Shown here one piece after another: positions 1 through 64,000 of a DNA stretch of 64,000 bases. The DNA is from an uncultured Pelagibacteraceae bacterium. Its GTDB lineage: Bacteria > Pseudomonadota > Alphaproteobacteria > Pelagibacterales > Pelagibacteraceae. Under the pieces are notes generated by a model that did not search any database, was not told where the DNA came from, and saw only the letters and a program-made list of their open reading frames with translations. The translations under genes and the position numbers were made by a program. Numbering within the stretch: position 1 is the stretch's first letter; every line of letters starts with the position of its first letter. Location: positions 62,001-126,000 of the forward strand of contig CACPOL010000001.1 in assembly GCA_902635545.1 (NCBI GenBank), read 5' to 3'.

Positions 1-389
1 TTTAAATTCGCATCCAATCTTTTTTCTAACTTTGGTTTACCTTTATAGGGTTCAACAAACTTTTTTTTATTCCATAATCTTTTATAATCATCTCCTTTAA
101 GTTTTCCTGTGCAAAAAAGGTAAACAACTATTTCTTTTTCTTTAATTTTTTTTCCTACTAAAGATGACATATTGTTCATTCCTTCTTTCCAAGCACAATC
201 GCTGGATGGACCATCATGAGTAGATTGGCCATGATTATAGATTAATAAAATTTTATTATGAGGATCCTTTATTTTTTGATCTTTTGAATAACTTACTTTG
301 TTAGTCAAAAAACCACTCTTAGTCATTTTATCAGCAAGAACACTTTTGTTAAAAAAAATAATAATAAATAATATTAACAATTTTTTCAT
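1..389 (-). CDS. secreted protein of unknown function, 5' part only
   Basis: The ATG lies at 389-387 and the frame stays open to the window edge, giving 129 visible residues. It opens with a Sec signal peptide (two lysines, a hydrophobic stretch and an SVLA cleavage site near residue 19). Further in is the segment LLIYNHGQSTHDGPSSDCAW; a hydrophobic strand running into NHGQ resembles the start of an alpha/beta-hydrolase core, but no catalytic serine motif is visible in this part. The ATG overlaps the TGA of mtnP by 4 bp (ATGA), so the two genes are very probably co-transcribed and translationally coupled. I do not recognise the family with certainty. It is placed with adenine/methionine salvage only by position. 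Confidence 0.75.
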   Translation of the reverse strand, partial: MKKLLILFIIIFFNKSVLADKMTKSGFLTNKVSYSKDQKIKDPHNKILLIYNHGQSTHDGPSSDCAWKEGMNNMSSLVGKKIKEKEIVVYLFCTGKLKGDDYKRLWNKKKFVEPYKGKPKLEKRLDANL

Positions 390-1258
390 TTATTTAAAAC
401 TCTCCCAGCTATTGTATTAAGTTTATCTTTTGTTTTTTTTGTTCTTTTTTCAGGTGCAGTAATAATGGCTACATCTAAACAATTATTAGTTGGATCTTTA
501 GGATCAATATGATCTTCGAAATTTTCTATTAGGTTTTTAATCATGTTTTTTGCTTTAGCAGCATTACCTAATAAAACTTTCACTACTTGTTGAACATCAA
601 CGTTTTCATGATCAGGATGCCAGCAATCATAATCTGTGACCATAGATACTGAAGCATATCTTATTTCTGCCTCTCTTGCTAATTTTGCTTCTGGCATATT
701 GGTCATTCCAATCACATCTGCTTTCCATGATCTATATAGATTTGACTCTGCTAAAGTTGAAAATTGTGGTCCTTCCATGACAACATATGTTCCATTTCTT
801 TTATACTCAATTTTTTCTTTTTTAATTGCTTCCTCGCAAGCATTCATTAAGCCATTAGAAGTAGGATGTGCCATAGATACATGTGCAACAATTTCATCAT
901 CAAAAAATGTTTTTTTTCTTGCAAATGTTCTATCAATAAACTGGTCAACAATTACAAATTTTCCAGGTGGCAAATCCTCTTTTAATGAACCTACTGCTGA
1001 GATTGAAACAATATCTGTTACACCTAGTTGTTTAAGTGCATCAATATTTGCTCTAAAATTTATTTTTGATGGAGAAACAAAATGACCTCTGCCATGTCTT
1101 GGCAAAAAATAAACTTCCTTACCTTGAAAATTTGTTTTTAAAATTTGATCAGATGGCTTACCCCAAGGTGTATTTAAATCAATTAATTCTCTTTCTTTAA
1201 ATTCCTCAACATCATATAAGCCACTTCCACCAATAATTGCTAACTTATTATTTACCAT
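386..1258 (-). CDS. mtnP: S-methyl-5'-thioadenosine phosphorylase
   Basis: Phosphorolytic cleavage of 5'-methylthioadenosine to adenine and 5-methylthioribose-1-phosphate, in the cytoplasm. The 290 residues match the usual length of PNP/MTAP family 2 enzymes. Visible motifs are GGSGLY (10-15), the phosphate-binding PRHGRGH (53-59), MEGPQFST (161-168), MTNMPEAKLA (185-194) and TDYDCWH (208-214). The MTNMPEAKLA segment with Asp in TDYD fits adenosine-type rather than guanosine-type substrates. It is divergent from apt with only 39 bp between the start codons. The product adenine is Apt's substrate, so a shared promoter region makes sense. A secreted protein gene follows with a 4 bp overlap. Confidence 0.95.
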   Translation of the reverse strand: MVNNKLAIIGGSGLYDVEEFKERELIDLNTPWGKPSDQILKTNFQGKEVYFLPRHGRGHFVSPSKINFRANIDALKQLGVTDIVSISAVGSLKEDLPPGKFVIVDQFIDRTFARKKTFFDDEIVAHVSMAHPTSNGLMNACEEAIKKEKIEYKRNGTYVVMEGPQFSTLAESNLYRSWKADVIGMTNMPEAKLAREAEIRYASVSMVTDYDCWHPDHENVDVQQVVKVLLGNAAKAKNMIKNLIENFEDHIDPKDPTNNCLDVAIITAPEKRTKKTKDKLNTIAGRVLNK

Positions 1259-1297
1259 GTTAAAAAAATAATTTATCTATATATAACTCAAAGAATT

Positions 1298-1825
1298 ATG
1301 AATTTAAAAGAATTTATTAGATCTATTCCAGACTATCCAAAGAAAGGAATTTTATTTAGAGATATTACAACTTTGATAAAAGATAAAGATGCTTTCAAAG
1401 AAACTATTAATCAAATTATTGAAAAATCAAAAAAATACGAATTCAATAAAATTGCAGCGATAGAGTCTAGAGGTTTTGTGTTTGCCTCTGCTATTTCTTA
1501 TGTCTTAGAAAAGCCACTCATAATGTTAAGAAAAAAAAATAAATTACCTGCCGAAACTCATTCAGTTGATTTTGAACTTGAATATGGAACTGCAACAATT
1601 GAAGTCCATAAAGATTCTATTTGTGAAGGAGATAAAGTTTTAATTATTGATGATTTAATTGCAACAGGTGGAACAGCCGAAGCAGCAGCAAAACTTGTTA
1701 AAATATCAAAAGGTGAAGTCGCAGCTTTTATATTTGTAATAAATTTGTTCGATCTAGAGGGGTGTAATAATTTAATTAAAAAAGGTTTTAAAATTGAAAA
1801 TTTAATCGAATTTCCAGGACATTAA
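1298..1825 (+). CDS. apt: adenine phosphoribosyltransferase
   Basis: Converts adenine plus PRPP to AMP and diphosphate. The 175-residue protein has the bacterial Apt length and start (IPDYPKKGILFRDIT at 10-24), the ESRGF segment (56-60) and the PRPP-binding motif VLIIDDLIATGGT (114-126). It stands divergently from mtnP, which releases adenine, so the pair forms a compact adenine-salvage unit. Its 3' end overlaps the convergent glycosyltransferase gene by 4 bp, leaving no room for a separate terminator. Confidence 0.96.
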   Translation: MNLKEFIRSIPDYPKKGILFRDITTLIKDKDAFKETINQIIEKSKKYEFNKIAAIESRGFVFASAISYVLEKPLIMLRKKNKLPAETHSVDFELEYGTATIEVHKDSICEGDKVLIIDDLIATGGTAEAAAKLVKISKGEVAAFIFVINLFDLEGCNNLIKKGFKIENLIEFPGH

Positions 1826-2754
1826 TTAAAAAATTTTCCTCTATAATTTGATTTCATACCAACTATAGAAGAAAATAATCCTAAAAATCTATAAAGATAT
1901 TTATCTTTTTTTTCAAAGTCAAAAATAATTAAATAAAGAATTATTCTAAATAAAGATTTAAAAAACTTTCCACCTGTTTTAAATATTGCATAGAAATAGT
2001 TATAATTTTTTTTATAAAAATAAAAATGAGACCACATCCAATGCCAATTTCTTAATTTTTCTGCTTCAATTTCAAATGAGGGATCTTTTGTGAATGAGCT
2101 CTTAAATCCCAAATGATGAACTTTAAGATCTTTTGATAAATATATATTTTTTTTATTGTTGGTTAATTGTTTACATAAATCATATTCTTCAAAATATAAA
2201 AAAAAATTTTCGTCAAAAATTGAAGTTTTTTTGATAATTTTTAAATTTAGAAGCATTGCACAACCAACTACCCATTCGACTTTAATTAGAGATTTTTTTT
2301 TTTCTTCAAAATAATTTTTTCTAAATCTTTCATTTTTTTGAGAATTAAAATATCCAGCAGGCATGTAAACTTTATCATTTATATATTGACATCCAATTAT
2401 AGAAAATTTTTTATTATTTAAAATAACTTTTAAATTTTTACAAAAAAATTTATCTAAAACCGTATCCGGATTTAGAATTAAAGCATAATCGGTTTTTGTT
2501 TTTTTTATGCCAAAATTGTTACCTTTCCCATATCCCAAATTTTTACCTGTACAAAAAACCTTAAGATTTTTAAACTTTTTTAAAAAAAATTTTTCATCTT
2601 TAAATTTTGATGAATTTTCAACAATTATTACATTTATCTTTTTATCTATCGAATTTAAACAATTTAAAAGAATCTTTTTGTTAGTTAGATAAGTTACTAT
2701 TATAATTGTTATATTTTTTATGTTATTCATTATATATAAATCAATTATATACAT
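1822..2754 (-). CDS. family 2 glycosyltransferase (rhamnosyltransferase-like)
   Basis: GT-A fold transferase of 310 residues, likely adding a sugar to a surface polysaccharide on the cytoplasmic face. Visible are the nucleotide-sugar strand IIIVTYLT (17-24), VIIVENSS (42-49), NLGYGKGNNFGI (72-83), the NPDT variant of the DXD region (95-98) and, further on, FFLYFEEYDLC, which is typical of rhamnosyltransferase-like GT2 proteins. The first eight residues may not be translated: a second ATG at 2730 begins MNNIKNITII, closer to the usual start, and neither ATG has a clear ribosome-binding site. Divergent from rfbB with a 28 bp gap. Donor and acceptor cannot be read from the sequence. Confidence 0.85.
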   Translation of the reverse strand: MYIIDLYIMNNIKNITIIIVTYLTNKKILLNCLNSIDKKINVIIVENSSKFKDEKFFLKKFKNLKVFCTGKNLGYGKGNNFGIKKTKTDYALILNPDTVLDKFFCKNLKVILNNKKFSIIGCQYINDKVYMPAGYFNSQKNERFRKNYFEEKKKSLIKVEWVVGCAMLLNLKIIKKTSIFDENFFLYFEEYDLCKQLTNNKKNIYLSKDLKVHHLGFKSSFTKDPSFEIEAEKLRNWHWMWSHFYFYKKNYNYFYAIFKTGGKFFKSLFRIILYLIIFDFEKKDKYLYRFLGLFSSIVGMKSNYRGKFFN

Positions 2755-2782
2755 TAAAGAAATAAATTGTAAAAACTTTTAA

Positions 2783-3802
2783 ATGAAAAAAATAATTGTT
2801 ACTGGTGGCCTCGGTTTTATAGGAAGTAATTTAATAGAATTACTTTTAAAAAAAAAATATTTTGTAATTAATATAGATAAAATATCTTATTCATCAAATT
2901 TTTATAACACTAGAGAATTTAAAAAAAATAAAAATTATAAATTTATAAAATGTGATATTAAAAGTAAAAAAATTGAAAAAATTTTCAACAAATTCAAACC
3001 AATTTGTATATTTAACCTAGCAGCCGAAACTCATGTTGATAGATCTATAGATGGACCAAAAAGTTTTATAGAAAGTAATATAGTTGGTGTATTTAATATT
3101 TTAGAAACTTTTAGAAAATTTGTAAAAAAAAACAAAAAAACAAAATTAATTCATATATCAACTGATGAAGTTTATGGTGATGTTTTAAGTGGAAGATCAA
3201 ATGAGAATTATCCCTATAACCCTAGTTCTCCATATGCTGCAAGTAAAGCATCATCAGATCATTTGGTTTCATCTTATGTAAGAACTTTTAATATTCCAGC
3301 AATTATAACTAATTGTTCAAATAATTATGGACCCAAACAGCATCCCGAAAAATTAATTCCAAAATTAATATACAATATTTTGAATAACAAGACTTTACCT
3401 ATATATGGAAGAGGGACAAACTCAAGAGAATGGATATATGTGAAAGATCATTGTGAAGCTTTATTAAAAGTTTTCAAAAAAGGAAAAATAGGAAATTTTT
3501 ATAATATTGGATCAAATAAAAATCTTAATAATTTAAATATTTGTAACAAACTTATTAAAATAGCTAAAAAGAAAATAATATTGGGCAGAAATGTAAAAAT
3601 TAAGTTTGTAAAAGATAGGCCAGGTCATGATTTAAGATATGCCCTTAACAGTAATAAAATAAAAAAAGAACTTAAATGGAGTGCAAAAACTGATTTATCA
3701 GTTGGTCTCAGCAATACTTTTTCATGGTACTTGAATAATAAAAGATATTATTCATCATTATCTAAAAAAGATATTGTCAAAAGATTAGGTAATAAAAATT
3801 AA
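2783..3802 (+). CDS. rfbB: dTDP-glucose 4,6-dehydratase
   Basis: Extended short-chain dehydrogenase of 339 residues. It has the NAD-binding TGGLGFIGS (7-15), the AAETHVDRSI segment (80-89), the catalytic STDEVYG (126-132; Thr, Asp and Glu are those specific to dTDP-glucose dehydratases) and YAASK (151-155) with the active-site Tyr and Lys. The region after it (CSNNYGPKQHPEKLIPKLI) is also characteristic. It would form dTDP-4-keto-6-deoxyglucose for deoxysugar synthesis. The partner genes rmlA, rmlC and rmlD are not next to it, so the final sugar is unknown. A sulfotransferase gene follows after 9 bp and is probably in the same transcript. Confidence 0.92.
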   Translation: MKKIIVTGGLGFIGSNLIELLLKKKYFVINIDKISYSSNFYNTREFKKNKNYKFIKCDIKSKKIEKIFNKFKPICIFNLAAETHVDRSIDGPKSFIESNIVGVFNILETFRKFVKKNKKTKLIHISTDEVYGDVLSGRSNENYPYNPSSPYAASKASSDHLVSSYVRTFNIPAIITNCSNNYGPKQHPEKLIPKLIYNILNNKTLPIYGRGTNSREWIYVKDHCEALLKVFKKGKIGNFYNIGSNKNLNNLNICNKLIKIAKKKIILGRNVKIKFVKDRPGHDLRYALNSNKIKKELKWSAKTDLSVGLSNTFSWYLNNKRYYSSLSKKDIVKRLGNKN

Positions 3803-3811
3803 TTTATTATA

Positions 3812-4513
3812 ATGCCAGTTTCACATAAGCATAAAATTTTATTTATACATATTCCAAAAACTGGTGGAGGTACCGTTGAAAAATCTCTAGGTATATTCGG
3901 TGAAGATAATAATGGAAGCCTTAAATCAAATTATAATATTCTATACGGTAAAGAAAAAAATAACTTTCTTCAACATCTTACTTTGATAGAGATTAATAAT
4001 CTGAAAATTAAAGAAATTAATAATTATAAAAAAATTTCTTTTGTAAGAAATCCATATGATAAAATTGTTTCCGAATATCACTGGAGAATTCAAGTTTATG
4101 GAAAAAAAAATATTAATTTTAAAAAATATCTGATTGAGGAAGTAATACCAAGGAAAAACGGTGAAAATAAATTTATTAAAGATTTTTATAAGAATGAAAG
4201 TTTAATACCACTAATGGACAAACACTATTTAGATCAATACAAATTTTTGATAAATGAAAAGGGAAATTTTGATAGTGACTTTATTGGAAAATTTGAAAAT
4301 TTAGAAAAAGATTTTTTTAAAATATTTAATTTTCAAATTAATAAAGACCAGATTCATAAAAGTAGAGCAAATTATTTATATTATTTATATAAAAAGTTTA
4401 TGCCAAATTTTTTAAAAAAAAAAGCTTACAGAAAATTTTATGACAATGAAACTAAGGACTTAATAAGCAAAGAATATTCAAAAGATTTAGAATATTTTAA
4501 TTATAATTATTGA
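3812..4513 (+). CDS. PAPS-dependent sulfotransferase family protein (carbohydrate type)
   Basis: The 233-residue protein has the 5'-phosphosulfate-binding loop HIPKTGGG (13-20) right after an FI strand, and FVRNPYDKIVSEYHW (77-91), which contains the 3'-phosphate-binding Arg and the aromatic residues typical of the Sulfotransfer_2 (carbohydrate sulfotransferase) family. It would move sulfate from PAPS to a hydroxyl of a surface glycan. There is no signal peptide, so it is cytosolic. It follows rfbB by 9 bp. A sulfated cell-surface sugar is an inference. No PAPS-forming genes lie in the window. Confidence 0.8.
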   Translation: MPVSHKHKILFIHIPKTGGGTVEKSLGIFGEDNNGSLKSNYNILYGKEKNNFLQHLTLIEINNLKIKEINNYKKISFVRNPYDKIVSEYHWRIQVYGKKNINFKKYLIEEVIPRKNGENKFIKDFYKNESLIPLMDKHYLDQYKFLINEKGNFDSDFIGKFENLEKDFFKIFNFQINKDQIHKSRANYLYYLYKKFMPNFLKKKAYRKFYDNETKDLISKEYSKDLEYFNYNY

Positions 4514-4521
4514 TTAAATTT

Positions 4522-5763
4522 TTATTTTAAAAAAGACATTATTATTCTTCCCTCTATTGGTGAACTAAAAGTATAATTAATCTTAAAATTAAAATTATTT
4601 TCCATAAAATATTTTTTTATAAATCCAGGAGAATAAACATAAGTTTGATCAATTTCTTGAGAAGATTTTCCTACTATTGACAAATCATTCATTTTTATAG
4701 CCTCTTTTTTACTAATTTTTTTATACGATAAATATTTAGGATCAAGGAATGTTGGAAATTCAAGTATTAGCATTTTTTTTGTTAAATTTGCTGCGTCAGA
4801 TAAAAATTTTTCATAATTTTCAATATGATGAATTATATTAAGACATAGAACGTAATCAAATTTTTCATTAAAAAGACTTTTATCAAAATTAGAATTAATA
4901 AACTTAGCATTACTATTTAATATTTTAGAAACTAACTTTGAGGCTAAGTATCTATCTTTATTTTTTTCTACACCATATAATTTAATTGCTCCGTAACGTT
5001 CAGATTTAAACAAATAATTACCAATAGCAGAACCTATGTCTAAAATTGATTTATTACGTAGATCTTGTTTCGCTAAAGGTTTAAAACTATCATCCCTATT
5101 TGATGGAATATGTTTAAATTCTTTTGTCGAGCTCTTTTTATTATAAGGCAAAGTAACAGATTGATAATGCATTTCTTTTTTTATTATTAAATCTAAGACT
5201 TTATTTTTATCTGGTAGTTCAAAATATTTTCCCTTTAAATTATGGTGCACAAAAACTCTATCAGTTATTTTAAATAAATTTTTAGAGGAAAATAAAACTT
5301 TATACTCTATTTTATTTGTATCTAAAATTTCAAATAAATTTTCGTAAATTTCATAAAGATTAACCGTTTTTAAAATATTGATCCAAAAATTATTATCGTA
5401 TTTTGAATCAATATCCTTTTCAGTATAAACACTTGATCTTGCTCTTGAAACTAACTCTTCAATTGGCGCAACGAGAATTATCACCTCATTAAATTTTCTT
5501 TTATTTTTAAGAATCTCTATAAAAGTTTTTTCCTTATTTAGAGCTCCTGATTGATCCTTTATTAAATAACTTAAAATATTATAATGAATTACAGATTTTT
5601 TTTTTATTGAATTGCCTATTCCAAAATAATTTAAAAAATTTTTTTTAGTCTTAATTTGATATCCAAAAACAATATCTCCACTATTTATCTCTTTTTTATT
5701 AATAAGATCTTTTATATATGAAGATTTTCCAACTCTTGAAGGTCCAAGTACAAGTTTTGCCAT
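4522..5763 (-). CDS. two-domain protein: P-loop NTPase fused to SAM-dependent methyltransferase
   Basis: A 413-residue protein whose first half begins with a Walker A loop, GPSRVGKSS (7-15), and runs to about residue 180 in a kinase-like alpha/beta arrangement (strand IILVAP at 95-100). The second half is a class I methyltransferase: LDIGSAIG (241-248) is the SAM-binding motif I, YGVEKN follows as the acidic strand 2, and CLNIIHHIENYEKF (307-320) is the motif seen in small-molecule and glycolipid methyltransferases. I do not know a named family with this fusion. It is convergent with the sulfotransferase (8 bp between stops) inside a surface-glycan block, so modification of a sugar (phosphorylation or methylation) is a plausible role but unproven. 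Confidence 0.65.
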   Translation of the reverse strand: MAKLVLGPSRVGKSSYIKDLINKKEINSGDIVFGYQIKTKKNFLNYFGIGNSIKKKSVIHYNILSYLIKDQSGALNKEKTFIEILKNKRKFNEVIILVAPIEELVSRARSSVYTEKDIDSKYDNNFWINILKTVNLYEIYENLFEILDTNKIEYKVLFSSKNLFKITDRVFVHHNLKGKYFELPDKNKVLDLIIKKEMHYQSVTLPYNKKSSTKEFKHIPSNRDDSFKPLAKQDLRNKSILDIGSAIGNYLFKSERYGAIKLYGVEKNKDRYLASKLVSKILNSNAKFINSNFDKSLFNEKFDYVLCLNIIHHIENYEKFLSDAANLTKKMLILEFPTFLDPKYLSYKKISKKEAIKMNDLSIVGKSSQEIDQTYVYSPGFIKKYFMENNFNFKINYTFSSPIEGRIIMSFLK

Positions 5764-5788
5764 AAATCCTCAACCTAAATATAAAAAT

Positions 5789-5865
5789 TGGTAGCGGGAA
5801 GTGGGATCGAACCACTGACCTCGGGCTTATGAGTCCCGCGCTCTAACCAACTGAGCTACCCCGCC
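5789..5865 (-). tRNA. tRNA-Met (anticodon CAT), probably elongator
   Basis: On the minus strand the 77 nt fold as a cloverleaf: acceptor 5' strand GGCGGGG pairing with TCCCGCT (G1-T72 wobble), D stem GCTC/GAGC, anticodon loop CTCATAA with CAT, T arm AGTGG-TTCGATC-CCACT, discriminator A and an encoded CCA. It lacks the initiator hallmarks (three G-C pairs next to the anticodon loop), and its D arm resembles elongator tRNA-Met. A tRNA-Ile2 whose C34 becomes lysidine cannot be excluded from sequence alone. The pair closing the anticodon loop is A31-G39, a mismatch. Confidence 0.95.
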
Positions 5866-5941
5866 AATAATACAACGTAATCTTATAATAGTTTTATTTT
5901 CTAATTCAATCAATAGTAATGAAAAACGTCTTATAAATATT

Positions 5942-7861
5942 TTAGTTTAAAAATTTTTCTAAAGTTAAATACCATCCAAGTTTTTCTATTTTTTTTGAAA
6001 AAGATTTAATACCAGCTAAAGTATAGTGATTATTATCATAAAATATTTTATGTTTTTCTTTGGTCAATAGTCCACATTTTAATTCAGATTTATTGCACAC
6101 ATAATCAATTTTATTGAAAACTGTTATGTTATTTTTCTCTGCAATTTGACTAATTTCATTGTTTAATTCCTCAACATTAGCCTCATATTTTTTAATTGAT
6201 GAAAAATTATTTTTTTCTAAAATATCAAGATCATTATGACTTGGAAGTTTTCCTTTTTTCATTACATATAAATCTAACTCTGAGAAAAAATTATACCATT
6301 TAAAAAAGGGAGATTTATCCCAAATTACAATATTTTTATTATTATAAATAAAGAATTTTAAAATTTCATCTAACTTATCAATATCACGGTCGATCCACGA
6401 AGTGCTTAATATTATTAAATCTGCTTTATCAATTTTTTGCTTTTGATCTGAAGACAAATCTTTGTCACAAAATTTTTGACTCTTTAAATTTTCTAAACAG
6501 TATAATTCTTCCCATATATAAGAAAGGCCGATTTGTTTATTGTTATATTTTTCATTAAGAATTAAATACGTATCAAGACCGTGAGAATCACCTATGATCA
6601 ATATATTTTTTTTAGTATCTAAAAATTTATTTCTTTTTTCAATTTCATCAAATGCATCATATTTAGCTTTCTTATAAAGTTGATTATCCAATGAAAAAGT
6701 ATCTGTTTCAAAAAATCTTTTTGTATAACCTTGATTGTAGATTATTAATGAATTTAAAATAATTATTACAAAAAACGAAGATAATAAATATAATTTTAAT
6801 GATGAAAAACTTGTAAGTTTTTTATTTCTAAAAGGATTTTCAATAAATTTATAAGTTAAGAAAGATACAATTATAATAAATAAAGCTAATAAAATTTTTC
6901 CTAAATGATCTAAATCATAAGATCTATATCTTAAAATTGCGAATATTGGATGGTGCCATAAATATAATGAGTAAGAAATTAATCCAATATTTACTAATAA
7001 TTTGTTAGATAAAAGATTTATAACAAATGAACTTTTGTTTGAATATAGTATTATAAAGCAAGTGCTCAAAACCGGTACTAAAGTTATTAATGATGGATGT
7101 GTTGTATAATCATCAAAAAAATAAATGGAGAATAAAATGAAAATAAAACTAAAAAAAATAATTAAATTATTAAATTTATATTTTTCTGGTGAAACAATAT
7201 TATTTATTTTTGGAAAAACTAGTAACGCTCCTGCTATTAATTCCCAAATTCTAGTATGCAGAAAATAAAAAGTAGAATTTGGATAATTTATTGCTCCATA
7301 ATGGGAATAAGCTAAACTTATAATGAAAATTATAATTAACGAATTAAATAAATATTTTTTAGAGTATTTAAAAACTAATATAAAAAATAGAGGAAATATA
7401 AGATAGTATTGTTCTTCAACTGAAAGAGACCAGGTATGAAGAAACGGTTTATAATTTGACTCTAAGCCTCCATACTCGAGACCAGAAAAATAAAAGTAAA
7501 AATTTGAGGCAAAACCAGTAGATAATAAGATTGATTTCGAGGTGTTAACTAAATCAGTTGGTAAAAGAAAAATTAAGCTTAAAATCGATGTAATAATTGA
7601 TATAAAAAATAGTACTGGTAAAATTCTTCTAACTCGTCTTTCATAAAAATTTTTAAAAGAGAATTTATTTGTTATTTCAATTTCTTTGTATATGATTGAT
7701 GTAATCAAATAACCTGATATTACAAAAAAAATATCAACACCTAAATATCCGCCTTTAAAGAAATTTATTCCTAAAACATTAATTTGAGCATGATAAAGAA
7801 TTGCAGAAATTACTGCCACACCTCTTAACCCATCAATCTCTGGCCTATAATCTATTTTCAA
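5942..7861 (-). CDS. membrane acyltransferase 3 with C-terminal SGNH domain (OafA/YrhL type)
   Basis: A 639-residue integral membrane protein that would O-acetylate a surface polysaccharide or lipid-linked sugar. The N-terminal acyltransferase-3 half has about ten to eleven hydrophobic segments and the family motifs YRPEIDGLRGVAV (5-17, with the conserved Arg), YHAQ (23-26, catalytic His) and GGYLGVDIFFVISGYLI. The soluble C-terminal part has the SGNH-hydrolase block I signature IIGDSHG with its nucleophilic Ser and a late NNHYTLAG that would supply the catalytic Asp/His. The gene lies between the tRNA and an oxidoreductase gene within the surface-glycan block. Confidence 0.9.
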   Translation of the reverse strand: MKIDYRPEIDGLRGVAVISAILYHAQINVLGINFFKGGYLGVDIFFVISGYLITSIIYKEIEITNKFSFKNFYERRVRRILPVLFFISIITSILSLIFLLPTDLVNTSKSILLSTGFASNFYFYFSGLEYGGLESNYKPFLHTWSLSVEEQYYLIFPLFFILVFKYSKKYLFNSLIIIFIISLAYSHYGAINYPNSTFYFLHTRIWELIAGALLVFPKINNIVSPEKYKFNNLIIFFSFIFILFSIYFFDDYTTHPSLITLVPVLSTCFIILYSNKSSFVINLLSNKLLVNIGLISYSLYLWHHPIFAILRYRSYDLDHLGKILLALFIIIVSFLTYKFIENPFRNKKLTSFSSLKLYLLSSFFVIIILNSLIIYNQGYTKRFFETDTFSLDNQLYKKAKYDAFDEIEKRNKFLDTKKNILIIGDSHGLDTYLILNEKYNNKQIGLSYIWEELYCLENLKSQKFCDKDLSSDQKQKIDKADLIILSTSWIDRDIDKLDEILKFFIYNNKNIVIWDKSPFFKWYNFFSELDLYVMKKGKLPSHNDLDILEKNNFSSIKKYEANVEELNNEISQIAEKNNITVFNKIDYVCNKSELKCGLLTKEKHKIFYDNNHYTLAGIKSFSKKIEKLGWYLTLEKFLN

Positions 7862-7913
7862 TTTTATTAATTTATTAGTTAGTATAAATATCTAAGTATT
7901 TTAAGAATTTTTA

Positions 7914-8897
7914 TCATAAAATACTATTTGACCAAGTATTTAATATATTATTTATTTTTAAGGATTTATTGATATCAATTAACAAATCATTTTTTAACAT
8001 TTTTGTCTTGTCAAAGTAATCCGAAACAATTTGAATTTGCACACTGAAAATATCTAATTTTGAATCTATAAATTTCTTAAAATATGAGCCATTTTTTTTG
8101 ATTTCTATGTAACTTTTTTTAGAAGGCAACCACGGTGATGGGACAGTAATAATGCCTTTTTTACCATAAATCACACAATTGTTTTGAAGATTTTCTTTAA
8201 AGCTCACTTTTGCGTTTCCTTCGATCTTGTTGTTGATTAACAATTGTATTTCTGCAAAATCATCTACTCCTGTTGAAGCAAAACTTCCTTTAGTTTTGAG
8301 TATCTTAAAATCTTCATTTTCTTTTGAAAATAAATATAAAAAACTGATTGGATAACAACCTAAATCTAAAATTGCTCCTCCTCCAAGATCTTTATTAAAT
8401 AGTCTTGATTTGTTACTTACTTTTTTTACTTTGAATCCAAAAGATGAATCAATTTTTTCTATTTCTCCAATTTCATTTTCGTTAACAATTTTTAAAATTT
8501 CTTTTGTTTGAGGATGACTTCTATAAGCTATTGCTTCAAAAAAAAAAGATTTATTTCTCTCAATTTTTTCAGAGACATTTTTAGCTTCTATTGGATTAAT
8601 TGCAAAAGGCTTTTCGCATAATATATTTTTTTTAGACTCTGAGCATAGTTCAATAAGATTTGCATGAGTATTGTTTAAAGTAGAGATATAGATTGAATCA
8701 ACTTCTTTTGAATTGATTATTTCTTCATATCTTTTAAAACAATATTTTTTATCAATATTAAATTTTTGACCAAATTTATTTAATCTTAAATTTGACGAAC
8801 TTGAAACAGCAATTAATTTTGAATTTTTTATCTGTTTTATTGATTGAGCAAATTTATTTGCCATATTCCCCAATCCTATAATTCCCCACTTAGCCAT
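7914..8897 (-). CDS. Gfo/Idh/MocA family NAD(P)-dependent oxidoreductase
   Basis: The protein begins MAKWGIIGLGNMANKF, with the dinucleotide-binding GLGNMA at 8-13, followed by the family motif CEKPFAIN (94-101) and a GGGAILDLGCYP segment that carries the second-domain signature. Such enzymes oxidise or epimerise sugars or cyclitols, here probably a nucleotide-sugar or sugar precursor. An in-frame ATG 18 bp upstream (8915) would add MVCIIC and overlap the preceding gene by 13 bp. I chose 8897 because family members start right at the Rossmann strand and the gap is then 5 bp. Neither start has a well-spaced ribosome-binding site. The substrate is not identifiable. Confidence 0.88.
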   Translation of the reverse strand: MAKWGIIGLGNMANKFAQSIKQIKNSKLIAVSSSSNLRLNKFGQKFNIDKKYCFKRYEEIINSKEVDSIYISTLNNTHANLIELCSESKKNILCEKPFAINPIEAKNVSEKIERNKSFFFEAIAYRSHPQTKEILKIVNENEIGEIEKIDSSFGFKVKKVSNKSRLFNKDLGGGAILDLGCYPISFLYLFSKENEDFKILKTKGSFASTGVDDFAEIQLLINNKIEGNAKVSFKENLQNNCVIYGKKGIITVPSPWLPSKKSYIEIKKNGSYFKKFIDSKLDIFSVQIQIVSDYFDKTKMLKNDLLIDINKSLKINNILNTWSNSIL

Positions 8898-8902
8898 ACA
8901 AA

Positions 8903-9790
8903 TTATGCAAACCATTCCTTATAAAATTCTTTATTGTCACAAAGATAGTTTGGTAAAGAAGATTTTTCTATTTTTTTTAATTGAATTTGTGCAGAATATT
9001 TTCCCTGTTTTTTTTTATCAATATTATGATTAAAATAGAGTTGTTTTTTATTTATCAAATCTTGTATTTTATTTTCATCTAATCCACTTTTTTCAAATTC
9101 GTTGTGCTCGCCATAATTCATTAATTTATAATAAATATCTCTATTATTTTTGATATTTGTGAAATGCCATCCACCATCTTCGATAATATCTAAATTTATA
9201 TATTTATTGTTTGAAAAAAAAGTATCCACCCGCCAAAAAGGATATCTTTTATTCTTTATATATTTTAACCAATCAAATGAAATTAATTTTTTTTTCTTAC
9301 ATGCTTTGGTTCCATACCAGTCCATATTTTCGTGTAAAAGATTAAACTTATAATAAAAAATTTTTTGTTTAAACAATATTATATTATTTTTAATATTTTC
9401 TAAATCTACACCATCAAGTTTGGGAATCTCATCACAATCACTGACCATAATTAGATCATTAGGATCTGCATCTTCAATTCCTTTTGCTAGGCTATTGTAC
9501 TGAATTTCAATTCTCTTAAGACTATTAATTCTTTTTAAACCCTCATGTTCTGGATTTTTTGGATCAATTTTGTATAAATTTGTTGGTTCTTTATCAATTA
9601 GAACATAAATTATTTTGTCTTTAAATTCTTTATAATCATTAATATCAAAATTCTTTTTTTTTGGAGCGCCACTATGAGTATAAAGCTGTTCAACAATAAC
9701 AAACTTATCTACAAATTTATTGAGAATATTAAATCTTAAATTTAGCATCATTTTTTCGTCAAAAAACGTGACACAATCAAAAATTCTCAT
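8903..9790 (-). CDS. family 17 glycosyltransferase (GnT-III-like)
   Basis: A 295-residue protein with the GT17 opening MRIFDCVTFFDE (1-12), the segment FVIVEQLYTHSG (30-41) and the metal-binding motif VSDCDEIP (116-123). This architecture is that of Glyco_transf_17 proteins, named after eukaryotic beta-1,4-N-acetylglucosaminyltransferase III. Bacterial members sit in polysaccharide loci. No signal peptide or membrane segment is apparent. It is first in a pair with the Gfo/Idh oxidoreductase gene (5 bp downstream). Donor and acceptor sugars are unknown. Confidence 0.85.
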   Translation of the reverse strand: MRIFDCVTFFDEKMMLNLRFNILNKFVDKFVIVEQLYTHSGAPKKKNFDINDYKEFKDKIIYVLIDKEPTNLYKIDPKNPEHEGLKRINSLKRIEIQYNSLAKGIEDADPNDLIMVSDCDEIPKLDGVDLENIKNNIILFKQKIFYYKFNLLHENMDWYGTKACKKKKLISFDWLKYIKNKRYPFWRVDTFFSNNKYINLDIIEDGGWHFTNIKNNRDIYYKLMNYGEHNEFEKSGLDENKIQDLINKKQLYFNHNIDKKKQGKYSAQIQLKKIEKSSLPNYLCDNKEFYKEWFA

Positions 9791-9839
9791 AAACTTTTAT
9801 TTTATACTAATTTTGGAATAAATGATATTTTTTCTAAAT

Positions 9840-10076
9840 TTAAAGAAAAGTTACAATTCCTGTAATACTAATAAGCAAAATAACTATACTAAATAGAACA
9901 GCTTTCTCTAAAATTGTTTTTTTTTCATCAAGTTTAACTCTATTCAATAAGATATTTACATTAACAGTCTTTTTTGGAGAAAGGATTTTTTGTTTAGGTA
10001 AATCATTATTTGATTTTTTTTTTAAATTTTTTAAATTGTTGAATTTTGCTTTATTAGTTAAATAATCATTTCTCAT
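9840..10076 (-). CDS. small C-terminally anchored membrane protein, paralogue of the next gene
   Basis: The 78 residues consist of a basic soluble N-terminus and one hydrophobic segment at the very C-terminus (about 57-78), ending in VTFL. The last 41 residues align without gaps to those of the neighbouring protein at 10125-10334, sharing a V-x-[IV]-N-x-L lead, a KK patch, FSI within the membrane segment, a Gly and the final Leu. This suggests duplication. The function is unknown, and the topology (N-terminus in, tail anchor) is inferred from the charged head. It lies 48 bp downstream of its paralogue on the same strand, so they are probably co-transcribed. Confidence 0.7.
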   Translation of the reverse strand: MRNDYLTNKAKFNNLKNLKKKSNNDLPKQKILSPKKTVNVNILLNRVKLDEKKTILEKAVLFSIVILLISITGIVTFL

Positions 10077-10124
10077 AAGATCATTTAATCATCAAAAAAT
10101 AGAAAAAACAACCTGAACGATCGT

Positions 10125-10334
10125 CTATAGAGTTACAAATACTCCCATGAAAAGTATAAATGAGAGAAAAATTGAAAATGTAACCAAATTTTTAAAATTT
10201 TGTTTTTTCTTTTCTTCCCTGACTTTTGACATCAATTTATTGATATCTACTCGTTCAGGGATTTTTCTATCCACAAAGTCATATTTGGGGGTCTCATGAC
10301 TTGTTATATTTGCGTGTTCTGAACTCAAACTCAT
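10125..10334 (-). CDS. small C-terminally anchored membrane protein, paralogue of the previous gene
   Basis: A 69-residue protein with a polar head, a VDINKLMSKV motif at about 29-38, a lysine-rich linker and a single terminal membrane helix (FSIFLSFILFMGVFVTL at 53-69). It is related to the 78-residue protein encoded downstream. It faces away from the regulator gene at 10456 across a 121 bp gap, so it is a natural target for that regulator. I do not recognise a named family. The tail-anchor arrangement would leave the head in the cytoplasm. Confidence 0.7.
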   Translation of the reverse strand: MSLSSEHANITSHETPKYDFVDRKIPERVDINKLMSKVREEKKKQNFKNLVTFSIFLSFILFMGVFVTL

Positions 10335-10412
10335 AATTTTAAAAAAATTTAGTTAATCACAAGTAATTTAAACGTCCAATAAATTTCAAGTTCATAATGG
10401 GTCAGTATTATG

Positions 10413-10441
10413 TTGACATATGTCCAATTTGGGTTTCATAT
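10413..10441 (+). promoter_or_regulatory. candidate promoter overlapping a 10 bp palindrome
   Basis: TTGACA at 10413-10418 is an exact sigma-70 -35 box and is followed after 17 bp by TCATAT (10436-10441), a weak -10 box, 15 bp before the start codon of the regulator at 10456. The -35 box is embedded in the perfect palindrome GACATATGTC (10415-10424), which could be an operator through which the regulator controls its own transcription. The boxes and the palindrome are seen; the function is inferred. Confidence 0.4.
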
Positions 10442-10455
10442 CTGGTTTTTGAAAT

Positions 10456-11433
10456 ATGAGTTTACAACAAATAGATTTTAGCAAAACTATTACAGACGAT
10501 CAGGTTTATGACTCGATTATGTCAAATTATTCCACTCTCAGTAGAGATTGGATATCCCACCAATGGAATTGGATGAACAGTGTATACAGTCCATTCCGTG
10601 ACCATTATAAATACATGATAGTTATATCACTTGTTGAAAAAACTCTTCAGGCTTACGATCAAATGGATATTCATTACTCATACGATGAATATTATTCAAA
10701 ATCGTATCTGCAAATTGAAAAATTTAGTATTACTGAGCTCTGTGATAAATTAGATTTACCAAAAGAAACTATTAGAAGAAAAGTTCTAGAGCTTGAAAAA
10801 GATGGAGTAATAACTCGTAATAAAAAAAAAATTATTATTGATCGAAAAGCTTTTGGTTTTGTTAAACCTGAAAATCAAATAAAAATTTCATCAAAATATA
10901 TTTATTCAGTTTCTCAAATATTAATTAATAATAAAGCTCTTTCAAAAAAAATTGAAAAAAAAACTATTGAAAATTTAATAAAAAAAAAATTTACATTATG
11001 CTGGAGATGGTTTTATCGAATGCAAATACCACTAGTTATTGGATACCATAAATTTATGAATGATTTAACCTCATTTCATATTTGGGGAACAGTTGCGATG
11101 AATCAGGTTCTCAATGTACAAAAACATTTAGAAACCCCACAAGATAAACCTCCTTTAGATCACTTTACCACTAGCGATATTCTTTTAAAAAATCTAGGTT
11201 CGAATGCTGGAATAAGTGCAATGTCGATTTCTGATATGACAAAAATTCCTCGAGCAACAATTATTAGAAAAAGTAAGAATTTAATTAAAGAGGATTTGCT
11301 TAAGATGAATGAAAAAAAACAATTCATTTTATCGACAATGAATTTTAGAAAAATCTTACCCTACCAAACTGAAATTTTTAAATTTAAAGCAAAATTTATT
11401 CGTAAAATTTTGAATCTACTTGTAATTTCATAA
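10456..11433 (+). CDS. transcriptional regulator with two winged-helix DNA-binding regions
   Basis: In this 325-residue protein two stretches look like winged helix-turn-helix domains: residues 91-120 (SITELCDKLDLPKETIRRKV, then a GVITR wing) and residues 257-281 (SISDMTKIPRATIIRKSKNL). Both have the pattern of MarR/GntR-like recognition helices. Between them lies a largely helical, aromatic-rich stretch (such as LCWRWFYRMQIPL at 181-193) that could bind a ligand or form the dimer. I do not know a named family with this arrangement. It is divergent from the two mini membrane proteins, suggesting local control. A palindrome overlaps its probable promoter. No membrane segment is evident. Confidence 0.7.
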   Translation: MSLQQIDFSKTITDDQVYDSIMSNYSTLSRDWISHQWNWMNSVYSPFRDHYKYMIVISLVEKTLQAYDQMDIHYSYDEYYSKSYLQIEKFSITELCDKLDLPKETIRRKVLELEKDGVITRNKKKIIIDRKAFGFVKPENQIKISSKYIYSVSQILINNKALSKKIEKKTIENLIKKKFTLCWRWFYRMQIPLVIGYHKFMNDLTSFHIWGTVAMNQVLNVQKHLETPQDKPPLDHFTTSDILLKNLGSNAGISAMSISDMTKIPRATIIRKSKNLIKEDLLKMNEKKQFILSTMNFRKILPYQTEIFKFKAKFIRKILNLLVIS

Positions 11434-11479
11434 AATTTTTATAGATTGTCAGTCAGAGAGAGAATACTTAAGAGAGAAC

Positions 11480-12331
11480 ATGGGTATAGTAACAACAATA
11501 GCACCAATAGCACTTGCATTAATAATGCTGGCATTGGGTGCATCTTTAACATTAAAAGATTTTACAAGGGTGTTTCAAAATCCAAAAGAATTTTTTGTTG
11601 GTTTAATTTGTCAATTAGTTGTTCTTCCTATTATTGGATATTTATTAATTATTATTTTAAAAACTCCAATAGAATTAGCTTTGGGTGTAATGTTAATTGC
11701 ATCAGCACCAGGTGGCGTAACCTCGAATGTATTAACTAAATTTGCAGATGGTGATGTAGCTCTATCTATTTCTCTTACAGCTTTTACAAGTTTAATTAGT
11801 ATTGTTTCTGTTCCTTACATAGTTTTTTTATCTATTGATTTATTTGATATCACATATGTTGAAAAAGAAGTTTCAATGTTGGGAATATCATTAAAGATGT
11901 TTTTTGTTGTGACTGTTCCTGTAATTATTGGAATGATTACAAGAAAAATATTAAATGATTTTATTGAAAATAATATGAAATATATCGAAAAAATATCTAT
12001 TGGATTATTCTGTATAGTTTTTATTGCTATCTATATTGAAGAATGGGATAGCATAATGATGTTCATGACCACTGCTGGAACTATATCTCTTATTTTAAAT
12101 ATTTCTATGATGGTAATAGGTTTTTTTGTTGCTAAATTTTTTGCATCAGGAGTTGCTCAACAAAGATGTATTTCATTAGAATGTGGATTACAAAATGGAA
12201 CTTTAGCTGTTTTTGTTGGAACACAATTGTTCGGTCAGAACATGACCTATATGGTACCAACTGCAGCTTATGCTTTAATTATGATGGCCACTTCGGTGAT
12301 TTTTGTTTTGTTTTTAAGAAAAAAAACTTAA
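11480..12331 (+). CDS. bile acid:sodium symporter (BASS) family transporter
   Basis: The 283 residues form about nine to ten hydrophobic segments, with the sodium-site motif APGGVTSNVLTKFADGD (76-92) and a second crossover motif, ECGLQNGTLAV, near residue 233. Both are diagnostic for BASS/SBF transporters. Bacterial members carry organic anions such as small carboxylates, sulfonates or ketoacids with Na+. The substrate here is not known. Its stop codon abuts that of the convergent dehydrogenase gene with no spacer. The start at 11480 is chosen because the protein then begins with the first membrane segment; the ATG follows AGAGAGAA. Confidence 0.88.
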   Translation: MGIVTTIAPIALALIMLALGASLTLKDFTRVFQNPKEFFVGLICQLVVLPIIGYLLIIILKTPIELALGVMLIASAPGGVTSNVLTKFADGDVALSISLTAFTSLISIVSVPYIVFLSIDLFDITYVEKEVSMLGISLKMFFVVTVPVIIGMITRKILNDFIENNMKYIEKISIGLFCIVFIAIYIEEWDSIMMFMTTAGTISLILNISMMVIGFFVAKFFASGVAQQRCISLECGLQNGTLAVFVGTQLFGQNMTYMVPTAAYALIMMATSVIFVLFLRKKT

Positions 12332-14776
12332 TTATAAATTTTTAAAATCTGTTCGTTTTAGTGCCTCAGATTGAATAGAAATAGGATATTTCTTTTTCTC
12401 TACTTCAATAAAAAGATTCCTATTACCAAGTTCATCATTGGAGAGATTGCTATCAATGTATCCAAAAGTTAAATTTTTCTTAAAATTGAATGAATAATTT
12501 CCTGATGTTGATCTTCCAATAATTTTATCATCTAAATAAATAGGTTCATCATGAAGCAACAATGGCTCACCTGGTTTACTTTCTTTTAGAGTGAACATTG
12601 CAAATCTACTTTTAATTTTTTCTTTTTTAATTTTTTCTAATGCTTTTTTGCCGACAAAATCTACATCTTTTTTATTACTTATTGTGAAAGATAAACCTGC
12701 TTGATATTGATTTTCTTCTGGTGAAATATCATGACCCCAATGTAAAAAGCCACTCTCCATTCTCATTATATCCATTGCATGCATTCCACAATTTGAAAGG
12801 TAAAAATTTTTACCTTTTTCAATTAATAATTCGTATATTTTTTTAGCATCATTAATATCTACATATAATTCATAACCTAATTCACCAACGTAAGAGAGCC
12901 TCTGAGCCCAAATTTTTACCCCTTCCATCGTAATATATTTTGCTGTGCTAAATTTGAAATTATCGTTATCAAAATTATCTTTAGAAATTGATTTGATTAA
13001 ATCTCTACTTTTTGGTCCAAATAATCCAAACACACAGTAATCATCTGTTATATCTTTTAATTTCACATCCTTAGAAAGATGTTTATTTATATGAAACTTA
13101 TCTCTTTCTCTTGTGGCTGCTGAACTTATAATTCTAAAATGATTTTGGTCTACACATACTACTGTTAAATCAGTCTCAATTCCACCATCACTATTTAACA
13201 TATGTGTATATGTGCATTTACCAATTTCATTTTTAATGTTAGCAGTGCAAATTTTTTGTAACTCTTTATGTGCTTTATCAGATTTAATCTCAAACTTTGA
13301 AAAAGGCGTTAAATCAAATAAACCAACATTTTTAATAGTGTTGTTGGTTTCGTATTCTGCTGAGGGATACCAATTTTGATAATTATAACTGTATTCATAC
13401 TCTGATTTTTCTCCATCAAGTGCAAACCACATTGGTCTTTCATAGCCAGCGGAAACACCAAAGCATGCTCCAAAACTCTTTAAATTATCGTGATAAGGGA
13501 GTGTTTTTATATTCCTTGAAGTCTTATGTTGTTTAAAAGGCCAATGCATTCCATAAAGATCACCTAACGTTTCCGTAATTCTTGGTTTAATGAAATCTAA
13601 TTTTGAGTGAAATTTTTGAAATCTTTTTATGTCATAACTAAAAATATCTTCATTAATATGGCCAGTCATCATCCATTCAGCTGTCACTTTTCCTACACCA
13701 CCTCCACTTCCAATTCCAATGCTGTTTAGTCCACAACATACAAAGAAATTCTTTATCTCTGGAACTTCCCCTAATAAAGTATTCGTATCTGGAGTAAAAG
13801 ACTCTGGCCCTGCAAAAAATTTTCTTATCCCAGCTTTTTCTAAAACAGGAAACCTTTTAATCGCAGATGCTAAATATGGTTCAAAATGTTCAAAATTTTC
13901 AGGGAACTCTCCAAAAGAAAAATCTTCTGGTACAATATTTGTTTTATTAAAAGCTGGAATAGATTTTTTTTCAAAAATTCCTACTAAAATTTTTCCTGCG
14001 TCTTCTTTTATATATGTACTATTATCAAAATCTCTGATCACTGGTAAAGTTTTAGATAAATTTTCTATTGGTTCAGTAATTATGTAAAAATGTTCAGCAG
14101 GATAAAGAGGAATACTTACTCCAACTTTTTCGCCTATTTGTCTTGACCACATTCCTGATGCTAAAACAATATATTCACATTTAACAATTTGACCTTTAAC
14201 TCTCACGCCTGAAATTTTTCCATCTTTAATCAATATTTCTTCTACTGGTGATTTTTCAAAAATTTGAGCACCTTCCATTCTTGCACCTTTTGCTAACATA
14301 TGAGTTACACCAGAAGGATCTGCTGCTCCATCACCTGGCGTCAAAATTCCACCTATTACTTCGTCAGTATTTATAATTGAAAAATCTTTTTTAATTTGAT
14401 TTTTGTCTAATATTTTTACATCTACGTCATATAATTGCGCTGTTGTTGCTTGCCTTTGAAGTTCCTGCCATCGTCCTTTAGTTTGAGCTATTGAAAGCGC
14501 ACCGTTCAATCTTAATCCAGCAGAATGCTCAACTTTTTTTTCAAGTTCTTTGTATAAGTCTAATGTGTATTTTCTTATTTTAGTAATTGCAGCAGTTGGT
14601 CCTAATTGACTAACAAGACCAGCAGCATGCCATGTTGTTCCAGAAGTTAATTGATCTCTTTCAAAAAGAACTGTATCTTTCCATCCAAACTTAGCTAAAT
14701 GATAAGCAACAGAACAGCCTACTACGCCACCACCAATAACTACAACTTTAGTTGTTTTAGGAATTTCTTTATTCAC
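12332..14776 (-). CDS. dimethylglycine/sarcosine dehydrogenase-like flavoprotein with folate-binding GcvT domain
   Basis: An 814-residue two-part enzyme. The N-terminal FAD-dependent amine oxidase domain has GGGVVGCSVAYHLA (15-28) and GTTWHAAG (46-53), whose His50 corresponds to the covalent flavin site of dimethylglycine dehydrogenase. The C-terminal half is a GcvT/aminomethyltransferase fold (segments such as GLFGPKSRDL and SYVGELGYELY) that would capture the released formaldehyde on tetrahydrofolate. This matches DMGDH/sarcosine dehydrogenase length and order. It would demethylate a glycine-betaine-derived methylamine, fitting the homocysteine methyltransferase at 54174 whose possible by-product is dimethylglycine. 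Exact substrate (dimethylglycine, sarcosine or a relative) is unresolved. Divergent from the epimerase at 14806. Confidence 0.87.
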   Translation of the reverse strand: MNKEIPKTTKVVVIGGGVVGCSVAYHLAKFGWKDTVLFERDQLTSGTTWHAAGLVSQLGPTAAITKIRKYTLDLYKELEKKVEHSAGLRLNGALSIAQTKGRWQELQRQATTAQLYDVDVKILDKNQIKKDFSIINTDEVIGGILTPGDGAADPSGVTHMLAKGARMEGAQIFEKSPVEEILIKDGKISGVRVKGQIVKCEYIVLASGMWSRQIGEKVGVSIPLYPAEHFYIITEPIENLSKTLPVIRDFDNSTYIKEDAGKILVGIFEKKSIPAFNKTNIVPEDFSFGEFPENFEHFEPYLASAIKRFPVLEKAGIRKFFAGPESFTPDTNTLLGEVPEIKNFFVCCGLNSIGIGSGGGVGKVTAEWMMTGHINEDIFSYDIKRFQKFHSKLDFIKPRITETLGDLYGMHWPFKQHKTSRNIKTLPYHDNLKSFGACFGVSAGYERPMWFALDGEKSEYEYSYNYQNWYPSAEYETNNTIKNVGLFDLTPFSKFEIKSDKAHKELQKICTANIKNEIGKCTYTHMLNSDGGIETDLTVVCVDQNHFRIISSAATRERDKFHINKHLSKDVKLKDITDDYCVFGLFGPKSRDLIKSISKDNFDNDNFKFSTAKYITMEGVKIWAQRLSYVGELGYELYVDINDAKKIYELLIEKGKNFYLSNCGMHAMDIMRMESGFLHWGHDISPEENQYQAGLSFTISNKKDVDFVGKKALEKIKKEKIKSRFAMFTLKESKPGEPLLLHDEPIYLDDKIIGRSTSGNYSFNFKKNLTFGYIDSNLSNDELGNRNLFIEVEKKKYPISIQSEALKRTDFKNL

Positions 14777-14805
14777 TTTAGTGTTATATTAAATATTAGA
14801 AAAAA

Positions 14806-15822
14806 ATGAAAACAAAATTATTTATTACGGGTTCTTCTGGTTTTATTGGTTTTCACGTTGCTAAAAGATATCTAGATAAAGGTTTTAAAGTGCGTGGATT
14901 TGATTCAATGAATAATTACTATGACGTTCAATTAAAAAAATCTAGATTAAAGATTTTAAAAAGATATAAAAATTTTTCCTTTACTAAAGGAAATTTAGAA
15001 AATCAAAAAATTTTAAATAATTCTATTAGTAAATTTAAGCCTTCAATAATCATTCATTTAGCTGCACAAGCAGGAGTGCGGTATAGTATTGAAAATCCAA
15101 AAATTTATTTAAATTCAAATATAATAGGAACTTTTCATATAATTGAGTCTGCTAAGAAATTCAAAATTAAACATCTTATTATAGGATCAAGTTCATCAGT
15201 TTATGGAGCAAATAAAAAATTTCCATTTCAAGAAATAGATAAAACTGACAGTCAGATAAGTTTCTATGCAGCTACAAAAAAATCAACTGAAAGTTTAGCG
15301 CATTCTTATTCAAGCTTATGGAAAATACCTATTACTATATTAAGGTTTTTTACTGTTTATGGTCCTTGGGGTCGACCTGATATGGCTTACTTTAAATTCA
15401 CAAAGAATATTTTAAATGGAAAAAAAATAGATGTTTATAATAAAGGTAAAATGTATAGGGATTATACTTATATAGACGACATAGTTGATGGGATATTTAG
15501 ATTAACAAATAAAATTCCAAAACTAAATTCATCAAAAAAATATAAAAATGATAGCTTATCTCATATTGCACCAATTAGAATTTTAAATATAGGTAATACA
15601 AAAAAAGTTCTTCTTTCAGAATTTATAAAAGCTATTGAAGAAAAATTAGGAAAAAAAGCAGTTAAAAATTTCTTGCCTATGCAAAAAGGTGATGTTCATT
15701 CGACTTTATCAGATACTAAACTTTTAAGAAAGATAACTGGTTATAACCCAAAAACAAAATATCAAGACGGAGTTATGAAGTTTTTAAATTGGTATTTAAA
15801 TTACTATAACTTAAAGAACTGA
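14806..15822 (+). CDS. UDP-glucuronate 4-epimerase (NAD-dependent SDR)
   Basis: Converts UDP-glucuronate to UDP-galacturonate for surface polysaccharide. Visible are TGSSGFIG (8-15), AAQAGVRYSIENP (86-98), SSSSVYG (128-134), YAATKK (154-159, active-site Tyr and Lys) and FFTVYGPWGRPDMA (181-194). The AGVRYS and GPWGRPDMA blocks separate this family from UDP-glucose epimerases. The 338-residue length is typical. Its 3' end overlaps the convergent ald gene by 12 bp. It stands apart from the two glycan blocks. No UDP-glucose dehydrogenase is visible to supply its substrate. Confidence 0.9.
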   Translation: MKTKLFITGSSGFIGFHVAKRYLDKGFKVRGFDSMNNYYDVQLKKSRLKILKRYKNFSFTKGNLENQKILNNSISKFKPSIIIHLAAQAGVRYSIENPKIYLNSNIIGTFHIIESAKKFKIKHLIIGSSSSVYGANKKFPFQEIDKTDSQISFYAATKKSTESLAHSYSSLWKIPITILRFFTVYGPWGRPDMAYFKFTKNILNGKKIDVYNKGKMYRDYTYIDDIVDGIFRLTNKIPKLNSSKKYKNDSLSHIAPIRILNIGNTKKVLLSEFIKAIEEKLGKKAVKNFLPMQKGDVHSTLSDTKLLRKITGYNPKTKYQDGVMKFLNWYLNYYNLKN

Positions 15823-16923
15823 TAATGGATCAACATAATCATGACCAAACGCTTCTGCAACAGCCTTATATGTCACTTGTCCCTTACAAACATTTAGTCC
15901 TGCTAAAAAATTTTTATCTTCTTTTAAAGCTTTTTGATAACCTTTATTTGCAAGTCTAGTTAAATAAGGAAGAGTTGCTTTATTCAATGCAAATGTAGAG
16001 GTTCTAGGAACTCCACCAGGCATATTAGCAACACAATAATGAACTACATCATCAACTATAAATGTTGGATCTCCATGAGTTGTTGGCTTACTTGTTTCAA
16101 CACAACCTCCTTGGTCAATAGCTACATCTACAATAACTGATCCTCTCTTCATTAATTTCAGCATATCTTTTGTTACTAATTTAGGAGCCTCTGCTCCTGG
16201 TATTAAAACACCTCCAACTAACAAATCTGCTTCAGCAACTAACCTATTTAGATCAATTTTATCACTTAGCTCTGGTATAATTTTATCTCCAAATATTTGA
16301 ACTAGTTGTTTTAATCTTGCTTCAGATTTATCAACAACATGAACTTTAGCTCTCATGCCAGTGGCAATTATTGCTGCATTCTCTCCCACTACACCACCCC
16401 CTAAGATTAATACATTTGCTGGCTCACCACCTGGTGCTCCTCCCAATAAAACTCCTCTACCTTTTTGATTTTTTTCTAAGCAATGTGCTCCGGCTTGAAC
16501 CGACATACGTCCTGCAACAGCACTCATCGGTGCAAGTAAAGGAAGTCTTCCATTATTATCTGTAACAGTTTCATAGGCTATATTTATACTTTTAGATTTA
16601 ATTAATCCCTCAGTAAGCTCTTTTGCTGCTGCTAAATGAAGATAAGTATAGACAATCTGATTTTCTCTAATCATATCTACTTCAACTTTTTGGGGCTCTT
16701 TTACTTTTACTATTATTTCTGCATCATCAAAAATATCTGACGCTCTATCCACTATCTTCGCACCCGCTTTTATGTATTGATCGTTTTCAAAACCAGCTTC
16801 AAAACCTCCGTTGTTTTCGACTAAAACTTCATGTCCTTCAGATATTAAGGTTTTTACACTTTCAGGTGTTAATCCTATTCTATTTTCTTGAGGTTTAATT
16901 TCTTTGGGTACACCTATACGCAT
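15811..16923 (-). CDS. ald: alanine dehydrogenase
   Basis: A 370-residue NAD-dependent enzyme interconverting alanine and pyruvate plus ammonium. It has the family N-terminus MRIGVPKEIKPQENRIGLTP, the YTYLHLAAA block, the Rossmann loop ILGGGVVG followed by AAIIATGMRA, and VVDVAIDQGGC, which carries the catalytic Asp. It lies 40 bp downstream of the class III aminotransferase on the same strand. In taurine and hypotaurine degraders (for example Paracoccus and Rhodobacter) the same pair regenerates the pyruvate used as amino acceptor and releases ammonium, so here Ald very likely recycles alanine made by its neighbour. Confidence 0.95.
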   Translation of the reverse strand: MRIGVPKEIKPQENRIGLTPESVKTLISEGHEVLVENNGGFEAGFENDQYIKAGAKIVDRASDIFDDAEIIVKVKEPQKVEVDMIRENQIVYTYLHLAAAKELTEGLIKSKSINIAYETVTDNNGRLPLLAPMSAVAGRMSVQAGAHCLEKNQKGRGVLLGGAPGGEPANVLILGGGVVGENAAIIATGMRAKVHVVDKSEARLKQLVQIFGDKIIPELSDKIDLNRLVAEADLLVGGVLIPGAEAPKLVTKDMLKLMKRGSVIVDVAIDQGGCVETSKPTTHGDPTFIVDDVVHYCVANMPGGVPRTSTFALNKATLPYLTRLANKGYQKALKEDKNFLAGLNVCKGQVTYKAVAEAFGHDYVDPLSVL

Positions 16924-16963
16924 TATCTCTCTTTCAACTATAGATATAAAAAATATAAACTAA

Positions 16964-18310
16964 CTAATTTTTTTGATTCCTTTGATAGTTAGTAATACCT
17001 GTTCTAAGTTTATCAATTATCTCATCAATATGTTTTTTTTCACAAATAAATTGCGGAGCTATAATTAAACAATCGCCAGTAGCCTTAAAATTCACTCCTG
17101 CTTCATAACAAGCTTTAAAACATTCAAACCCAGCTTTACCAGGTTTGACTTTCATTTTCATATCAATTCCACCCATCATTCCGTATCCTCTTATATTTTC
17201 AACAGACTCCAAGTCTTGAAGAGAAAACAAACCTTTCTGAAAATAAGGAGCTAAATTTTTTGCTCTATTAAAAATATCATCTTTTTCAAAAATATCTTGA
17301 ACTGCTAAAGCTGCCGCAACAGCAACAGGAATTCCAGAATAGGTATAACCATGAAACAATTCAATTGATCCTTTTGGAGAAGAGTCCATTACAGAGTCAT
17401 AAATTTCATCTTTGCATGCAACGACTCCCATAGGCACAACACCATTTGTAGTCGCTTTAGCCATAGTCATTATATCAGGTGTAACTCCATATTCGATACT
17501 TGCGAAAGATGAGCCAGTTCTACCCCATCCTGTAATTACCTCATCAAAAATTAAAAGTATTCCATGTTTGTCACATATCTCTCTTAATTTCTGTAAATAT
17601 CCTTTTGGTGGGACTAATGTTCCAGTAGATCCTGCAATCGGTTCAACTATACAAGCTGCAATATTCTCTGGTCCAAAGTTAGTTGCAATTCTTTCTAAAT
17701 CATCTGCCCTATCAGCACCTGTTTCTGGTTGACCACTTACAAATTTATGCTCTGGTAAGTGAGTATGCCTCATATGTTGAACTCCTGGCATTAATACACT
17801 TGCAAAAGTTTTAACGTTATTAATCATTCCGCCTACTGAGATACAACCAATATTCATTCCATGATATCCTCTTTCTCTTCCTACAAATCTAAATCTTTCT
17901 GCCTTGCCTTTAGATCTATGATAGGCGATTGCAATCTTAAGTGCAGTTTCAACTGCTGTTGATCCACAGATTGTATAAAAAATTTTATTTAAATCTCCTG
18001 GAGTATGTTTTGAAATTCTTGTAGCTAATTCAAACGATCCGCCAAAGCCTTGTTGAAATGGCTGAGCATAATCTAGAGTTTCTAATTGTTTAGTAACTGC
18101 TTCTGTAATTTCTTTTCTACCATGTCCCAATGGATTGCAAAATAATCCTGAACTAGCATCTATTTGTGTTTTACCATGATGTGTTTTTAAATAGACTCCT
18201 TTTGCTTCAGTTATCAATCTTGGATTTGCCTTAAAATCTTTGTTTGAGGTAAAAGGCATCCAATGTTCATTTAAAGAATTAGGCACCGAAGTTCTTTTTT
18301 CTGAGCTCAT
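16964..18310 (-). CDS. class III omega-amino acid:pyruvate aminotransferase (taurine/hypotaurine/beta-alanine type)
   Basis: The 448 residues start with NEHWMPFTSNKDFK, the usual opening of omega-amino acid:pyruvate transaminases. Other features are ICGSTAVETALKIA (PLP phosphate binding), RERGYHGMN, IFDEVITGWGRTG with the PLP-pairing Asp, and MAKATTNGVVPMG with the Schiff-base Lys. The family moves the amino group of taurine, hypotaurine or beta-alanine to pyruvate. The gene faces away from the tauABC transporter and is followed by ald, so taurine or hypotaurine is the best guess, producing sulfoacetaldehyde or its sulfinate counterpart. Beta-alanine or GABA remain possible, because sequence alone does not fix the substrate. 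Confidence 0.88.
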   Translation of the reverse strand: MSSEKRTSVPNSLNEHWMPFTSNKDFKANPRLITEAKGVYLKTHHGKTQIDASSGLFCNPLGHGRKEITEAVTKQLETLDYAQPFQQGFGGSFELATRISKHTPGDLNKIFYTICGSTAVETALKIAIAYHRSKGKAERFRFVGRERGYHGMNIGCISVGGMINNVKTFASVLMPGVQHMRHTHLPEHKFVSGQPETGADRADDLERIATNFGPENIAACIVEPIAGSTGTLVPPKGYLQKLREICDKHGILLIFDEVITGWGRTGSSFASIEYGVTPDIMTMAKATTNGVVPMGVVACKDEIYDSVMDSSPKGSIELFHGYTYSGIPVAVAAALAVQDIFEKDDIFNRAKNLAPYFQKGLFSLQDLESVENIRGYGMMGGIDMKMKVKPGKAGFECFKACYEAGVNFKATGDCLIIAPQFICEKKHIDEIIDKLRTGITNYQRNQKN

Positions 18311-18392
18311 AATATTTTTTAAAATATATTAATTGTTATATTAAGAATTCTTTAGACTAAATAGCTATAATTAACCACCAAAATAATTGACG

Positions 18393-18405
18393 CAACTTAA
18401 AGTTG
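18393..18405. promoter_or_regulatory. 13 bp dyad CAACTTAAAGTTG between the aminotransferase and tauA
   Basis: A perfect inverted repeat of two 6 bp arms around one A, lying in the 178 bp gap between the divergent aminotransferase and tauA genes, right after a TTGACG box (18387-18392). Its place in a shared control region makes it a candidate operator, but no regulator gene of the TauR type is present in the window and no second copy was noticed. tauA itself has a good ribosome-binding site (AGAGGA, 7 nt before the ATG). Confidence 0.3.
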
Positions 18406-18488
18406 TATCAAAATTAACACTTTTTTGTTTTACATCTAGGCAAATTTAATTTTAACTATTGATATTATAAATCAACAAAGAGGAATAA

Positions 18489-19430
18489 ATGAAAAAAATA
18501 ATTAGTTTTCTTTTAGGATGTTTTGTAGCTCTTAACTTAAATATTTCAGTTGCAAATTCTGCGGCTAATGAAGTTAGAGTTGCTTACTTTCTAGAATGGC
18601 CAAGTCCAAATCTAGAGGACATGCAAAAAAAAGCATTTGCTAAAGCTCTTGGAGTTCCAGTTAAATGGACAAACTTCACTAATGGTGGTGCAATGACTGA
18701 TGCAATGTTAGCGGGTGATATTGATATATCTTACTCTCAAGGGTTAGTACCATTTATCAATGCTGTAAAATCAAAAGCTCCTATTAAGCTTGTAGATATA
18801 GCGATGGAATATGGAATGGGAGGAACAACTTGTGTTACTTCTAATGCTTCAGGAATTACAAAGGCTAATGCTACTGAATTAGAGGGCAAAAAAGTTGCTG
18901 TTCCATTAGGTACAATGGCTGAGTATGTTTTTGATGAAAGTATGAAAGTTGTTGGTGCAGATAGAAAAAAAATGGATATCATTCAAATGGACCCTGAAGA
19001 AGGTGCTGCTGCGTTGGTAAGTGGTGATGTTGTTATGGCATGTTTATTTGGCGGTAACTCTATTAAAGCTGCAACAGCAGTTGGTTCTAGACTACTTACA
19101 GTTCAAGAAGCTAGAGACGCTGGTATCTTAGGTATAGATATTACTTCAGTGACTACAAAGTTTATGAAGGAAAATCCAGGTATGCTTAGAACATTTATAG
19201 AAGTAACTCATGAAGCTAATGCAAGATATAGAGCTGGAAAAAGCGATATGAATGCAATGTCAAAAGCTTCAGAAATGAAAGTTGCTGATATGAAAGAAAC
19301 TTTAAGTGGCTTCAAATTCCTAACTCCGGAAGAGACTAAAAAATCAATGGAGAGTGGTAATCTTGATGCATTCTTAAAAGGAATGGGCACACCAAGAGGA
19401 AACGTAGACACTAGTTTCTTACCTCTATAA
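18489..19430 (+). CDS. tauA: taurine-type ABC transporter, periplasmic substrate-binding protein
   Basis: The 313-residue protein has a Sec signal peptide of about 25 residues (ISVANSAA) and a mature sequence typical of the SsuA/TauA/NMT1 family: VRVAYFLEWPSPN, then FTNGGAMTDAMLAGDIDISYSQGLVPF and a second-lobe block GKKVAVPLGTMAEY. It would capture taurine or a related sulfonate or amine in the periplasm and hand it to the TauC channel. A strong hairpin terminator follows, so it is probably made in excess over tauB and tauC. It faces away from a transaminase gene. The exact ligand is inferred from context. Confidence 0.88.
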   Translation: MKKIISFLLGCFVALNLNISVANSAANEVRVAYFLEWPSPNLEDMQKKAFAKALGVPVKWTNFTNGGAMTDAMLAGDIDISYSQGLVPFINAVKSKAPIKLVDIAMEYGMGGTTCVTSNASGITKANATELEGKKVAVPLGTMAEYVFDESMKVVGADRKKMDIIQMDPEEGAAALVSGDVVMACLFGGNSIKAATAVGSRLLTVQEARDAGILGIDITSVTTKFMKENPGMLRTFIEVTHEANARYRAGKSDMNAMSKASEMKVADMKETLSGFKFLTPEETKKSMESGNLDAFLKGMGTPRGNVDTSFLPL

Positions 19431-19453
19431 TTTTTATAGAGTTAAAAAAATTT

Positions 19454-19492
19454 AATAGGCGCCAATTTTATAAATTGGTGCCTATTTTTTTA
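19454..19492 (+). terminator. intrinsic terminator between tauA and tauB
   Basis: A 15 bp stem (19454-19468 pairing with 19472-19486, one G-T pair) with a 3 nt loop, running directly into a T tract. It is the strongest hairpin in the region. It sits inside the transport operon, immediately after the binding-protein gene, so partial read-through would set a high ratio of binding protein to membrane components. Confidence 0.9.
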
Positions 19493-19519
19493 GCAAAATT
19501 TTTTATATAAAGATAATTT

Positions 19520-20317
19520 ATGAGTGATCTTATTTCACAAAATCTTAATATGGTTTTTAAAACTCCAAAAGGAGAAACAGTTCATGCGTTAAAAGATTTA
19601 AACTTTACTTTAAAAAAAGGAGAGCTTCTGACTGTTCTTGGTCCCTCAGGATGTGGAAAAACAACTTTATTAAATATAACTGCTGGTTTTATAAGACCAA
19701 CATCCGGAACTATCACATTAAATAATAAAGAAATTGATGGACCCGGAGTTGAACGAGGTATGGTTTTTCAACAAGGAGCTTTATTTGAATGGTTAACAGT
19801 CTCAGAAAATGTAAATTTTGGATTAAGAATGAAAAAAAAAGATCCAATCGAGACTCAAAAAAAAGTTGATGAGTGGTTAGAAATTGTTGGACTCAAAGGA
19901 TTTGGAAATACACCAACTTATCAATTGTCTGGGGGTATGCAACAGAGAGTGGCCCTTGCAAGATGTCTTATCAATGATCCAGACTTAATTTTAATGGATG
20001 AACCATTAGGAGCTCTTGATGCTTTGACAAGAGAAAAAATGCAGTCTCTTGTTCTTAAAATTTGGAAAGAGACTGGAAAAACAATAATTTTAATCACACA
20101 CTCAGTTGAGGAAGCTTTATTACTTGGAGAAAGATTATACGTGATGGCTCCACGACCAGGGCGTATTCACAAAGAATATAATCTTCCTTTTGCTTCTATG
20201 GGACTTAAAAAAGATTTAAGAGAAATTAAAAAAAATAAAGATTTTTCAGCCAAACGAGAAGAAATACTAGAAATGATTTGGAATATGGAAGAAGAAATTA
20301 TGGGAAAAGAAATTTAA
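19520..20317 (+). CDS. tauB: taurine-type ABC transporter, ATP-binding protein
   Basis: A 265-residue ABC ATPase that powers sulfonate uptake. The Walker A loop GPSGCGKTT lies at about 40-48, the Q loop in VFQQGALFEW, the signature LSGGMQQRVALA near 136-147, Walker B LILMDEPLGALD, and the switch His in LITHSVEEALLL. The closest named families are TauB/SsuB/nitrate-type ATPases. It is separated from tauA by a terminator and joined to tauC without any spacer (stop at 20317, ATG at 20318). Confidence 0.93.
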   Translation: MSDLISQNLNMVFKTPKGETVHALKDLNFTLKKGELLTVLGPSGCGKTTLLNITAGFIRPTSGTITLNNKEIDGPGVERGMVFQQGALFEWLTVSENVNFGLRMKKKDPIETQKKVDEWLEIVGLKGFGNTPTYQLSGGMQQRVALARCLINDPDLILMDEPLGALDALTREKMQSLVLKIWKETGKTIILITHSVEEALLLGERLYVMAPRPGRIHKEYNLPFASMGLKKDLREIKKNKDFSAKREEILEMIWNMEEEIMGKEI

Positions 20318-22243
20318 ATGCTTACTCAAATAGTTACCTTTTTGATTTTTTTTGCAGTCGTTGGCTGCATTCTTTATGGAAGACGTTTAATCAAAACTGA
20401 GAAAGTTGATGCAGTTTTTGGTAACCCCGAAAGAGCTTTAGGTGGCACGCATTGGGTAATTGTTGGAAGCAGTTTTCTTCTTTTAATTTGGCTGTACTAT
20501 TCTTGGGATATTGCAAAAGGATTTTATCCAAAATCCGCTAACGAACTTTGTCAAGTTGCAAAAGTAAATGACTCTTTGCTAGGATTAAAATATCAATTTC
20601 CAATTGAGCAAAGAGAATTAAAAAGTACATCACAGATTAAACAAGAAAATAAAAATCTAAAGAAAATTTCAATTGAAATTCAGAATTCCAATGAACTAAA
20701 TAATCAACAAAAAACAATCCTGATAGGTTTTATAAGTAAAACTACTCAGTTAATTCCACTATTAACTAATGAGGATTTAATTGAAAATGAAACTAAACAA
20801 AAAATAATTGAAATCACTGGCAGAATTAACCTTTTAACCGAGAATTTTCAAAAATTAGATTATCCATTCGAGACTGAACAAGAATTAAATGACAGACTTA
20901 AAGCTGTAGGTGAAGAAGGTGGCTGGGGTATCACAAAAGTGAATGCAGGATCAGGAACTATTGAAAATACTATTGAAGTACCTTTGATACCAGCTACAAG
21001 TAGAGGCTTAAAATTTCATACTGCTGCGCAGGAGTTAAATTTAATAAGTGATGAATTTTTTAAATTACGTAACCATAATCCACAATTTAAAAATAAAATT
21101 AAAGATCTTAAAAATGAAATTAAATTATACAGAAAAAGCTTGGATGATAGTCAAGAGGTTGCCTCTACTTATGCAAAAAATATTGTAAAAATTGCAAGAA
21201 GGATTGAGTTTGCCAGTATCTACCCTCCAAATGCATTAAATAAAATGCAGGAGGCAATTATAAAATTTGATAATGCACAAATACAAGCTCAAGGCGGACT
21301 TAGATTTATTGATATTTTTTTATTTCCAGCTGGAACAATTGTTGCTAGCGGCCCAAGTTGTTCAGAACAAGGATCAGGTAGATGGCTTCCTAAACCTTCT
21401 GATACTTTCAATAAATTTATTCTAATGTCTAAACCAAGCGTTGGTTATAAAGATATTCCTCTTTTATGGATAAAAATGGTTGATGTTAGTAAAACCATTG
21501 GTTTTATTTTACCTGATTGGATAGCAGATATTTTGCCAGGAGAATATCCAGTACACACAACAGATGGGATAGTTAAACAAAATTTCAAAGGTTCAGTTTT
21601 GAAAGTTGTAACTGGTGATTTTAAATTATTTAAAATTCCAGTTCCTTATGGACATATATGGGATTCTTTTATGAGAGTTTTTTTAGGATTAGTATTTGGA
21701 ATAATCATTGGTGTTCCGTTAGGATTGTTTATGGGATTAAATAGATTTGCTAAAGGTTTTTTTGACCCTTTGATTGAACTCTATAGACCTGTTCCTCCTC
21801 TTGCATGGGCGCCACTAATTATTTCCGTATTAGGAATTGATAATACTGGAAAAGTGTTTTTATTATTTATGGTTTCATTATCAATAATGATAATTTCAGC
21901 AAGAGCTGGTGCTTCAGGAACTCAACTTTCAAAAATCCATGCTGCTCATTCTCTAGGTGCATCGAAAAAACAAATACTAAGATATGTAATTTTTCCTAAC
22001 TCTTTACCAGAAATTTTGACTGGTATTAGGGTTGCAGTAGGAATGTGCTGGGGGACATTAGTTGCAGCTGAATTCCTAGCTGGAACAACTGGTATTGGTT
22101 TTGTTGAAAATGTTGCAAAAAAATACTTTCAATATGAGGTTATCTGGATAACGATATTCATTATGGGTATGCTGGGACTTTTATTCGACGTTACTTTAAG
22201 AAAAATAATCGATAAAACTATTCCATGGCGTGGAAAAGGATAA
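20318..22243 (+). CDS. tauC: taurine-type ABC transporter permease with a long N-terminal extension
   Basis: The C-terminal ~200 residues (from about 440) are a normal BPD permease with the ATPase-contact EAA loop AAHSLGASKKQILRYVIFPN near 544. The protein has 641 residues, whereas TauC/SsuC permeases have about 250-290. The extra N-terminal part has two membrane segments (about 5-22 and 45-65), then some 330 mostly hydrophilic residues with helical, coiled-coil-like stretches rich in Lys/Glu/Asn (such as 100-180 and 255-300) that would lie in the periplasm. It may bind or stage the substrate, or dock TauA. The tail overlaps the next gene by 19 bp. Function as permease is certain by motif; the extension's role is unknown. 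Confidence 0.88.
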   Translation: MLTQIVTFLIFFAVVGCILYGRRLIKTEKVDAVFGNPERALGGTHWVIVGSSFLLLIWLYYSWDIAKGFYPKSANELCQVAKVNDSLLGLKYQFPIEQRELKSTSQIKQENKNLKKISIEIQNSNELNNQQKTILIGFISKTTQLIPLLTNEDLIENETKQKIIEITGRINLLTENFQKLDYPFETEQELNDRLKAVGEEGGWGITKVNAGSGTIENTIEVPLIPATSRGLKFHTAAQELNLISDEFFKLRNHNPQFKNKIKDLKNEIKLYRKSLDDSQEVASTYAKNIVKIARRIEFASIYPPNALNKMQEAIIKFDNAQIQAQGGLRFIDIFLFPAGTIVASGPSCSEQGSGRWLPKPSDTFNKFILMSKPSVGYKDIPLLWIKMVDVSKTIGFILPDWIADILPGEYPVHTTDGIVKQNFKGSVLKVVTGDFKLFKIPVPYGHIWDSFMRVFLGLVFGIIIGVPLGLFMGLNRFAKGFFDPLIELYRPVPPLAWAPLIISVLGIDNTGKVFLLFMVSLSIMIISARAGASGTQLSKIHAAHSLGASKKQILRYVIFPNSLPEILTGIRVAVGMCWGTLVAAEFLAGTTGIGFVENVAKKYFQYEVIWITIFIMGMLGLLFDVTLRKIIDKTIPWRGKG

Positions 22244-23286
22244 TTTGTTTTTTATTTTTATTTTCATCAATAACTCAAGCTGATGAATTAAAATTTACTA
22301 AAATAGTTTCTCTAGATCAACCATGGGGATCATCATTTATAAATGAAGATGAATTGATACTTACAGAAAAAGAAGGAAAAATTAAAATTGTAAATTTCAA
22401 AAATAATAAAATTTTAAATGTAGAACATGATTTAAATTTTTTAGTTTATGGGCAAGGAGGACTGCTAGATATTATTTATAAAGATGGTTTTTTGTGGATC
22501 TCATACTCTGAAAACAGAGGAAATTGGAAATCAAGTACTTCAATTGCAAAGGCTAAATTTAATAAAAGTAAATTATCTTTTTCAAATATTTTTAGGGCTG
22601 AGCCAGCAATAGACTCGGGCTATCACTTTGGATCTAGATTGGCGATTAAAGAGAGCTTTCTATATGCTTCGGTAGGAGAAAGAGGTCAAGGTATGATAGC
22701 TCAAGATCCCACAAAACATCCTGGAAGTATAGTAAGAATTCATTTAGATGGAAGTGTTCCAAAAGATAATCCTAAATTTATTGATAAAAAAAATTGGTTA
22801 CCAGAAATATATCAAATAGGAGTAAGAAACCCTCAAGGTCTCACTTTGTCTCCATTCGATAAAAAAATTTATGCTAGCAATCATGGAGCAAAAGGTGGGG
22901 ACTGGTTTGGAGAAATTAAAAAAGGAGAGAACTATGGTTGGAAAATTTTAGGCTGGGGTGGAAAAAATTATAGTGGTACAAAAATAGGACCAAAATGGGC
23001 GCCTGGCTTTACAAAAGCTATTCAATACTGGGTTCCATCAATTGCTACAAGTGCAATAACTATCTATAAAGGCAATGAATTTAAAGAATGGAATGGATTT
23101 GCTTTAATAACATCATTAAAAGATATGTCGCTAAGATCGCTTAACTTCACTAATTTAGATAATGTAAAAGAACAAATAATATTTAAGAATAAAATTGGAA
23201 GAATAAGAGATATACAAGTGCATCCAAAAACTGGTAAAATTTATTTTCTAACAAAAGATGCTTTATGGTTAATGGAAAAAAACTAA
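22225..23286 (+). CDS. secreted PQQ-type sugar dehydrogenase family protein (Asd/YliI-like)
   Basis: The 353 residues begin with a signal peptide (FLFLFSSITQA) and continue as a six-bladed beta-propeller of the glucose/sorbosone dehydrogenase family. Visible are YGQGGLLDI, GERGQG, HPGSIVRIHLDGSVPKDNP and YQIGVRNPQGL, the last two being landmarks of soluble aldose dehydrogenases. These enzymes oxidise aldoses in the periplasm with PQQ. No PQQ synthesis gene is in the window, so it could stay without cofactor or scavenge it. The start overlaps tauC by 19 bp and the end overlaps the next gene by 22 bp, placing it in the tauBC transcript. Confidence 0.85.
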   Translation: MAWKRIICFLFLFSSITQADELKFTKIVSLDQPWGSSFINEDELILTEKEGKIKIVNFKNNKILNVEHDLNFLVYGQGGLLDIIYKDGFLWISYSENRGNWKSSTSIAKAKFNKSKLSFSNIFRAEPAIDSGYHFGSRLAIKESFLYASVGERGQGMIAQDPTKHPGSIVRIHLDGSVPKDNPKFIDKKNWLPEIYQIGVRNPQGLTLSPFDKKIYASNHGAKGGDWFGEIKKGENYGWKILGWGGKNYSGTKIGPKWAPGFTKAIQYWVPSIATSAITIYKGNEFKEWNGFALITSLKDMSLRSLNFTNLDNVKEQIIFKNKIGRIRDIQVHPKTGKIYFLTKDALWLMEKN

Positions 23287-24266
23287 ATAAAATATTACTT
23301 AGAATTTTTAAAAAATACGGGCTTAGTACAAAACATTCAAAAATTTGTTCTCAAGCTTTAATTAATGCAGAATTAGTTGGCGCTCACTCTCATGGTTTAT
23401 CAAGATTAAAAATGTATTGTAAAAGAATCGAAAAAAAAATTATAAATCCTAAGCCAAAGATAAAAATAAAAAAAATTTCCCAGTCAATTTCAAAAATAAA
23501 TGCAGATAATTGCATTGGATTCGTTGCTGGTGAAGTGGGAATTAAAGAAGCTATCAAAAATGCAAAGAAAACTGGATTTGGTTTAGTTGGTATTAAAAAT
23601 AGTGGACATTATGGATTATCAGGTTACTACGCTGAAAAAGCAGTAAAAAAAAATTTAATAGTATTCAGTTTTACTAATGCTCCACCAGCAATAGCCCCTT
23701 ATGGCTCTCGAAAAAAATTATTTGGAACTAATCCAATTTGTTTTGGAACACCTACTGGGTCCAAAATACCTTTTATTTTAGATATGTCAGTATCAGTGAT
23801 AAACAGAGGTAAGATTCGATTGGCAGAAAGATTAGGAAAAAAAATACCAAAAGGTGTTGCGTTAGATAAATATGGTAAACCAACTACTGATGCTAAAAAA
23901 GCCTTAAAAGGTGTTCAATTACCGATTGGTGGTTTTAGAGGATCAGGATTAGCTTGGATGGTTGATATATTAAGTGGTGTATTAACAGGTGGCAATCACG
24001 GTGGGAAAGTAAAAGACCCTTTTGATGATTTTTCTGGACCCCAGAATATTGGCCATTTATTTATAGTTATAAAGCCAAATTTATTTGTTGGAAACTATAA
24101 TCATAGAATTAAGGAAAATATCAAAAGAGTCAAAAGACTCCCAAAAATAAAGAATGTTAAGGAAATTTTTTTTCCTGGCCAAAATAAATTCTATAGGTTT
24201 AAAAAAAATTTGAAAAAAAAAATATATATATCAAAAGAAATTCAAAGAGATTTAAATAATTTGTAG
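23265..24266 (+). CDS. Ldh2 family (malate/L-lactate/sulfolactate) NAD(P)-dependent dehydrogenase
   Basis: A 333-residue non-Rossmann dehydrogenase with the family motif VGAHSHGLSRLKMY (active-site His), VGIKNSGHYGLSGYYAE, GTNPICFGTP and FILDMSVS. The family includes malate dehydrogenase, ureidoglycolate dehydrogenase, and ComC/SlcC sulfolactate dehydrogenases. Its position at the end of the taurine-type transport operon (22 bp overlap with the preceding gene) makes a sulfonate-related 2-hydroxy acid attractive, but this is contextual inference. A 2 bp gap separates its stop from a convergent membrane-protein gene. Cytoplasmic; no signal peptide. Confidence 0.85.
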   Translation: MVNGKKLNKILLRIFKKYGLSTKHSKICSQALINAELVGAHSHGLSRLKMYCKRIEKKIINPKPKIKIKKISQSISKINADNCIGFVAGEVGIKEAIKNAKKTGFGLVGIKNSGHYGLSGYYAEKAVKKNLIVFSFTNAPPAIAPYGSRKKLFGTNPICFGTPTGSKIPFILDMSVSVINRGKIRLAERLGKKIPKGVALDKYGKPTTDAKKALKGVQLPIGGFRGSGLAWMVDILSGVLTGGNHGGKVKDPFDDFSGPQNIGHLFIVIKPNLFVGNYNHRIKENIKRVKRLPKIKNVKEIFFPGQNKFYRFKKNLKKKIYISKEIQRDLNNL

Positions 24267-24267
24267 A

Positions 24268-26076
24268 TTATTTCCTTAAGTAAATGTCCCAAAAACTTAT
24301 TGAGTCATGCTTTAGAAAATTTTTTTTAATATGTTGATCTACTAAATATAACTTTTTATTTAAAGGTATATCCCAATAATCTTTAGGACCGTTTGCTATA
24401 ATAAAGTTAGTATTTTTCAATTCGGCAACTATTTTTTTTTGTTTATCAAAGGAACTTGCGCTCCAAATAAAATAATACTTCGTACAACTTTTTTTTCTTA
24501 AAATATAGTAGAAAGCTGCATCATTTGAAAATAATTGAATACAATTATAATCTTTTACAAGGGATAGTGTTTTTTCTTTTAGAGAAATTTCTTTTTTATT
24601 TAAAAAAAATTCATCTGGCATTTTAACAAACTCTTTAAATCTAGTTTCATAATTATTTATATTATTGAAATTAATTCTTATAGGAAAAAAAACAAAAATA
24701 AGAATTAATAGGAAGGTAAATAAATTTTTTGATAATTTACTTAAATAAATTTTAGATTTAGATATTTTATAAAGTAATAAGTAAGAAAAATAAATTGAAA
24801 AAAATATAATTGGGAAACCAAAAACATGTTTTATATGAGCTCCATCAGATCGGCCTAATGCGTACAAATAACTTCCAAAACTAGTGATTGCTAATAAAAG
24901 CAAAATCTTTTTAAATAAATTAGAAAATTTTTTTTCTGATTTAAATATTAAACTTACGGAAAAAATTAAACAAAATATTATAGAAATAAGAGTTTTCGTT
25001 GCTCTCGAAGAATTTGGCTCTTGACTGAATGGAGTTGGGTGAATTAAGCCATGCACATAATTCATTTCTTTATAAATTGATATAGTATTCTCTTTAAAAT
25101 GGTAAAATTCATCTTGAAAAGTAAAATAAAAAGTTATCCAAGAAAGGCAAATGAATAAAGAAAGAATAAAGATTTTTTTATATTCTTCTTTAAAAAATAA
25201 GTAAATAAGAATTACAACTATTAACAAATTACAAACTAATCCTCTGTCTATCCCCCATATAATTGAAAATAAACTAAGTAAAGAAATAGATAATAATATA
25301 AGCGTTTGTTGTTTTTTCATTAATAAAGCAATAAACAATATTAATAGTACGACAATGGGTAGTTCTCTAAATGTTATTAAATCTATTGTAGTTAAATCGT
25401 AATCACCCAAACTTAAAAAAACAAATGAATTGATAAGAAAAAAAAATTTTTTTAAATATTTATCTAAAGTTATAAAATTTGTTAAAAGTAAACTTAAAAT
25501 CAATAAAGAAAACTTAAGAAAAAAAATTAATAACAAATCAGAATATCTTGATAGACCAATACTAATATTTTGAAAAATCTGCCAAATAAATTTAGTCGCC
25601 AATGTTTCGTAAAAAATTCCAACGGTTACATAAGATCCAGACCACAAAGATCCATCTATTAGACTTTTATAGGCTGAACTTAATCTTTGGCCATCATGAT
25701 AACTATCTATTTTATGTTCGGGAAAATTAATGGAAAGAAAATCAAAAAAAAGGAAGGTTAAAATTATGAGAAATACTACAAATACATCTTTTGAAGTTGA
25801 AACGTTTGAGTTATCTTTTTTTAAAAAAACTTTTATTTTTTGTAGAAAATTTGAATTATAAATGAATTTAATAGCTAAATATGTTATTAAAGGAAGTCCT
25901 ATAAAAGAAAAATAACGAAATATATCATTTTTAGCATCATGATTACTTAAGGAATAAACACCAATTATTTTAGGATCAGAGTATGGAAAACTAATATGTT
26001 TCCATAAAAAAGTGCTTAAAAAAATTGAACAGATGATAGAAATAATTAAAACTAATCTTTCTTTTTGATATTTCAT
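24268..26076 (-). CDS. polytopic membrane protein, probably GT-C type glycosyltransferase-like
   Basis: A membrane protein of 602 residues from the ATG at 26076, with at least ten hydrophobic segments and an extracytoplasmic loop FPEHKIDSYHDGQRLSSAY, where the acidic and histidine residues recall the first loop of GT-C enzymes. No named family is recognised. A longer in-frame start at 26115 would add 13 residues but would overlap the divergent GT2 gene start at 26099. The shorter start leaves 22 bp between the two. It faces away from a dolichol-phosphate-mannose-synthase-like gene, which fits a lipid-linked sugar pathway, with this protein using the polyprenyl-phosphate sugar outside. That pairing is an inference. 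Confidence 0.65.
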   Translation of the reverse strand: MKYQKERLVLIISIICSIFLSTFLWKHISFPYSDPKIIGVYSLSNHDAKNDIFRYFSFIGLPLITYLAIKFIYNSNFLQKIKVFLKKDNSNVSTSKDVFVVFLIILTFLFFDFLSINFPEHKIDSYHDGQRLSSAYKSLIDGSLWSGSYVTVGIFYETLATKFIWQIFQNISIGLSRYSDLLLIFFLKFSLLILSLLLTNFITLDKYLKKFFFLINSFVFLSLGDYDLTTIDLITFRELPIVVLLILFIALLMKKQQTLILLSISLLSLFSIIWGIDRGLVCNLLIVVILIYLFFKEEYKKIFILSLFICLSWITFYFTFQDEFYHFKENTISIYKEMNYVHGLIHPTPFSQEPNSSRATKTLISIIFCLIFSVSLIFKSEKKFSNLFKKILLLLAITSFGSYLYALGRSDGAHIKHVFGFPIIFFSIYFSYLLLYKISKSKIYLSKLSKNLFTFLLILIFVFFPIRINFNNINNYETRFKEFVKMPDEFFLNKKEISLKEKTLSLVKDYNCIQLFSNDAAFYYILRKKSCTKYYFIWSASSFDKQKKIVAELKNTNFIIANGPKDYWDIPLNKKLYLVDQHIKKNFLKHDSISFWDIYLRK

Positions 26077-26098
26077 CAATACTATTTTAAACTTTAAT

Positions 26099-26818
26099 AT
26101 GAGTTTATCAATCATAATCCCTTTTTATAATGAAATCGATCAATTGAAATTTACTTTAAAAAAATTATCAACTTTAAAAAAAAAAATTAAAAATTATGAA
26201 ATTATTTTTATTGATGATTTTAGTAATGATGACTCAGAAAAATTTATTAAGAAATATACAAAAAAAAATTCTTATATCAAAATTTTTAAAAATAAAAAAA
26301 AAGGACTTGGGTCTGCTATTGAAGAGGGTATAAATAGATCAAAACTAGATTATGTTTGTATTTTCATGTGTGATATGTCTGATGATATTAACGATATTTC
26401 AAAATATTATAAAATAATTAAAAAAGAAAAAATGGATGCCGTCTTTGGTACCAGATTTTCAAAATTTTCAAAAATAAAAAATTATCCCTTATTAAAACTA
26501 ATATTAAATAGAATAGCAAATAATTTTATAAAATTAATTTTTCTTTCAAAATATAATGATTTTACTAATGCTTTTAAAATGTATAAAAGAAAAACTTTAA
26601 TAAAACTTTTACCAGTTGTATCAGAAAATTTTAACGTTTTTTTAGAATTGCCTTTAAAAATAATTACAAGAAAATATTCATTTAAGATAACCCCTATTAA
26701 TTGGAATGGTAGAAAATATGGTGAATCTAAATTTAAAATAAAAGAAATAGGTTCTATGTATATTTTTACTTTATTATATTGTTTACTAGAAAAAATTTTA
26801 TTAAATAAGCATAAATAA
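26099..26818 (+). CDS. family 2 glycosyltransferase, polyprenyl-phosphate sugar synthase-like
   Basis: The 239-residue GT-A protein has the opening SIIIPFYNEIDQL, FIDDFSNDDS (nucleotide binding), NKKKGLGSAIEEGI and CDMSDD in place of the DXD region. This series matches DPM1-like enzymes that attach mannose or glucose to a polyprenyl phosphate. No pair of C-terminal membrane helices is present, only a hydrophobic tail near the end (YIFTLLYCLL). Its stop overlaps the next gene's ATG by 1 bp, so three surface-sugar genes form a transcript. Confidence 0.85.
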   Translation: MSLSIIIPFYNEIDQLKFTLKKLSTLKKKIKNYEIIFIDDFSNDDSEKFIKKYTKKNSYIKIFKNKKKGLGSAIEEGINRSKLDYVCIFMCDMSDDINDISKYYKIIKKEKMDAVFGTRFSKFSKIKNYPLLKLILNRIANNFIKLIFLSKYNDFTNAFKMYKRKTLIKLLPVVSENFNVFLELPLKIITRKYSFKITPINWNGRKYGESKFKIKEIGSMYIFTLLYCLLEKILLNKHK

Positions 26819-27840
26819 TGAAAATTTTAGTCACTGGAGGTTGTGGTTTTGTTGGAGCAAATATTTGCCTAACATTAAATAAGAATGGCTATAAAGTTTA
26901 CTCTTTAGATAACTTGAAAAGAAATGGTTCTAAATTTAACCTAAAATTATTAAAAAAATCTAAAATTAAAAATTTTAATATCGATATTTTCAATTATAAA
27001 AAAATTAAAAGACTTCAAAAATTCGATATAATAATTGACTGTTGCGCTGAAGCAGCAGTAGAAGTTTCAAAATATCACCTGGATGAAGTAATAAATACAA
27101 ATTTAATTGGTACTTTTAATATTCTAAAGAAAGCAAAAAAAGATAAAGCTAAATTAATATTTATTTCATCAAGTAGAGTTAATTCAATTTCTTATATTAA
27201 CAATATTGTAAGAAAGAAAGTATTGAAGAAAAAAATTAAGATCAAAAAAAAAATTAATGAAGAATTCAATATTTCAGATCCAAAATCAATATATGGATTT
27301 ACAAAACTTTCATCAGAAATGTTGATAAGAGAATTCTCATATGCATACAAAGTAAAATTTATCATCAATAGATGTGGAGTTATCTCAGGCCCTTTACAAT
27401 TCGGAAAACAAGATCAGGGCTTTGTAAGTTTATGGATATGGAAACATATTCAAAAAATAAATGGTAAATACATAGGATATGGTGGTTATGGTCATCAAGT
27501 TAGAGATGTATTACATATAGATGATTTTATAAATTTAATTAAGATTCAAATTAAAAAAATTAATTCAATAAATAACAAAATATTCACTGTTGGAGGATCA
27601 ACCAAAAGTTTTACTTCATTAAAACAATTAACTAATCTATGTCAAAAAATTACTGGAAATAAAGTAAAATTTAAAAAACAATCTAAAACCTCAATATACG
27701 ATATTCCATATTTTATAACCGATAATAAAAAAGTAACTAAAACCTATAAGTGGAAACCGAATAAAAATATTAACGATGTCGTTAATGATACGTATAAATG
27801 GCTTATTAATAATAAAAAAAAAATAAAAAAGATTTTATAA
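26818..27840 (+). CDS. NAD-dependent epimerase/dehydratase (CDP-paratose/tyvelose epimerase-like), copy 1
   Basis: A 340-residue extended SDR protein with TGGCGFVGANICL (6-18), AEAAVEVSKYHLDEV, the FISSSRVNSI strand that holds the catalytic Ser, YGFTKLSSEM (Tyr and Lys), CGVISGPLQFGKQDQGFVSLW and RDVLHIDD. The GPLQFGKQDQGFV region is shared with CDP-tyvelose epimerase relatives. It is adjacent to a second, better-conserved paralogue (6 bp gap), suggesting either successive steps or a complex. Which nucleotide sugar it acts on is unknown. Confidence 0.8.
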   Translation: MKILVTGGCGFVGANICLTLNKNGYKVYSLDNLKRNGSKFNLKLLKKSKIKNFNIDIFNYKKIKRLQKFDIIIDCCAEAAVEVSKYHLDEVINTNLIGTFNILKKAKKDKAKLIFISSSRVNSISYINNIVRKKVLKKKIKIKKKINEEFNISDPKSIYGFTKLSSEMLIREFSYAYKVKFIINRCGVISGPLQFGKQDQGFVSLWIWKHIQKINGKYIGYGGYGHQVRDVLHIDDFINLIKIQIKKINSINNKIFTVGGSTKSFTSLKQLTNLCQKITGNKVKFKKQSKTSIYDIPYFITDNKKVTKTYKWKPNKNINDVVNDTYKWLINNKKKIKKIL

Positions 27841-27846
27841 AAATTT

Positions 27847-28905
27847 ATGTCAATTGTTTTAATCACAGGTTCAAGCGGTCTTGTAGGATCTGAGTCAGTC
27901 AATTTTTTCTCCAAAAAAGGCTTTAAAGTTATAGGAATAGATAACAATCTAAGAAAATTTTTTTTTGGAAATGAGGCATCTACAAGTAAAATAAAAAATA
28001 GACTTTTAAAAAATCATAAAGATTTTAAACATTACAGTACAGATATTAGAAATTACAGTTCTATTGAAAAAATTTTTAAAAAATATAAAAAAGATTTATC
28101 TTTAATTATTCATTGTGCGGCCCAGCCCTCTCACGATTATGGTAAAAACCATCCAATTATTGATTTTAATATAAATGCGACTGGTACTTTAAATTTATTA
28201 GAATTAACAAAAAAATATTGTCCAGAGGCGCCATTTATTTTTATGTCTACTAATAAAGTTTATGGGGATAATCCTAACAAATTAAATTTTATCGAAAAAA
28301 AAACAAGATGGGAATTGAGGAACAAAGATCTATTTTATAATGGAATAGATGAAAAATTTTCAATTGACCATTGCACTCATAGTTTTTTTGGCGCCTCAAA
28401 AACTTATGCAGATTTAATTGTTCAAGAATATGGGAGAAATGTAGGATTAAAAACTGTTTGTTTTAGAGCTGGTTGCATTACTGGCCCAAATCACAGTGGT
28501 GCAAAACTTCACGGTTTTTTGTCTTATTTAATAAAGAGCTGTGTGCAAAATAATGCTTATTCAATTATTGGCTATAAAGGTAAACAAGTAAGGGATAATT
28601 TGCATAGTTACGATTTAATCAATTGTTTTTGGGAATTCTTTAAAAAACCAAAAAAAGGAGCTGTTTATAATATAGGTGGAGGAAGATTCTCTAACTGCTC
28701 AATTATAGAAGCTCTCGAACTTGTTGAAAAATTAAAAAAAATTAAAATTAAAAAGAAAATTTTAAAAGAAAATAGAGTTGGTGATCATATTTGGTATATT
28801 TCAAATAATAAAAAATTTAAAAAAGATTATCCAAATTGGAAACAAAAATATAACACAAAAAAAATAATTAATGAATTGATATATTATAATTTTAAAGACT
28901 TTTAA
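27847..28905 (+). CDS. CDP-tyvelose 2-epimerase-like NAD-dependent epimerase, copy 2
   Basis: The 352 residues contain TGSSGLVGSESV (7-18), CAAQPSHDYGKNHP, NATGTLNLLEL, MSTNKVYGDNPN, FGASKTYADLIVQEYGR, FRAGCITGPNHSGAKLHGFL and GYKGKQVRDNLHS. This run of motifs is close to RfbE-type CDP-paratose 2-epimerase, which inverts C2 to give CDP-tyvelose. The dehydratase and reductase steps for CDP-paratose are not in the window. It follows copy 1 directly, and its 3' end overlaps the convergent epoxide hydrolase gene by 14 bp. The sugar made may differ from tyvelose. Confidence 0.85.
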   Translation: MSIVLITGSSGLVGSESVNFFSKKGFKVIGIDNNLRKFFFGNEASTSKIKNRLLKNHKDFKHYSTDIRNYSSIEKIFKKYKKDLSLIIHCAAQPSHDYGKNHPIIDFNINATGTLNLLELTKKYCPEAPFIFMSTNKVYGDNPNKLNFIEKKTRWELRNKDLFYNGIDEKFSIDHCTHSFFGASKTYADLIVQEYGRNVGLKTVCFRAGCITGPNHSGAKLHGFLSYLIKSCVQNNAYSIIGYKGKQVRDNLHSYDLINCFWEFFKKPKKGAVYNIGGGRFSNCSIIEALELVEKLKKIKIKKKILKENRVGDHIWYISNNKKFKKDYPNWKQKYNTKKIINELIYYNFKDF

Positions 28906-30040
28906 CTTTACTTGTAAAATTTCTTAAGTCTCGAATAAGCAAATCTGGTTTTTCTAAAGCTGCAAAATGTCCACCCCCTGAAAATTCCGACCAATGATGA
29001 ACATTAAAAATTCTTTCTATGTATGAACGAGGTGGCCATTCAGTTATTTCTTTTGGAAAAATTGCTATTCCTGCTGGTATTGGAATTTTTTTAAATTCTT
29101 TAGGAAATATGAGGCCTCCTTCTTCACGTCTTCCAAAGTAAATCCAAGAAGCACTATTAAATGTTTTAGTAAGTACATAAATCATAATATTTGATAATAA
29201 AACATCTTTAGAAAAAACACTTTCAATATCATCACTATCTAAATCAGACCAGGCATGAAATTTTTCGATTATCCATGCTGCGATACCAACTGGACTATCC
29301 ATCATAGAATAGCTCAAAGACTGAGGTTTGGTAGCTTGAATTATTCTATAACCATCCTGCATGATTTGATCCTTATCAAATTTTTTTTGCCATTTTTTTT
29401 CCTCATCAGTTTTTGGCCCATCTGGATGACGCATCACTAAACAATTTATATGAATAGCTTTGCAGTATTTTGAATGATCATATCCTAACCAATTTGAGAT
29501 AGTTGCACCCCAATCACCACCCTGAGCTATATAGTTTTTATAATTTAAATTTTCTGACATCATTTTATTCAATAATTCAGCCATTCTTCTAGGGCCAATA
29601 GGTTTGTTGGGAGCATCTGAAAACCCAAAACCAGGCAAAGAAGGTGCGATAACCGTAAAAGCATCTTCTTTATTACCTCCATATTTTTCTGGATGAGCTA
29701 ATTTTTTAATTATATCTAAAAATTCAACAACAGATCCTGGCCAACCATGCAAAAGTAAGAGAGTTTCTGGATTTTCACTACTACCTTTCTCTTTTATAAA
29801 ATGAATATCAATTCCATCAACATTTGTTTTATAGTTTGAAAAACTATTTATTTTCTTCTCAAAATTTCTCCACTTAAATTCTTTAATCCAATAGTCACAA
29901 AGTTCCTTTATATAAGAAAAATTTGTACCATATCTCCAATTATCAATATCAGGCATTGATTGCCATGGATAATCTTTAATCCTTTTGTAAATATTGGATA
30001 TTTCCACATCTGAAAAATTTATATTAAAATCTCTTATCAT
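28892..30040 (-). CDS. epoxide hydrolase (alpha/beta hydrolase, EHN family)
   Basis: Microsomal-type epoxide hydrolase of 382 residues: an N-terminal EHN region (FNINFSDVEISNIYKRIKDY, 5-24) precedes an alpha/beta-hydrolase core with the oxyanion motif HGWPGS (98-103), the nucleophile elbow GGDWGA (174-179, Asp176) and a late GGHFAALEKPD holding the general-base His. Such enzymes hydrolyse alkyl or aromatic epoxides. No signal peptide is present. The natural substrate is unknown, and the gene is monocistronic, convergent with the epimerase genes and divergent from the phosphotransacetylase gene. Confidence 0.9.
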   Translation of the reverse strand: MIRDFNINFSDVEISNIYKRIKDYPWQSMPDIDNWRYGTNFSYIKELCDYWIKEFKWRNFEKKINSFSNYKTNVDGIDIHFIKEKGSSENPETLLLLHGWPGSVVEFLDIIKKLAHPEKYGGNKEDAFTVIAPSLPGFGFSDAPNKPIGPRRMAELLNKMMSENLNYKNYIAQGGDWGATISNWLGYDHSKYCKAIHINCLVMRHPDGPKTDEEKKWQKKFDKDQIMQDGYRIIQATKPQSLSYSMMDSPVGIAAWIIEKFHAWSDLDSDDIESVFSKDVLLSNIMIYVLTKTFNSASWIYFGRREEGGLIFPKEFKKIPIPAGIAIFPKEITEWPPRSYIERIFNVHHWSEFSGGGHFAALEKPDLLIRDLRNFTSKVKSL

Positions 30041-30114
30041 TTTTGACTAATTCTTCAAATTTTTGACATAAAATCTACTATATACATTTTTAAAATTAAT
30101 TATAATTATAACTC

Positions 30115-31026
30115 ATGCTTTCTAACAAAGAAATAATTTGTCCAAACAATTTATTGGATATAGCTCATAAAAAAAAGGGTATTAAAGCTGGAATAGTTAA
30201 TGCAGGAAAACCCCTGCCAATGTTATCAGTTCAAGATGCGGTCAAAGAAAGCTTAATTGAACCAATTTTTATTGGAGACAAAAAAGAAATTTTAAAATGT
30301 GCTGAAGACTTAAAATGGGATATTTCAGATTATCAAATTATAAATGAACCAATTGAAAATAAAACAGCTGCAATTGCTGCTAAGTTAGCAAGCCAAAATA
30401 AAATTAGAATAATTGTAAAAGGACATATTCATACTGACATTTTAATGAAAGAAGTTTTGAAAAGAGAATATAATTTATTGAATAAAACTAGGTTAAGTCA
30501 TATCTGGCATATGACTATTGATAAGGAAGATCCTCCTTTAATCATTACTGATGGTGCATTAAATGTTTTGCCCAATGTAAAAACAAAAATGCATATACTT
30601 AAAAATGTGATAAATTTTTCACATAGAATAGGAATTGAGAGGCCAAAAGTTGCAATTTTATCAGCAACTGAAGAAGTATTAGATAGTGTACCAAGTTCTG
30701 TTGAAGCTGATGAACTCACTAAATTGGCTAAGGATGAAAATCTTGAAGCAGATGTTTTTGGACCTATGGCTTTTGATAATTGTATTTCAAAAAAATCTGC
30801 TGCAATTAAGGGTATTAAAAATAATGTTGCAGGTATTGCGGATATATTATTAGTTCCAAGTGTTGAAGCTGGTAACGCACTGGTCAAAATGTTAATTTAT
30901 TTTAGTGGTGCTTGTGCAGCGGGAATTGTTGTTGGTGGCAAAGTCCCAGTAGTAATAACTAGTCGTTCAGATGAAGCTCCTGCTAGATTAGCATCTATTG
31001 CTGCTGCGGTTGTAGCTTTAGATTAA
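30115..31026 (+). CDS. phosphate acyltransferase (Pta/Ptb family)
   Basis: A 303-residue enzyme of the phosphate acetyl/butyryltransferase family, transferring an acyl group between CoA and phosphate. Family segments are VKGHIHTDILMKEV, ITDGALNVLPNV, ILSATEEVLDSVPSS, DVFGPMAFDNCIS and VPSVEAGNALVKMLIYF. The length and the missing N-terminal extension fit the short Ptb/Pta form. No ackA is adjacent. It precedes the HisD/HpsN-like gene (58 bp gap). In sulfonate degraders Pta converts the acetyl-phosphate made by Xsc to acetyl-CoA; that role here is a contextual guess. Confidence 0.87.
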   Translation: MLSNKEIICPNNLLDIAHKKKGIKAGIVNAGKPLPMLSVQDAVKESLIEPIFIGDKKEILKCAEDLKWDISDYQIINEPIENKTAAIAAKLASQNKIRIIVKGHIHTDILMKEVLKREYNLLNKTRLSHIWHMTIDKEDPPLIITDGALNVLPNVKTKMHILKNVINFSHRIGIERPKVAILSATEEVLDSVPSSVEADELTKLAKDENLEADVFGPMAFDNCISKKSAAIKGIKNNVAGIADILLVPSVEAGNALVKMLIYFSGACAAGIVVGGKVPVVITSRSDEAPARLASIAAAVVALD

Positions 31027-31084
31027 TTCCTGATTGATTTAAAAGAATATTTGCTTATAACATCTCTAGAAAATATTAAGAAAA

Positions 31085-32371
31085 ATGACAATTAAATACT
31101 TAAAAAAATCACCCAAGACATCTTCAACTGATGATAATAAAACAACAGAAATAGTTAAAGAATTATTAAAAGAAATAGAAAATTCAAAAGAGGAAGCATG
31201 TATTAATCTTACAAAGAAATTTGATAAATATGAAGGAGAAATAGTTGTTTCAAAAGAGAAAATAGAAAAAATTAAAAAAGAACTAGATCAAAAAACTAAA
31301 GATGATATTCAATTTTCATACGACAGAGTAAGAAAATTTGCTGAAGCTCAATTAAAAAATTACGGACAAGATTTTGAAGTAGAACTATCACCAGGATTAT
31401 ATGCTGGTCAAAAACTTATACCAGTAAATACAGCTGGATGTTATATACCTGGTGGAAGATATGCACACATAGCTTCAGCTGTAATGAGTGTTACGACTGC
31501 AAAAGTAGCTGGTGTAAAAAATGTAATAGCCTGTAGCCCTCCGAAAGAAAAAATAGGTGCTCACCCAGCTATAATTTATACAGCTGATTTATGTGGTGCT
31601 GATAAGATTTTAAATCTAGGGGGTGTTCCTGGAATTGCAGCAATGACTAACGGGTTGTTTGATAATCCTCCGGCCGATATTCTAGTAGGTCCTGGTAATC
31701 AGTTCGTTGCTGAAGCAAAAAGAATATTATTTGGAAAAGTTGGTATTGATCTTTTTGCTGGTCCAACAGAGATAGCTGTAATTGCAGATGACAAAGCAGA
31801 TCCTGAAATGGTTGCAGTTGATTTAGTAGGTCAAGCGGAACATGGTTACAATTCTCCAGCATGGTTATACACCACAAGTAAAAGATTAGCTGAAAAAGTT
31901 TTAAAAAGGGTTCCTGAGTTAATATCTGAATTACCAGAGCTTCCAAGAAAAAGTGCTGAGGCTGCTTGGAGGGATTATGGTGAAGTTATTCTTTGCGATA
32001 CTGATGAAGAAATGGCAAAAATAAGTGATGAATATGCTCCAGAACATTTAGAAGTTCAAACACAAAACCTTGAGTGGTTTCATAAAAGACTTAAAAATTA
32101 TGGATCGTTATTTATTGGTGAAGAAACAACTGTTGCTTACGGAGACAAATGCTCAGGTACAAATCACATTTTACCTACTAAAGGGGCAGGAAGATATACA
32201 GGTGGTTTGTTTGTTGGTAAATTTATCAAAACACTAAGTTTCCAAAGAATGACTAAAGAATCCACTAAAACTGTTGGTGCAGCGTGTGCAAGAATATCAA
32301 GATACGAAGGAATGGAAGCACATGCTAGAACTGGCGATGTGAGACTTAGAAAATACGGTTATTCAAATTAG
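31085..32371 (+). CDS. histidinol-dehydrogenase family protein; candidate sulfopropanediol 3-dehydrogenase (HpsN)
   Basis: A 428-residue zinc-dependent NAD dehydrogenase that oxidises an alcohol to an acid in two steps. The HisD catalytic and metal residues are present: QAEHG (about 249-253; Gln and His zinc ligands), APEHLE (about 318-323; catalytic Glu-His), Asp in YGDKCSGTNHILPT and His in EAHARTGDVRLR. Unlike HisD, the segment after QAEHG reads YNSPAWL instead of the usual PDSQVIL, and the gene is not in a his operon. A divergent HisD homologue, HpsN, oxidises dihydroxypropanesulfonate to sulfolactate; the neighbouring pta-type and tau-type genes make that attractive. Plain histidinol dehydrogenase cannot be excluded. 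Confidence 0.8.
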   Translation: MTIKYLKKSPKTSSTDDNKTTEIVKELLKEIENSKEEACINLTKKFDKYEGEIVVSKEKIEKIKKELDQKTKDDIQFSYDRVRKFAEAQLKNYGQDFEVELSPGLYAGQKLIPVNTAGCYIPGGRYAHIASAVMSVTTAKVAGVKNVIACSPPKEKIGAHPAIIYTADLCGADKILNLGGVPGIAAMTNGLFDNPPADILVGPGNQFVAEAKRILFGKVGIDLFAGPTEIAVIADDKADPEMVAVDLVGQAEHGYNSPAWLYTTSKRLAEKVLKRVPELISELPELPRKSAEAAWRDYGEVILCDTDEEMAKISDEYAPEHLEVQTQNLEWFHKRLKNYGSLFIGEETTVAYGDKCSGTNHILPTKGAGRYTGGLFVGKFIKTLSFQRMTKESTKTVGAACARISRYEGMEAHARTGDVRLRKYGYSN

Positions 32372-32808
32372 TGACAAGACAAATTGTGTTTTTTTAGTCT
32401 CCAATAATTATATGGCCAAGGCGTTAAAAATCCAACTAAAAGCATAATTGGTAAAACCCTTAAATTTAAAATTGCACCTCCGGTTAAAACATAATCTGTT
32501 AGGTTCATTGCAACCTCCATACTTATCATAGAAATTAAGCTCATTCCTGAGGCAACTTTTAAAGCTTCGACAAAAATAAATTTTTGTCTCATCAAAACAA
32601 ATGTTTCAAATAAAATACTCGTGATTATTCCATTGATTATAGCTAAAACCATAATACCTAATACCGGAAAAGGTATTCCAGTAAGTTGGAAATACAAAAT
32701 AGTTCCCAAATCTCCAATAGCACAACCAATTAAGCACCAAAACGTATTCTGTGCACTTTTTTTCCAAGTGTTAATACAATTCCAGGTAAAAATATTTTTT
32801 TCTTTCAA
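32368..32808 (-). CDS. four-helix membrane protein, DUF4396-like
   Basis: The 146 residues contain four hydrophobic segments and the N-terminal motif WKKSAQNTFWCLIGCAIGD (15-33), with Cys25 and Cys29 in the first helix, which is typical of DUF4396 proteins. A helix includes TSILFETFVLMRQ, and the C-terminus is KKHNLSCH. The function of the family is not established; the Cys and His placement could suit metal handling, as speculation. It is 4 bp downstream of msrB and overlaps the convergent dehydrogenase gene by 4 bp. Confidence 0.7.
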   Translation of the reverse strand: MKEKNIFTWNCINTWKKSAQNTFWCLIGCAIGDLGTILYFQLTGIPFPVLGIMVLAIINGIITSILFETFVLMRQKFIFVEALKVASGMSLISMISMEVAMNLTDYVLTGGAILNLRVLPIMLLVGFLTPWPYNYWRLKKHNLSCH

Positions 32809-32812
32809 TTTA

Positions 32813-33274
32813 CTAGGTCTCAGGTTTGAAAATTAAACATAAGCCATTATTACAAAATCTTTTTCCACTTGATCCTGGTCCATCATCAAAGACATGTCCA
32901 TGGTGTACTCCGCAATTAGCACAATGATACTCTATTCTTCTCATGCCAAAAGAATAATCTATTTTAGTTTTAAAAGCACCTGGTAAAGAGTCAGTAAAAG
33001 ATGGCCAACCTGTGCCACTATCAAATTTAGCTGTTGAAGAAAAAAGCTTCGCATCACAATTAGCGCAATGGTAAAAACCTTTTCTTTTTTCAAAATTTAA
33101 AGGACTAGAATACGGTTTTTCTGTACCTTCATTAAACATTATGTCTTTCTGTTCTATTGTTAAATCAGAATTAAAAATTTTTTTTGAAGCAGAGTGCAAA
33201 AATTTGTATGGCAATAAAAATACTGCAAAAAAAGAAAAACTTAGGTTTTTTAAAAATTTTCTTTTAGAAATCAT
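32813..33274 (-). CDS. msrB: exported methionine-R-sulfoxide reductase
   Basis: Reduces methionine-R-sulfoxide in proteins. The 153 residues include an N-terminal hydrophobic export or anchor segment (KRKFLKNLSFSFFAVFLLP, 4-22), the two zinc CxxC pairs (70/73 and 118/121), the GTGWPSF loop (87-93), the substrate-binding HHGHVFDDG (124-132) and the catalytic Cys141 in KRFCNNG (the usual motif is RYCINS). The export signal implies repair of periplasmic proteins. It overlaps the LysE gene by 4 bp (ATGA), giving a lysE-msrB-DUF4396 operon. Confidence 0.93.
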   Translation of the reverse strand: MISKRKFLKNLSFSFFAVFLLPYKFLHSASKKIFNSDLTIEQKDIMFNEGTEKPYSSPLNFEKRKGFYHCANCDAKLFSSTAKFDSGTGWPSFTDSLPGAFKTKIDYSFGMRRIEYHCANCGVHHGHVFDDGPGSSGKRFCNNGLCLIFKPET

Positions 33275-33900
33275 GTTCTCTTAATATTAAAAAAAATGAA
33301 TATATCAATTAGCACATATGCCACAATTAAACTCATAAATATGACTATAAAGAAATTTATTCTTATCCATATATTGTCATCTTTTAAAAATTTAGACAAT
33401 GTTTTTGATAAATAACCAATAAAGAAGAAAAACAAAAATGATGAGATTGATGCACCTAAACCAAAATAATATTTATTTAATATAGAAAAATTTTTTGAAA
33501 AATTTCCTAAAAAAAAAACAGTATCGGAATAAACATGTGGATTAAGATAAGTAAAACCTAATGTCTTAATTATAATTTGATTTAAGGATATTTTTTTAAA
33601 TTTCCTCTTAATATCTATTTTATTAGATTTTATTTTTATTTTCTCGTATATGAAATTGACTAAAAATATAACAAGTAAAATATTTAAAATAAGCTCAATA
33701 TATTTATTGAAATAATTGCCAAAATATTGAAATAAAAATATTCCTAAAAAAATTAATAATAAATCAGATACTGCACATATTAAACAAACTAAAAAAATAT
33801 ACTGTTTTTTAAGGCCTTGTTCTATAACAAATATATTTTGTGCTCCAATTGCTAGAATTAAACTTAAACCTGTAAAGAAACCCAATACAAGGTATTCCAT
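33271..33900 (-). CDS. LysE family amino acid exporter
   Basis: A 209-residue inner-membrane exporter with six hydrophobic segments. The N-terminal FFTGLSLILAIGAQNIFVIEQG (8-29) is the signature of LysE/ArgO proteins, and VSDLLLIFLGI follows. A later segment TLGFTYLNPHVYSDTVFFLG contains the conserved NPH. The exported substrate, likely a basic amino acid, is inferred from the family. First gene of an operon with msrB (4 bp overlap) and the DUF4396 protein. Confidence 0.92.
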   Translation of the reverse strand: MEYLVLGFFTGLSLILAIGAQNIFVIEQGLKKQYIFLVCLICAVSDLLLIFLGIFLFQYFGNYFNKYIELILNILLVIFLVNFIYEKIKIKSNKIDIKRKFKKISLNQIIIKTLGFTYLNPHVYSDTVFFLGNFSKNFSILNKYYFGLGASISSFLFFFFIGYLSKTLSKFLKDDNIWIRINFFIVIFMSLIVAYVLIDIFIFFNIKRT

Positions 33901-33979
33901 GTATTTTTTAAGAAAGATTTAACACTATAAATGTAAACTTAACTTTTTTAGTAATAAATCTATAATTGATAAATACTTA

Positions 33980-34390
33980 TTACTCAGCATTAGCTGTTAA
34001 AGTTTTTATTTCTAAAACATTTTCGTTAGGATCTTTTATAAAAAAAGTCTCCTGTTCGTACTTAGTACCTTTAAATCTTAAATATGGTTCATCATAATAT
34101 TTATGACCATTCTTTTTTAATCTATTTTTAAGAGCATCAAAATCTTTTCTAGATAGGTGAACACCAAAATGAGGTACTGAAACATTACCCATATCCACAT
34201 CGTGTCTTTCATTATCTAATTTATGCTCACTAGCATGAAGGGTAAGTTCATTGCCCCAAAAATCAACATCAGCCCATTCCTGAGCAGAATTATCAAGTCG
34301 ACAGCCCAATGTCTCACTGTAAAATTTTTTAGCTGTTTCCAGGTCACCACATGGTATAGCAAGATGAAAACAATTAGTATTTTTGTACAT
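33980..34390 (-). CDS. VOC (glyoxalase/dioxygenase fold) family protein
   Basis: The 136 residues form one VOC double unit: HLAIPCGDLETAKKFYSETLG (9-29) is the N-terminal module and HFGVHLSRKDF, then TFFIKDPNENVLEIKT the C-terminal. His9, the second His near 75 and Glu in VLEIKT are in place to bind a metal. The family includes glyoxalase-like lyases, isomerases and dioxygenases. The specific reaction is not apparent. It stands alone, divergent from cysE. Confidence 0.85.
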   Translation of the reverse strand: MYKNTNCFHLAIPCGDLETAKKFYSETLGCRLDNSAQEWADVDFWGNELTLHASEHKLDNERHDVDMGNVSVPHFGVHLSRKDFDALKNRLKKNGHKYYDEPYLRFKGTKYEQETFFIKDPNENVLEIKTLTANAE

Positions 34391-34461
34391 AATATCTCCT
34401 TTTAAATCTGAATATAATCATTATATATCTGTCATATTTTTATATCAAGCTAACAAATTTT

Positions 34462-35034
34462 ATGAATGAATACTTACAATCTATAATTGACAGAGATCCT
34501 GCGGCAAAATCTAAATTAAGTTTAATATTAACTTACCCAGGTGTTAAAGCTATTTTTTTTCACAAAATTGCTAATTTTTTTGCTATCGCAAAATTTGATT
34601 TAATCGCGAGAATAATTTCTCAATTTTCTAGATTTTTAACTGGTATTGAAATTCATCCGAAAGCAAAAATAGGAAAAAATTTATTTATAGATCATGGTAT
34701 GGGGGTAGTAATTGGTGAAACATCTGAGATAGGAAATAATGTAACAATTTATCATAATGTTACTTTAGGTGGAATTGCACCAAGTATAAATGCAAATAAT
34801 CAACGAAATACTAAAAGACATCCAACATTAGAAGATAACGTTGTAGTTGGATCTGGAGCTCAGATTTTGGGGCCAATAACTGTTGGGAAAAATTCTTTAA
34901 TCGGTGCAAATGCAGTGGTTACTAAAAATGTACCAGAGAAATCAATAATGGTAGGAATTCCAGCAACAAGGGTTGGTGATGCTGCAAAAGGATTCCAGCC
35001 TTATGCAGTTACTGATAAAGATAAAGATCAATGA
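34462..35034 (+). CDS. cysE: serine O-acetyltransferase
   Basis: Makes O-acetylserine from serine and acetyl-CoA, the first step of cysteine synthesis. The 190 residues are the short form with a brief helical N-terminus and a left-handed beta-helix of hexapeptide repeats ([20 protein letters not shown] at 73-92, then [15 protein letters not shown]). The catalytic Asp-His pair (DHG) is visible. It overlaps cysK by 4 bp (ATGA), so the two enzymes are made together and may form the cysteine synthase complex. Confidence 0.94.
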
Positions 35035-36032
35035 CACAGATTAAAAACAATTTTATTGAATCCATAGGAAATACACCTTTAATAAAATTAAAAACAGCTT
35101 CAGAAATTACTGGATGCAATATCTATGGTAAAGCTGAATACTTAAATCCTGGTGGATCAGTTAAAGATAGAGCAGCGCTAGCATTAATAAAAGATGCTCA
35201 AGAAAAGAAGTTAATATCTGAAGGTGGAATAGTTGTTGAAGGAACTGCTGGTAATACAGGTATAGGATTATGTCTCCTTGGAAACTCTTTAGGTTACAAA
35301 ACTATAATCGTAATGAACGATAATCAAACTCAAGAAAAAAAAGATACTTTAAAAAATATTGGTGCAGATTTAAGATTGGTACCACCCAAACCATACAAGG
35401 ATGATGGGAACTATGTAAAAGTTGCTGGAAGACTTGCAGAGGAATTGAAAAGCACAAATAATAATGGAGTGGTTTGGGCCAATCAATTTGATAATACAGC
35501 TAATGCAAAAGGTCATTACGAAACAACAGGTCCAGAAATTTGGAAACAAACTGAAGGTAAAATAGATGGCTTTGTCTGTGCATCAGGAACTGGGGGTACA
35601 ATTGGTGGGGTAAGTAAATATCTAAAAGAAAAAAATAAAGATATAAAAATTTATTTATCAGATCCAAAAGGCTCTGCACTCTATAATCACGTTATGAATG
35701 GAGAACTTAAAGGTGAAGGTGGATCAATAACTGAGGGTATTGGTTCAAGCAGAATAACTAAAAATTTTGCTGAAGCTAAAATTGATGGAGCCTTCTCAAT
35801 CAGTGATGAAGAGTCTTTACCAATACTTTATGATTTAATTCAAAATGAAGGTTTAAGTCTAGGAACTAGTTGTGGAGTAAATATTGCAGGAGCAATCAGG
35901 CTAGGAAAAGAACTTGGTCCAGGCAAAACAATCGTTACAATTCTTTGTGATAAATCAGATAAATACAACTCAAAGATGTTTAACAAAACATTTTTAGAGG
36001 AAAAAAACCTACCTATACCTAGCTGGTTATAA
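35031..36032 (+). CDS. cysK: O-acetylserine sulfhydrylase (cysteine synthase A)
   Basis: A PLP enzyme of 333 residues that joins sulfide to O-acetylserine. It carries the PLP-lysine in [12 protein letters not shown] (about 36-47), the substrate loop GTAGNTGIG, and [10 protein letters not shown] binding the PLP phosphate. Directly coupled to cysE. A weak hairpin terminator follows. SAR11 strains are known to rely on reduced sulfur because they lack assimilatory sulfate reduction, so sulfide would come from other sources. Confidence 0.95.
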
Positions 36033-36047
36033 TATCGCATACCAGCC

Positions 36048-36071
36048 ATGTAACAAAACAGTTACATTTTT
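36048..36071 (+). terminator. weak intrinsic terminator after cysK
   Basis: A 7 bp stem (ATGTAAC pairing with GTTACAT) with a 6 nt AAAACA loop (36055-36060), followed by a short T run. It separates cysEK from the following run of small genes. The short, AT-rich stem makes it only moderately convincing. Confidence 0.55.
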
Positions 36072-36100
36072 ATAATAATATTAATTAACATCGGGGAATT

Positions 36101-36472
36101 ATGAAAAAAATTATTATAATTTTATCTTTTTTCATTTTTACATCTGCTAATGCAGGAATGAGTGACAAAGATAAATCAAAAGCATGGGATTGTATTGGTA
36201 TTTATATGGCCAACTACTTTCTTCCATCAGGAGAAAAATTTGAGTATGGAATGAAAGAAAAATCTATTTCAACTGTGAAAGTTTTAAAAACATATGCTCT
36301 TGAAATAGGTATTGCAGAAAAAGATTGGGATGCTGGAGTAAACAAAGCTGTAGATAAACATTACGGTTCAAAATATGACAAAGCTAAAACTGATAAATGT
36401 CATACATTTGTTGAAGCTTTAGTTCCTAATGGAGCTGAAAGAGTAAAAAAAGTAGTTCAGACTTTGTATTAA
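36101..36472 (+). CDS. small secreted protein of unknown function
   Basis: The 123 residues start with a signal peptide (KKIIIILSFFIFTSANA, cleaved near residue 18), so the mature ~105-residue protein is periplasmic. It holds two cysteines (in AWDCIGIY and DKCHTF) that could form a disulfide, and is otherwise a helical, Lys-rich domain. No known family recognised. Its ATG is preceded by GGGGAATT. It is the first of nine co-directional small genes, so a shared process outside the cytoplasm is plausible. Confidence 0.75.
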   Translation: MKKIIIILSFFIFTSANAGMSDKDKSKAWDCIGIYMANYFLPSGEKFEYGMKEKSISTVKVLKTYALEIGIAEKDWDAGVNKAVDKHYGSKYDKAKTDKCHTFVEALVPNGAERVKKVVQTLY

Positions 36473-36491
36473 TTTAAATAAGGAGAAAAAA

Positions 36492-36698
36492 ATGAAAAAA
36501 ATAATGTTAACACTTTGTTTAGTCTTATTTGTTAGCTCAGCGTACGCAGGTTCATGTCCAATGTTAGCTAAAAATATTGAAGATAAGATTAAAAAGGTCC
36601 AAGAACTTAAAGATCAAGGTATGGATGCACACAAAAATGGTGATCACGCTAAATCTGAAAAACTTTTGAATGAAGCTCTTGCTCTTTTTAAAAGTTAA
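36492..36698 (+). CDS. very small secreted helical protein
   Basis: Only 68 residues: a clear signal peptide (LTLCLVLFVSSAYA, cleaved near residue 19) and a ~49-residue mature chain with the pattern AKNIEDKIKKVQELKDQGMD then a tetratricopeptide-like helix pair (AKSEKLLNEALALF). One Cys follows the cleavage site (GSCPMLA). A strong ribosome-binding site (AAGGAG, 8 nt before the ATG) supports translation. I do not recognise it. 19 bp downstream of the previous gene. Confidence 0.7.
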   Translation: MKKIMLTLCLVLFVSSAYAGSCPMLAKNIEDKIKKVQELKDQGMDAHKNGDHAKSEKLLNEALALFKS

Positions 36699-36714
36699 AT
36701 AGAAAGGAAAAGAA

Positions 36715-37005
36715 ATGAAAAACTATATGGTAACTCATACTTTTAAATCAAAAGAAATGAAGTCTAAATTTAGTGAAACAGTAGCTTCAATGAAAATGGA
36801 AGACATAATTAAATCAATGACAAGTGATAAGGCTGCATGTCAAATGACTTGGAATACACCTGGTGATACAATGCAAATGTTTTGCTGGTGGAAAGCTAAT
36901 AGTGAAGCAGATATTAATAATCAATTAGGTCAAATGAACGACTTCTTTGAACCTCATAAATTTACTGAGTGCACTGACCAGGTAATGGATTATAACGCTA
37001 AATAG
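36715..37005 (+). CDS. small cytoplasmic protein of unknown function
   Basis: The 96 residues have no signal peptide. An opening MKNYMVTHTFKSKEMKSKF suggests an alpha/beta ferredoxin-like fold, followed by CQMTWNTPG and MQMFCWWKA, with three cysteines in all (CQMTW, FCWW, ECTDQ). Length and strand pattern resemble dimeric alpha-beta barrel proteins, as does the next gene product. A ribosome-binding site (AAAGGA) precedes the ATG. No named family can be assigned. Member of the nine-gene run. Confidence 0.65.
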   Translation: MKNYMVTHTFKSKEMKSKFSETVASMKMEDIIKSMTSDKAACQMTWNTPGDTMQMFCWWKANSEADINNQLGQMNDFFEPHKFTECTDQVMDYNAK

Positions 37006-37014
37006 AAATAAATT

Positions 37015-37329
37015 ATGAAAGCAATCTATACAAGAACTATCGGAGTTTATGATAATAAGCTTGGTGAGGCTATGGAAATTTCGAAAGGTTTAGCTGAAGT
37101 AAGAAAAAAACATTATCCTAATCATGAAGTTTACTTTTCTTTTCAAATTGGTGGAAATCCTAGAACAGTAAGAGAAACTCTTATTGGAGAACAGTTTACA
37201 GACAAGGCTTTTGAAAATGATCAAAATATGTCTGCTGATCCTAAATTTATTGAGCTTCAAAAAAAGATGAAGAATGTTTTTAAAGAAGGTACAATACAAG
37301 ACGAAATGAGAATGGTATTTAATGATTAA
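37015..37329 (+). CDS. small protein with possible dimeric alpha-beta barrel fold
   Basis: The 104 residues begin MKAIYTRTIGVYDNKLGEAM, then carry a second strand with HEVYFSFQIGGNP and a final amphipathic helix. This beta-alpha-beta pattern resembles small NIPSNAP/antibiotic-monooxygenase-type barrels, but no diagnostic motif is visible, so the assignment is weak. The gene follows the previous one by 9 bp. No signal peptide. Function unknown. Confidence 0.65.
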   Translation: MKAIYTRTIGVYDNKLGEAMEISKGLAEVRKKHYPNHEVYFSFQIGGNPRTVRETLIGEQFTDKAFENDQNMSADPKFIELQKKMKNVFKEGTIQDEMRMVFND

Positions 37330-37338
37330 GGAGACTGA

Positions 37339-37755
37339 ATGATAGAAAAATTTAATGGAATATTTTATTTAGCAGTTTTTATAATTCATTTTATAGGATT
37401 TGCTTACTATGGATTTAGATGTGTTTTTCAAACTAAATCCTTTTTAGACCAGTATGGTATTGATGATACTGGTGCAGGGATGGTTAGATTTTTTGGATCA
37501 ATATTTTTTGGTTCAGTGGCTATGGCTATTTATGTAGGTTTCATAAGACCCAATGGTTTAGAAGCAACTTGGGGATTCTTTAATCTCATTTTTTTACAAA
37601 ACCTATCTGCATTTATAGTTGGATTTTATAATACAAAAATAAATAAACTCGGCCACACAGATAAAACATCGGATGAAGGAATTTATGCTCCTTTAGTTTT
37701 AACTATTTTAAGTGCTGTATTATGTTACGGTCTTGCTGATAAAATTTATATTTAA
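37339..37755 (+). CDS. four-helix membrane protein of unknown function
   Basis: A 138-residue protein with four hydrophobic segments (about 7-25, 47-67, 77-95 and 117-135), with a polar loop containing RCVFQTKSFLDQYGIDDTGAG between the first two. The arrangement resembles DUF4345-type proteins, although I cannot be sure of the family. Its ATG follows AAGGAGAC, a strong ribosome-binding site, 9 bp after the previous stop. It is the main integral membrane component in this run. Confidence 0.65.
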   Translation: MIEKFNGIFYLAVFIIHFIGFAYYGFRCVFQTKSFLDQYGIDDTGAGMVRFFGSIFFGSVAMAIYVGFIRPNGLEATWGFFNLIFLQNLSAFIVGFYNTKINKLGHTDKTSDEGIYAPLVLTILSAVLCYGLADKIYI

Positions 37756-37767
37756 TTAAAAAAAGAG

Positions 37768-38088
37768 ATGTCAATATTAAAAAGATATACTGATGCTATT
37801 GCGAATAAAGATGAAGCAACTATGAATGAACTTTTACATGATGATTTTAAATTCACGATGCATAAGTCTGGAAATACTTTGGGTAAAGCTGATGTAATTA
37901 AATGGGCAATGAGCGGTGATATAAATCAAGATAAAGTTAGAGTTATTTATGAAAATAATGAGGTTGGTATTCACCATTCATTAGTCACTTTTAATGATGG
38001 AAATGTAGAAGCCGTGATGGCAGTTTATAAATATAAAGATGGAAAAATTATTAATTTGGAAACTGGTGCTACACCAATATCTAAATAA
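37768..38088 (+). CDS. SnoaL-like/NTF2-like small protein
   Basis: The 106 residues have the cone-shaped NTF2 pattern: a helical start (LKRYTDAIANKDEATMNELL, 4-23), HDDFKFTMH on the first strand, then ADVIKWAM and a sheet region ending in AVYKYKDGKIINLE. Such domains can be enzymes (isomerases, hydrolases) or binding modules; no catalytic set is evident. It is abutted by the TPR gene, its stop touching the next ATG (38088/38089). Confidence 0.7.
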   Translation: MSILKRYTDAIANKDEATMNELLHDDFKFTMHKSGNTLGKADVIKWAMSGDINQDKVRVIYENNEVGIHHSLVTFNDGNVEAVMAVYKYKDGKIINLETGATPISK

Positions 38089-38640
38089 ATGAGAATTTTT
38101 TTTTTACTTTTATCCATTCTAATACTGCCTAATTTATCTTTTTCCAAAGAAAACTACGAAAAACGTATTGATAAGTTATTTAGCCAATTAAAAACCTCAG
38201 AAAACTACGAAAACTCAAAAAAAATTGAGTCTCAAATTTGGAAATTATGGACTACTCATCCAACAGAAGAAAGTTTAACTAATCTTTTAGCTAAAGGTTC
38301 TTCTTATATGCAAAAAAGCCAATTTAGTTCAGCTCACAATGTGTTTTCAAAAGCAATAGAACTAGATCCCAAATGGGCAGAAGCATGGAATAAAAGAGCA
38401 ACAGTTTTATATTTGATGGGGAATTATGAACTTTCACAAAAAGACATTGATGAAGTTCTTAAATTAGAAAAAAGACATTTTGGTGCATTATCTGGTCAAG
38501 GATTAGTTCAAACAGCATTAAAAAATTACCAAAAAGCTATTGATAGTTATATTGAGGCTCATAAAATTCATCCCAATATGCAAACACCTTTGATTATGAT
38601 TGAAAAACTAAAATTACAAATAAAAAAAGAAAGTATTTAA
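38089..38640 (+). CDS. secreted TPR-repeat protein
   Basis: The 183 residues open with a signal peptide (FFLLLSILILPNLSFS) and contain about three tetratricopeptide repeats at 80-175 (SSAHNVFSKAIELDPKWAEA, NYELSQKDIDEVLKLEKRHF and NYQKAIDSYIEAHKIHPNMQ). It is a periplasmic protein-interaction scaffold, with its partner unknown; the small secreted and membrane proteins of the same run are natural candidates. Its stop overlaps the next gene's ATG by 1 bp. Confidence 0.8.
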   Translation: MRIFFLLLSILILPNLSFSKENYEKRIDKLFSQLKTSENYENSKKIESQIWKLWTTHPTEESLTNLLAKGSSYMQKSQFSSAHNVFSKAIELDPKWAEAWNKRATVLYLMGNYELSQKDIDEVLKLEKRHFGALSGQGLVQTALKNYQKAIDSYIEAHKIHPNMQTPLIMIEKLKLQIKKESI

Positions 38641-38861
38641 TGTTTTCAAAAAAATATTCTAATATTTTATTCATTTTAATTATGGGTTTTGGTATGAGTT
38701 TATTGATGACCTTAATAATTACTTTTATAAATACAGGAATGGACGATCTTTATATAAACAGGTTCTTTAAAGCTTGGACTGCTAGCTTACCAATAGCAAT
38801 TATAACTGCTCTTATTTTAGGCCCCCCTATTAAAAAATTTGTAGATAAAATTACTAAATAA
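38640..38861 (+). CDS. DUF2798 small membrane protein
   Basis: The 73 residues are two membrane helices (about 9-30 and 47-64) with the DUF2798 pattern: FILIMGFGMSLLMTLIITFIN, then FFKAWTASLPIAIITALILG and a PPIKKFV end. Family members are small two-helix proteins of unknown function. Overlaps the TPR gene by 1 bp, so co-translation is likely. Confidence 0.8.
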   Translation: MFSKKYSNILFILIMGFGMSLLMTLIITFINTGMDDLYINRFFKAWTASLPIAIITALILGPPIKKFVDKITK

Positions 38862-38875
38862 TCATATTCTAAATT

Positions 38876-39211
38876 ATGACTAATTTATCTAGTTACATTT
38901 TTCTTGTTCTAGGAGTAGCACTAGGAATTGTCTCTAATGGGTTTTTAAAATCAACAAATAGTTTTACGAATATTGGACCGACAATTTTTTGTATTATTTC
39001 AATAGTTGCATGTATTTTTTGTTTATCAAAAGCAATGTCCATCATTCCTGTTGGATTTACTTATGCAACATATGGAGGTTTAACAATTACAGCAGTTACT
39101 TTATTTGGTGTTTTAAAGTATAATCAAGTACCTAATATTTATGGTATCATAGGAATAATTCTAATAATTGTGGGTGTGATTTTGCTAAATACTTTAGGTA
39201 AAACTACTTAG
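38876..39211 (+). CDS. SMR/EmrE-like four-helix membrane protein lacking the catalytic glutamate
   Basis: At 111 residues with four membrane helices, the protein aligns end to end with EmrE: YIFLVLGVALGIVSNGFLK fits helix 1, FTYATYGGL fits helix 3's GxAYAxWxG, and GIIGIILIIVGVILLN fits helix 4. In helix 1 the essential Glu14 is a Gly, and Trp63 is a Tyr. Proton-coupled drug antiport by the normal mechanism is therefore unlikely. It may be a flippase-like or EamA-half protein or act with a partner. It overlaps the convergent phosphatase gene by 8 bp and closes the nine-gene run. Confidence 0.8.
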   Translation: MTNLSSYIFLVLGVALGIVSNGFLKSTNSFTNIGPTIFCIISIVACIFCLSKAMSIIPVGFTYATYGGLTITAVTLFGVLKYNQVPNIYGIIGIILIIVGVILLNTLGKTT

Positions 39212-40010
39212 AAATAGGTTTTAAAATCTTAATTAATTTATTATGAACTGTTTTATTAGAAGTAACTAAAATATTTCCTGCTTTAACTGCATTTTCATTT
39301 TTCCACGTTGAAACAATTCCTCCAGCAGCTTGGATGATTGGAATTAGTGGATGTATATCCCATATTTTGTTTTGACACTGAATTACAACATCAATTTTTC
39401 CTTCGGCTAGATGTGAATAACTTAAAGCATCAACGCATGGAAATTGCATTAATTTTAATATTTTTGGTATCTTTTTTTGTTGATTTAATGAAATTGCTCC
39501 ATGAAATGCTACTGACATTTTTATTTTAGAAAAAGAAACATTTTTATTAACAAAAATTTTTTTTCTTTTATTATTTTCAACAACGTAAGAGCTTTTTTGA
39601 GATGTATTATAATAATATTTTTTTAAAACTGGAAAATTTGCAAGGCCTACAACTGGTCTTTTTTTATAATTTAGAGAAATCAAGTTGCTCCAAGTTGGGT
39701 TTCCAATTACAAAAGATCTTGTTCCGTCAATAGGGTCAATAATCCAAGTAAAATCACTTTTGGACTTATTTTTTCCAAACTCTTCACCTCTTACTTGGTG
39801 ACTTGGAAACTTTTTATAAATTTCTTTTCTAATAAATTTTTCAAATGCCTTATCAGCACTTGTCACTGGATCATAACCTCTTCCTGTATCTTTATTAGAA
39901 ACTTTAAAAGGTTTATTTAATTTAGAATAATAATATTTAGTTAGTTTTCTTGCTAAGCTATCAAGAAATTTTGAATATACTATATATTCTGATGGTTTTA
40001 ATAATGACAC
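39204..40010 (-). CDS. inositol monophosphatase family protein, probably histidinol-phosphatase
   Basis: The 268 residues carry the family's metal-binding motifs: GEEFG (Glu), DPIDGTRSFV (about 93-102) and WDIHPLIPIIQAAGG (about 215-229). The DGTRSF form with Arg, and the length, match HisN-type histidinol-phosphate phosphatases more than plain inositol monophosphatases, but other small phosphomonoesters cannot be excluded. It is monocistronic, convergent with the SMR-like gene and divergent from the dioxygenase gene at 40075. Confidence 0.85.
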   Translation of the reverse strand: MSLLKPSEYIVYSKFLDSLARKLTKYYYSKLNKPFKVSNKDTGRGYDPVTSADKAFEKFIRKEIYKKFPSHQVRGEEFGKNKSKSDFTWIIDPIDGTRSFVIGNPTWSNLISLNYKKRPVVGLANFPVLKKYYYNTSQKSSYVVENNKRKKIFVNKNVSFSKIKMSVAFHGAISLNQQKKIPKILKLMQFPCVDALSYSHLAEGKIDVVIQCQNKIWDIHPLIPIIQAAGGIVSTWKNENAVKAGNILVTSNKTVHNKLIKILKPISK

Positions 40011-40074
40011 AGAGGACTAATACTATTTTATTACTATTGATTAAAGCTAAATTTTAAATAATCATTAATAATTA

Positions 40075-41175
40075 ATGAAAATAGAACTTAAAAATAACAA
40101 AGTTTTTTTTGAAAATAAGGGTCAAAAAAAAGAGATTCATCCTTATTGGCTTAGAGAACGAGTAAATGGTGATAATTATATCGACCGTGAGACTAAACAA
40201 AGGCTATTTGATCCAACAAAACTTCAAGATGATATTAAAATAAATAATCTAAATTTATCAAATAATTATCTAGAAGTTACTTTTAATGATGGCTCTTTTA
40301 CAAAACTTACGGTTCAAAATATTTTAAAAGAGTTTTCTAATCCTAATATAGAAAATTATATTAGTAAAATTGAATGGAATTCATCGCTTAAAAATTTTAA
40401 AAACTTTGAATTTAAAAACGATCTTTTTGAAAATGAGGAAATGTATAAAGCGTTAGTAAATTTTTACCAATATGGTTTTGTAATATTCAAAAAAGTACCA
40501 ACTAAAAATAATTTTATTGTAAATTTTGCAAACTCAATTGGAAGTATTCGACGAACAAATTTTGGTGAATTCTTTAATGTGAAATCAAAACCTAATCCAA
40601 ACGATTTAGCTTACACATCTTTACCTCTTGCACCACATACTGACAATCCTTATAGAAACCCGGTTCCCTGTATTCAAATGTTGCATTGTATTGAAAATGA
40701 AGTCAGTGGCGGTCTTTCAACTTTAGTTGACGGTTTTACAGTTACCGAAAAACTTAAAAAAGATTTTCCAGAATATTATAAAGTTTTATCAGAAATCAAA
40801 GTAAGGTTTCAGTTTATAGATAAAACAATTATTTTAGAAGATTGGGCAGAGATGATTCAATTAAATGAAAATGGAACATTTAAACAAGTTAGATTTAGCC
40901 CTAGATTAGACTTCGTTCCTTTAATGGAAAAAGAAAAATTAGAACTTTTTTATTCAGCTAGAAAAAAAATCTCTGAACTTTATAATTCTGACCAATATAG
41001 AATTGAATTTAAACTTTTACCTGGAGATTTACTTATGATGGATAATTATAGATTACTACATGGTAGAACGTCTTACGACTCAAATGAAGGTAAGAGATTT
41101 CTGCAAGGTTGCTACATTGATTATGATAGTACAGATGGAAAACTCAAACATTTAAAAAGAAAGTTTAATTTCTAA
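40075..41175 (+). CDS. gamma-butyrobetaine/trimethyllysine dioxygenase-like Fe(II)/2-oxoglutarate enzyme
   Basis: A 366-residue TauD/TfdA-fold oxygenase. The HxD metal pair is in LAPHTDNPYRNP (His188, Asp190), and the distal His is near residue 328 in LLHGRTSYD, with the Arg that binds 2-oxoglutarate after it. The N-terminal part (HPYWLRERVNGDNYIDRETK) is the small domain of GBB hydroxylases, but its zinc-binding cysteines are absent. Likely substrate is a trimethylamine such as gamma-butyrobetaine, giving carnitine. Cytoplasmic. Its 3' end overlaps the azoreductase gene by 4 bp. Confidence 0.85.
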   Translation: MKIELKNNKVFFENKGQKKEIHPYWLRERVNGDNYIDRETKQRLFDPTKLQDDIKINNLNLSNNYLEVTFNDGSFTKLTVQNILKEFSNPNIENYISKIEWNSSLKNFKNFEFKNDLFENEEMYKALVNFYQYGFVIFKKVPTKNNFIVNFANSIGSIRRTNFGEFFNVKSKPNPNDLAYTSLPLAPHTDNPYRNPVPCIQMLHCIENEVSGGLSTLVDGFTVTEKLKKDFPEYYKVLSEIKVRFQFIDKTIILEDWAEMIQLNENGTFKQVRFSPRLDFVPLMEKEKLELFYSARKKISELYNSDQYRIEFKLLPGDLLMMDNYRLLHGRTSYDSNEGKRFLQGCYIDYDSTDGKLKHLKRKFNF

Positions 41176-41753
41176 GATATATTTTCTATTTGCCTTTCAG
41201 CTTCGCTAATAGACTTTTTGTAATCTAAAGCCATCTGATCTGCAAAAATAATATCAATTTTTTCTATCCCAAAAAAATTTAAAATAAATTTCAACCATGG
41301 TGTAAGAAAGTCCTCTTTACTGTTAAGTTTTGTTCCTCCAGAAGTGATTACTAGGTAAGCTCTTTTATTCTTCAGCAAACCTTCTCTTCTTCCATTTGGT
41401 TTAAACCTAAAAGTTTCACCAACTCTTGCAGCTAAATCTGACCAAGCTTTTAAAGTTGCTGGAGGACCATAATTATAAATAGGCGCTGATATAATAATGA
41501 TATCGCTTTCTTTTAACTCTTTAACTAAAGTATCGGAAAGCTCAAACATTTTTTTATGATGCTCGGTTTGATCTTTTTTCTCAATCTGCATACCAGACTC
41601 TGTGAGCCCTGATACAAAAACCATTTCATCGTCAAGATCTCGATAGATAACCTCATCATCAGGTTTTTTTATTTTTTTTAATAATTTTTTAGCTAATGCT
41701 CTTGATGTTGAACCATCTTTTCTAGCACTTGAGTCTATTTGGTATATTTTCAT
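41172..41753 (-). CDS. FMN-dependent NADH:quinone/azo oxidoreductase (AzoR-like)
   Basis: The 193-residue flavodoxin-fold protein has the N-terminal phosphate-binding YQIDSSARKDGSTSRALA (4-21), and IISAPIYNYGPPATLKAWSDLAARVGETF, the family's flavin-binding segment. The usual activity is two-electron reduction of quinones and azo compounds, protecting against quinone stress. It lies 15 bp downstream of ccdA on the same strand. Fairly sure of the family; the natural substrate is unknown. Confidence 0.87.
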   Translation of the reverse strand: MKIYQIDSSARKDGSTSRALAKKLLKKIKKPDDEVIYRDLDDEMVFVSGLTESGMQIEKKDQTEHHKKMFELSDTLVKELKESDIIIISAPIYNYGPPATLKAWSDLAARVGETFRFKPNGRREGLLKNKRAYLVITSGGTKLNSKEDFLTPWLKFILNFFGIEKIDIIFADQMALDYKKSISEAERQIENIS

Positions 41754-41768
41754 ATTTCTTTATTATAA

Positions 41769-42476
41769 TTATCCAAAATTTTGTAAGAATGGAAAAACAT
41801 TTTGCAAATAATATCCAAAAGATTGCAGCTGATTAGTTAATATTAAAACTCCAGTAATTAAAAGAATTATTCCACCTATTTTACTCACTAAATTAATATT
41901 CTTTTTGAAATTTTTAGAAAATATTAAAAATTTTTGAATTAAATAACCTGACAAAATAAAAGGAATTGCTAACCCTAAAGAGTAAAAAGATAAAAGTAAA
42001 ATGCCCTTATTTATACTTTCTTCTGTTGCAGCAAGAACTAAAATTGATCCTAAAATTGGACCTATACAAGGAGTCCATCCAAAAGCAAACGCCATACCTA
42101 TAATTATAGGACTATAAAAACTTGTATTAGTTTTTGTTTGTATTCTTTTTTCGAAACTCAAAAATTTTATATCTATTATTCCTATGATATGGATTGATAG
42201 AATAATTATAATGATACCAGCAACAATTCTAAGAATATTTGAATTTTGAAGTAAAACTTTACCTAAATAAGTGGATGCAGCTCCAAAAATTATAAAAACG
42301 ATTGAAAACCCAATAGTAAACAAAATAGTGGGTATCAAATTAATATTTTTTTTTTCTATTAATTCATTTAATGAAGAACCTGAGACATACGAAATGTATC
42401 CAGGTATTAAAGGCAAAACACAGGGAGACAAAAAACTTATTAACCCAGCACTTAAAGCTATTAACAACTCAATCAT
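41769..42476 (-). CDS. ccdA: cytochrome c biogenesis protein CcdA
   Basis: A six-helix inner-membrane protein of 235 residues that carries electrons from cytoplasmic thioredoxin to periplasmic thiol proteins, keeping apocytochrome c cysteines reduced. The two redox cysteines are in LSPCVLPLIPGY (Cys19) and WTPCIGPILGS (Cys137). It would support maturation of c-type cytochromes such as the one encoded at 44409. Co-directional with the azoreductase gene. Confidence 0.92.
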   Translation of the reverse strand: MIELLIALSAGLISFLSPCVLPLIPGYISYVSGSSLNELIEKKNINLIPTILFTIGFSIVFIIFGAASTYLGKVLLQNSNILRIVAGIIIIILSIHIIGIIDIKFLSFEKRIQTKTNTSFYSPIIIGMAFAFGWTPCIGPILGSILVLAATEESINKGILLLSFYSLGLAIPFILSGYLIQKFLIFSKNFKKNINLVSKIGGIILLITGVLILTNQLQSFGYYLQNVFPFLQNFG

Positions 42477-42499
42477 AAATCTTTCAGTTAAATTATATC

Positions 42500-43957
42500 T
42501 TAGCCCTTAATACCCATATGGGTATATTTTATATTTAAATAATCTTTTATAGCCATCGATCCACCTTCTCGTCCATATCCACTTTGTTTAATTCCCCCAA
42601 AAGGTGCCTCAGCTATTGCAACAAAACCTGTATTTACCGCAACACTACCTGTTTCTAATTGTTCAGAGGCCAAATGAGCTTTTTCCATTGAGTTAGTACA
42701 AACATAACTGCATAGTCCAAGTTCATGATTATTAGCTCTTTTAATAACTTCATCAAAAGATTTAAAAGATAACATAGGAACTAATGGCCCAAATGGTTCT
42801 TCTTTCATAATGGTAAAATCATCTCTGACATTATCAAAAATTGTTGGTTCATAAAAAAAACCTTTGTTAAAACCTGATGGCCTTTTTCCGCCTAATAAAA
42901 CTTTTGCTCCTTCTTTTTTTGTTTTTTCAACCAAACTTTCAACCTCATTTAATCTTTTTTTAGTCGTTAAAGGACCTAATTGAGTATCAGGGTCCATACC
43001 ATTACCAATTTTTAATTTTTTTGTTTTTTCTATAAAAAGATTTATAAATTCTTCTTTTTTATTTTCATGAATATAAAATCTGTTTGGAGAAATACATACT
43101 TGACCATTATTTCTAAATTTTGCTGCTATCGCAATATCAGTAGCTTTTTTAATATCTGCATCATCAAAAACTATGAAAGGTGAGTGGCCACTTAATTCCA
43201 TTGTTACTCTTTGTACTTTGTCAGCAGCTTGTTTTAATATTAATTTTCCTACTCTTACTGAGCCTGTAATAGAAATTTTTTTTATTATATCCGACTGAAT
43301 TAATTGTGAGGCAATACTTGGTGGATCTCCTGATAAAAGATTAATAACTCCTGCTGGCACACCACATTCTCTACAAATATCAACTAATTGCATTACAACG
43401 CCCGGAGTAATTGTATCTGGTTTGATAATAACAGAGCATCCTGCTCCCAAAGCAGTAGAAATTTTTCTAGCCGCTAATATTAAAGGAAAATTCCAAGGTG
43501 ATAACGCAGCTACAACTCCAACAGGTTGATAATAAACATGAACTCTTGTATCTTCAAATCTACTTTCAATTGTTTGACCATAAATTCTTTTTGTTTCCTC
43601 AGCGTTCCACTCAAAAATGTCAGCGGTTCCATTTGCTTCTGCTGCTCCTTCAACTAAAGGTTTTCCATTTTCTAAAGTCATCCATTTTGCTAAAATATTC
43701 TTTTTCTCTCTAATTTTATCTGCAATCTTTCTTAATATGTTTGCTCTTTCCCAGGGTGGAGTTTTTTTCCAAATACTTAATCCTTTTTCAGCTGATTTTA
43801 GAGCTCTCTCAACATCACTAGACGTAGCTTTAGAAGCTTTTCCAATGATCTCCTCAGTAGCTGGATTTAAAACTTCGTAAGTTGATTTGTCAGAAGATTG
43901 ACACCATTTGCCATCAATAAATTGTCCAAATTTTTCGTACATTTTATAATCTAACAT
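42500..43957 (-). CDS. NAD(P)-dependent aldehyde dehydrogenase, succinate-semialdehyde dehydrogenase type
   Basis: The 485-residue protein has the usual ALDH motifs: SPWNFPLILAARKI, SITGSVRVGK (cofactor), MELSGHSP with the catalytic Glu near 252, GQVCISPNRFYI with the catalytic Cys near 287, and PFGGIKQSGYGREGG at the end. The last motif and the length fit GabD/SSADH or related short-chain aldehyde dehydrogenases. Other in-frame ATG at 43942 (MYEKFGQF) could be the true start; neither has a clear ribosome-binding site. Monocistronic. The substrate is not fixed by sequence. Confidence 0.9.
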   Translation of the reverse strand: MLDYKMYEKFGQFIDGKWCQSSDKSTYEVLNPATEEIIGKASKATSSDVERALKSAEKGLSIWKKTPPWERANILRKIADKIREKKNILAKWMTLENGKPLVEGAAEANGTADIFEWNAEETKRIYGQTIESRFEDTRVHVYYQPVGVVAALSPWNFPLILAARKISTALGAGCSVIIKPDTITPGVVMQLVDICRECGVPAGVINLLSGDPPSIASQLIQSDIIKKISITGSVRVGKLILKQAADKVQRVTMELSGHSPFIVFDDADIKKATDIAIAAKFRNNGQVCISPNRFYIHENKKEEFINLFIEKTKKLKIGNGMDPDTQLGPLTTKKRLNEVESLVEKTKKEGAKVLLGGKRPSGFNKGFFYEPTIFDNVRDDFTIMKEEPFGPLVPMLSFKSFDEVIKRANNHELGLCSYVCTNSMEKAHLASEQLETGSVAVNTGFVAIAEAPFGGIKQSGYGREGGSMAIKDYLNIKYTHMGIKG

Positions 43958-44046
43958 TACTATAAGTTGTGTCTACTATGTTATTTTTGCACATATAATT
44001 TTTTCTTAAGGGTGCTAAACTTAAATAATTAATAAAGGAGGACATT

Positions 44047-44364
44047 ATGAAAGCATACATTATGGGTAACTACACTGAAAAAGCTTTTCAAGGATTTTTA
44101 AAAGATCCAACAAGTGATAGAAAAGCAGTTGTAGAACAATTAACAAAAGCTATGGGTGGTACAATGCATAGCATGGATATCGTCAGAGGTTCTTTTGATT
44201 TTATAGTTGTTACAGATGTTCCTAGTTTTGATGACTTTGCAGCAATCAAACTAGTTGTTGAAGCATCTGGCGCTGTAAGAAACTTAACAATATTAGAGGC
44301 TATTGATTTTACAAAAGCTACTACTAAAGCTAGTAAAATTGGTTACAAAGGCCCAGGACAATAA
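44047..44364 (+). CDS. GYD domain protein
   Basis: The 105 residues carry the ferredoxin-like GYD pattern: MKAYIMGNYTEKAFQGFLK, MGGTMHSMDIVRGSFDFIVVTDVP and a C-terminal LEAIDFTKA. GYD proteins are small dimeric cytoplasmic proteins, mostly of unknown function. The AGGAGG ribosome-binding site 6 nt before the ATG and the strong hairpin terminator after the gene indicate that it is a well-expressed, separate transcript. It is convergent with the sulfite dehydrogenase genes. Confidence 0.82.
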   Translation: MKAYIMGNYTEKAFQGFLKDPTSDRKAVVEQLTKAMGGTMHSMDIVRGSFDFIVVTDVPSFDDFAAIKLVVEASGAVRNLTILEAIDFTKATTKASKIGYKGPGQ

Positions 44365-44370
44365 TTTATT

Positions 44371-44408
44371 TTAACTTCCAGTAGCGGGCTGGAAGTTAAT
44401 TAATTTTT
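44371..44408 (+). terminator. intrinsic terminator after the GYD gene
   Basis: A perfect 11 bp stem (44371-44381 with 44389-44399) and a 7 nt loop TAGCGGG, followed by a T tract on the plus strand. On the minus strand no T run follows the stem, so it serves the GYD gene rather than the convergent cytochrome gene. Confidence 0.88.
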
Positions 44409-44738
44409 TTATTTTCCTGCTGAATTTGCAACGTAAAACGATACAATTTCAATTTGATCTTTTGTTAAAATTTCATCTTCTCCAAAAGCGGGCATTACAC
44501 CAAGTCCGTGTGTTACAATATCCATAACTGAGGCGTAATTTAAACCCTCAACAGTATCTAAATTAGGACCTATGTTTCCTTCAGAACCAGCTGCCTTTAA
44601 AATATGACAGCCTGCACATGCAGCAGTTTCATTAAAGATTTCTAAACCCTTAATCATTTTTGCTTCATCGGTAAATGATGTTTGAGAATTAAATAAAAAA
44701 ATAAAAAGTGAAATTAATAAAAATTTTGTAATTTTCAT
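44409..44738 (-). CDS. periplasmic class I cytochrome c, electron acceptor of sulfite dehydrogenase (SorB-like)
   Basis: A 109-residue c-type cytochrome. The signal peptide ends near residue 24 (FNSQTSFTDE), then CAGCH (41-45) binds the heme and Met82 in VMPAF is the distal ligand. It follows the Mo-enzyme gene by 27 bp on the same strand. In SorAB enzymes a small cytochrome of this type receives the electrons from sulfite, so SorB-like is the best reading, although it could serve other dehydrogenases. Its heme attachment would need the CcdA function at 41769. Confidence 0.85.
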   Translation of the reverse strand: MKITKFLLISLFIFLFNSQTSFTDEAKMIKGLEIFNETAACAGCHILKAAGSEGNIGPNLDTVEGLNYASVMDIVTHGLGVMPAFGEDEILTKDQIEIVSFYVANSAGK

Positions 44739-44765
44739 TAATTCATCTTAAACTTTTTTAAAATT

Positions 44766-45983
44766 CTATACTACTGTAATATTTACGCTGTGATCTTTCC
44801 AACCATTATGAGCATAGCCTCTTCTATTTTCCATTCGTAATTCTGGCTGTTTATCAGAACCATTAGAGGCTAAACTAGCTATGTTATAAGTCCCAGCACT
44901 TAACGTAGTTTCTAAAACAAACTGTCTCCAAGCATATTTACCTAAGTTTGGACCAATAAATTTTGCTTTTTTCCAGCTACTACCGCCATCTACAGATACT
45001 TTTACACTTCTAACTTTTTTAGTACCTCCCATTGCAACACCAACAATTTGAACCTTTCCTGCTTTTATAGTCCCAGTCTCGTCCGTAGGTCTTGTTATCC
45101 AAGACTTTACTGGCATTTCCCAACAAGAAGGATATTGAGATCCCTTTTTTCCAATAGGAGAAATTCTATAACTTTTTTTCATATATTTAACTGAAGACTC
45201 TTGAGTAGTAAAAGCTACTTTTCCTAAATGTTTAACATTGTTTATTCCAAAATAACCAGGAGTTACCATTCTTAATGGTCCGCCATGTGCGTTAGGTAAT
45301 GGAACACCATTCATTTCCCAAGCTAACATAGCATCTTTAAAAACTTTTTTTGGCACGGATCTTTCTATCATTGCTTTTTTTGGATCAAGACCAGTAGGTA
45401 CATGATCAACACCAGCTGATGTCATGTAAACTGCATCACCATTAATTCCACCACATGCATCAACAACTGTTTTCATTGGTACTCCTGTCCAAAGAACGCA
45501 TGCAGCTGCACCTGTTTTCCATTGTGAACCTCTTGGCTTATGTTTAAAAAATCCTCTTCCATTTCCTGAACACTGCAAAATTGTAGCCATTGTCTCATGA
45601 CCTAATTTTTGAAGTTGAGCAATAGTGAAAGTTTTTGGGTTCTTTACACCTTCTATTGAGACTTTCCAATCCATTCTATTACCGATTTGTTCATCAGTCA
45701 TAGTTGGCATATTATTTCTAATATAAATATTTCTATTAGGAGTGACTAAACTCTCTCCAATTGCGCTTCGATGAGTTTCAATTCCTTTATCTGAGTGTAC
45801 AATTAATGCATCTCGGTCTTTCCAGCTGATGAAATCAGGTAAACCTTTTTTTCCCTCAGAATGATTTGCATTGGCAATGGTGATTGGTGCAACTGATGCT
45901 GTAGCTGCAATACCTGCCAACGTTGCTGTTCCAGCTAAAAAATTTCTTCTTGATAAGTTTAATTTCTTAATTTTTTTTTTCAT
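44766..45983 (-). CDS. Tat-exported molybdenum sulfite dehydrogenase (SorA/SoxC-like)
   Basis: A 405-residue sulfite oxidase family enzyme oxidising sulfite to sulfate in the periplasm. The twin-arginine signal SRRNFLA lies at 11-17. The Moco-ligating Cys138 is in TILQCSGNGRG, followed by the substrate-site Arg, and the dimerisation domain follows at the C-terminus (from about 280). I chose the ATG at 45983 because an AGGAGG box sits 8 nt before it; the ATG at 46010 lies upstream of that box. The next gene encodes a cytochrome c. SorA and SoxC are close relatives, but no other sox genes are visible, so SorAB is preferred. Confidence 0.9.
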   Translation of the reverse strand: MKKKIKKLNLSRRNFLAGTATLAGIAATASVAPITIANANHSEGKKGLPDFISWKDRDALIVHSDKGIETHRSAIGESLVTPNRNIYIRNNMPTMTDEQIGNRMDWKVSIEGVKNPKTFTIAQLQKLGHETMATILQCSGNGRGFFKHKPRGSQWKTGAAACVLWTGVPMKTVVDACGGINGDAVYMTSAGVDHVPTGLDPKKAMIERSVPKKVFKDAMLAWEMNGVPLPNAHGGPLRMVTPGYFGINNVKHLGKVAFTTQESSVKYMKKSYRISPIGKKGSQYPSCWEMPVKSWITRPTDETGTIKAGKVQIVGVAMGGTKKVRSVKVSVDGGSSWKKAKFIGPNLGKYAWRQFVLETTLSAGTYNIASLASNGSDKQPELRMENRRGYAHNGWKDHSVNITVV

Positions 45984-46156
45984 TTGTGAGCCTCCTAATA
46001 AAATCATCATAACAAAAAAGGATGCGTCAAAAAAGTAAAACTATAAAAAAAATTCTATTTTTAGTTTATCAACCAACAGTTGAAAAAAGATAAATAATCT
46101 CGAATTCTTTCATTAATTAAATTTATTAATTTTTAATTCTAGTATAAGTTTATTTT

Positions 46157-47149
46157 GTGAAACATTTAGAGGATAATTTTGGAAGAAAATTTCCTTACAT
46201 AAGAATGTCCATTACGGAAGTTTGTAACTTCAAATGTGGTTATTGTTTACCTAATGGTTATCAAACAGATAAAAGTGATAACAGAAAATTCCTTAACATA
46301 GATGAAATAAGAAGATTAGCTAAAGGATTCTCTGAATTAGGAGTCCAAAAAATTAGATTAACTGGTGGAGAACCAACAGTTAGAAAAGATTTTTTTGAAA
46401 TAGTAAAAATTTTAAGAAATGAAACATCTATTAAAAAAATTGTTATTACAACTAATGGATATCATCTTGATCAAAAAGCAAAGTCACTAGTTGATAGTGG
46501 TTTAGATGGAATTAATATTAGTATTGATAGCTTAAATCGAGAAACATTTAAAAATATAACAAAACACGACAGATTACCTGAAATTCTAAAAGGCATAGAA
46601 ATTCTTCAGAATTTGAACTTTGATAACATTAAAGTCAATGCAGTTTTGCTAAATGGATTGAATTCTTCAGAAAAGGATTTTGATGCATGGGCTGAATATA
46701 TTAAAATTAATAAAGTAAATTTTAGATATATAGAGCTAATGCAAACTGGTGACAACTTAGATTATTTTAATCAATATCATGTTTCGTCAAAAATTTTTAA
46801 AAACTATTTGAATAATAACAATTGGATATATCAAACGCATGGTCTAGACGCAGGACCATCAGTAAATTATATAAATCCAGATTATAAAGGGAAATTTGGA
46901 ATAATAGCTCCATACTCAAAAGATTTTTGTAAATCTTGTAATCGTTTACGAATTACCTCTAAAGGTGATTTAAGACTATGTTTGTTTGGAAATACTGGAA
47001 TTAGTATAAGACATTTATTACAAAAAGATAACCAAACGAATGAATTAAAAGATTTGATTTTAGGACAAATGAAATTTAAAAAAGAGTCTCACTATCTTGA
47101 ACTTGGAGAGACAGGATTAACCAAAAATTTATCTAAAACTGGCGGATAG
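46157..47149 (+). CDS. moaA: GTP 3',8-cyclase (molybdopterin biosynthesis)
   Basis: Radical SAM enzyme of 330 residues that converts GTP in the first step of Moco synthesis. The radical SAM cluster ligands are Cys23, Cys27 and Cys30 (CNFKCGYC), the second cluster region reads FCKSCNRLRIT and LRLCLFG, and the chain ends in the essential Gly-Gly. The start is GTG at 46157 without a recognisable ribosome-binding site. The gene leads a Moco operon (moaC follows immediately at 47150) and is divergent from the sulfite dehydrogenase that would use the cofactor. Confidence 0.94.
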   Translation: MKHLEDNFGRKFPYIRMSITEVCNFKCGYCLPNGYQTDKSDNRKFLNIDEIRRLAKGFSELGVQKIRLTGGEPTVRKDFFEIVKILRNETSIKKIVITTNGYHLDQKAKSLVDSGLDGINISIDSLNRETFKNITKHDRLPEILKGIEILQNLNFDNIKVNAVLLNGLNSSEKDFDAWAEYIKINKVNFRYIELMQTGDNLDYFNQYHVSSKIFKNYLNNNNWIYQTHGLDAGPSVNYINPDYKGKFGIIAPYSKDFCKSCNRLRITSKGDLRLCLFGNTGISIRHLLQKDNQTNELKDLILGQMKFKKESHYLELGETGLTKNLSKTGG

Positions 47150-47695
47150 ATGAAAAATTTAAAATTAGTTAATGAAAAAAAGCTTAATGATTGGGCAAAA
47201 GAGATCTTTCAAAAAAACTCATTTAATATGATTGATGTTTCGTCAAAAAAAGAAACATTTCGTAGAGCGTTGGCTTCAGGAAAAATTTATGTTGGAAAAG
47301 AAGTGTTTGATCTAATCAAAAATAAAAAAATGCCTAAAGGGGATCCTATAACTTTAGCTGAAGTGTCAGCAGTACTAGGGGTAAAAAAAACAAATGAATT
47401 GATTCCTTTATGTCACCCACTTCCAATAGATCATACTGCAACAAAAATTATTATGAATGAAGTTGATAACTCATTGGAAGTTTTCTGTGTAGTTTCAGCA
47501 GTAGCCAAAACAGGTGTTGAGATGGAAGCTATTATGGGAGTGAATGCTGCATTAATTACTATTTATGATTTAAGTAAAATTGTAAATCCACATCTTAAAA
47601 TAGATAATGTGAAGTTACTAATTAAAGAAGGTGGAAAAAGTGGATTGTGGACTAATCCAGATGGATTACCTGAATTTTTAAAAGATATATTCTAA
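47150..47695 (+). CDS. moaC: cyclic pyranopterin monophosphate synthase
   Basis: Completes the first Moco step with MoaA. The 181 residues contain LIPLCHPLPIDH (about 83-94) and AKTGVEMEAIMGVNAALITIYDL (about 123-145), both hallmark segments with the catalytic Asp/Lys environment. Its ATG immediately follows the moaA stop, so the two are coupled. A thioesterase gene follows after 6 bp. Confidence 0.95.
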   Translation: MKNLKLVNEKKLNDWAKEIFQKNSFNMIDVSSKKETFRRALASGKIYVGKEVFDLIKNKKMPKGDPITLAEVSAVLGVKKTNELIPLCHPLPIDHTATKIIMNEVDNSLEVFCVVSAVAKTGVEMEAIMGVNAALITIYDLSKIVNPHLKIDNVKLLIKEGGKSGLWTNPDGLPEFLKDIF

Positions 47696-47701
47696 TTCTA
47701 C

Positions 47702-48172
47702 ATGTCCGTTTATCTAAGTACTCAAAAAGTGATTGAAGACTGGATTGACTATAACGATCATATGAATGTTTCATATTATCTATTAATGTTTGATAAATAT
47801 GGTGCTGATACACTAAATAATATTTTCGAGATGGGAGAGCACTCTGCAAAAACAACTAAAAAAAGTACAATGATTGTAGAGTCTCACATAACTTATAATC
47901 AAGAACTTCAGCTAAATGATGAAGTGGATATTAATTGTGTTTATTTCGATCACGATAAAAAAAGACTTCAATATAAAATGGAAATGATACACAAAGAAAA
48001 GAAATATCTAGCATCAACAATAGAAATTTTAGCTTTATATGTTGACCTTAATGAAAGAAAAGTTTCAGAATTTGAAAAAGAAAAAGTCAAAATAATGGAT
48101 GAATTTATAAATAAGAATAAATCAAAATTTAATAATGAAAATCTAAAATTTTCATCTAGACTTAAAAAATGA
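47702..48172 (+). CDS. acyl-CoA thioesterase, betainyl-CoA/4HBT type
   Basis: The 156 residues form a hot-dog fold. WIDYNDHMNVSYYLLMFD (14-31) holds the catalytic Asp region of the 4-hydroxybenzoyl-CoA thioesterase family and is close to the thioesterase module that follows carnitine dehydrogenase in carnitine degraders. A likely role is hydrolysis of betainyl-CoA or another short acyl-CoA; the substrate is inferred. It lies between moaC (6 bp) and the beta-lactamase-like gene (4 bp overlap), an unusual place for a Moco operon. Confidence 0.8.
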   Translation: MSVYLSTQKVIEDWIDYNDHMNVSYYLLMFDKYGADTLNNIFEMGEHSAKTTKKSTMIVESHITYNQELQLNDEVDINCVYFDHDKKRLQYKMEMIHKEKKYLASTIEILALYVDLNERKVSEFEKEKVKIMDEFINKNKSKFNNENLKFSSRLKK

Positions 48173-49536
48173 AAAAAACATTAATAATTTTATTATTAAG
48201 CTTATTTGCTTCAAGCAATCTATTTGCTGAGAGTTTTAAATTAAATAATTTTAATTTATGGCTTTATGAAAATGGATATCATCAATATTTGAATATAAAA
48301 GAAAATCCAGTGTGCAAAACAGAACCAAAATATAGTAATCTTTGGTATTATAATAAATGTGATAAATTTCAAGGAACCAACAATCTAAATATCAAGATAA
48401 AAAATAAAAAATTATCAGGTACCAATATTGCCTATGACTCCAACCCAAACAGAGACTCGTTGATTTATTATTTATGGAAATACTCATATAGAGATAGAGG
48501 TCAACATTTAAAAGAGTTTAAACCTACAAATAATTCCTACGATTTTAAATTTAACTTAATTGAAGATAAATTTATAAAAAAACAAATGAAAACTAAAGGA
48601 ATCTTAAGCTACTTATATTATCAAGATGGTGAAGTATTGATTGACGAATTTTCTCCTAAAGAAAGACTGGGAGAGTTTTTAAATAATGAGACAAAATTTT
48701 ATTCAATGTCAATGGGTAAGTCATTAACTTCTTATATACTAGGACATGCGATATGTGAGGGCTATATTGACGGAGTTGATGCAAGAGTGAATGACTGGCC
48801 AGTAATAAAAGACTCACTTTATCATAATCAAAAATTAATTAATTTTTTGAACATGAATACTGGTGATCAAAAATATATCGATGAATTTGAGGATGGTACA
48901 AGTAAATTAGGTGGATACGAAGATAGGGATATCGAAGCAACTATGCGCTTACACTTTAGAAACAAAAATACAATAAAATCTAAGGATATATACAATTACA
49001 ATGGATTTGTTACTCAATTAATTTTGAACTATATAAAATTTAAAACTGGTGAAGATTATGACAAGCTCTATAGAAAGATTTTCAACGATAAAATAAAGAT
49101 CAAAAATAGCATTCTTTATGGTTTTACTAGTCATCGAGAAGAAAATGGAAATGGACATCCTAACATAAGCGCAACAAGATTTGACTATCTTAGAATAGCA
49201 AAAGCTATGATGGATGATTATCAGAATGATACTTGTGTTGGAAAATATTTAAAAGAAATCCATAAAAAAAGAATATCTAAATCTAACAGAGATAAAGATG
49301 AACCTGCATTCAATCGTTCTGGAACTTATGGAGGTCAATTTCATATGGATTATCCAGGATTAGAAGGTAAAATTATTTTCGGTATGAATGGATATGGTGG
49401 ACAAGCTATTCTAATTGATATGGAAAATTCAAGAATTATAGTCCTTAATTCACTTCATTATAATAATACCAAATATAAATATAATCATAAAAAAATTTTA
49501 TTTGATGTAATTAAAAAAGGTAAACAAATAAATTGA
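48169..49536 (+). CDS. secreted serine beta-lactamase/esterase family protein
   Basis: The 455 residues begin with a signal peptide (IILLLSLFASSNLFA) and contain the serine nucleophile motif SMGKS (about 184-188; SxxK), YNYNGF (YxN) and a late GQFHMDYPG, matching the class C beta-lactamase/DD-peptidase/esterase superfamily. The N-terminal ~120 residues are not part of the core fold. It could act on peptidoglycan, D-peptides or esters; antibiotic resistance is not implied. It overlaps the thioesterase by 4 bp and moaD by 4 bp, within the Moco operon. Confidence 0.82.
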   Translation: MKKTLIILLLSLFASSNLFAESFKLNNFNLWLYENGYHQYLNIKENPVCKTEPKYSNLWYYNKCDKFQGTNNLNIKIKNKKLSGTNIAYDSNPNRDSLIYYLWKYSYRDRGQHLKEFKPTNNSYDFKFNLIEDKFIKKQMKTKGILSYLYYQDGEVLIDEFSPKERLGEFLNNETKFYSMSMGKSLTSYILGHAICEGYIDGVDARVNDWPVIKDSLYHNQKLINFLNMNTGDQKYIDEFEDGTSKLGGYEDRDIEATMRLHFRNKNTIKSKDIYNYNGFVTQLILNYIKFKTGEDYDKLYRKIFNDKIKIKNSILYGFTSHREENGNGHPNISATRFDYLRIAKAMMDDYQNDTCVGKYLKEIHKKRISKSNRDKDEPAFNRSGTYGGQFHMDYPGLEGKIIFGMNGYGGQAILIDMENSRIIVLNSLHYNNTKYKYNHKKILFDVIKKGKQIN

Positions 49537-49802
49537 AAATTAAATTAGAATTGTTTGGAGCTAGTAGGGATTTCAGTGATAACGATCATTTAGAGATTGA
49601 GGTTCAAGATAAAGCTTCTATCAAAGATTTAAAGCATGAACTCATTAAATATATAGACGAAAATTTTAGTGGAAATAAAAACTTCATTAAAGTAGTAAAA
49701 TCTTCAGTTTTTTGTTCTGAAAATAATGAAATAATTAGTGAAAATTATAAAATCACAAAAGATCAAAAAATTGGTATTATACCACCTATTGGAGGAGGTT
49801 AA
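49533..49802 (+). CDS. moaD: molybdopterin synthase small subunit
   Basis: The 89-residue ubiquitin-fold sulfur carrier begins at a TTG codon (MKIKLELFGASRDF) whose last bases overlap the preceding stop (TTGA), and ends IPPIGGG, with the Gly-Gly needed for thiocarboxylation. It donates sulfur to the precursor within molybdopterin synthase. moaE begins 1 bp before its stop, so subunits are made in equal amounts. Confidence 0.9.
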   Translation: MKIKLELFGASRDFSDNDHLEIEVQDKASIKDLKHELIKYIDENFSGNKNFIKVVKSSVFCSENNEIISENYKITKDQKIGIIPPIGGG

Positions 49803-50248
49803 TGCTTCATACTAAAATAATTTATAAAGAAAAAGAAGAAATACTTATTTCTAATGCTGAAAAATTTATTTATTCATCAAAATTTGGAGCATCAATATAT
49901 TTCTTGGGAACTGTCAGAGATCAAAATGAAAATAAGACAGTTACAGGAATTACTTATGATGTGCATGATGATATGGTGATTAAAAGTTTCAATGAAATTT
50001 ATAATGAAATAGATAAAAAATTAAATATTAAAGATAAAGCAGTTTTTGTCGAACATATAAAAGGATACGTAAAATTAGGTGAAATAAGTATTATTATTGC
50101 AGTTGCTTGTAAACATAGAGATCAAGCTTATAATTTATCTAGATACATGATCGAAGAGATCAAAAAAAGATCACCTATTTGGAAAAAAGAACATTATCAA
50201 AGTGAAAAAAGTGAGTGGCTTAAAGGAAAAGAACTTAAAAACCTTTAG
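49802..50248 (+). CDS. moaE: molybdopterin synthase large subunit
   Basis: A 148-residue MoaE protein with FLGTVRDQNENKTVTGITYDVH (34-55), VEHIKGYVKLGE, VACKHRDQAY and the catalytic lysines in KKRSPIWKKEHYQ (about 126-138). It converts cyclic pyranopterin to molybdopterin with MoaD. Its 3' end overlaps the convergent DUF779 gene by 4 bp. It ends the moaA-moaC-x-x-moaD-moaE transcript. Confidence 0.94.
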   Translation: MLHTKIIYKEKEEILISNAEKFIYSSKFGASIYFLGTVRDQNENKTVTGITYDVHDDMVIKSFNEIYNEIDKKLNIKDKAVFVEHIKGYVKLGEISIIIAVACKHRDQAYNLSRYMIEEIKKRSPIWKKEHYQSEKSEWLKGKELKNL

Positions 50249-50595
50249 TTTTTTTTATCGTTATCTACAACTAAACATATTTCAGATTTTGTTAAAAACC
50301 TTTTTCCAGTGCCGTTATCTAAAGAAAACATTCCACCAATACCCTTGACGGCATCAATGGTCAAATCGGTATGTTTCCATTTTTCATATTGATCGTCATT
50401 CATATAAAAAGGAACTCCACCAATTTCTCCCAATTTTACATCACTATTTCCAACCATGTATTCATTTCTTGGATAACACATTGGTGCACTACCATCACAA
50501 CATCCGCCAGACTGATGAAACAAAAGTTCATCACCATGCTGAGCCTTAAGCTCTTCGATTAATTTAAGTGCTGAGTCTGTTGCTTTTACTTTCAT
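50245..50595 (-). CDS. DUF779 protein
   Basis: The 116 residues have the DUF779 signature FHQSGGCCDGSAPMCYP (with three cysteines that could bind metal) and YMNDDQYEKWKHTDL. DUF779 proteins are nearly always beside ExaC/AcoD-type aldehyde dehydrogenases, as here, but their biochemical role is not established. The start at 50595 (MKVKATDSALKL) is chosen because the in-frame ATG at 50628 lies inside a terminator hairpin, and its extra residues would be translated from the stem. The frame has no clear ribosome-binding site, only a T tract. Confidence 0.85.
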   Translation of the reverse strand: MKVKATDSALKLIEELKAQHGDELLFHQSGGCCDGSAPMCYPRNEYMVGNSDVKLGEIGGVPFYMNDDQYEKWKHTDLTIDAVKGIGGMFSLDNGTGKRFLTKSEICLVVDNDKKN

Positions 50596-50628
50596 AAAAA
50601 ATATGGCCCGTGATTCCTCACGGGCCAT
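50596..50628 (-). terminator. intrinsic terminator between the aldehyde dehydrogenase and DUF779 genes
   Basis: A perfect 11 bp GC-rich stem (50618-50628 pairing with 50603-50613, 4 nt loop at 50614-50617) followed on the minus strand by ATTTTTT, ending directly at the DUF779 start codon. It stops or attenuates the dehydrogenase transcript before the DUF779 gene. It also explains why an apparent 11-residue N-terminal extension of that gene should not be called. Confidence 0.85.
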
Positions 50629-50645
50629 TATATATTAGTTATCTT

Positions 50646-52190
50646 TTAAAAGAAGCCTAATTTTTTCTCACTGTAAGACACGTGAAGATTTTTCACTTGT
50701 CTGTAATGATTTAACATCATCTTGTGAGTTTCTCTTCCAATACCAGATTGTTTGTAACCACCGAAGGCAGCATGAGCAGGATATGCATGATAACAGTTTG
50801 TCCAAACTCTACCAGCTTGTATCTCTCTTCCCATTCTGTAAGCGATATTACCATTTCTAGTCCAAACACCTGCTCCTAAACCATAAAGAGTATCATTAGC
50901 AATTTTTAATGCTTCTGCCTCGTCTTTAAATTTAGTCACTGATACTACCGGTCCAAAAATTTCTTCTTGGAAGATACGCATTGAATTATTACCCTCAAAG
51001 ATAGTAGGTTCAATGTAATTACCTTTTTCTAAACCACTATTGATTTTAGCAACATTTCCACCACAAAGAACTTTGGCACCTTCTTTCTTACCTAAATCAA
51101 GATAAGATTTGATTTTTTCCATTTGTTCTAATGATGCTTGTGCACCGATCATTGTCTCCATTTTTAGAGGGTTGTCTTGCTTAACAGCTTTTGTTCTAGC
51201 AATAGCCTTTTCCATAAACTTATCATAGATAGACTCTTGAACCAGCACTCTACTTGGACAAGTACAAACTTCACCTTGGTTTAAAGTAAACATTGCAAAA
51301 CCTTCTAAACATTTATCAAAGAAATCATCATCTTTTGCCATGACATCTTCAAAGAAAATGTTTGGAGATTTCCCACCTAACTCTAACGTAATTGGTATCA
51401 AGTTTTGAGATGCATATTGCATAATCAAACGACCAGTTGTTGTTTCACCAGTGAAAGCAATCTTTTTGATTCTTTTTGATGACGCTAAAGGCTTTCCAGC
51501 TTCTAAACCAAAACCACTTACAACATTAACTACTCCTGGAGGTAATAAATCTCCAATTAGTTCCATAAGTAACATTATTGATGCTGGAGTTTGCTCAGCA
51601 GGTTTTAGCACTACACAGTTTCCTGCAGCTAAAGCTGGTGCAAGTTTCCAAGTTGCCATTAATAATGGGAAGTTCCAAGGTATAATTTGTCCAACTACAC
51701 CAAGTGGTTCAGGAATGTGATAAGAATATTCACTATTACTTATTTCAGCGACTGAACCTTCTTCAGCTCTAATTACTCCAGCAAAATATCTCCAATGATC
51801 TATTACTAAAGGTAAATCAGCAGCCATACATTCTCTAATTGGCTTACCATTATCTAAACATTCTGCAGTTGCTAATAAATTAAGATTTTTCTCAATTACA
51901 TCCGCAATTTTAAGAAGAATGTTTGATCTTTCCGTAATTGAAGTTTTACCCCAAGTTGGGAAAGCTGCGTGAGCTGCATCTAATGCAGCATCTACGTCTT
52001 TTTCATTTGATCGTGCAACTGAACAGATCACCTCATTTGAAATCGGAGAAGTATTATCAAAATACTTACCTGATTTTGGTTCCACAAACTTACCGTTTAT
52101 GTAGTTTCCGTATTTTGCTTTAAACGGAAATTTTACTTTCAAATGAGAAGTATCCAACACAGATGACACTTTCATTGCTTCTGCGCTCAT
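50646..52190 (-). CDS. aldehyde dehydrogenase, ExaC/AcoD (acetaldehyde) type
   Basis: A ~514-residue NAD-dependent ALDH. Landmarks are [45 protein letters not shown], the catalytic Cys in [14 protein letters not shown], and the C-terminus with [17 protein letters not shown], close to ExaC. The start is placed at 52190 ([10 protein letters not shown]), since an AGGAG box lies 8 nt before it and the length then agrees with the ~506-residue family. The open frame goes on upstream for 65 Lys/Arg-rich codons (see separate entry). Followed by a terminator and DUF779, its usual partner. Confidence 0.88.
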
Positions 52191-52385
52191 TTTTTTTACT
52201 CCTATTGTTTTATTTATTGTTTTTAGTTTATTATTTTTTCTAGATATTTTAGAACGCTTCTTAGTCGCAGACCTTTTTGTTACGACTTTTTTCTTCGTTT
52301 TTATTTTATTTCTAGAAGACTTGACCAATTTAGTTTTTTTCTTTTTGGTCCTTAAAACTGCTATTTTTTTTCTCTTAATAGCCAT
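52191..52385 (-). other. lysine-rich open extension before the aldehyde dehydrogenase
   Basis: The 65 codons in frame with the aldehyde dehydrogenase, beginning with an ATG at 52385, encode a chain dominated by Lys, Arg, Ser and Thr (for example KKKKTK and KKKVV), resembling a histone H1-like or nucleoid-binding tail. It is either an N-terminal extension of the enzyme or non-coding A-rich leader that happens to stay open. The well-placed AGGAG before the internal ATG favours the second reading, but a minor long form could exist. Confidence 0.4.
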
Positions 52386-52501
52386 TATTTATTAAACTAA
52401 AAAAAAAAGCATGTTTCCATTTTAAATAAACTTTATTTTCTACCAGCAATTGTAATATTACTATATCTTGTGCTTAAAAAAAAACTCATTAATATTTTTC
52501 T

Positions 52502-52747
52502 ATGAATGAAAATGAAAAAAAAGAGTTACAATCAGCTACATTTAAAAGGTTGTTAGAACACTTAGATAAAAGAAAAGATGTTCAAAATATTGACCTAATG
52601 AATTTAGCGGGATTTTGTAGAAATTGTTTGTCTAGATGGTTGAGGGAAGAAGCTGAAAAAAAAGGTTTAAATGTTTCAGACGCAGAAGCAAGAGAGCATG
52701 TTTATGGAATGCCTTATTCAGATTGGAAAGAAAAATATCAGAAATAA
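52502..52747 (+). CDS. DUF1244 family protein
   Basis: The 81 residues include VQNIDLMNLAGFCRNCLSRW (38-57) and HVYGMPYSDWKEKYQ near the end, the hallmarks of DUF1244, a small helical protein widespread in alphaproteobacteria. The two cysteines (CRNC) might bind a metal or redox partner. No enzymatic function is known to me. It is convergent with moaB, touching stop to stop at 52747/52748. Confidence 0.9.
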   Translation: MNENEKKELQSATFKRLLEHLDKRKDVQNIDLMNLAGFCRNCLSRWLREEAEKKGLNVSDAEAREHVYGMPYSDWKEKYQK

Positions 52748-53248
52748 TTATTTTTCTTTAAGCCTTGGAAATAATTCGACGAAATTACAAGGTTTATGAT
52801 TGATATCTAACTGATGTTTTAAAATTCCTTCCCAAGCATCTGTAACTCCCCCTGAAGAACCAGGCAATGCAAATATATATTTGCCATTTGATAAAATTGC
52901 ACAAGCTCTTGATTGTATTGCCGAAGTTCCGACTGATTTTAGACTCAAATTTCTAAATAATTCCCCAAACCCCACGATATGTTTGTCCGCAATCTCCTCT
53001 AAAGCTTCAGGTGTAATGTCTCTCCCAGTAAGACCTGTCCCTCCTGTTGTAATTATAACATCTACATTTTTATTTTCTAACCACTCTCTCAATATAACTA
53101 AAATATCATCTTTATTATCCTTGCAAATTTTTCTATCTAACAAATTATGATTAGCTTCTTTAATTTTTTCAACCAAAATTGCTCCTGATTTATCATTATC
53201 AAAAGTTCTAGTATCTGTTACAGTCAGTAATGCTATATTCACTTTCAT
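52748..53248 (-). CDS. moaB: molybdenum cofactor biosynthesis protein MoaB
   Basis: A 166-residue MogA/MoaB family protein (adenylylates molybdopterin before metal insertion). Visible motifs are ITTGGTGLTGRD (about 66-77), TPEALEEI and LPGSSGGVTDAWEGIL. It complements the moaA-E operon at 46157-50248, though separated from it. It faces away from the TSUP exporter gene with 12 bp between start codons. Confidence 0.9.
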   Translation of the reverse strand: MKVNIALLTVTDTRTFDNDKSGAILVEKIKEANHNLLDRKICKDNKDDILVILREWLENKNVDVIITTGGTGLTGRDITPEALEEIADKHIVGFGELFRNLSLKSVGTSAIQSRACAILSNGKYIFALPGSSGGVTDAWEGILKHQLDINHKPCNFVELFPRLKEK

Positions 53249-53260
53249 AAAATTATTTAT

Positions 53261-54007
53261 ATGATCATATTATCAATTTTATTTTTAATAACAGCAATTT
53301 TATACTCAAGTGTTGGTTTTGGCGGAGGATCAACATATTTAGCTTTATTATTAATTTGGGGTATCCCATTTTACATTTTTCCAGTAATTGCACTTGTATG
53401 TAATATAATTGTAGTTTCAGGTAATTCTTTTAATTATATTCGCGCGGGAAATCATAATTTTAAACTGTTAATACCATTTTTAATTGGTTCGGTTCCATTA
53501 GCGTTCGTAGGTGGAACTTTAATAATTGAAAAGGAATTATTTGAAATCCTACTATTTTTTGTTTTATCTTTTGCAGGAATATTATTATTAATTAAAAATA
53601 GATCTTACGAAAATAATAAAATTTTAATAAAAAAAATTTCTACATTTAATTCTTTTATAATAGGCTCTATTTTAGGGTTAATTTCAGGGATTGTTGGTAT
53701 CGGTGGTGGGATATTTTTAAGTCCAATACTTTTTTTATTAAAGGCAGATAAACCTAAAAATATATCTACCACTGCTTCATTATTTATTCTTGTAAATTCA
53801 ATTTCTGGTATTTTAGGACAATTAACAAAAGAAATAGTTTTCAATGAAATAATAATTTATTGGCCATTGTTTGTTACAGTTATGATTGGTGGTATGTTTG
53901 GCAATTATTTAAATATAAAAATTTTATCTAGTAGAATGCTAGCTATTGTAACTTCTTTATTAGTAATATTTGTTGCGTGTAGAATGGGTTTAAAGATATT
54001 TTTTTAG
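53261..54007 (+). CDS. TSUP family permease (TauE/SafE type), candidate sulfite exporter
   Basis: The 248-residue membrane protein has about eight hydrophobic segments and the two internal repeats of the TauE/SafE family: VGFGGGSTYLALLLIWG (18-34) and GIVGIGGGIFLSPIL (about 144-158). Members export sulfite or sulfoacetate, or take up sulfonates. Its neighbourhood of sulfite-oxidation and Moco genes and the tau locus favour a sulfur anion. The frame starts 12 bp from moaB on the opposite strand. Substrate inferred. Confidence 0.85.
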   Translation: MIILSILFLITAILYSSVGFGGGSTYLALLLIWGIPFYIFPVIALVCNIIVVSGNSFNYIRAGNHNFKLLIPFLIGSVPLAFVGGTLIIEKELFEILLFFVLSFAGILLLIKNRSYENNKILIKKISTFNSFIIGSILGLISGIVGIGGGIFLSPILFLLKADKPKNISTTASLFILVNSISGILGQLTKEIVFNEIIIYWPLFVTVMIGGMFGNYLNIKILSSRMLAIVTSLLVIFVACRMGLKIFF

Positions 54008-54043
54008 ATTTTAATTGATTAAATTATAATTTTGTTTATAAGG

Positions 54044-54095
54044 ACTAAGCCGATTTGATCCTATTGCGGGCATTAACTGCTAAAATGGAACTCCC
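54044..54095 (+). promoter_or_regulatory. SAM-II-type riboswitch aptamer
   Basis: The leader contains GATTTGATCCTATTGC (54052-54067), which matches the core of SAM-II aptamers, preceded by GCC (54049-54051) that can pair with GGC (54069-54071) to close the first stem. After it comes TGCTAAAATGGA (54078-54089), the SAM-II-like 3' strand whose GGA can form a pseudoknot with the loop. It lies upstream of a homocysteine methyltransferase gene, a known location for SAM riboswitches in Pelagibacter. Seen: motifs and possible pairings. Known: the class. Not tested by covariance model. Confidence 0.75.
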
Positions 54096-54110
54096 AAAAT
54101 AATCAATCTG

Positions 54111-54173
54111 CAGGTATTTGAACTATATTGTGCACCCAGCAAAAAGCTAAAGCACTAAAAAAGTGAGGCTACA
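54111..54173 (+). promoter_or_regulatory. SAM-V-type riboswitch aptamer covering the ribosome-binding site
   Basis: A second aptamer-like unit follows about 20 bp after the first: GGT (54113-54115) pairs with ACC (54134-54136) around ATTTGAACTATATTGTGC, and GTGC pairs with GCAC (about 54151-54154) within AAAGCTAAAGCACTAAAA. The repeated core ATTTGA...ATTG is shared with the first aptamer. The 3' strand reaches AAAGTGAGG at 54160-54168, which includes the GAGG ribosome-binding site before the ATG at 54174. Binding of SAM would hide it and lower translation. A tandem SAM-II/SAM-V arrangement before bhmT has been described in Pelagibacter. Confidence 0.72.
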
Positions 54174-55082
54174 ATGGATATAAATTTTTTTGAAAAAACT
54201 AGAGTTTTAGATGGTGGAATGGGACAAGAACTGCTTGCGAGAGGTATGAAGCCAAATGGAACATTATGGAGTGCTAATGCTCTTCTTCAAAAAAAATATC
54301 ATAAACTTTTATTAGACACACATATTGATTTTATTAAAGCAGGAGCTGAGGTAATTGTTACAGCTACTTTTACGACAAGAAAAACAAGACTAAAAGATAA
54401 CAACGTCGAAAATAAATTTGAATACCTTAATAAGAAAGCTGGTGAAATTGCTCAACAGGCTAAAAAAATTTATCCGAATGTTTTGGTTGCAGGAGGCCTG
54501 CCACCTCAACACTTAACTTATGAGGCTGATAAACGATCCGATGAAAAAATTAAAGATGATTTTGCTTCACAAGCAGAATTATTAAATCCTTATATAGATT
54601 TTTTTTATTTAGACGTTTTAAGTAGTGTTAAAGAATTTAAAATTGCAATAGAAAGTATAAAAAAATTCAAAAAACCTTATCTTATTGGAGCTCATATTTC
54701 AGAAGGCAAAAATTTACCAAGTGGCGAAAAAATTTCAGAAATAATAAAAAACATAAAGCATGAAAAATTGCTAGGTATCATCTTGTCTTGTATTTCTCCA
54801 GAAAATTATGAATTAAATCTAAAAGAAATAAAGAATTTAAATGTACCTTTTGGTTTTAAATTAAATGCTTTTATAAAAACAAATCCAAAACCAAATTACA
54901 CAGGTGCTTACCAAAAAAGTAAAACTGGAAATCCAAATGAATTCTTAGGAGTTCGCAATGACTTAACTCCAGAAAAAATGTCAGAATTTGCAAAAAAATT
55001 TAAAGAAGCTGGTGCTACCATATTGGGTGGTTGCTGTGAAACTAGGCCTTCTCATATTAAAGCTTTTGCATCTATCAAATAG
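54174..55082 (+). CDS. homocysteine S-methyltransferase (BhmT/MmuM type)
   Basis: A 302-residue zinc enzyme moving a methyl group to homocysteine to form methionine. The N-terminal VLDGGMGQELLARG (12-25) binds homocysteine, and the zinc ligands are a Cys in ILSCISPENY and two in GGCCETRPSH near 286. The methyl donor could be glycine betaine (BhmT) or S-methylmethionine; Pelagibacter homologues are called bhmT. The SAM riboswitches upstream give product-type feedback. If betaine is the donor, the dimethylglycine produced suits the enzyme at 12332. Its 3' end overlaps the transporter gene by 8 bp. Confidence 0.88.
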   Translation: MDINFFEKTRVLDGGMGQELLARGMKPNGTLWSANALLQKKYHKLLLDTHIDFIKAGAEVIVTATFTTRKTRLKDNNVENKFEYLNKKAGEIAQQAKKIYPNVLVAGGLPPQHLTYEADKRSDEKIKDDFASQAELLNPYIDFFYLDVLSSVKEFKIAIESIKKFKKPYLIGAHISEGKNLPSGEKISEIIKNIKHEKLLGIILSCISPENYELNLKEIKNLNVPFGFKLNAFIKTNPKPNYTGAYQKSKTGNPNEFLGVRNDLTPEKMSEFAKKFKEAGATILGGCCETRPSHIKAFASIK

Positions 55083-55962
55083 TTTTATTGTAATCTGCTT
55101 TTCTGACAAAATATATCCCTACGCAAACTGCAATTAATGAAACTAAAACTTTAGTAGTAATTAATTCTTTTAAAAAAATAAAACTTAAAATAGTTCCAAA
55201 AATTGGAATTAGATAGGAAACCTGAGATTGAAAAATTAAACCATTTTTTACTAAAATCTTAAATCTCAACAACCATGCAATTCCTGTTGAAACTAATCCT
55301 AAATATATAACAGACACTGTTGAGTCTATTCTAGGTATATTGTTCCAAGGCTTTTCAATAAAACTTACAAGAGGTATCAAGATTATAATTGCCCAAATCA
55401 AAATTGAACCAGTTACATTCTCATTTTTTTTCTTACTTATCTTTAAAGTTAATACACCACCAATAACATAACATGTGGATCCCAGAAGAATTAATAAAGC
55501 AGAAATAAAATTATTTTTATCAATTAAAAGGTTATCAGAAAATAAATAGATGATACCAGAGAAACCAATCAAGATTCCAAGAGTTTTTATAAAATTAAAT
55601 TTTTCGTTTGTTGTATAAAAATGACCCAAAATAGTAGAGCTTAATGGCGTAGTAGACATTAATATTGCTGCTAAATTACTTTGAACAGATTGTACCCCGT
55701 AAGCAATTAAAAAAAAAGGTGCAACTAAATTTATAAAGCCAATCATTGCAAACCAATGCCAATCTTTTGAAAAAGCTTCAATTTTAATTTTTTTAAAATA
55801 ACACAGTAGTAAAACAGGTATTGCTCCAAAAAAAACTCTTAAAAAAGCTATTGTGATAGGTCCATAAGAATATGTTGCTATCTTTATATTAAAGAAGGCC
55901 GAAGCCCAAATTAATGCTAAAATTACAAGTAAAAGATAATCAATAAATTTTGGTTTTATCAT
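55075..55962 (-). CDS. EamA/DMT-family transporter
   Basis: The 295 residues form ten hydrophobic segments in two EamA repeats (first beginning LALIWASAFFNIKIA at 15-29, second with LLGSTCYVIGGVLTLKISKKK). The C-terminus is basic. Such proteins export or import amino acids, nucleotides and other small metabolites, with the substrate rarely predictable. It follows the YbaK gene with a 4 bp overlap and converges with the homocysteine methyltransferase gene (8 bp overlap). Confidence 0.9.
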   Translation of the reverse strand: MIKPKFIDYLLLVILALIWASAFFNIKIATYSYGPITIAFLRVFFGAIPVLLLCYFKKIKIEAFSKDWHWFAMIGFINLVAPFFLIAYGVQSVQSNLAAILMSTTPLSSTILGHFYTTNEKFNFIKTLGILIGFSGIIYLFSDNLLIDKNNFISALLILLGSTCYVIGGVLTLKISKKKNENVTGSILIWAIIILIPLVSFIEKPWNNIPRIDSTVSVIYLGLVSTGIAWLLRFKILVKNGLIFQSQVSYLIPIFGTILSFIFLKELITTKVLVSLIAVCVGIYFVRKADYNKTI

Positions 55963-56438
55963 TCAATTATATCTTCCTCCAAAGCATTAGTAATTTTTTT
56001 TAAATTTTCATAATTAATCTTAAATACACAATTAGGATGTCCAGCTGCTGCAAATAAATCAGTAAATCTGCTTAATGAATTATCAATAAAAATTTTCATT
56101 GACATTAAATGGCCTACTGGGGAAACACCACCAATTGTATATCCAGTTTGAGTTTTTACTTCTTCTGGTGAGGCCATACATAAATCTTTTTTACCAGTAA
56201 TTTTTTTTAGTTTATTCAATGAACATCTTTTATCACCGGAGACTAAACATAAAAAAAAATTGTCTTCAAATCTGAATACTAAACTCTTAACTATAGCACC
56301 TGCCTCACATTTCAAAGATTTAGCGGCGTCAGTTGCTGTTCGAGCAGAACTATCAAGAATAATTACATCTAAATTTTCATCAAATTTCTTAATTGCCTTT
56401 TTCGCTCTTTTCACCGCTTCTTTACTTAATAAACTCAT
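55959..56438 (-). CDS. YbaK/EbsC-family aminoacyl-tRNA deacylase
   Basis: A 159-residue trans-editing protein of the ProX/YbaK family, which hydrolyses mischarged tRNA, typically Cys- or Ala-tRNA-Pro. The catalytic Lys is in GAIVKSLVFRFE (about 47-58), and the GGVSPVGH motif (about 114-121) forms the substrate pocket. It is the first gene of a pair with the EamA transporter (4 bp overlap). Confidence 0.87.
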   Translation of the reverse strand: MSLLSKEAVKRAKKAIKKFDENLDVIILDSSARTATDAAKSLKCEAGAIVKSLVFRFEDNFFLCLVSGDKRCSLNKLKKITGKKDLCMASPEEVKTQTGYTIGGVSPVGHLMSMKIFIDNSLSRFTDLFAAAGHPNCVFKINYENLKKITNALEEDIIE

Positions 56439-56576
56439 TATTCAACTAACAATTGATTGCTAAATTTTAAATTACTAGTGTAATACACATGTAAAAAATG
56501 CATAGGAGTTATTTGTTAAATGATCAATATTTATCAAATTTAATCTGTTAGTAATGTCAAAAATTAAGGAGATATT

Positions 56577-57983
56577 ATGAGCTCGAGTAACGTTTTAAAA
56601 TATATAAAAGATAAACAAGCTGAATATGTTGATCTAAGATTTACTGATCCAAGAGGTAAACTTCAGCATTTAACAATGGATTGTTCAGCTGTTGATGCTG
56701 ATCTGTTAAACAATGGGGTTTTCTTTGATGGATCATCTATTGCTGGATGGAAAGCTATAAACGAGTCAGATATGATTTTAAAACCAGACACTTCTAGAAT
56801 GTTTATGGACCCTTTTAACTCTCACAATACTGTTGTTCTTTTTTGTGATATTTTTGATGCAATTAAAAAAACTCCTTATGAAAGAGATCCACGAGGTGTC
56901 GCAAAAAAAGCAGAGGCATATTTAAAAAAATCAGGAATTGGTGATAAAGCCTTTTTCGGACCAGAACCAGAGTTTTTTGTTTTTGATGATGTAAAAATAA
57001 AAAATGACATGAATGAATGTGGTTTCAAAATTGATAATAAAGAAGGTCCCTATAACTCAGGAACTGAATATCCAAATGGTAATATGGGTCATAGACCTCC
57101 AATTAAAGGTGGTTATTTCCCAGTTCCTCCAGTGGATAGTGAACAAGACATGAGAAGTGAATATCTAAAAAGTTTAAAAGAAGTTGGTATTAAAGTTGAA
57201 AAACATCACCACGAAGTAGCACCTAGTCAACACGAATTAGGAATGTACTTTAGTACTCTCGTTAATCAAGCGGATAACGTACAACTTTACAAATATGTTG
57301 TTCAAATGGTAACACACTCATTTGGTAAAACAGCTACATTTATGCCAAAGCCAGTTGCTGGCGATAATGGATCCGGAATGCACATTCATCAATCCATCTG
57401 GAAAGGTAGTAGTCCTGTGTTTTCAGGAAATGAATATGCTGGACTATCAAAAACTGCTCTTCATTATATAGGTGGAATTTTAAAACATGCAAAGGCTATC
57501 AATGCTTTTGCAAATTCGACAACAAATAGTTACAAAAGATTAATACCTGGATTTGAAGCTCCAGTTCTACTTGCCTATTCAGCGAGAAATAGATCAGCTT
57601 CATGTAGAATTCCAATTACTTTAAGCAAAAAGGGTGCTCGTTGTGAAATTAGATTCCCTGATGCTGCTGGAAATCCTTATTTAACATTTGCAGCAATGTT
57701 AATGGCAGGCCTAGATGGAATAAAAAATAAAATCCATCCTGGAAAATCTTTTGACAAAGATCTTTATGAATTACCGGCTGATAAAGTTAAAAGCATACCA
57801 ACTGTATGTGGATCTTTGAGAGAAGCAATGGAAAGCTTGGATAAAGATAGAGAATTTTTAACAAGAGGGGATGTATTCACAGATGACCAAATTGATGCTT
57901 ACATTGCTCTGAAATTTGATGAAATTCACAAATTCGAACATGCACCTCACCCAGTAGAGTTTGAAATGTATTACAGTAGTTAA
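56577..57983 (+). CDS. glnA: type I glutamine synthetase
   Basis: ATP-dependent ammonia assimilation into glutamine; forms dodecamers. The 468 residues carry FFDGSSIAGW (about 49-58), the metal-site GPEPEFFVF, NGSGMHIHQSIW, and RRNRSASCRIP-like substrate binding. Tyr397 in DLYELPADK is at the adenylylation site, so GlnE control is likely if that enzyme is present. A clear AAGGAG ribosome-binding site precedes the ATG. The 138 bp leader holds no feature I recognise. Its stop touches that of a small minus-strand gene. Confidence 0.97.
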   Translation: MSSSNVLKYIKDKQAEYVDLRFTDPRGKLQHLTMDCSAVDADLLNNGVFFDGSSIAGWKAINESDMILKPDTSRMFMDPFNSHNTVVLFCDIFDAIKKTPYERDPRGVAKKAEAYLKKSGIGDKAFFGPEPEFFVFDDVKIKNDMNECGFKIDNKEGPYNSGTEYPNGNMGHRPPIKGGYFPVPPVDSEQDMRSEYLKSLKEVGIKVEKHHHEVAPSQHELGMYFSTLVNQADNVQLYKYVVQMVTHSFGKTATFMPKPVAGDNGSGMHIHQSIWKGSSPVFSGNEYAGLSKTALHYIGGILKHAKAINAFANSTTNSYKRLIPGFEAPVLLAYSARNRSASCRIPITLSKKGARCEIRFPDAAGNPYLTFAAMLMAGLDGIKNKIHPGKSFDKDLYELPADKVKSIPTVCGSLREAMESLDKDREFLTRGDVFTDDQIDAYIALKFDEIHKFEHAPHPVEFEMYYSS

Positions 57984-58154
57984 TTACTGTCTAGTAGAGG
58001 CAATAGTATTCTTATTAATACCTTTTTTAACTACGTAATTTTGTGTACCGTTTGCACCAGTTTCAACTTCTTTTCTAAGATCTTTAAAAAAAGTTTTTTC
58101 TTTTAAAGAATCTTTTAAGTCTCTTACTAGATTTTTAAACTCAAATTTATTCAT
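57984..58154 (-). CDS. small basic protein, 56 residues, unknown function
   Basis: A complete ATG-to-TAA frame (56 codons) fills the gap between glnA and the suf operon. The protein reads MNKFEFKNLVRDLKDSLKEK at its start, with a helical KTFFKDLRKEVETG then a polar tail ending ASTRQ. Amino acid composition and codon use look like those of the surrounding genes. It lies 66 bp downstream of sufA on the same strand, with three TATGCA boxes (58174, 58183 and 58196) in the spacer. No family recognised, but its position against glnA with no overlap supports a real gene. Confidence 0.6.
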   Translation of the reverse strand: MNKFEFKNLVRDLKDSLKEKTFFKDLRKEVETGANGTQNYVVKKGINKNTIASTRQ

Positions 58155-58220
58155 ACATATCTTATATACTAGATATGCATTTTATGCAATACTGATATGC
58201 AACTTATGGGATAGTTAATT

Positions 58221-58556
58221 TTAATCTATTTTAAAGGACTCCCCACAGCCACATCTCTCGGTTTCATTGGGGTTATTGAACACAAAGCTTGATGAAAAAT
58301 CCTCTTTTTTATAATCCATCTCCGTCCCTAATAAATACATCACAGCAGCTGGATCTATAAAAACTTTAACACCTTTATCCTCTATAATTTCATCATTCGG
58401 TTTAACCTCTTTAGAATATTCCATAACATAAGACATACCTGCACAACCGCCTGACTTAACGGAAACTCTAACTCCTAGAGCTCCTTTTTCAGCACTAGAC
58501 ATAATTTCCTTAATTCTGATAGCTGCATTATCACTTAGTTTAATTATTGGGTTCAT
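58221..58556 (-). CDS. sufA: A-type iron-sulfur cluster carrier
   Basis: A 111-residue carrier with the three cluster cysteines: one in GGCAGMSYVM and two in RCGCGESF at the end. It transfers clusters from the SufBCD scaffold to target proteins. The start at 58556 (MNPIIKLSDNAAIRI) is chosen because the stop of sufT overlaps it by one base and the in-frame ATG at 58619 lies inside sufT. It is the last gene of the suf operon. Confidence 0.9.
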   Translation of the reverse strand: MNPIIKLSDNAAIRIKEIMSSAEKGALGVRVSVKSGGCAGMSYVMEYSKEVKPNDEIIEDKGVKVFIDPAAVMYLLGTEMDYKKEDFSSSFVFNNPNETERCGCGESFKID

Positions 58557-58852
58557 TATAAATTTAACTCCAATTTTGCAGCATCTGACATCATATCTTT
58601 GGTCCAAGGAGGATCCCAAACTAGTTGAAGATCAACATCATCTATTTCTTCTACTTGCATGGCTCCTTCTTTAACTTCTTTAGGTAAACTTTCTGCAACT
58701 GGACAATTTGGTGTGGTCAATGTCATCTTTATTTCTGCTTTACGGCCATCCACTTTTATATCATAAATTAAACCAAGTTCATAAATGTTAACTGGCAATT
58801 CAGGATCATAAATTTTTCTGATTTCCTTAATTATTTTATCTTTTATATCCAT
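58556..58852 (-). CDS. sufT: SufT/MIP18-family (DUF59) Fe-S assembly factor
   Basis: The 98 residues have the DUF59 fold, with the start DIKDKIIKEIRKIYDPELPV (2-21) and TLTTPNCPVAESLPKEV, which includes the single conserved Cys, and a final LVWDPPWTKDMMSD segment typical of alphaproteobacterial SufT. It assists Fe-S maturation under iron-limited conditions in other bacteria. Overlaps sufA by 1 bp and follows the scaffold gene by 2 bp. Confidence 0.9.
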   Translation of the reverse strand: MDIKDKIIKEIRKIYDPELPVNIYELGLIYDIKVDGRKAEIKMTLTTPNCPVAESLPKEVKEGAMQVEEIDDVDLQLVWDPPWTKDMMSDAAKLELNL

Positions 58853-58854
58853 AA

Positions 58855-59319
58855 TTAATTCTCTGTGGTTATTTCCTTTCCATCATTTTCCATTGCAGAT
58901 ACTAAAGTATGCCATGATAAAGTAGCACATTTAACTCTCATTGGATATTGTTTTACTCCAGATAGACACATTAATTTCGTTTTATCATCCTCCTTTAAAA
59001 TCTTATTTTTTAGCCCAGGGTTTTCTTTTATCATTCCCAAAAAATCTTCAATAATTTCTTTGGCTTCATTATCGCTTTTTCCTTTTATCAAATCGGTCAT
59101 TATCGAAGCTGATGCCATTGAGATTGCGCAACCGCTTCCTTCAAAAGAAATATCTTCTACTTTTCTCTGACCATTTAATTTCAAATACACATGTACATTA
59201 TCTCCACATAATGGATTATTTCCTTTGGCGTCTTTATTAAAATTTTCTGTTTTCCCTAAATTTCTAGGATTTTTTCCATGTTCTAGTATTATTTCTTGAT
59301 ATAATTCTTTTAAATTCAT
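58855..59319 (-). CDS. sufU: SufU-type iron-sulfur scaffold/sulfur acceptor
   Basis: A 154-residue IscU/SufU family protein. Three cysteines occupy the canonical positions: NPLCGDNVHVY (Cys38), EGSGCAISMASASIM (Cys63) and RVKCATLSWHTL (Cys130), and CLSGV precedes the last. The extra segment between the second and third Cys marks the SufU type, which accepts sulfur from SufS. The gene joins sufS without spacer (stop and start adjacent at 59319/59320). Confidence 0.92.
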   Translation of the reverse strand: MNLKELYQEIILEHGKNPRNLGKTENFNKDAKGNNPLCGDNVHVYLKLNGQRKVEDISFEGSGCAISMASASIMTDLIKGKSDNEAKEIIEDFLGMIKENPGLKNKILKEDDKTKLMCLSGVKQYPMRVKCATLSWHTLVSAMENDGKEITTEN

Positions 59320-60540
59320 TTATTTTAATTCAAAAATTTTTTTACAATTATTGATTCCTTCATTTAATTTATCTAAATCGTCTTTAGTATTATAAACTCC
59401 TAAAGATGCTCTTGCACTTGCTGGAATACCTAATTTATCATGGAGTATTTGACAACAATGATGACCTGCTCTTATTGCAACTCCTGTTTCATCCAAGATA
59501 GTTGCAATATCGTGGGGATGAACTCCCTCGACCGTAAATGATAATACACCGCCCCTCTCTTTGGGATTTCCAATTAGTTTAACAGAATTATTTTTTCTTA
59601 AAATTTCTTGACCATATTCTATTAATTTTTTTTCATGATCAATAATATTTTCAATCCCAATACTTTCTAAAAATTTTATTGACTGATCAAATGCGATAAC
59701 CTGAGCTGTTGCCATTGTTCCAGCTTCATACTTATTTGGAAGTTCGCCATACGAAATTCTATCTTTTTTTACTTCATTAATCATTCCACCGCCTCCTTGA
59801 TATGGTGGAAGTTGCTCAAGCCATTTCTTTTTTCCATACAGTACACCTAGTCCGGTCGGTCCATACATTTTATGACATGAAATTGCATAAAAATCGCAAT
59901 CTAAGTCCTGCATATCTAATTTTAAATGTGGTCCTCCCTGACATCCATCAACTACTACTACAATTCCCTTTGAATGAGCTAATTGAGTTATCTCTTTTAT
60001 TGGTAAGACAGCACCTGTTACATTTGATAAATGGGTTATAGCTATTACCTTAGTTTTATTTGTAATTTCTTTCTCTATGTTTTCAATTGGGATATCCCCA
60101 TCTTCATTTATCTCAGCAAACTTAATTTTGATGTTTTTAGATTTTCTTAAAAAATGCCATGGAACATAATTTGAATGGTGCTCTAGTTCTGTAATTAAAA
60201 TTTCGTCATTTGGCTCTAAAATTGCCTGGCCTAAAGTATTGGCTACTAAATTCAAAGCTTCTGTTGCTCCTTTTGTAAATACGATTTCATTTTTATCTTT
60301 TGCATTTATATATTTTTGAACTGAAGACCTTGTATTTTCGTATAAATTTGTAGCTGCAACAGCTAAATAATGAATACTTCTGCCAACATTAGAAAATTGC
60401 TTGGAATAGAAATCATTTATTCTATTTAAAACAACTCTAGGTTTTTGGGATGAGTTAGCACTATCCAAATAAACCAAATCATTATTTTGAATTTTTTCAT
60501 CAAAAATTGGAAATTCTTTCTTAATATTGTTTATATTCAT
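59320..60540 (-). CDS. sufS: SufS cysteine desulfurase
   Basis: PLP-dependent enzyme of 406 residues that mobilises sulfur from cysteine. VYLDSANSSQKP (23-34) opens the group II desulfurase fold, TELEHHSNYVPW holds the PLP-stacking His, SCHKMYGPTGLGVLYG holds the PLP Lys and RAGHHCCQ the persulfide-forming Cys. Its start overlaps the end of sufD by 4 bp. It feeds sulfur to SufU, whose gene follows. Confidence 0.95.
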   Translation of the reverse strand: MNINNIKKEFPIFDEKIQNNDLVYLDSANSSQKPRVVLNRINDFYSKQFSNVGRSIHYLAVAATNLYENTRSSVQKYINAKDKNEIVFTKGATEALNLVANTLGQAILEPNDEILITELEHHSNYVPWHFLRKSKNIKIKFAEINEDGDIPIENIEKEITNKTKVIAITHLSNVTGAVLPIKEITQLAHSKGIVVVVDGCQGGPHLKLDMQDLDCDFYAISCHKMYGPTGLGVLYGKKKWLEQLPPYQGGGGMINEVKKDRISYGELPNKYEAGTMATAQVIAFDQSIKFLESIGIENIIDHEKKLIEYGQEILRKNNSVKLIGNPKERGGVLSFTVEGVHPHDIATILDETGVAIRAGHHCCQILHDKLGIPASARASLGVYNTKDDLDKLNEGINNCKKIFELK

Positions 60541-61784
60541 TCCTTTAAACCAATCATATTTTTTATCAAATTTTTAATTTCAGCATCAGTAATTTTTTCA
60601 ACGACATCTAACATAAAGCCATTGATCAGAAGTTCTTTTGATTGTTTATAACTAAGTCCTCTGGACATTAAATAAAAAATTGAATTTTCATCGAGACTTC
60701 CTGAAGCTGATCCATGAGAACATTTGACATCATCAGCATATATTTCTAACTCTGGTTTAGCATTAAACTCAGAAGTTCCATCTAACAATATAGCTTTGCT
60801 TAATTGATAACCATCTGTTTTCTGCGCTTTTGAGTCTACATATATTCTTCCTTGATATGCGGCTTTTGCATTTTTTCCAAGCACACTTTTTATTAATTGA
60901 TAACTTTTTGTATTTTCAACTAAATGATTTATTGTTGACCTTATTTCATGTTGTTGATTTTCTTTTAATGAAAAAATACCATTTATAAATGCAGATGAAT
61001 ATTCACCTTTAAGATTACAATTTATTTCATTTTTAAAATAATTTGAACCTGCTGAAAGAACAAAAGTTTCAGAAATACTATTTTTTTCTTGATCGATATT
61101 ATTATAAAAGTATTTGAGATTTTTGTTTAATGATTTGTCAATTTTATAATTTTTTAAAATTGAGTCTTGTTTTAAATCAAATTTATAAAAAATATTCGTA
61201 AAATTTTTATCTGATGTATCATCAAAAAAATCAATTAATTTTAGTGAGCTACTTTGTTCAAGTTCAAAATCTAACCTTAAATTAATAATTTTAGTTTTCA
61301 TTTTTTCATTTGTTAAGTGATAAATGATTAAAGGTTTTTTTGGAGTATAATCTTTTTTAACTAAGATTTTATAATATTTGTTACTAAATGCATTGTTTAA
61401 ATCTATTAGAGAGTTTATGTTTTCAGATTTATTCTCAACCTCAATATCGTCATGGATTTCAATTTTATTTTTATCTTCATAATGAAAATCTATTTTTTCT
61501 ATTCTTCCATTTATGAAAATAATTTTATTATGCTCTAAACAATCAATAAAAACCGATGTATCAATTTTATTGGTTATAGAATAATCATTATTAAAACTTA
61601 TTTCTCCAATATTTTTTTTAATTATTTGATTAAGATCTAAAAACTTCCAATTTTCAAGTTTTTTGCTTGGAAAACCACTATCACAAAATTTATTAAAATG
61701 ATCTTTTTTAAAACTGATATTTTTTTTTGATAATTCAGTTTTTTTTAATATTTTTTCAAAGTCTATTTTTAATTGTTCTTTCAT
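60537..61784 (-). CDS. sufD: SufD, FeS assembly scaffold subunit
   Basis: The 415 residues belong to the SufB/SufD family. The N-terminal region is helical and poorly conserved, and the beta-helix core leads to HLVENTKSYQLIKSVLGKNAKAAYQGRI, KTDGYQLSKAILL and DDVKCSHGSASGSLDE, the diagnostic C-terminal segment with His that binds iron. It partners with SufB and SufC. sufC is adjacent (61784/61785) and sufS overlaps by 4 bp. Confidence 0.93.
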   Translation of the reverse strand: MKEQLKIDFEKILKKTELSKKNISFKKDHFNKFCDSGFPSKKLENWKFLDLNQIIKKNIGEISFNNDYSITNKIDTSVFIDCLEHNKIIFINGRIEKIDFHYEDKNKIEIHDDIEVENKSENINSLIDLNNAFSNKYYKILVKKDYTPKKPLIIYHLTNEKMKTKIINLRLDFELEQSSSLKLIDFFDDTSDKNFTNIFYKFDLKQDSILKNYKIDKSLNKNLKYFYNNIDQEKNSISETFVLSAGSNYFKNEINCNLKGEYSSAFINGIFSLKENQQHEIRSTINHLVENTKSYQLIKSVLGKNAKAAYQGRIYVDSKAQKTDGYQLSKAILLDGTSEFNAKPELEIYADDVKCSHGSASGSLDENSIFYLMSRGLSYKQSKELLINGFMLDVVEKITDAEIKNLIKNMIGLKE

Positions 61785-62519
61785 TTAATTAAAGTTTTCG
61801 TATCCTTTTTTTTCTAATTCTTTTGCAAGTTCTGGGCCACCTGATTTAATAATTTTCCCATTCATTAAAACATGAACAAAGTCTGGCTTAATGTAATCTA
61901 GTAATCTTTGGTAATGAGTAATTATTAAAAATGAATTTTCTTTATTTCTTAAAGTGTTAACTCCATCTGCCACTACTTTTAGTGCATCTATATCTAGACC
62001 AGAGTCTGTTTCATCTAAAATTGACAATTTTGGAGCCAACATTGACATTTGTAAAATTTCATTTTTCTTTTTTTCACCCCCAGAAAAACCTACATTAAGT
62101 TGTCTATTTAGCTTTTCCTCGTCAAATTTTAGCTCTTTTGCCTTTTCCTTAACAAGTTTCAAAAACTCAATAGCATCCAACTCTTTTTGCCCGCGTGCTT
62201 TTCTGATTGCATTTAGAGAAGTTTTTAAAAAAATATTAGTATTTACTCCTGGAATTTCTAAAGGATATTGAAATGCTAAAAATATGCCTTTATGAGCTCG
62301 TTCTTCTGTTTCAAAATCAAATAAATTTTTATTTTCAAATAAAATTTCTCCTGAAATTTCATAACCTTTTTTACCAGATAATATATTTGATAATGTACTT
62401 TTACCAGATCCGTTCGGACCCATAATTGCGTGTACCTCACCTGGATTTATATCTAAAGAAAAACCTTTTAAAATTGACTTTTCCTCTATATTTGCATTTA
62501 AATTGTTAATTTTTAACAT
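61785..62519 (-). CDS. sufC: SufC, ABC-type ATPase of the SUF system
   Basis: The 244-residue ATPase binds SufB and SufD. Walker A GPNGSGKST lies at 34-42, the Q loop in FLAFQYPLEIPGV, the signature FSGGEKKKNEIL and Walker B LSILDETDSGLDID, followed by the His switch in LIITHYQRLLDYI. It overlaps the last base of sufB. The GSGKST loop and the ETDSGLD end correspond to the usual SufC sequence, with Thr where most have Ile. Confidence 0.95.
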   Translation of the reverse strand: MLKINNLNANIEEKSILKGFSLDINPGEVHAIMGPNGSGKSTLSNILSGKKGYEISGEILFENKNLFDFETEERAHKGIFLAFQYPLEIPGVNTNIFLKTSLNAIRKARGQKELDAIEFLKLVKEKAKELKFDEEKLNRQLNVGFSGGEKKKNEILQMSMLAPKLSILDETDSGLDIDALKVVADGVNTLRNKENSFLIITHYQRLLDYIKPDFVHVLMNGKIIKSGGPELAKELEKKGYENFN

Positions 62520-63961
62520 TAACCTACGCTTCCTTCTAAACTAATACCTACAAGTTTTTGTGCCTCTACTGCAAACTCCATTGGTAATTGTTGCAAAACC
62601 TCTTTACAAAATCCATTTACAATTAATCCTACCGCCTCCTCAGAGTTTAATCCTCTTTGCTGGCAATAATGTAATTGATCCTCACTTATTTTTGAGGTTG
62701 TTGCCTCATGTGCAATATGAGAGTCAAAATTTTTATTCTTAATGTATGGAACTGTATGTGCGCCACATTTATTTCCCATTAAAAGTGAGTCACATTGAGT
62801 ATAGTTACTTGAATTTTTCGCTTTTGAATTTATATCAACAAGTCCTCTATAAGTCATATCTGAAAATCCTGCACTTATGCCCTTCGAAATAATTTTACTT
62901 TTAGTATTTTTTCCTAAATGTATCATCTTTGTGCCAGTATCAGCCTTCTGATGATTATTAGTAATTGCTATCGAATAAAACTCACCTATTGAATTATCAC
63001 CTTTAAGTATACAACTAGGATATTTCCAAGTTATTGCTGAACCAGTTTCTACTTGTGTCCATGATATCTTAGAATTTTTACCCTTACACAACCCTCTTTT
63101 AGTTACAAAATTATATATTCCACCTTTTCCATTTTCATCTCCTGGGTACCAATTTTGAACAGTTGAATATTTAATTTCAGCATCATCTAGAGCAATCAAT
63201 TCTACATTTGCTGCATGTAATTGATTTTCATCTCTCATAGGTGCTGTGCATCCCTCCAAATAACTTACATAACTTCCTTTATCAGCAATTATTAATGTTC
63301 TTTCAAATTGTCCAGTTTCAGAAGCATTTATTCTGAAATAAGTTGAAAGTTCCATTGGACACTTCACACCTTCTGGTATGTAAACAAATGAACCATCAGT
63401 AAATACAGCAGAATTAAGTGTAGCAAAGAAATGATCAGTAGTTGGAATAACTGTTCCTAAATATTTTTTTACAAGATCAGGATGCTTCTGAATTGCCTCA
63501 GACATCGAACAAAAAATAATCCCATGTTTAGTTAACTCACCTTTAAATGTAGTAGCAACAGAAACTGAGTCAAAAACAGCATCAACAGCTATACCATTAA
63601 GTCTTGCTTGTTCTTGAAGTGGAATACCTAATTTTTTATAAGTTTCCAAAAGTTTTGGATCTAATTCATCTAAACTTTTTGGCTTATCTTTCAAACTCTT
63701 TGGAGCTGAGTAATAATATAAGTTTTGATAATCAATTTTAGGATATTTTGGCTTTTGCCAGTTAGGTTCTTTAAGCAGTTTAAATCTTTCGAATGCTTTT
63801 AATCTAAATTCTAACATCCATTTCGGTTCTTTTTTGATATTAGAAATAAATTTGATAACATCTTCATTCAGGCCTTTTGGCGCCTTAATATTTTCTATAT
63901 TAGTTGTAAAACCGTATTTATAATCCTTTAACTTTTCTATGTCTTTTTCTCTTGTGTCCAT
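62519..63961 (-). CDS. sufB: SufB, FeS assembly scaffold subunit
   Basis: The core scaffold, 480 residues. Characteristic segments are [45 protein letters not shown]-like core, [10 protein letters not shown] (sulfur-relay Cys), [11 protein letters not shown] and [23 protein letters not shown] with the conserved C-terminal Cys. It assembles the cluster with SufCD. It is the first complete gene of sufBCDSU-sufT-sufA; a further gene ends 2 bp before it. Confidence 0.95.
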
Positions 63962-63963
63962 TC

Positions 63964-64000
63964 TTAAACTCTTCTTGTTAAATTATCTTTAATTAAATCT
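63964..64000 (-). CDS. C-terminal end of an upstream gene
   Basis: Only the last 12 residues before TAA (63966-63964) are visible, ending [11 protein letters not shown], in an open frame just 2 bp upstream of the sufB start. In many alphaproteobacteria an Rrf2-family regulator (IscR/SufR type) lies here, but this tail is too short to identify. Listed because the spacing suggests it is in the suf operon. Confidence 0.35.

Follow-up and report, generated by a model that had tools for sequence, protein, structure and literature searches.

A predicted helical domain in the first periplasmic loop of a SAR11 taurine-type permease and its possible role in docking of the binding protein

Canonical permeases of the TauC/SsuC/NrtB type, such as E. 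coli TauC, CmpB (9u9z) and an NrtB-type protein (8w9m), share with the long TauC described here the same core with its EAA-type loop, RPVPPLA and an LPxPxxV-type motif after the first transmembrane helix (TM1), and an operon with the genes of a substrate-binding protein and an ATPase. Ordinary E. coli TauC works without a domain of the kind reported below. In the maltose transporter MalFGK2, which carries one copy of the P2 domain, P2 occupies the loop between a pre-core helix and the first core helix of MalF, and is accompanied by extra N-terminal helices. PF14785 (MalF_P2) was found at residues 100-260 of E. coli MalF, after the third helix (73-91) and before PF00528 (298-501). One study of this transporter gives residues 91-271 as the MalF-P2 region and describes direct contact of the segment 240-249 with MalE (PMC3150292). 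No description of an insert in TauC was found in a search of open-licence papers. The SAR11 bacteria, which rank with the most numerous cells of the ocean, subsist on dilute substrates such as taurine, and studies of how they take these up have focused on binding proteins; a conserved permease domain would be a concrete second uptake component beside these.

The window, by which we mean the whole 64,000-nucleotide stretch of DNA analysed, contains a long form of tauC (20318..22243, + strand), a single uninterrupted open reading frame for a taurine-type ABC importer permease that begins immediately behind the stop codon of a gene for a TauB-type ATPase. As the original prediction had stated, its 641 aa are over twice the family size, about 2.3 times the length of E. 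coli TauC (275 residues). PF00528 at residues 465-627 is the sole Pfam domain above cut-off (87.9 bits vs a cut-off of 26.4) and lies in the permease core (residues 444-641; 21647..22240, +), together with the cytoplasmic loop KIHAAHSLGASKKQIL, which we take to be the motif named EAA. The best NCBIfam match is the TauC model NF007545, at 181.6 bits under its curated cut-off of 342, and covers residues 444-640 only, from profile position 77 onward. By its NF007545 equivalog score the protein is a TauC-type permease but not a canonical TauC. At its end, tauC overlaps the next gene, of the glucose/sorbosone dehydrogenase type, by 19 bases (22225-22243); by eye, a similar gene follows tauC in locus L113, and not in L112 or L115.

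Upstream of tauC lie genes for a tauA-like substrate-binding protein of 313 aa (18489..19430, +), whose SsuA/TauA NCBIfam matches all fall under the curated cut-offs, and for a tauB-like ATPase of 265 aa (19520..20317, +), with the taurine ATP-binding subunit as its best NCBIfam match (270.2 bits vs a cut-off of 357). Comparison of 18 long-form loci (L110-L124 and L187-L189) showed matches to tauA, tauB and the tauC core lying together, in one order, in every case; nine of the loci were from SAR11, six from other and three from Rhodobacteraceae-like genomes. Divergent from this operon is a gene for an AptA-type omega-aminotransferase (16964..18310, -; NF052567, 581.8 bits, cut-off 500), possibly the deaminating step for taurine, and the window also encodes an alanine dehydrogenase-type protein (15811..16923, -; PF05222 and PF01262) and a phosphate acetyl/butyryl transferase-type protein (30115..31026, +; PF01515). 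Visual inspection of the N-terminus picked out an xsc-like gene near tauABC in L120, L121, L187 and L189. The genome from which the window comes has, elsewhere than in the window, an Xsc match above the curated cut-off, which 28 of 41 genomes of the genus exceed. For the strain HTCC1062, uptake of 14C-taurine and the presence of tauABC are reported (PMC3090418). Although the TauA, TauB and TauC scores are all under the taurine equivalog cut-offs, taurine is the likely substrate because of the operon, Xsc, the genes of the AptA, alanine dehydrogenase and phosphotransacetylase types, and the uptake by HTCC1062. Two further genes of the window may be recorded here. Beside the phosphotransacetylase-type gene, 31085-32371 encodes a protein of the histidinol dehydrogenase family (PF00815), which might, at a guess, be a sulfonate-related dehydrogenase rather than HisD; at 24268-26115 (-), adjoined by glycosyltransferase and epimerase genes, is a hydrophobic-looking protein of 615 aa with no Pfam match at E up to 1e-5.

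We asked whether TauC owes its length to the joining of two unrelated genes, either in a faulty assembly or through a recent fusion event. A search that kept 80 loci out of 546 relatives, all Pelagibacteraceae, Pelagibacterales or Pelagibacter with 88-93% identity, showed that 78 of the 80 encode 640-641 aa, and that the remaining two (L061 and L064) run to contig ends. Of 120 match rows from the search of the order, 112 had frames of at least 600 aa, including that of G476 with one in-frame TAG; seven of the eight shorter rows abut contig ends (G503 and G571 twice each, G533, G468 and G479), and the eighth is a chimeric-looking contig of G424. There (contig 1, positions 1-3000, L208), tauC joins the last part of the aminotransferase gene, which elsewhere is divergent upstream of tauA; the junction is probably a chimeric contig or an inversion, and it is the one locus that speaks for a joining of genes. 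Against this, six further alphaproteobacterial genomes share the architecture at 33-34% identity, and a search of 397 other genomes of the phylum gave no match to the first part of TauC. A sequence error or assembly fusion was thus ruled out by the full-length frames in the 78 loci and 112 rows, and a fusion of either kind is extremely improbable. The original prediction had also allowed for homologues in which the first part is a separate gene; no stand-alone copy was found in the genomes searched, which covered the class, the order, the phylum, and the families of G213 and G117.

Within the order, residues 1-441 were matched in 118 of 197 genomes, and in 115 of the 149 with a completeness of 90% or more and a contamination of 5% or less, so the gene is absent from some SAR11 genomes. 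When 58 genomes of the order were searched with E. coli TauC, each of the 21 hits at E < 1e-40 lay in a frame of at least 635 aa, and therefore no short TauC orthologue was seen in these genomes; this fits an extension present in all SAR11 orthologues. At the level of the class, nine of 385 genomes matched: three, among them the genome of the window, belong to its genus, and six carry the distant long forms mentioned above; at the level of the phylum, the window's own genome was the only match among 398. Homologues of the insert region thus occur elsewhere, as long forms in other alphaproteobacteria. In the family of G213, 35 of 61 genomes matched, and six of the 35 frames were shorter than 600 aa. 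Among the matches in this family, a short frame in G1087 is cut by a contig end, those in G1131 and G1088 start at base 5 or 6 of their contigs, that in G1133 ends early inside the permease core, and G1130 retains TauC only from ATFSTLANP onward, behind sequence that does not resemble the N-terminal part of TauC, which marks it as a broken or chimeric copy. All three genomes of the G117 family matched, and further long forms (L187, L188 and L189) were found in a third family, f23. Phage and plasmid origins were tried and rejected: tblastn gave no match in phages to the N-terminal part of the window protein, and none in plasmids to that of L087. Ten stretches of viral contigs matched, none of them a relative.

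We next examined where in the protein the additional residues lie. The original prediction had placed two extra membrane helices and a hydrophilic region ahead of the normal permease core. Hydropathy analysis of the window TauC gave helices at residues 1-19/22 and 41-59 and then none above threshold until 454-472. The first of these, residues 1-22 (20318..20383, +), is an extra N-terminal helix with no counterpart by hydropathy in E. coli TauC or in the short TauCs L148, L151 and L156, and the positive charges behind it would give it an N-out orientation. The second supposed extra helix (44-64) instead matches the normal TauC TM1 with its FGD-type motif, so that one of the two extra helices stands and the other does not. 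Residues 27-62, within the FGN/FGD motif and canonical TM1 at 26-65 (20393..20512, +), aligned without gaps with the FGD motif and TM1 of short alphaproteobacterial TauCs of the 288-aa type (hhalign E 1.1e-4, probability 56%). With the columns shuffled within the same blocks, none of 200 controls reached this score (best 24.3 vs 27.0). For residues 1-76 against short TauCs, hhalign gave E 3.8e-4 and a probability of 36%. At the other end, residues 351-398 aligned with the LPxP stretch behind TM1 of a second group of TauCs, the Big_9-type forms described below (E 3.2e-4, probability 39%). The conserved stretch in this segment, RWLPKPSD (residues 355-362; 21380..21403, +), would correspond to LPxPxxV, the motif behind TM1 of ordinary TauC. 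These two anchors delimit an inserted ectodomain, predicted to be helical, at residues 66-354 (20513..21379, +), and beyond them the second half of the TM1-TM2 loop is also lengthened (residues 363-443; 21404..21646, +).

As counter-evidence, a plain MAFFT alignment sets E. coli TM1 near residues 372-400, that is, behind the insert. We rejected this placement and retained the insertion reading, since the segments 363-443 and 372-412 alone gave no TM1 match in short or Big_9-type forms by hhalign. The hydropathy of the TM1 candidate is modest: in 20 long forms, its best windows (1.21-1.86) overlap those of 363-443 (1.05-1.69); in L119 and L124 the TM1 candidate is below threshold, and in L124 a window at 389-407 is above it. 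A membrane-lying helix within 363-443 is possible. With moderate statistical support at both ends, the profile alignments indicate that the extra mass has been inserted into the loop joining canonical TM1 to TM2, which the topology would put on the periplasmic side. The hydrophilic region would thus lie inside the first periplasmic loop rather than ahead of the permease core, and the idea of a new extracytoplasmic domain on TauC is supported. The distance between the TM1 and TM2 hydropathy windows is 394 residues in the window protein, compared to 40 in the 288-residue L148 and 44 in E. coli TauC, neither of which has the extra helix, 167 in the Big_9-type L146 and 193 in MalF.

The order of elements in the window TauC, with TM1 (41-59), the insert and PF00528 (465-627), is that of MalF. 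With PF14785 the window protein gave no match up to E = 1, and MalF, the positive control, scored 206 bits. Judged from these profiles and the topology, the TauC insert is in the topological slot of MalF P2 but is no P2 homologue. P2 belongs to another family, with a profile of 164 positions, and comes with two extra helices, whereas the TauC insert has about 290 residues and one extra helix; it is also predicted to be helical and presumably present in two copies per transporter, unlike MalF P2.

To obtain a view of the insert itself, residues 64-362 were modelled with AlphaFold from 60 sequences (mean pLDDT 67.5). The well-predicted part contains eight helices of 14-25 residues and the low-confidence part two three-residue strands. 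The region had been described as rich in coiled coil; the model predicts a helical bundle rather than one long coiled coil. A whole-protein model, for which all input rows were at least 88% identical, had a mean pLDDT of 51 and a poor core. Pfam returned nothing at cut-off in the insert of the window protein, the best match being IFT20, which resembles coiled-coil noise, and an internal duplication of two four-helix halves was not supported (hhalign probability 2%). Of 443 Foldseek matches with E of 10 or less, not one reached 0.001. Comparison of the model by VIA-align raised the alternative that the insert is a ligand-sensing or regulatory domain of the helical bimodular (HBM) type, which would bind a small molecule or a partner and throttle the transporter. 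McpS (Z 9.6, rmsd 4.1-4.2 over 137 residues), McpZ (Z 8.8) and TorS (Z 7.8) held ranks 2, 3, 5 and 22, all over the same model range of 28-264, and TorS is listed in complex with TorT, so such a helical sensor is able to bind a protein partner in the periplasm. However, the top rank (Z 11.3) went to an unrelated gp41-mimic chimera, and for helical bundles a VIA-align Z under about 13 may reflect only a common arrangement, here with a model of the above pLDDT. The moderate structural resemblance to the HBM domains of McpS and TorS, which are not attached to permeases, is of a kind common among helical bundles and has no sequence match beside it; no HBM family was among the 25 listed of 36 weakly matching Pfam families from 17 sequences. 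A sensor role is the main rival reading and is rated unlikely.

Mean conservation in 79 SAR11 sequences was 0.99 at both roots of the insert (residues 67-100 and 344-362), 0.988 in the core and 0.88-0.91 between the roots. In 96 close pairs of 72 sequences, pN/pS was 0.012 at residues 66-100, 0.092 at 101-343, 0.006 at 344-362, 0.033 at 363-443 and 0.013 in the core; the insert is under purifying selection. Each root carries an invariant cysteine, Cys78 upstream (codon 20549..20551, +) and Cys348 downstream (codon 21359..21361, +), present in all 20 diverse and all 79 close sequences; residues 66-443 contain no other cysteine. In the AlphaFold model the cysteine-bearing roots are of low confidence, with no disulfide visible. 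This pattern bears on two structural roles. One is a scaffold that would bridge the periplasm or anchor the transporter to peptidoglycan, to the outer membrane or to a second copy, and place it near porins; the insert is large and predicted to be helical, and its middle varies more than its roots, as might be expected of a spacer. Yet no Pfam domain reached cut-off in the window insert, and the different insert that relatives have in this slot is far smaller, so that a fixed reach is not indicated; we regard a scaffold as decidedly unlikely. Alternatively, the insert could mainly stabilise the TauC dimer or aid membrane insertion, with no direct part in transport. An extra N-terminal helix accompanies both types of TauC insert, and the P2-bearing MalF has two, as such a role might lead one to expect; still, the roots match the permease core in constraint, more than a passive clamp seems to need, and we give this explanation little credence.

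We favour, at a probability of roughly 0.55, the reading that insert, extra helix and lengthened loop together turn a taurine TauC into a permease with a MalF-P2-like platform for docking or gating TauA. In the proposed arrangement, a helical domain of about 290 residues would have been inserted in the first periplasmic loop (TM1-TM2) of the permease of a TauABC transporter, with an extra N-terminal helix added and the remainder of that loop lengthened. Two copies of the domain, one per TauC protomer, would stand above the substrate path, each closed at its roots by a C78-C348 disulfide. Like MalF P2, they might hold and orient loaded TauA, and the domain may help to couple TauA docking to the ATPase cycle. 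Docking or gating of TauA, put forward already in the original prediction, is the best guess because the insert is in the MalF-P2 slot and the order tauA, tauB, tauC is kept in all 18 long-form loci; the uptake at ultra-low concentration that the prediction added would be a speculative further benefit. We also performed a mirror-tree analysis on the window and 79 of 90 loci, the other 11 being dropped for one of the four genes missing or outside the length limits. The partial correlation with TauA was 0.79 for the insert vs 0.73 for the core, and that of the insert with TauB was 0.57. This analysis does not single out the insert, since 0.79 is hardly above the 0.73 of the core. That result, and the ability of ordinary TauC to function with no such domain, weigh against the platform reading.

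A second type of insert was found among the nearest core relatives that are not long forms, in TauCs of 421-445 aa (L146, L147, L149 and L157, not counting an over-long start). Like the long TauC, these Rhodobacteraceae-type proteins, of about 420-445 residues in total, have the TauABC gene order and, by hydropathy in L146 and L147, an additional N-terminal helix. Their insert looks beta-rich and sits in the same slot, between TM1 and the LPxPxxV motif. Big_9 (PF17963) was matched in all three proteins scanned (L146, L147 and L149) at 24.5-25.4 bits vs a cut-off of 23.6, covering just the last 25 of 89 profile positions, so that the term Ig-like rests on a short match. The window protein had no Big_9 match in the Pfam scan, and helical and Big_9-type inserts had no profile similarity to each other (hhalign probability 0.7%). 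Among the 120 genomes of f23, L146 was matched in 62 at E up to 1e-40, at one place each: 52 matches were full length, three were long helical forms and seven covered the core part only. At least 80% of L146 was also covered in six plasmid records (H1-H6); f23 is termed Rhodobacteraceae-like here because its Big_9-type TauC has its nearest matches in plasmid records from Ruegeria, from Paracoccus and from a strain of the Rhodobacteraceae. Two relatives, WP_170544074.1 of Ruegeria conchae and WP_074970014.1 of Paracoccus aminovorans, neither covered by the Big_9 scan, matched L146 across the insert at 66-68%.

In a tree of 60 permease cores, which took in 16 of 17 short loci (L161, with no permease by pattern, was omitted), one branch (100/100) split off the 20 long forms, and another (97/98) held the 23 Big_9-type forms, with short forms adjoining. 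Of these 23, 19 were assigned by full-length match to L146 and not by Pfam; the tree is midpoint-rooted, its bootstrap had not settled, and the branch to the long forms is long, at 3.22. Since the helical and Big_9 types fall in separate core clades and are without profile similarity, the TM1-TM2 slot of TauC was probably filled independently by the two insert types. One loop filled by unrelated inserts offers a natural experiment on the purpose of the MalF P2 slot. We tentatively extend this to a wider proposal, doubtful as yet: the TM1-TM2 loop could be a reusable docking slot of type I importers, filled independently at least twice in TauC, by a helical bundle and an Ig-like domain, and a third time in MalF, by P2, each time with one or more extra N-terminal helices, and building a second platform for the binding protein that would let the importer operate where substrate or binding protein is in very low supply. 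As a separate observation on ABC permeases of unusual size, one of the loci collected (L082; G000:C1:150982-151404) encodes a 707-aa protein that resembles two fused ABC permeases, with an ATPase-like gene alongside.
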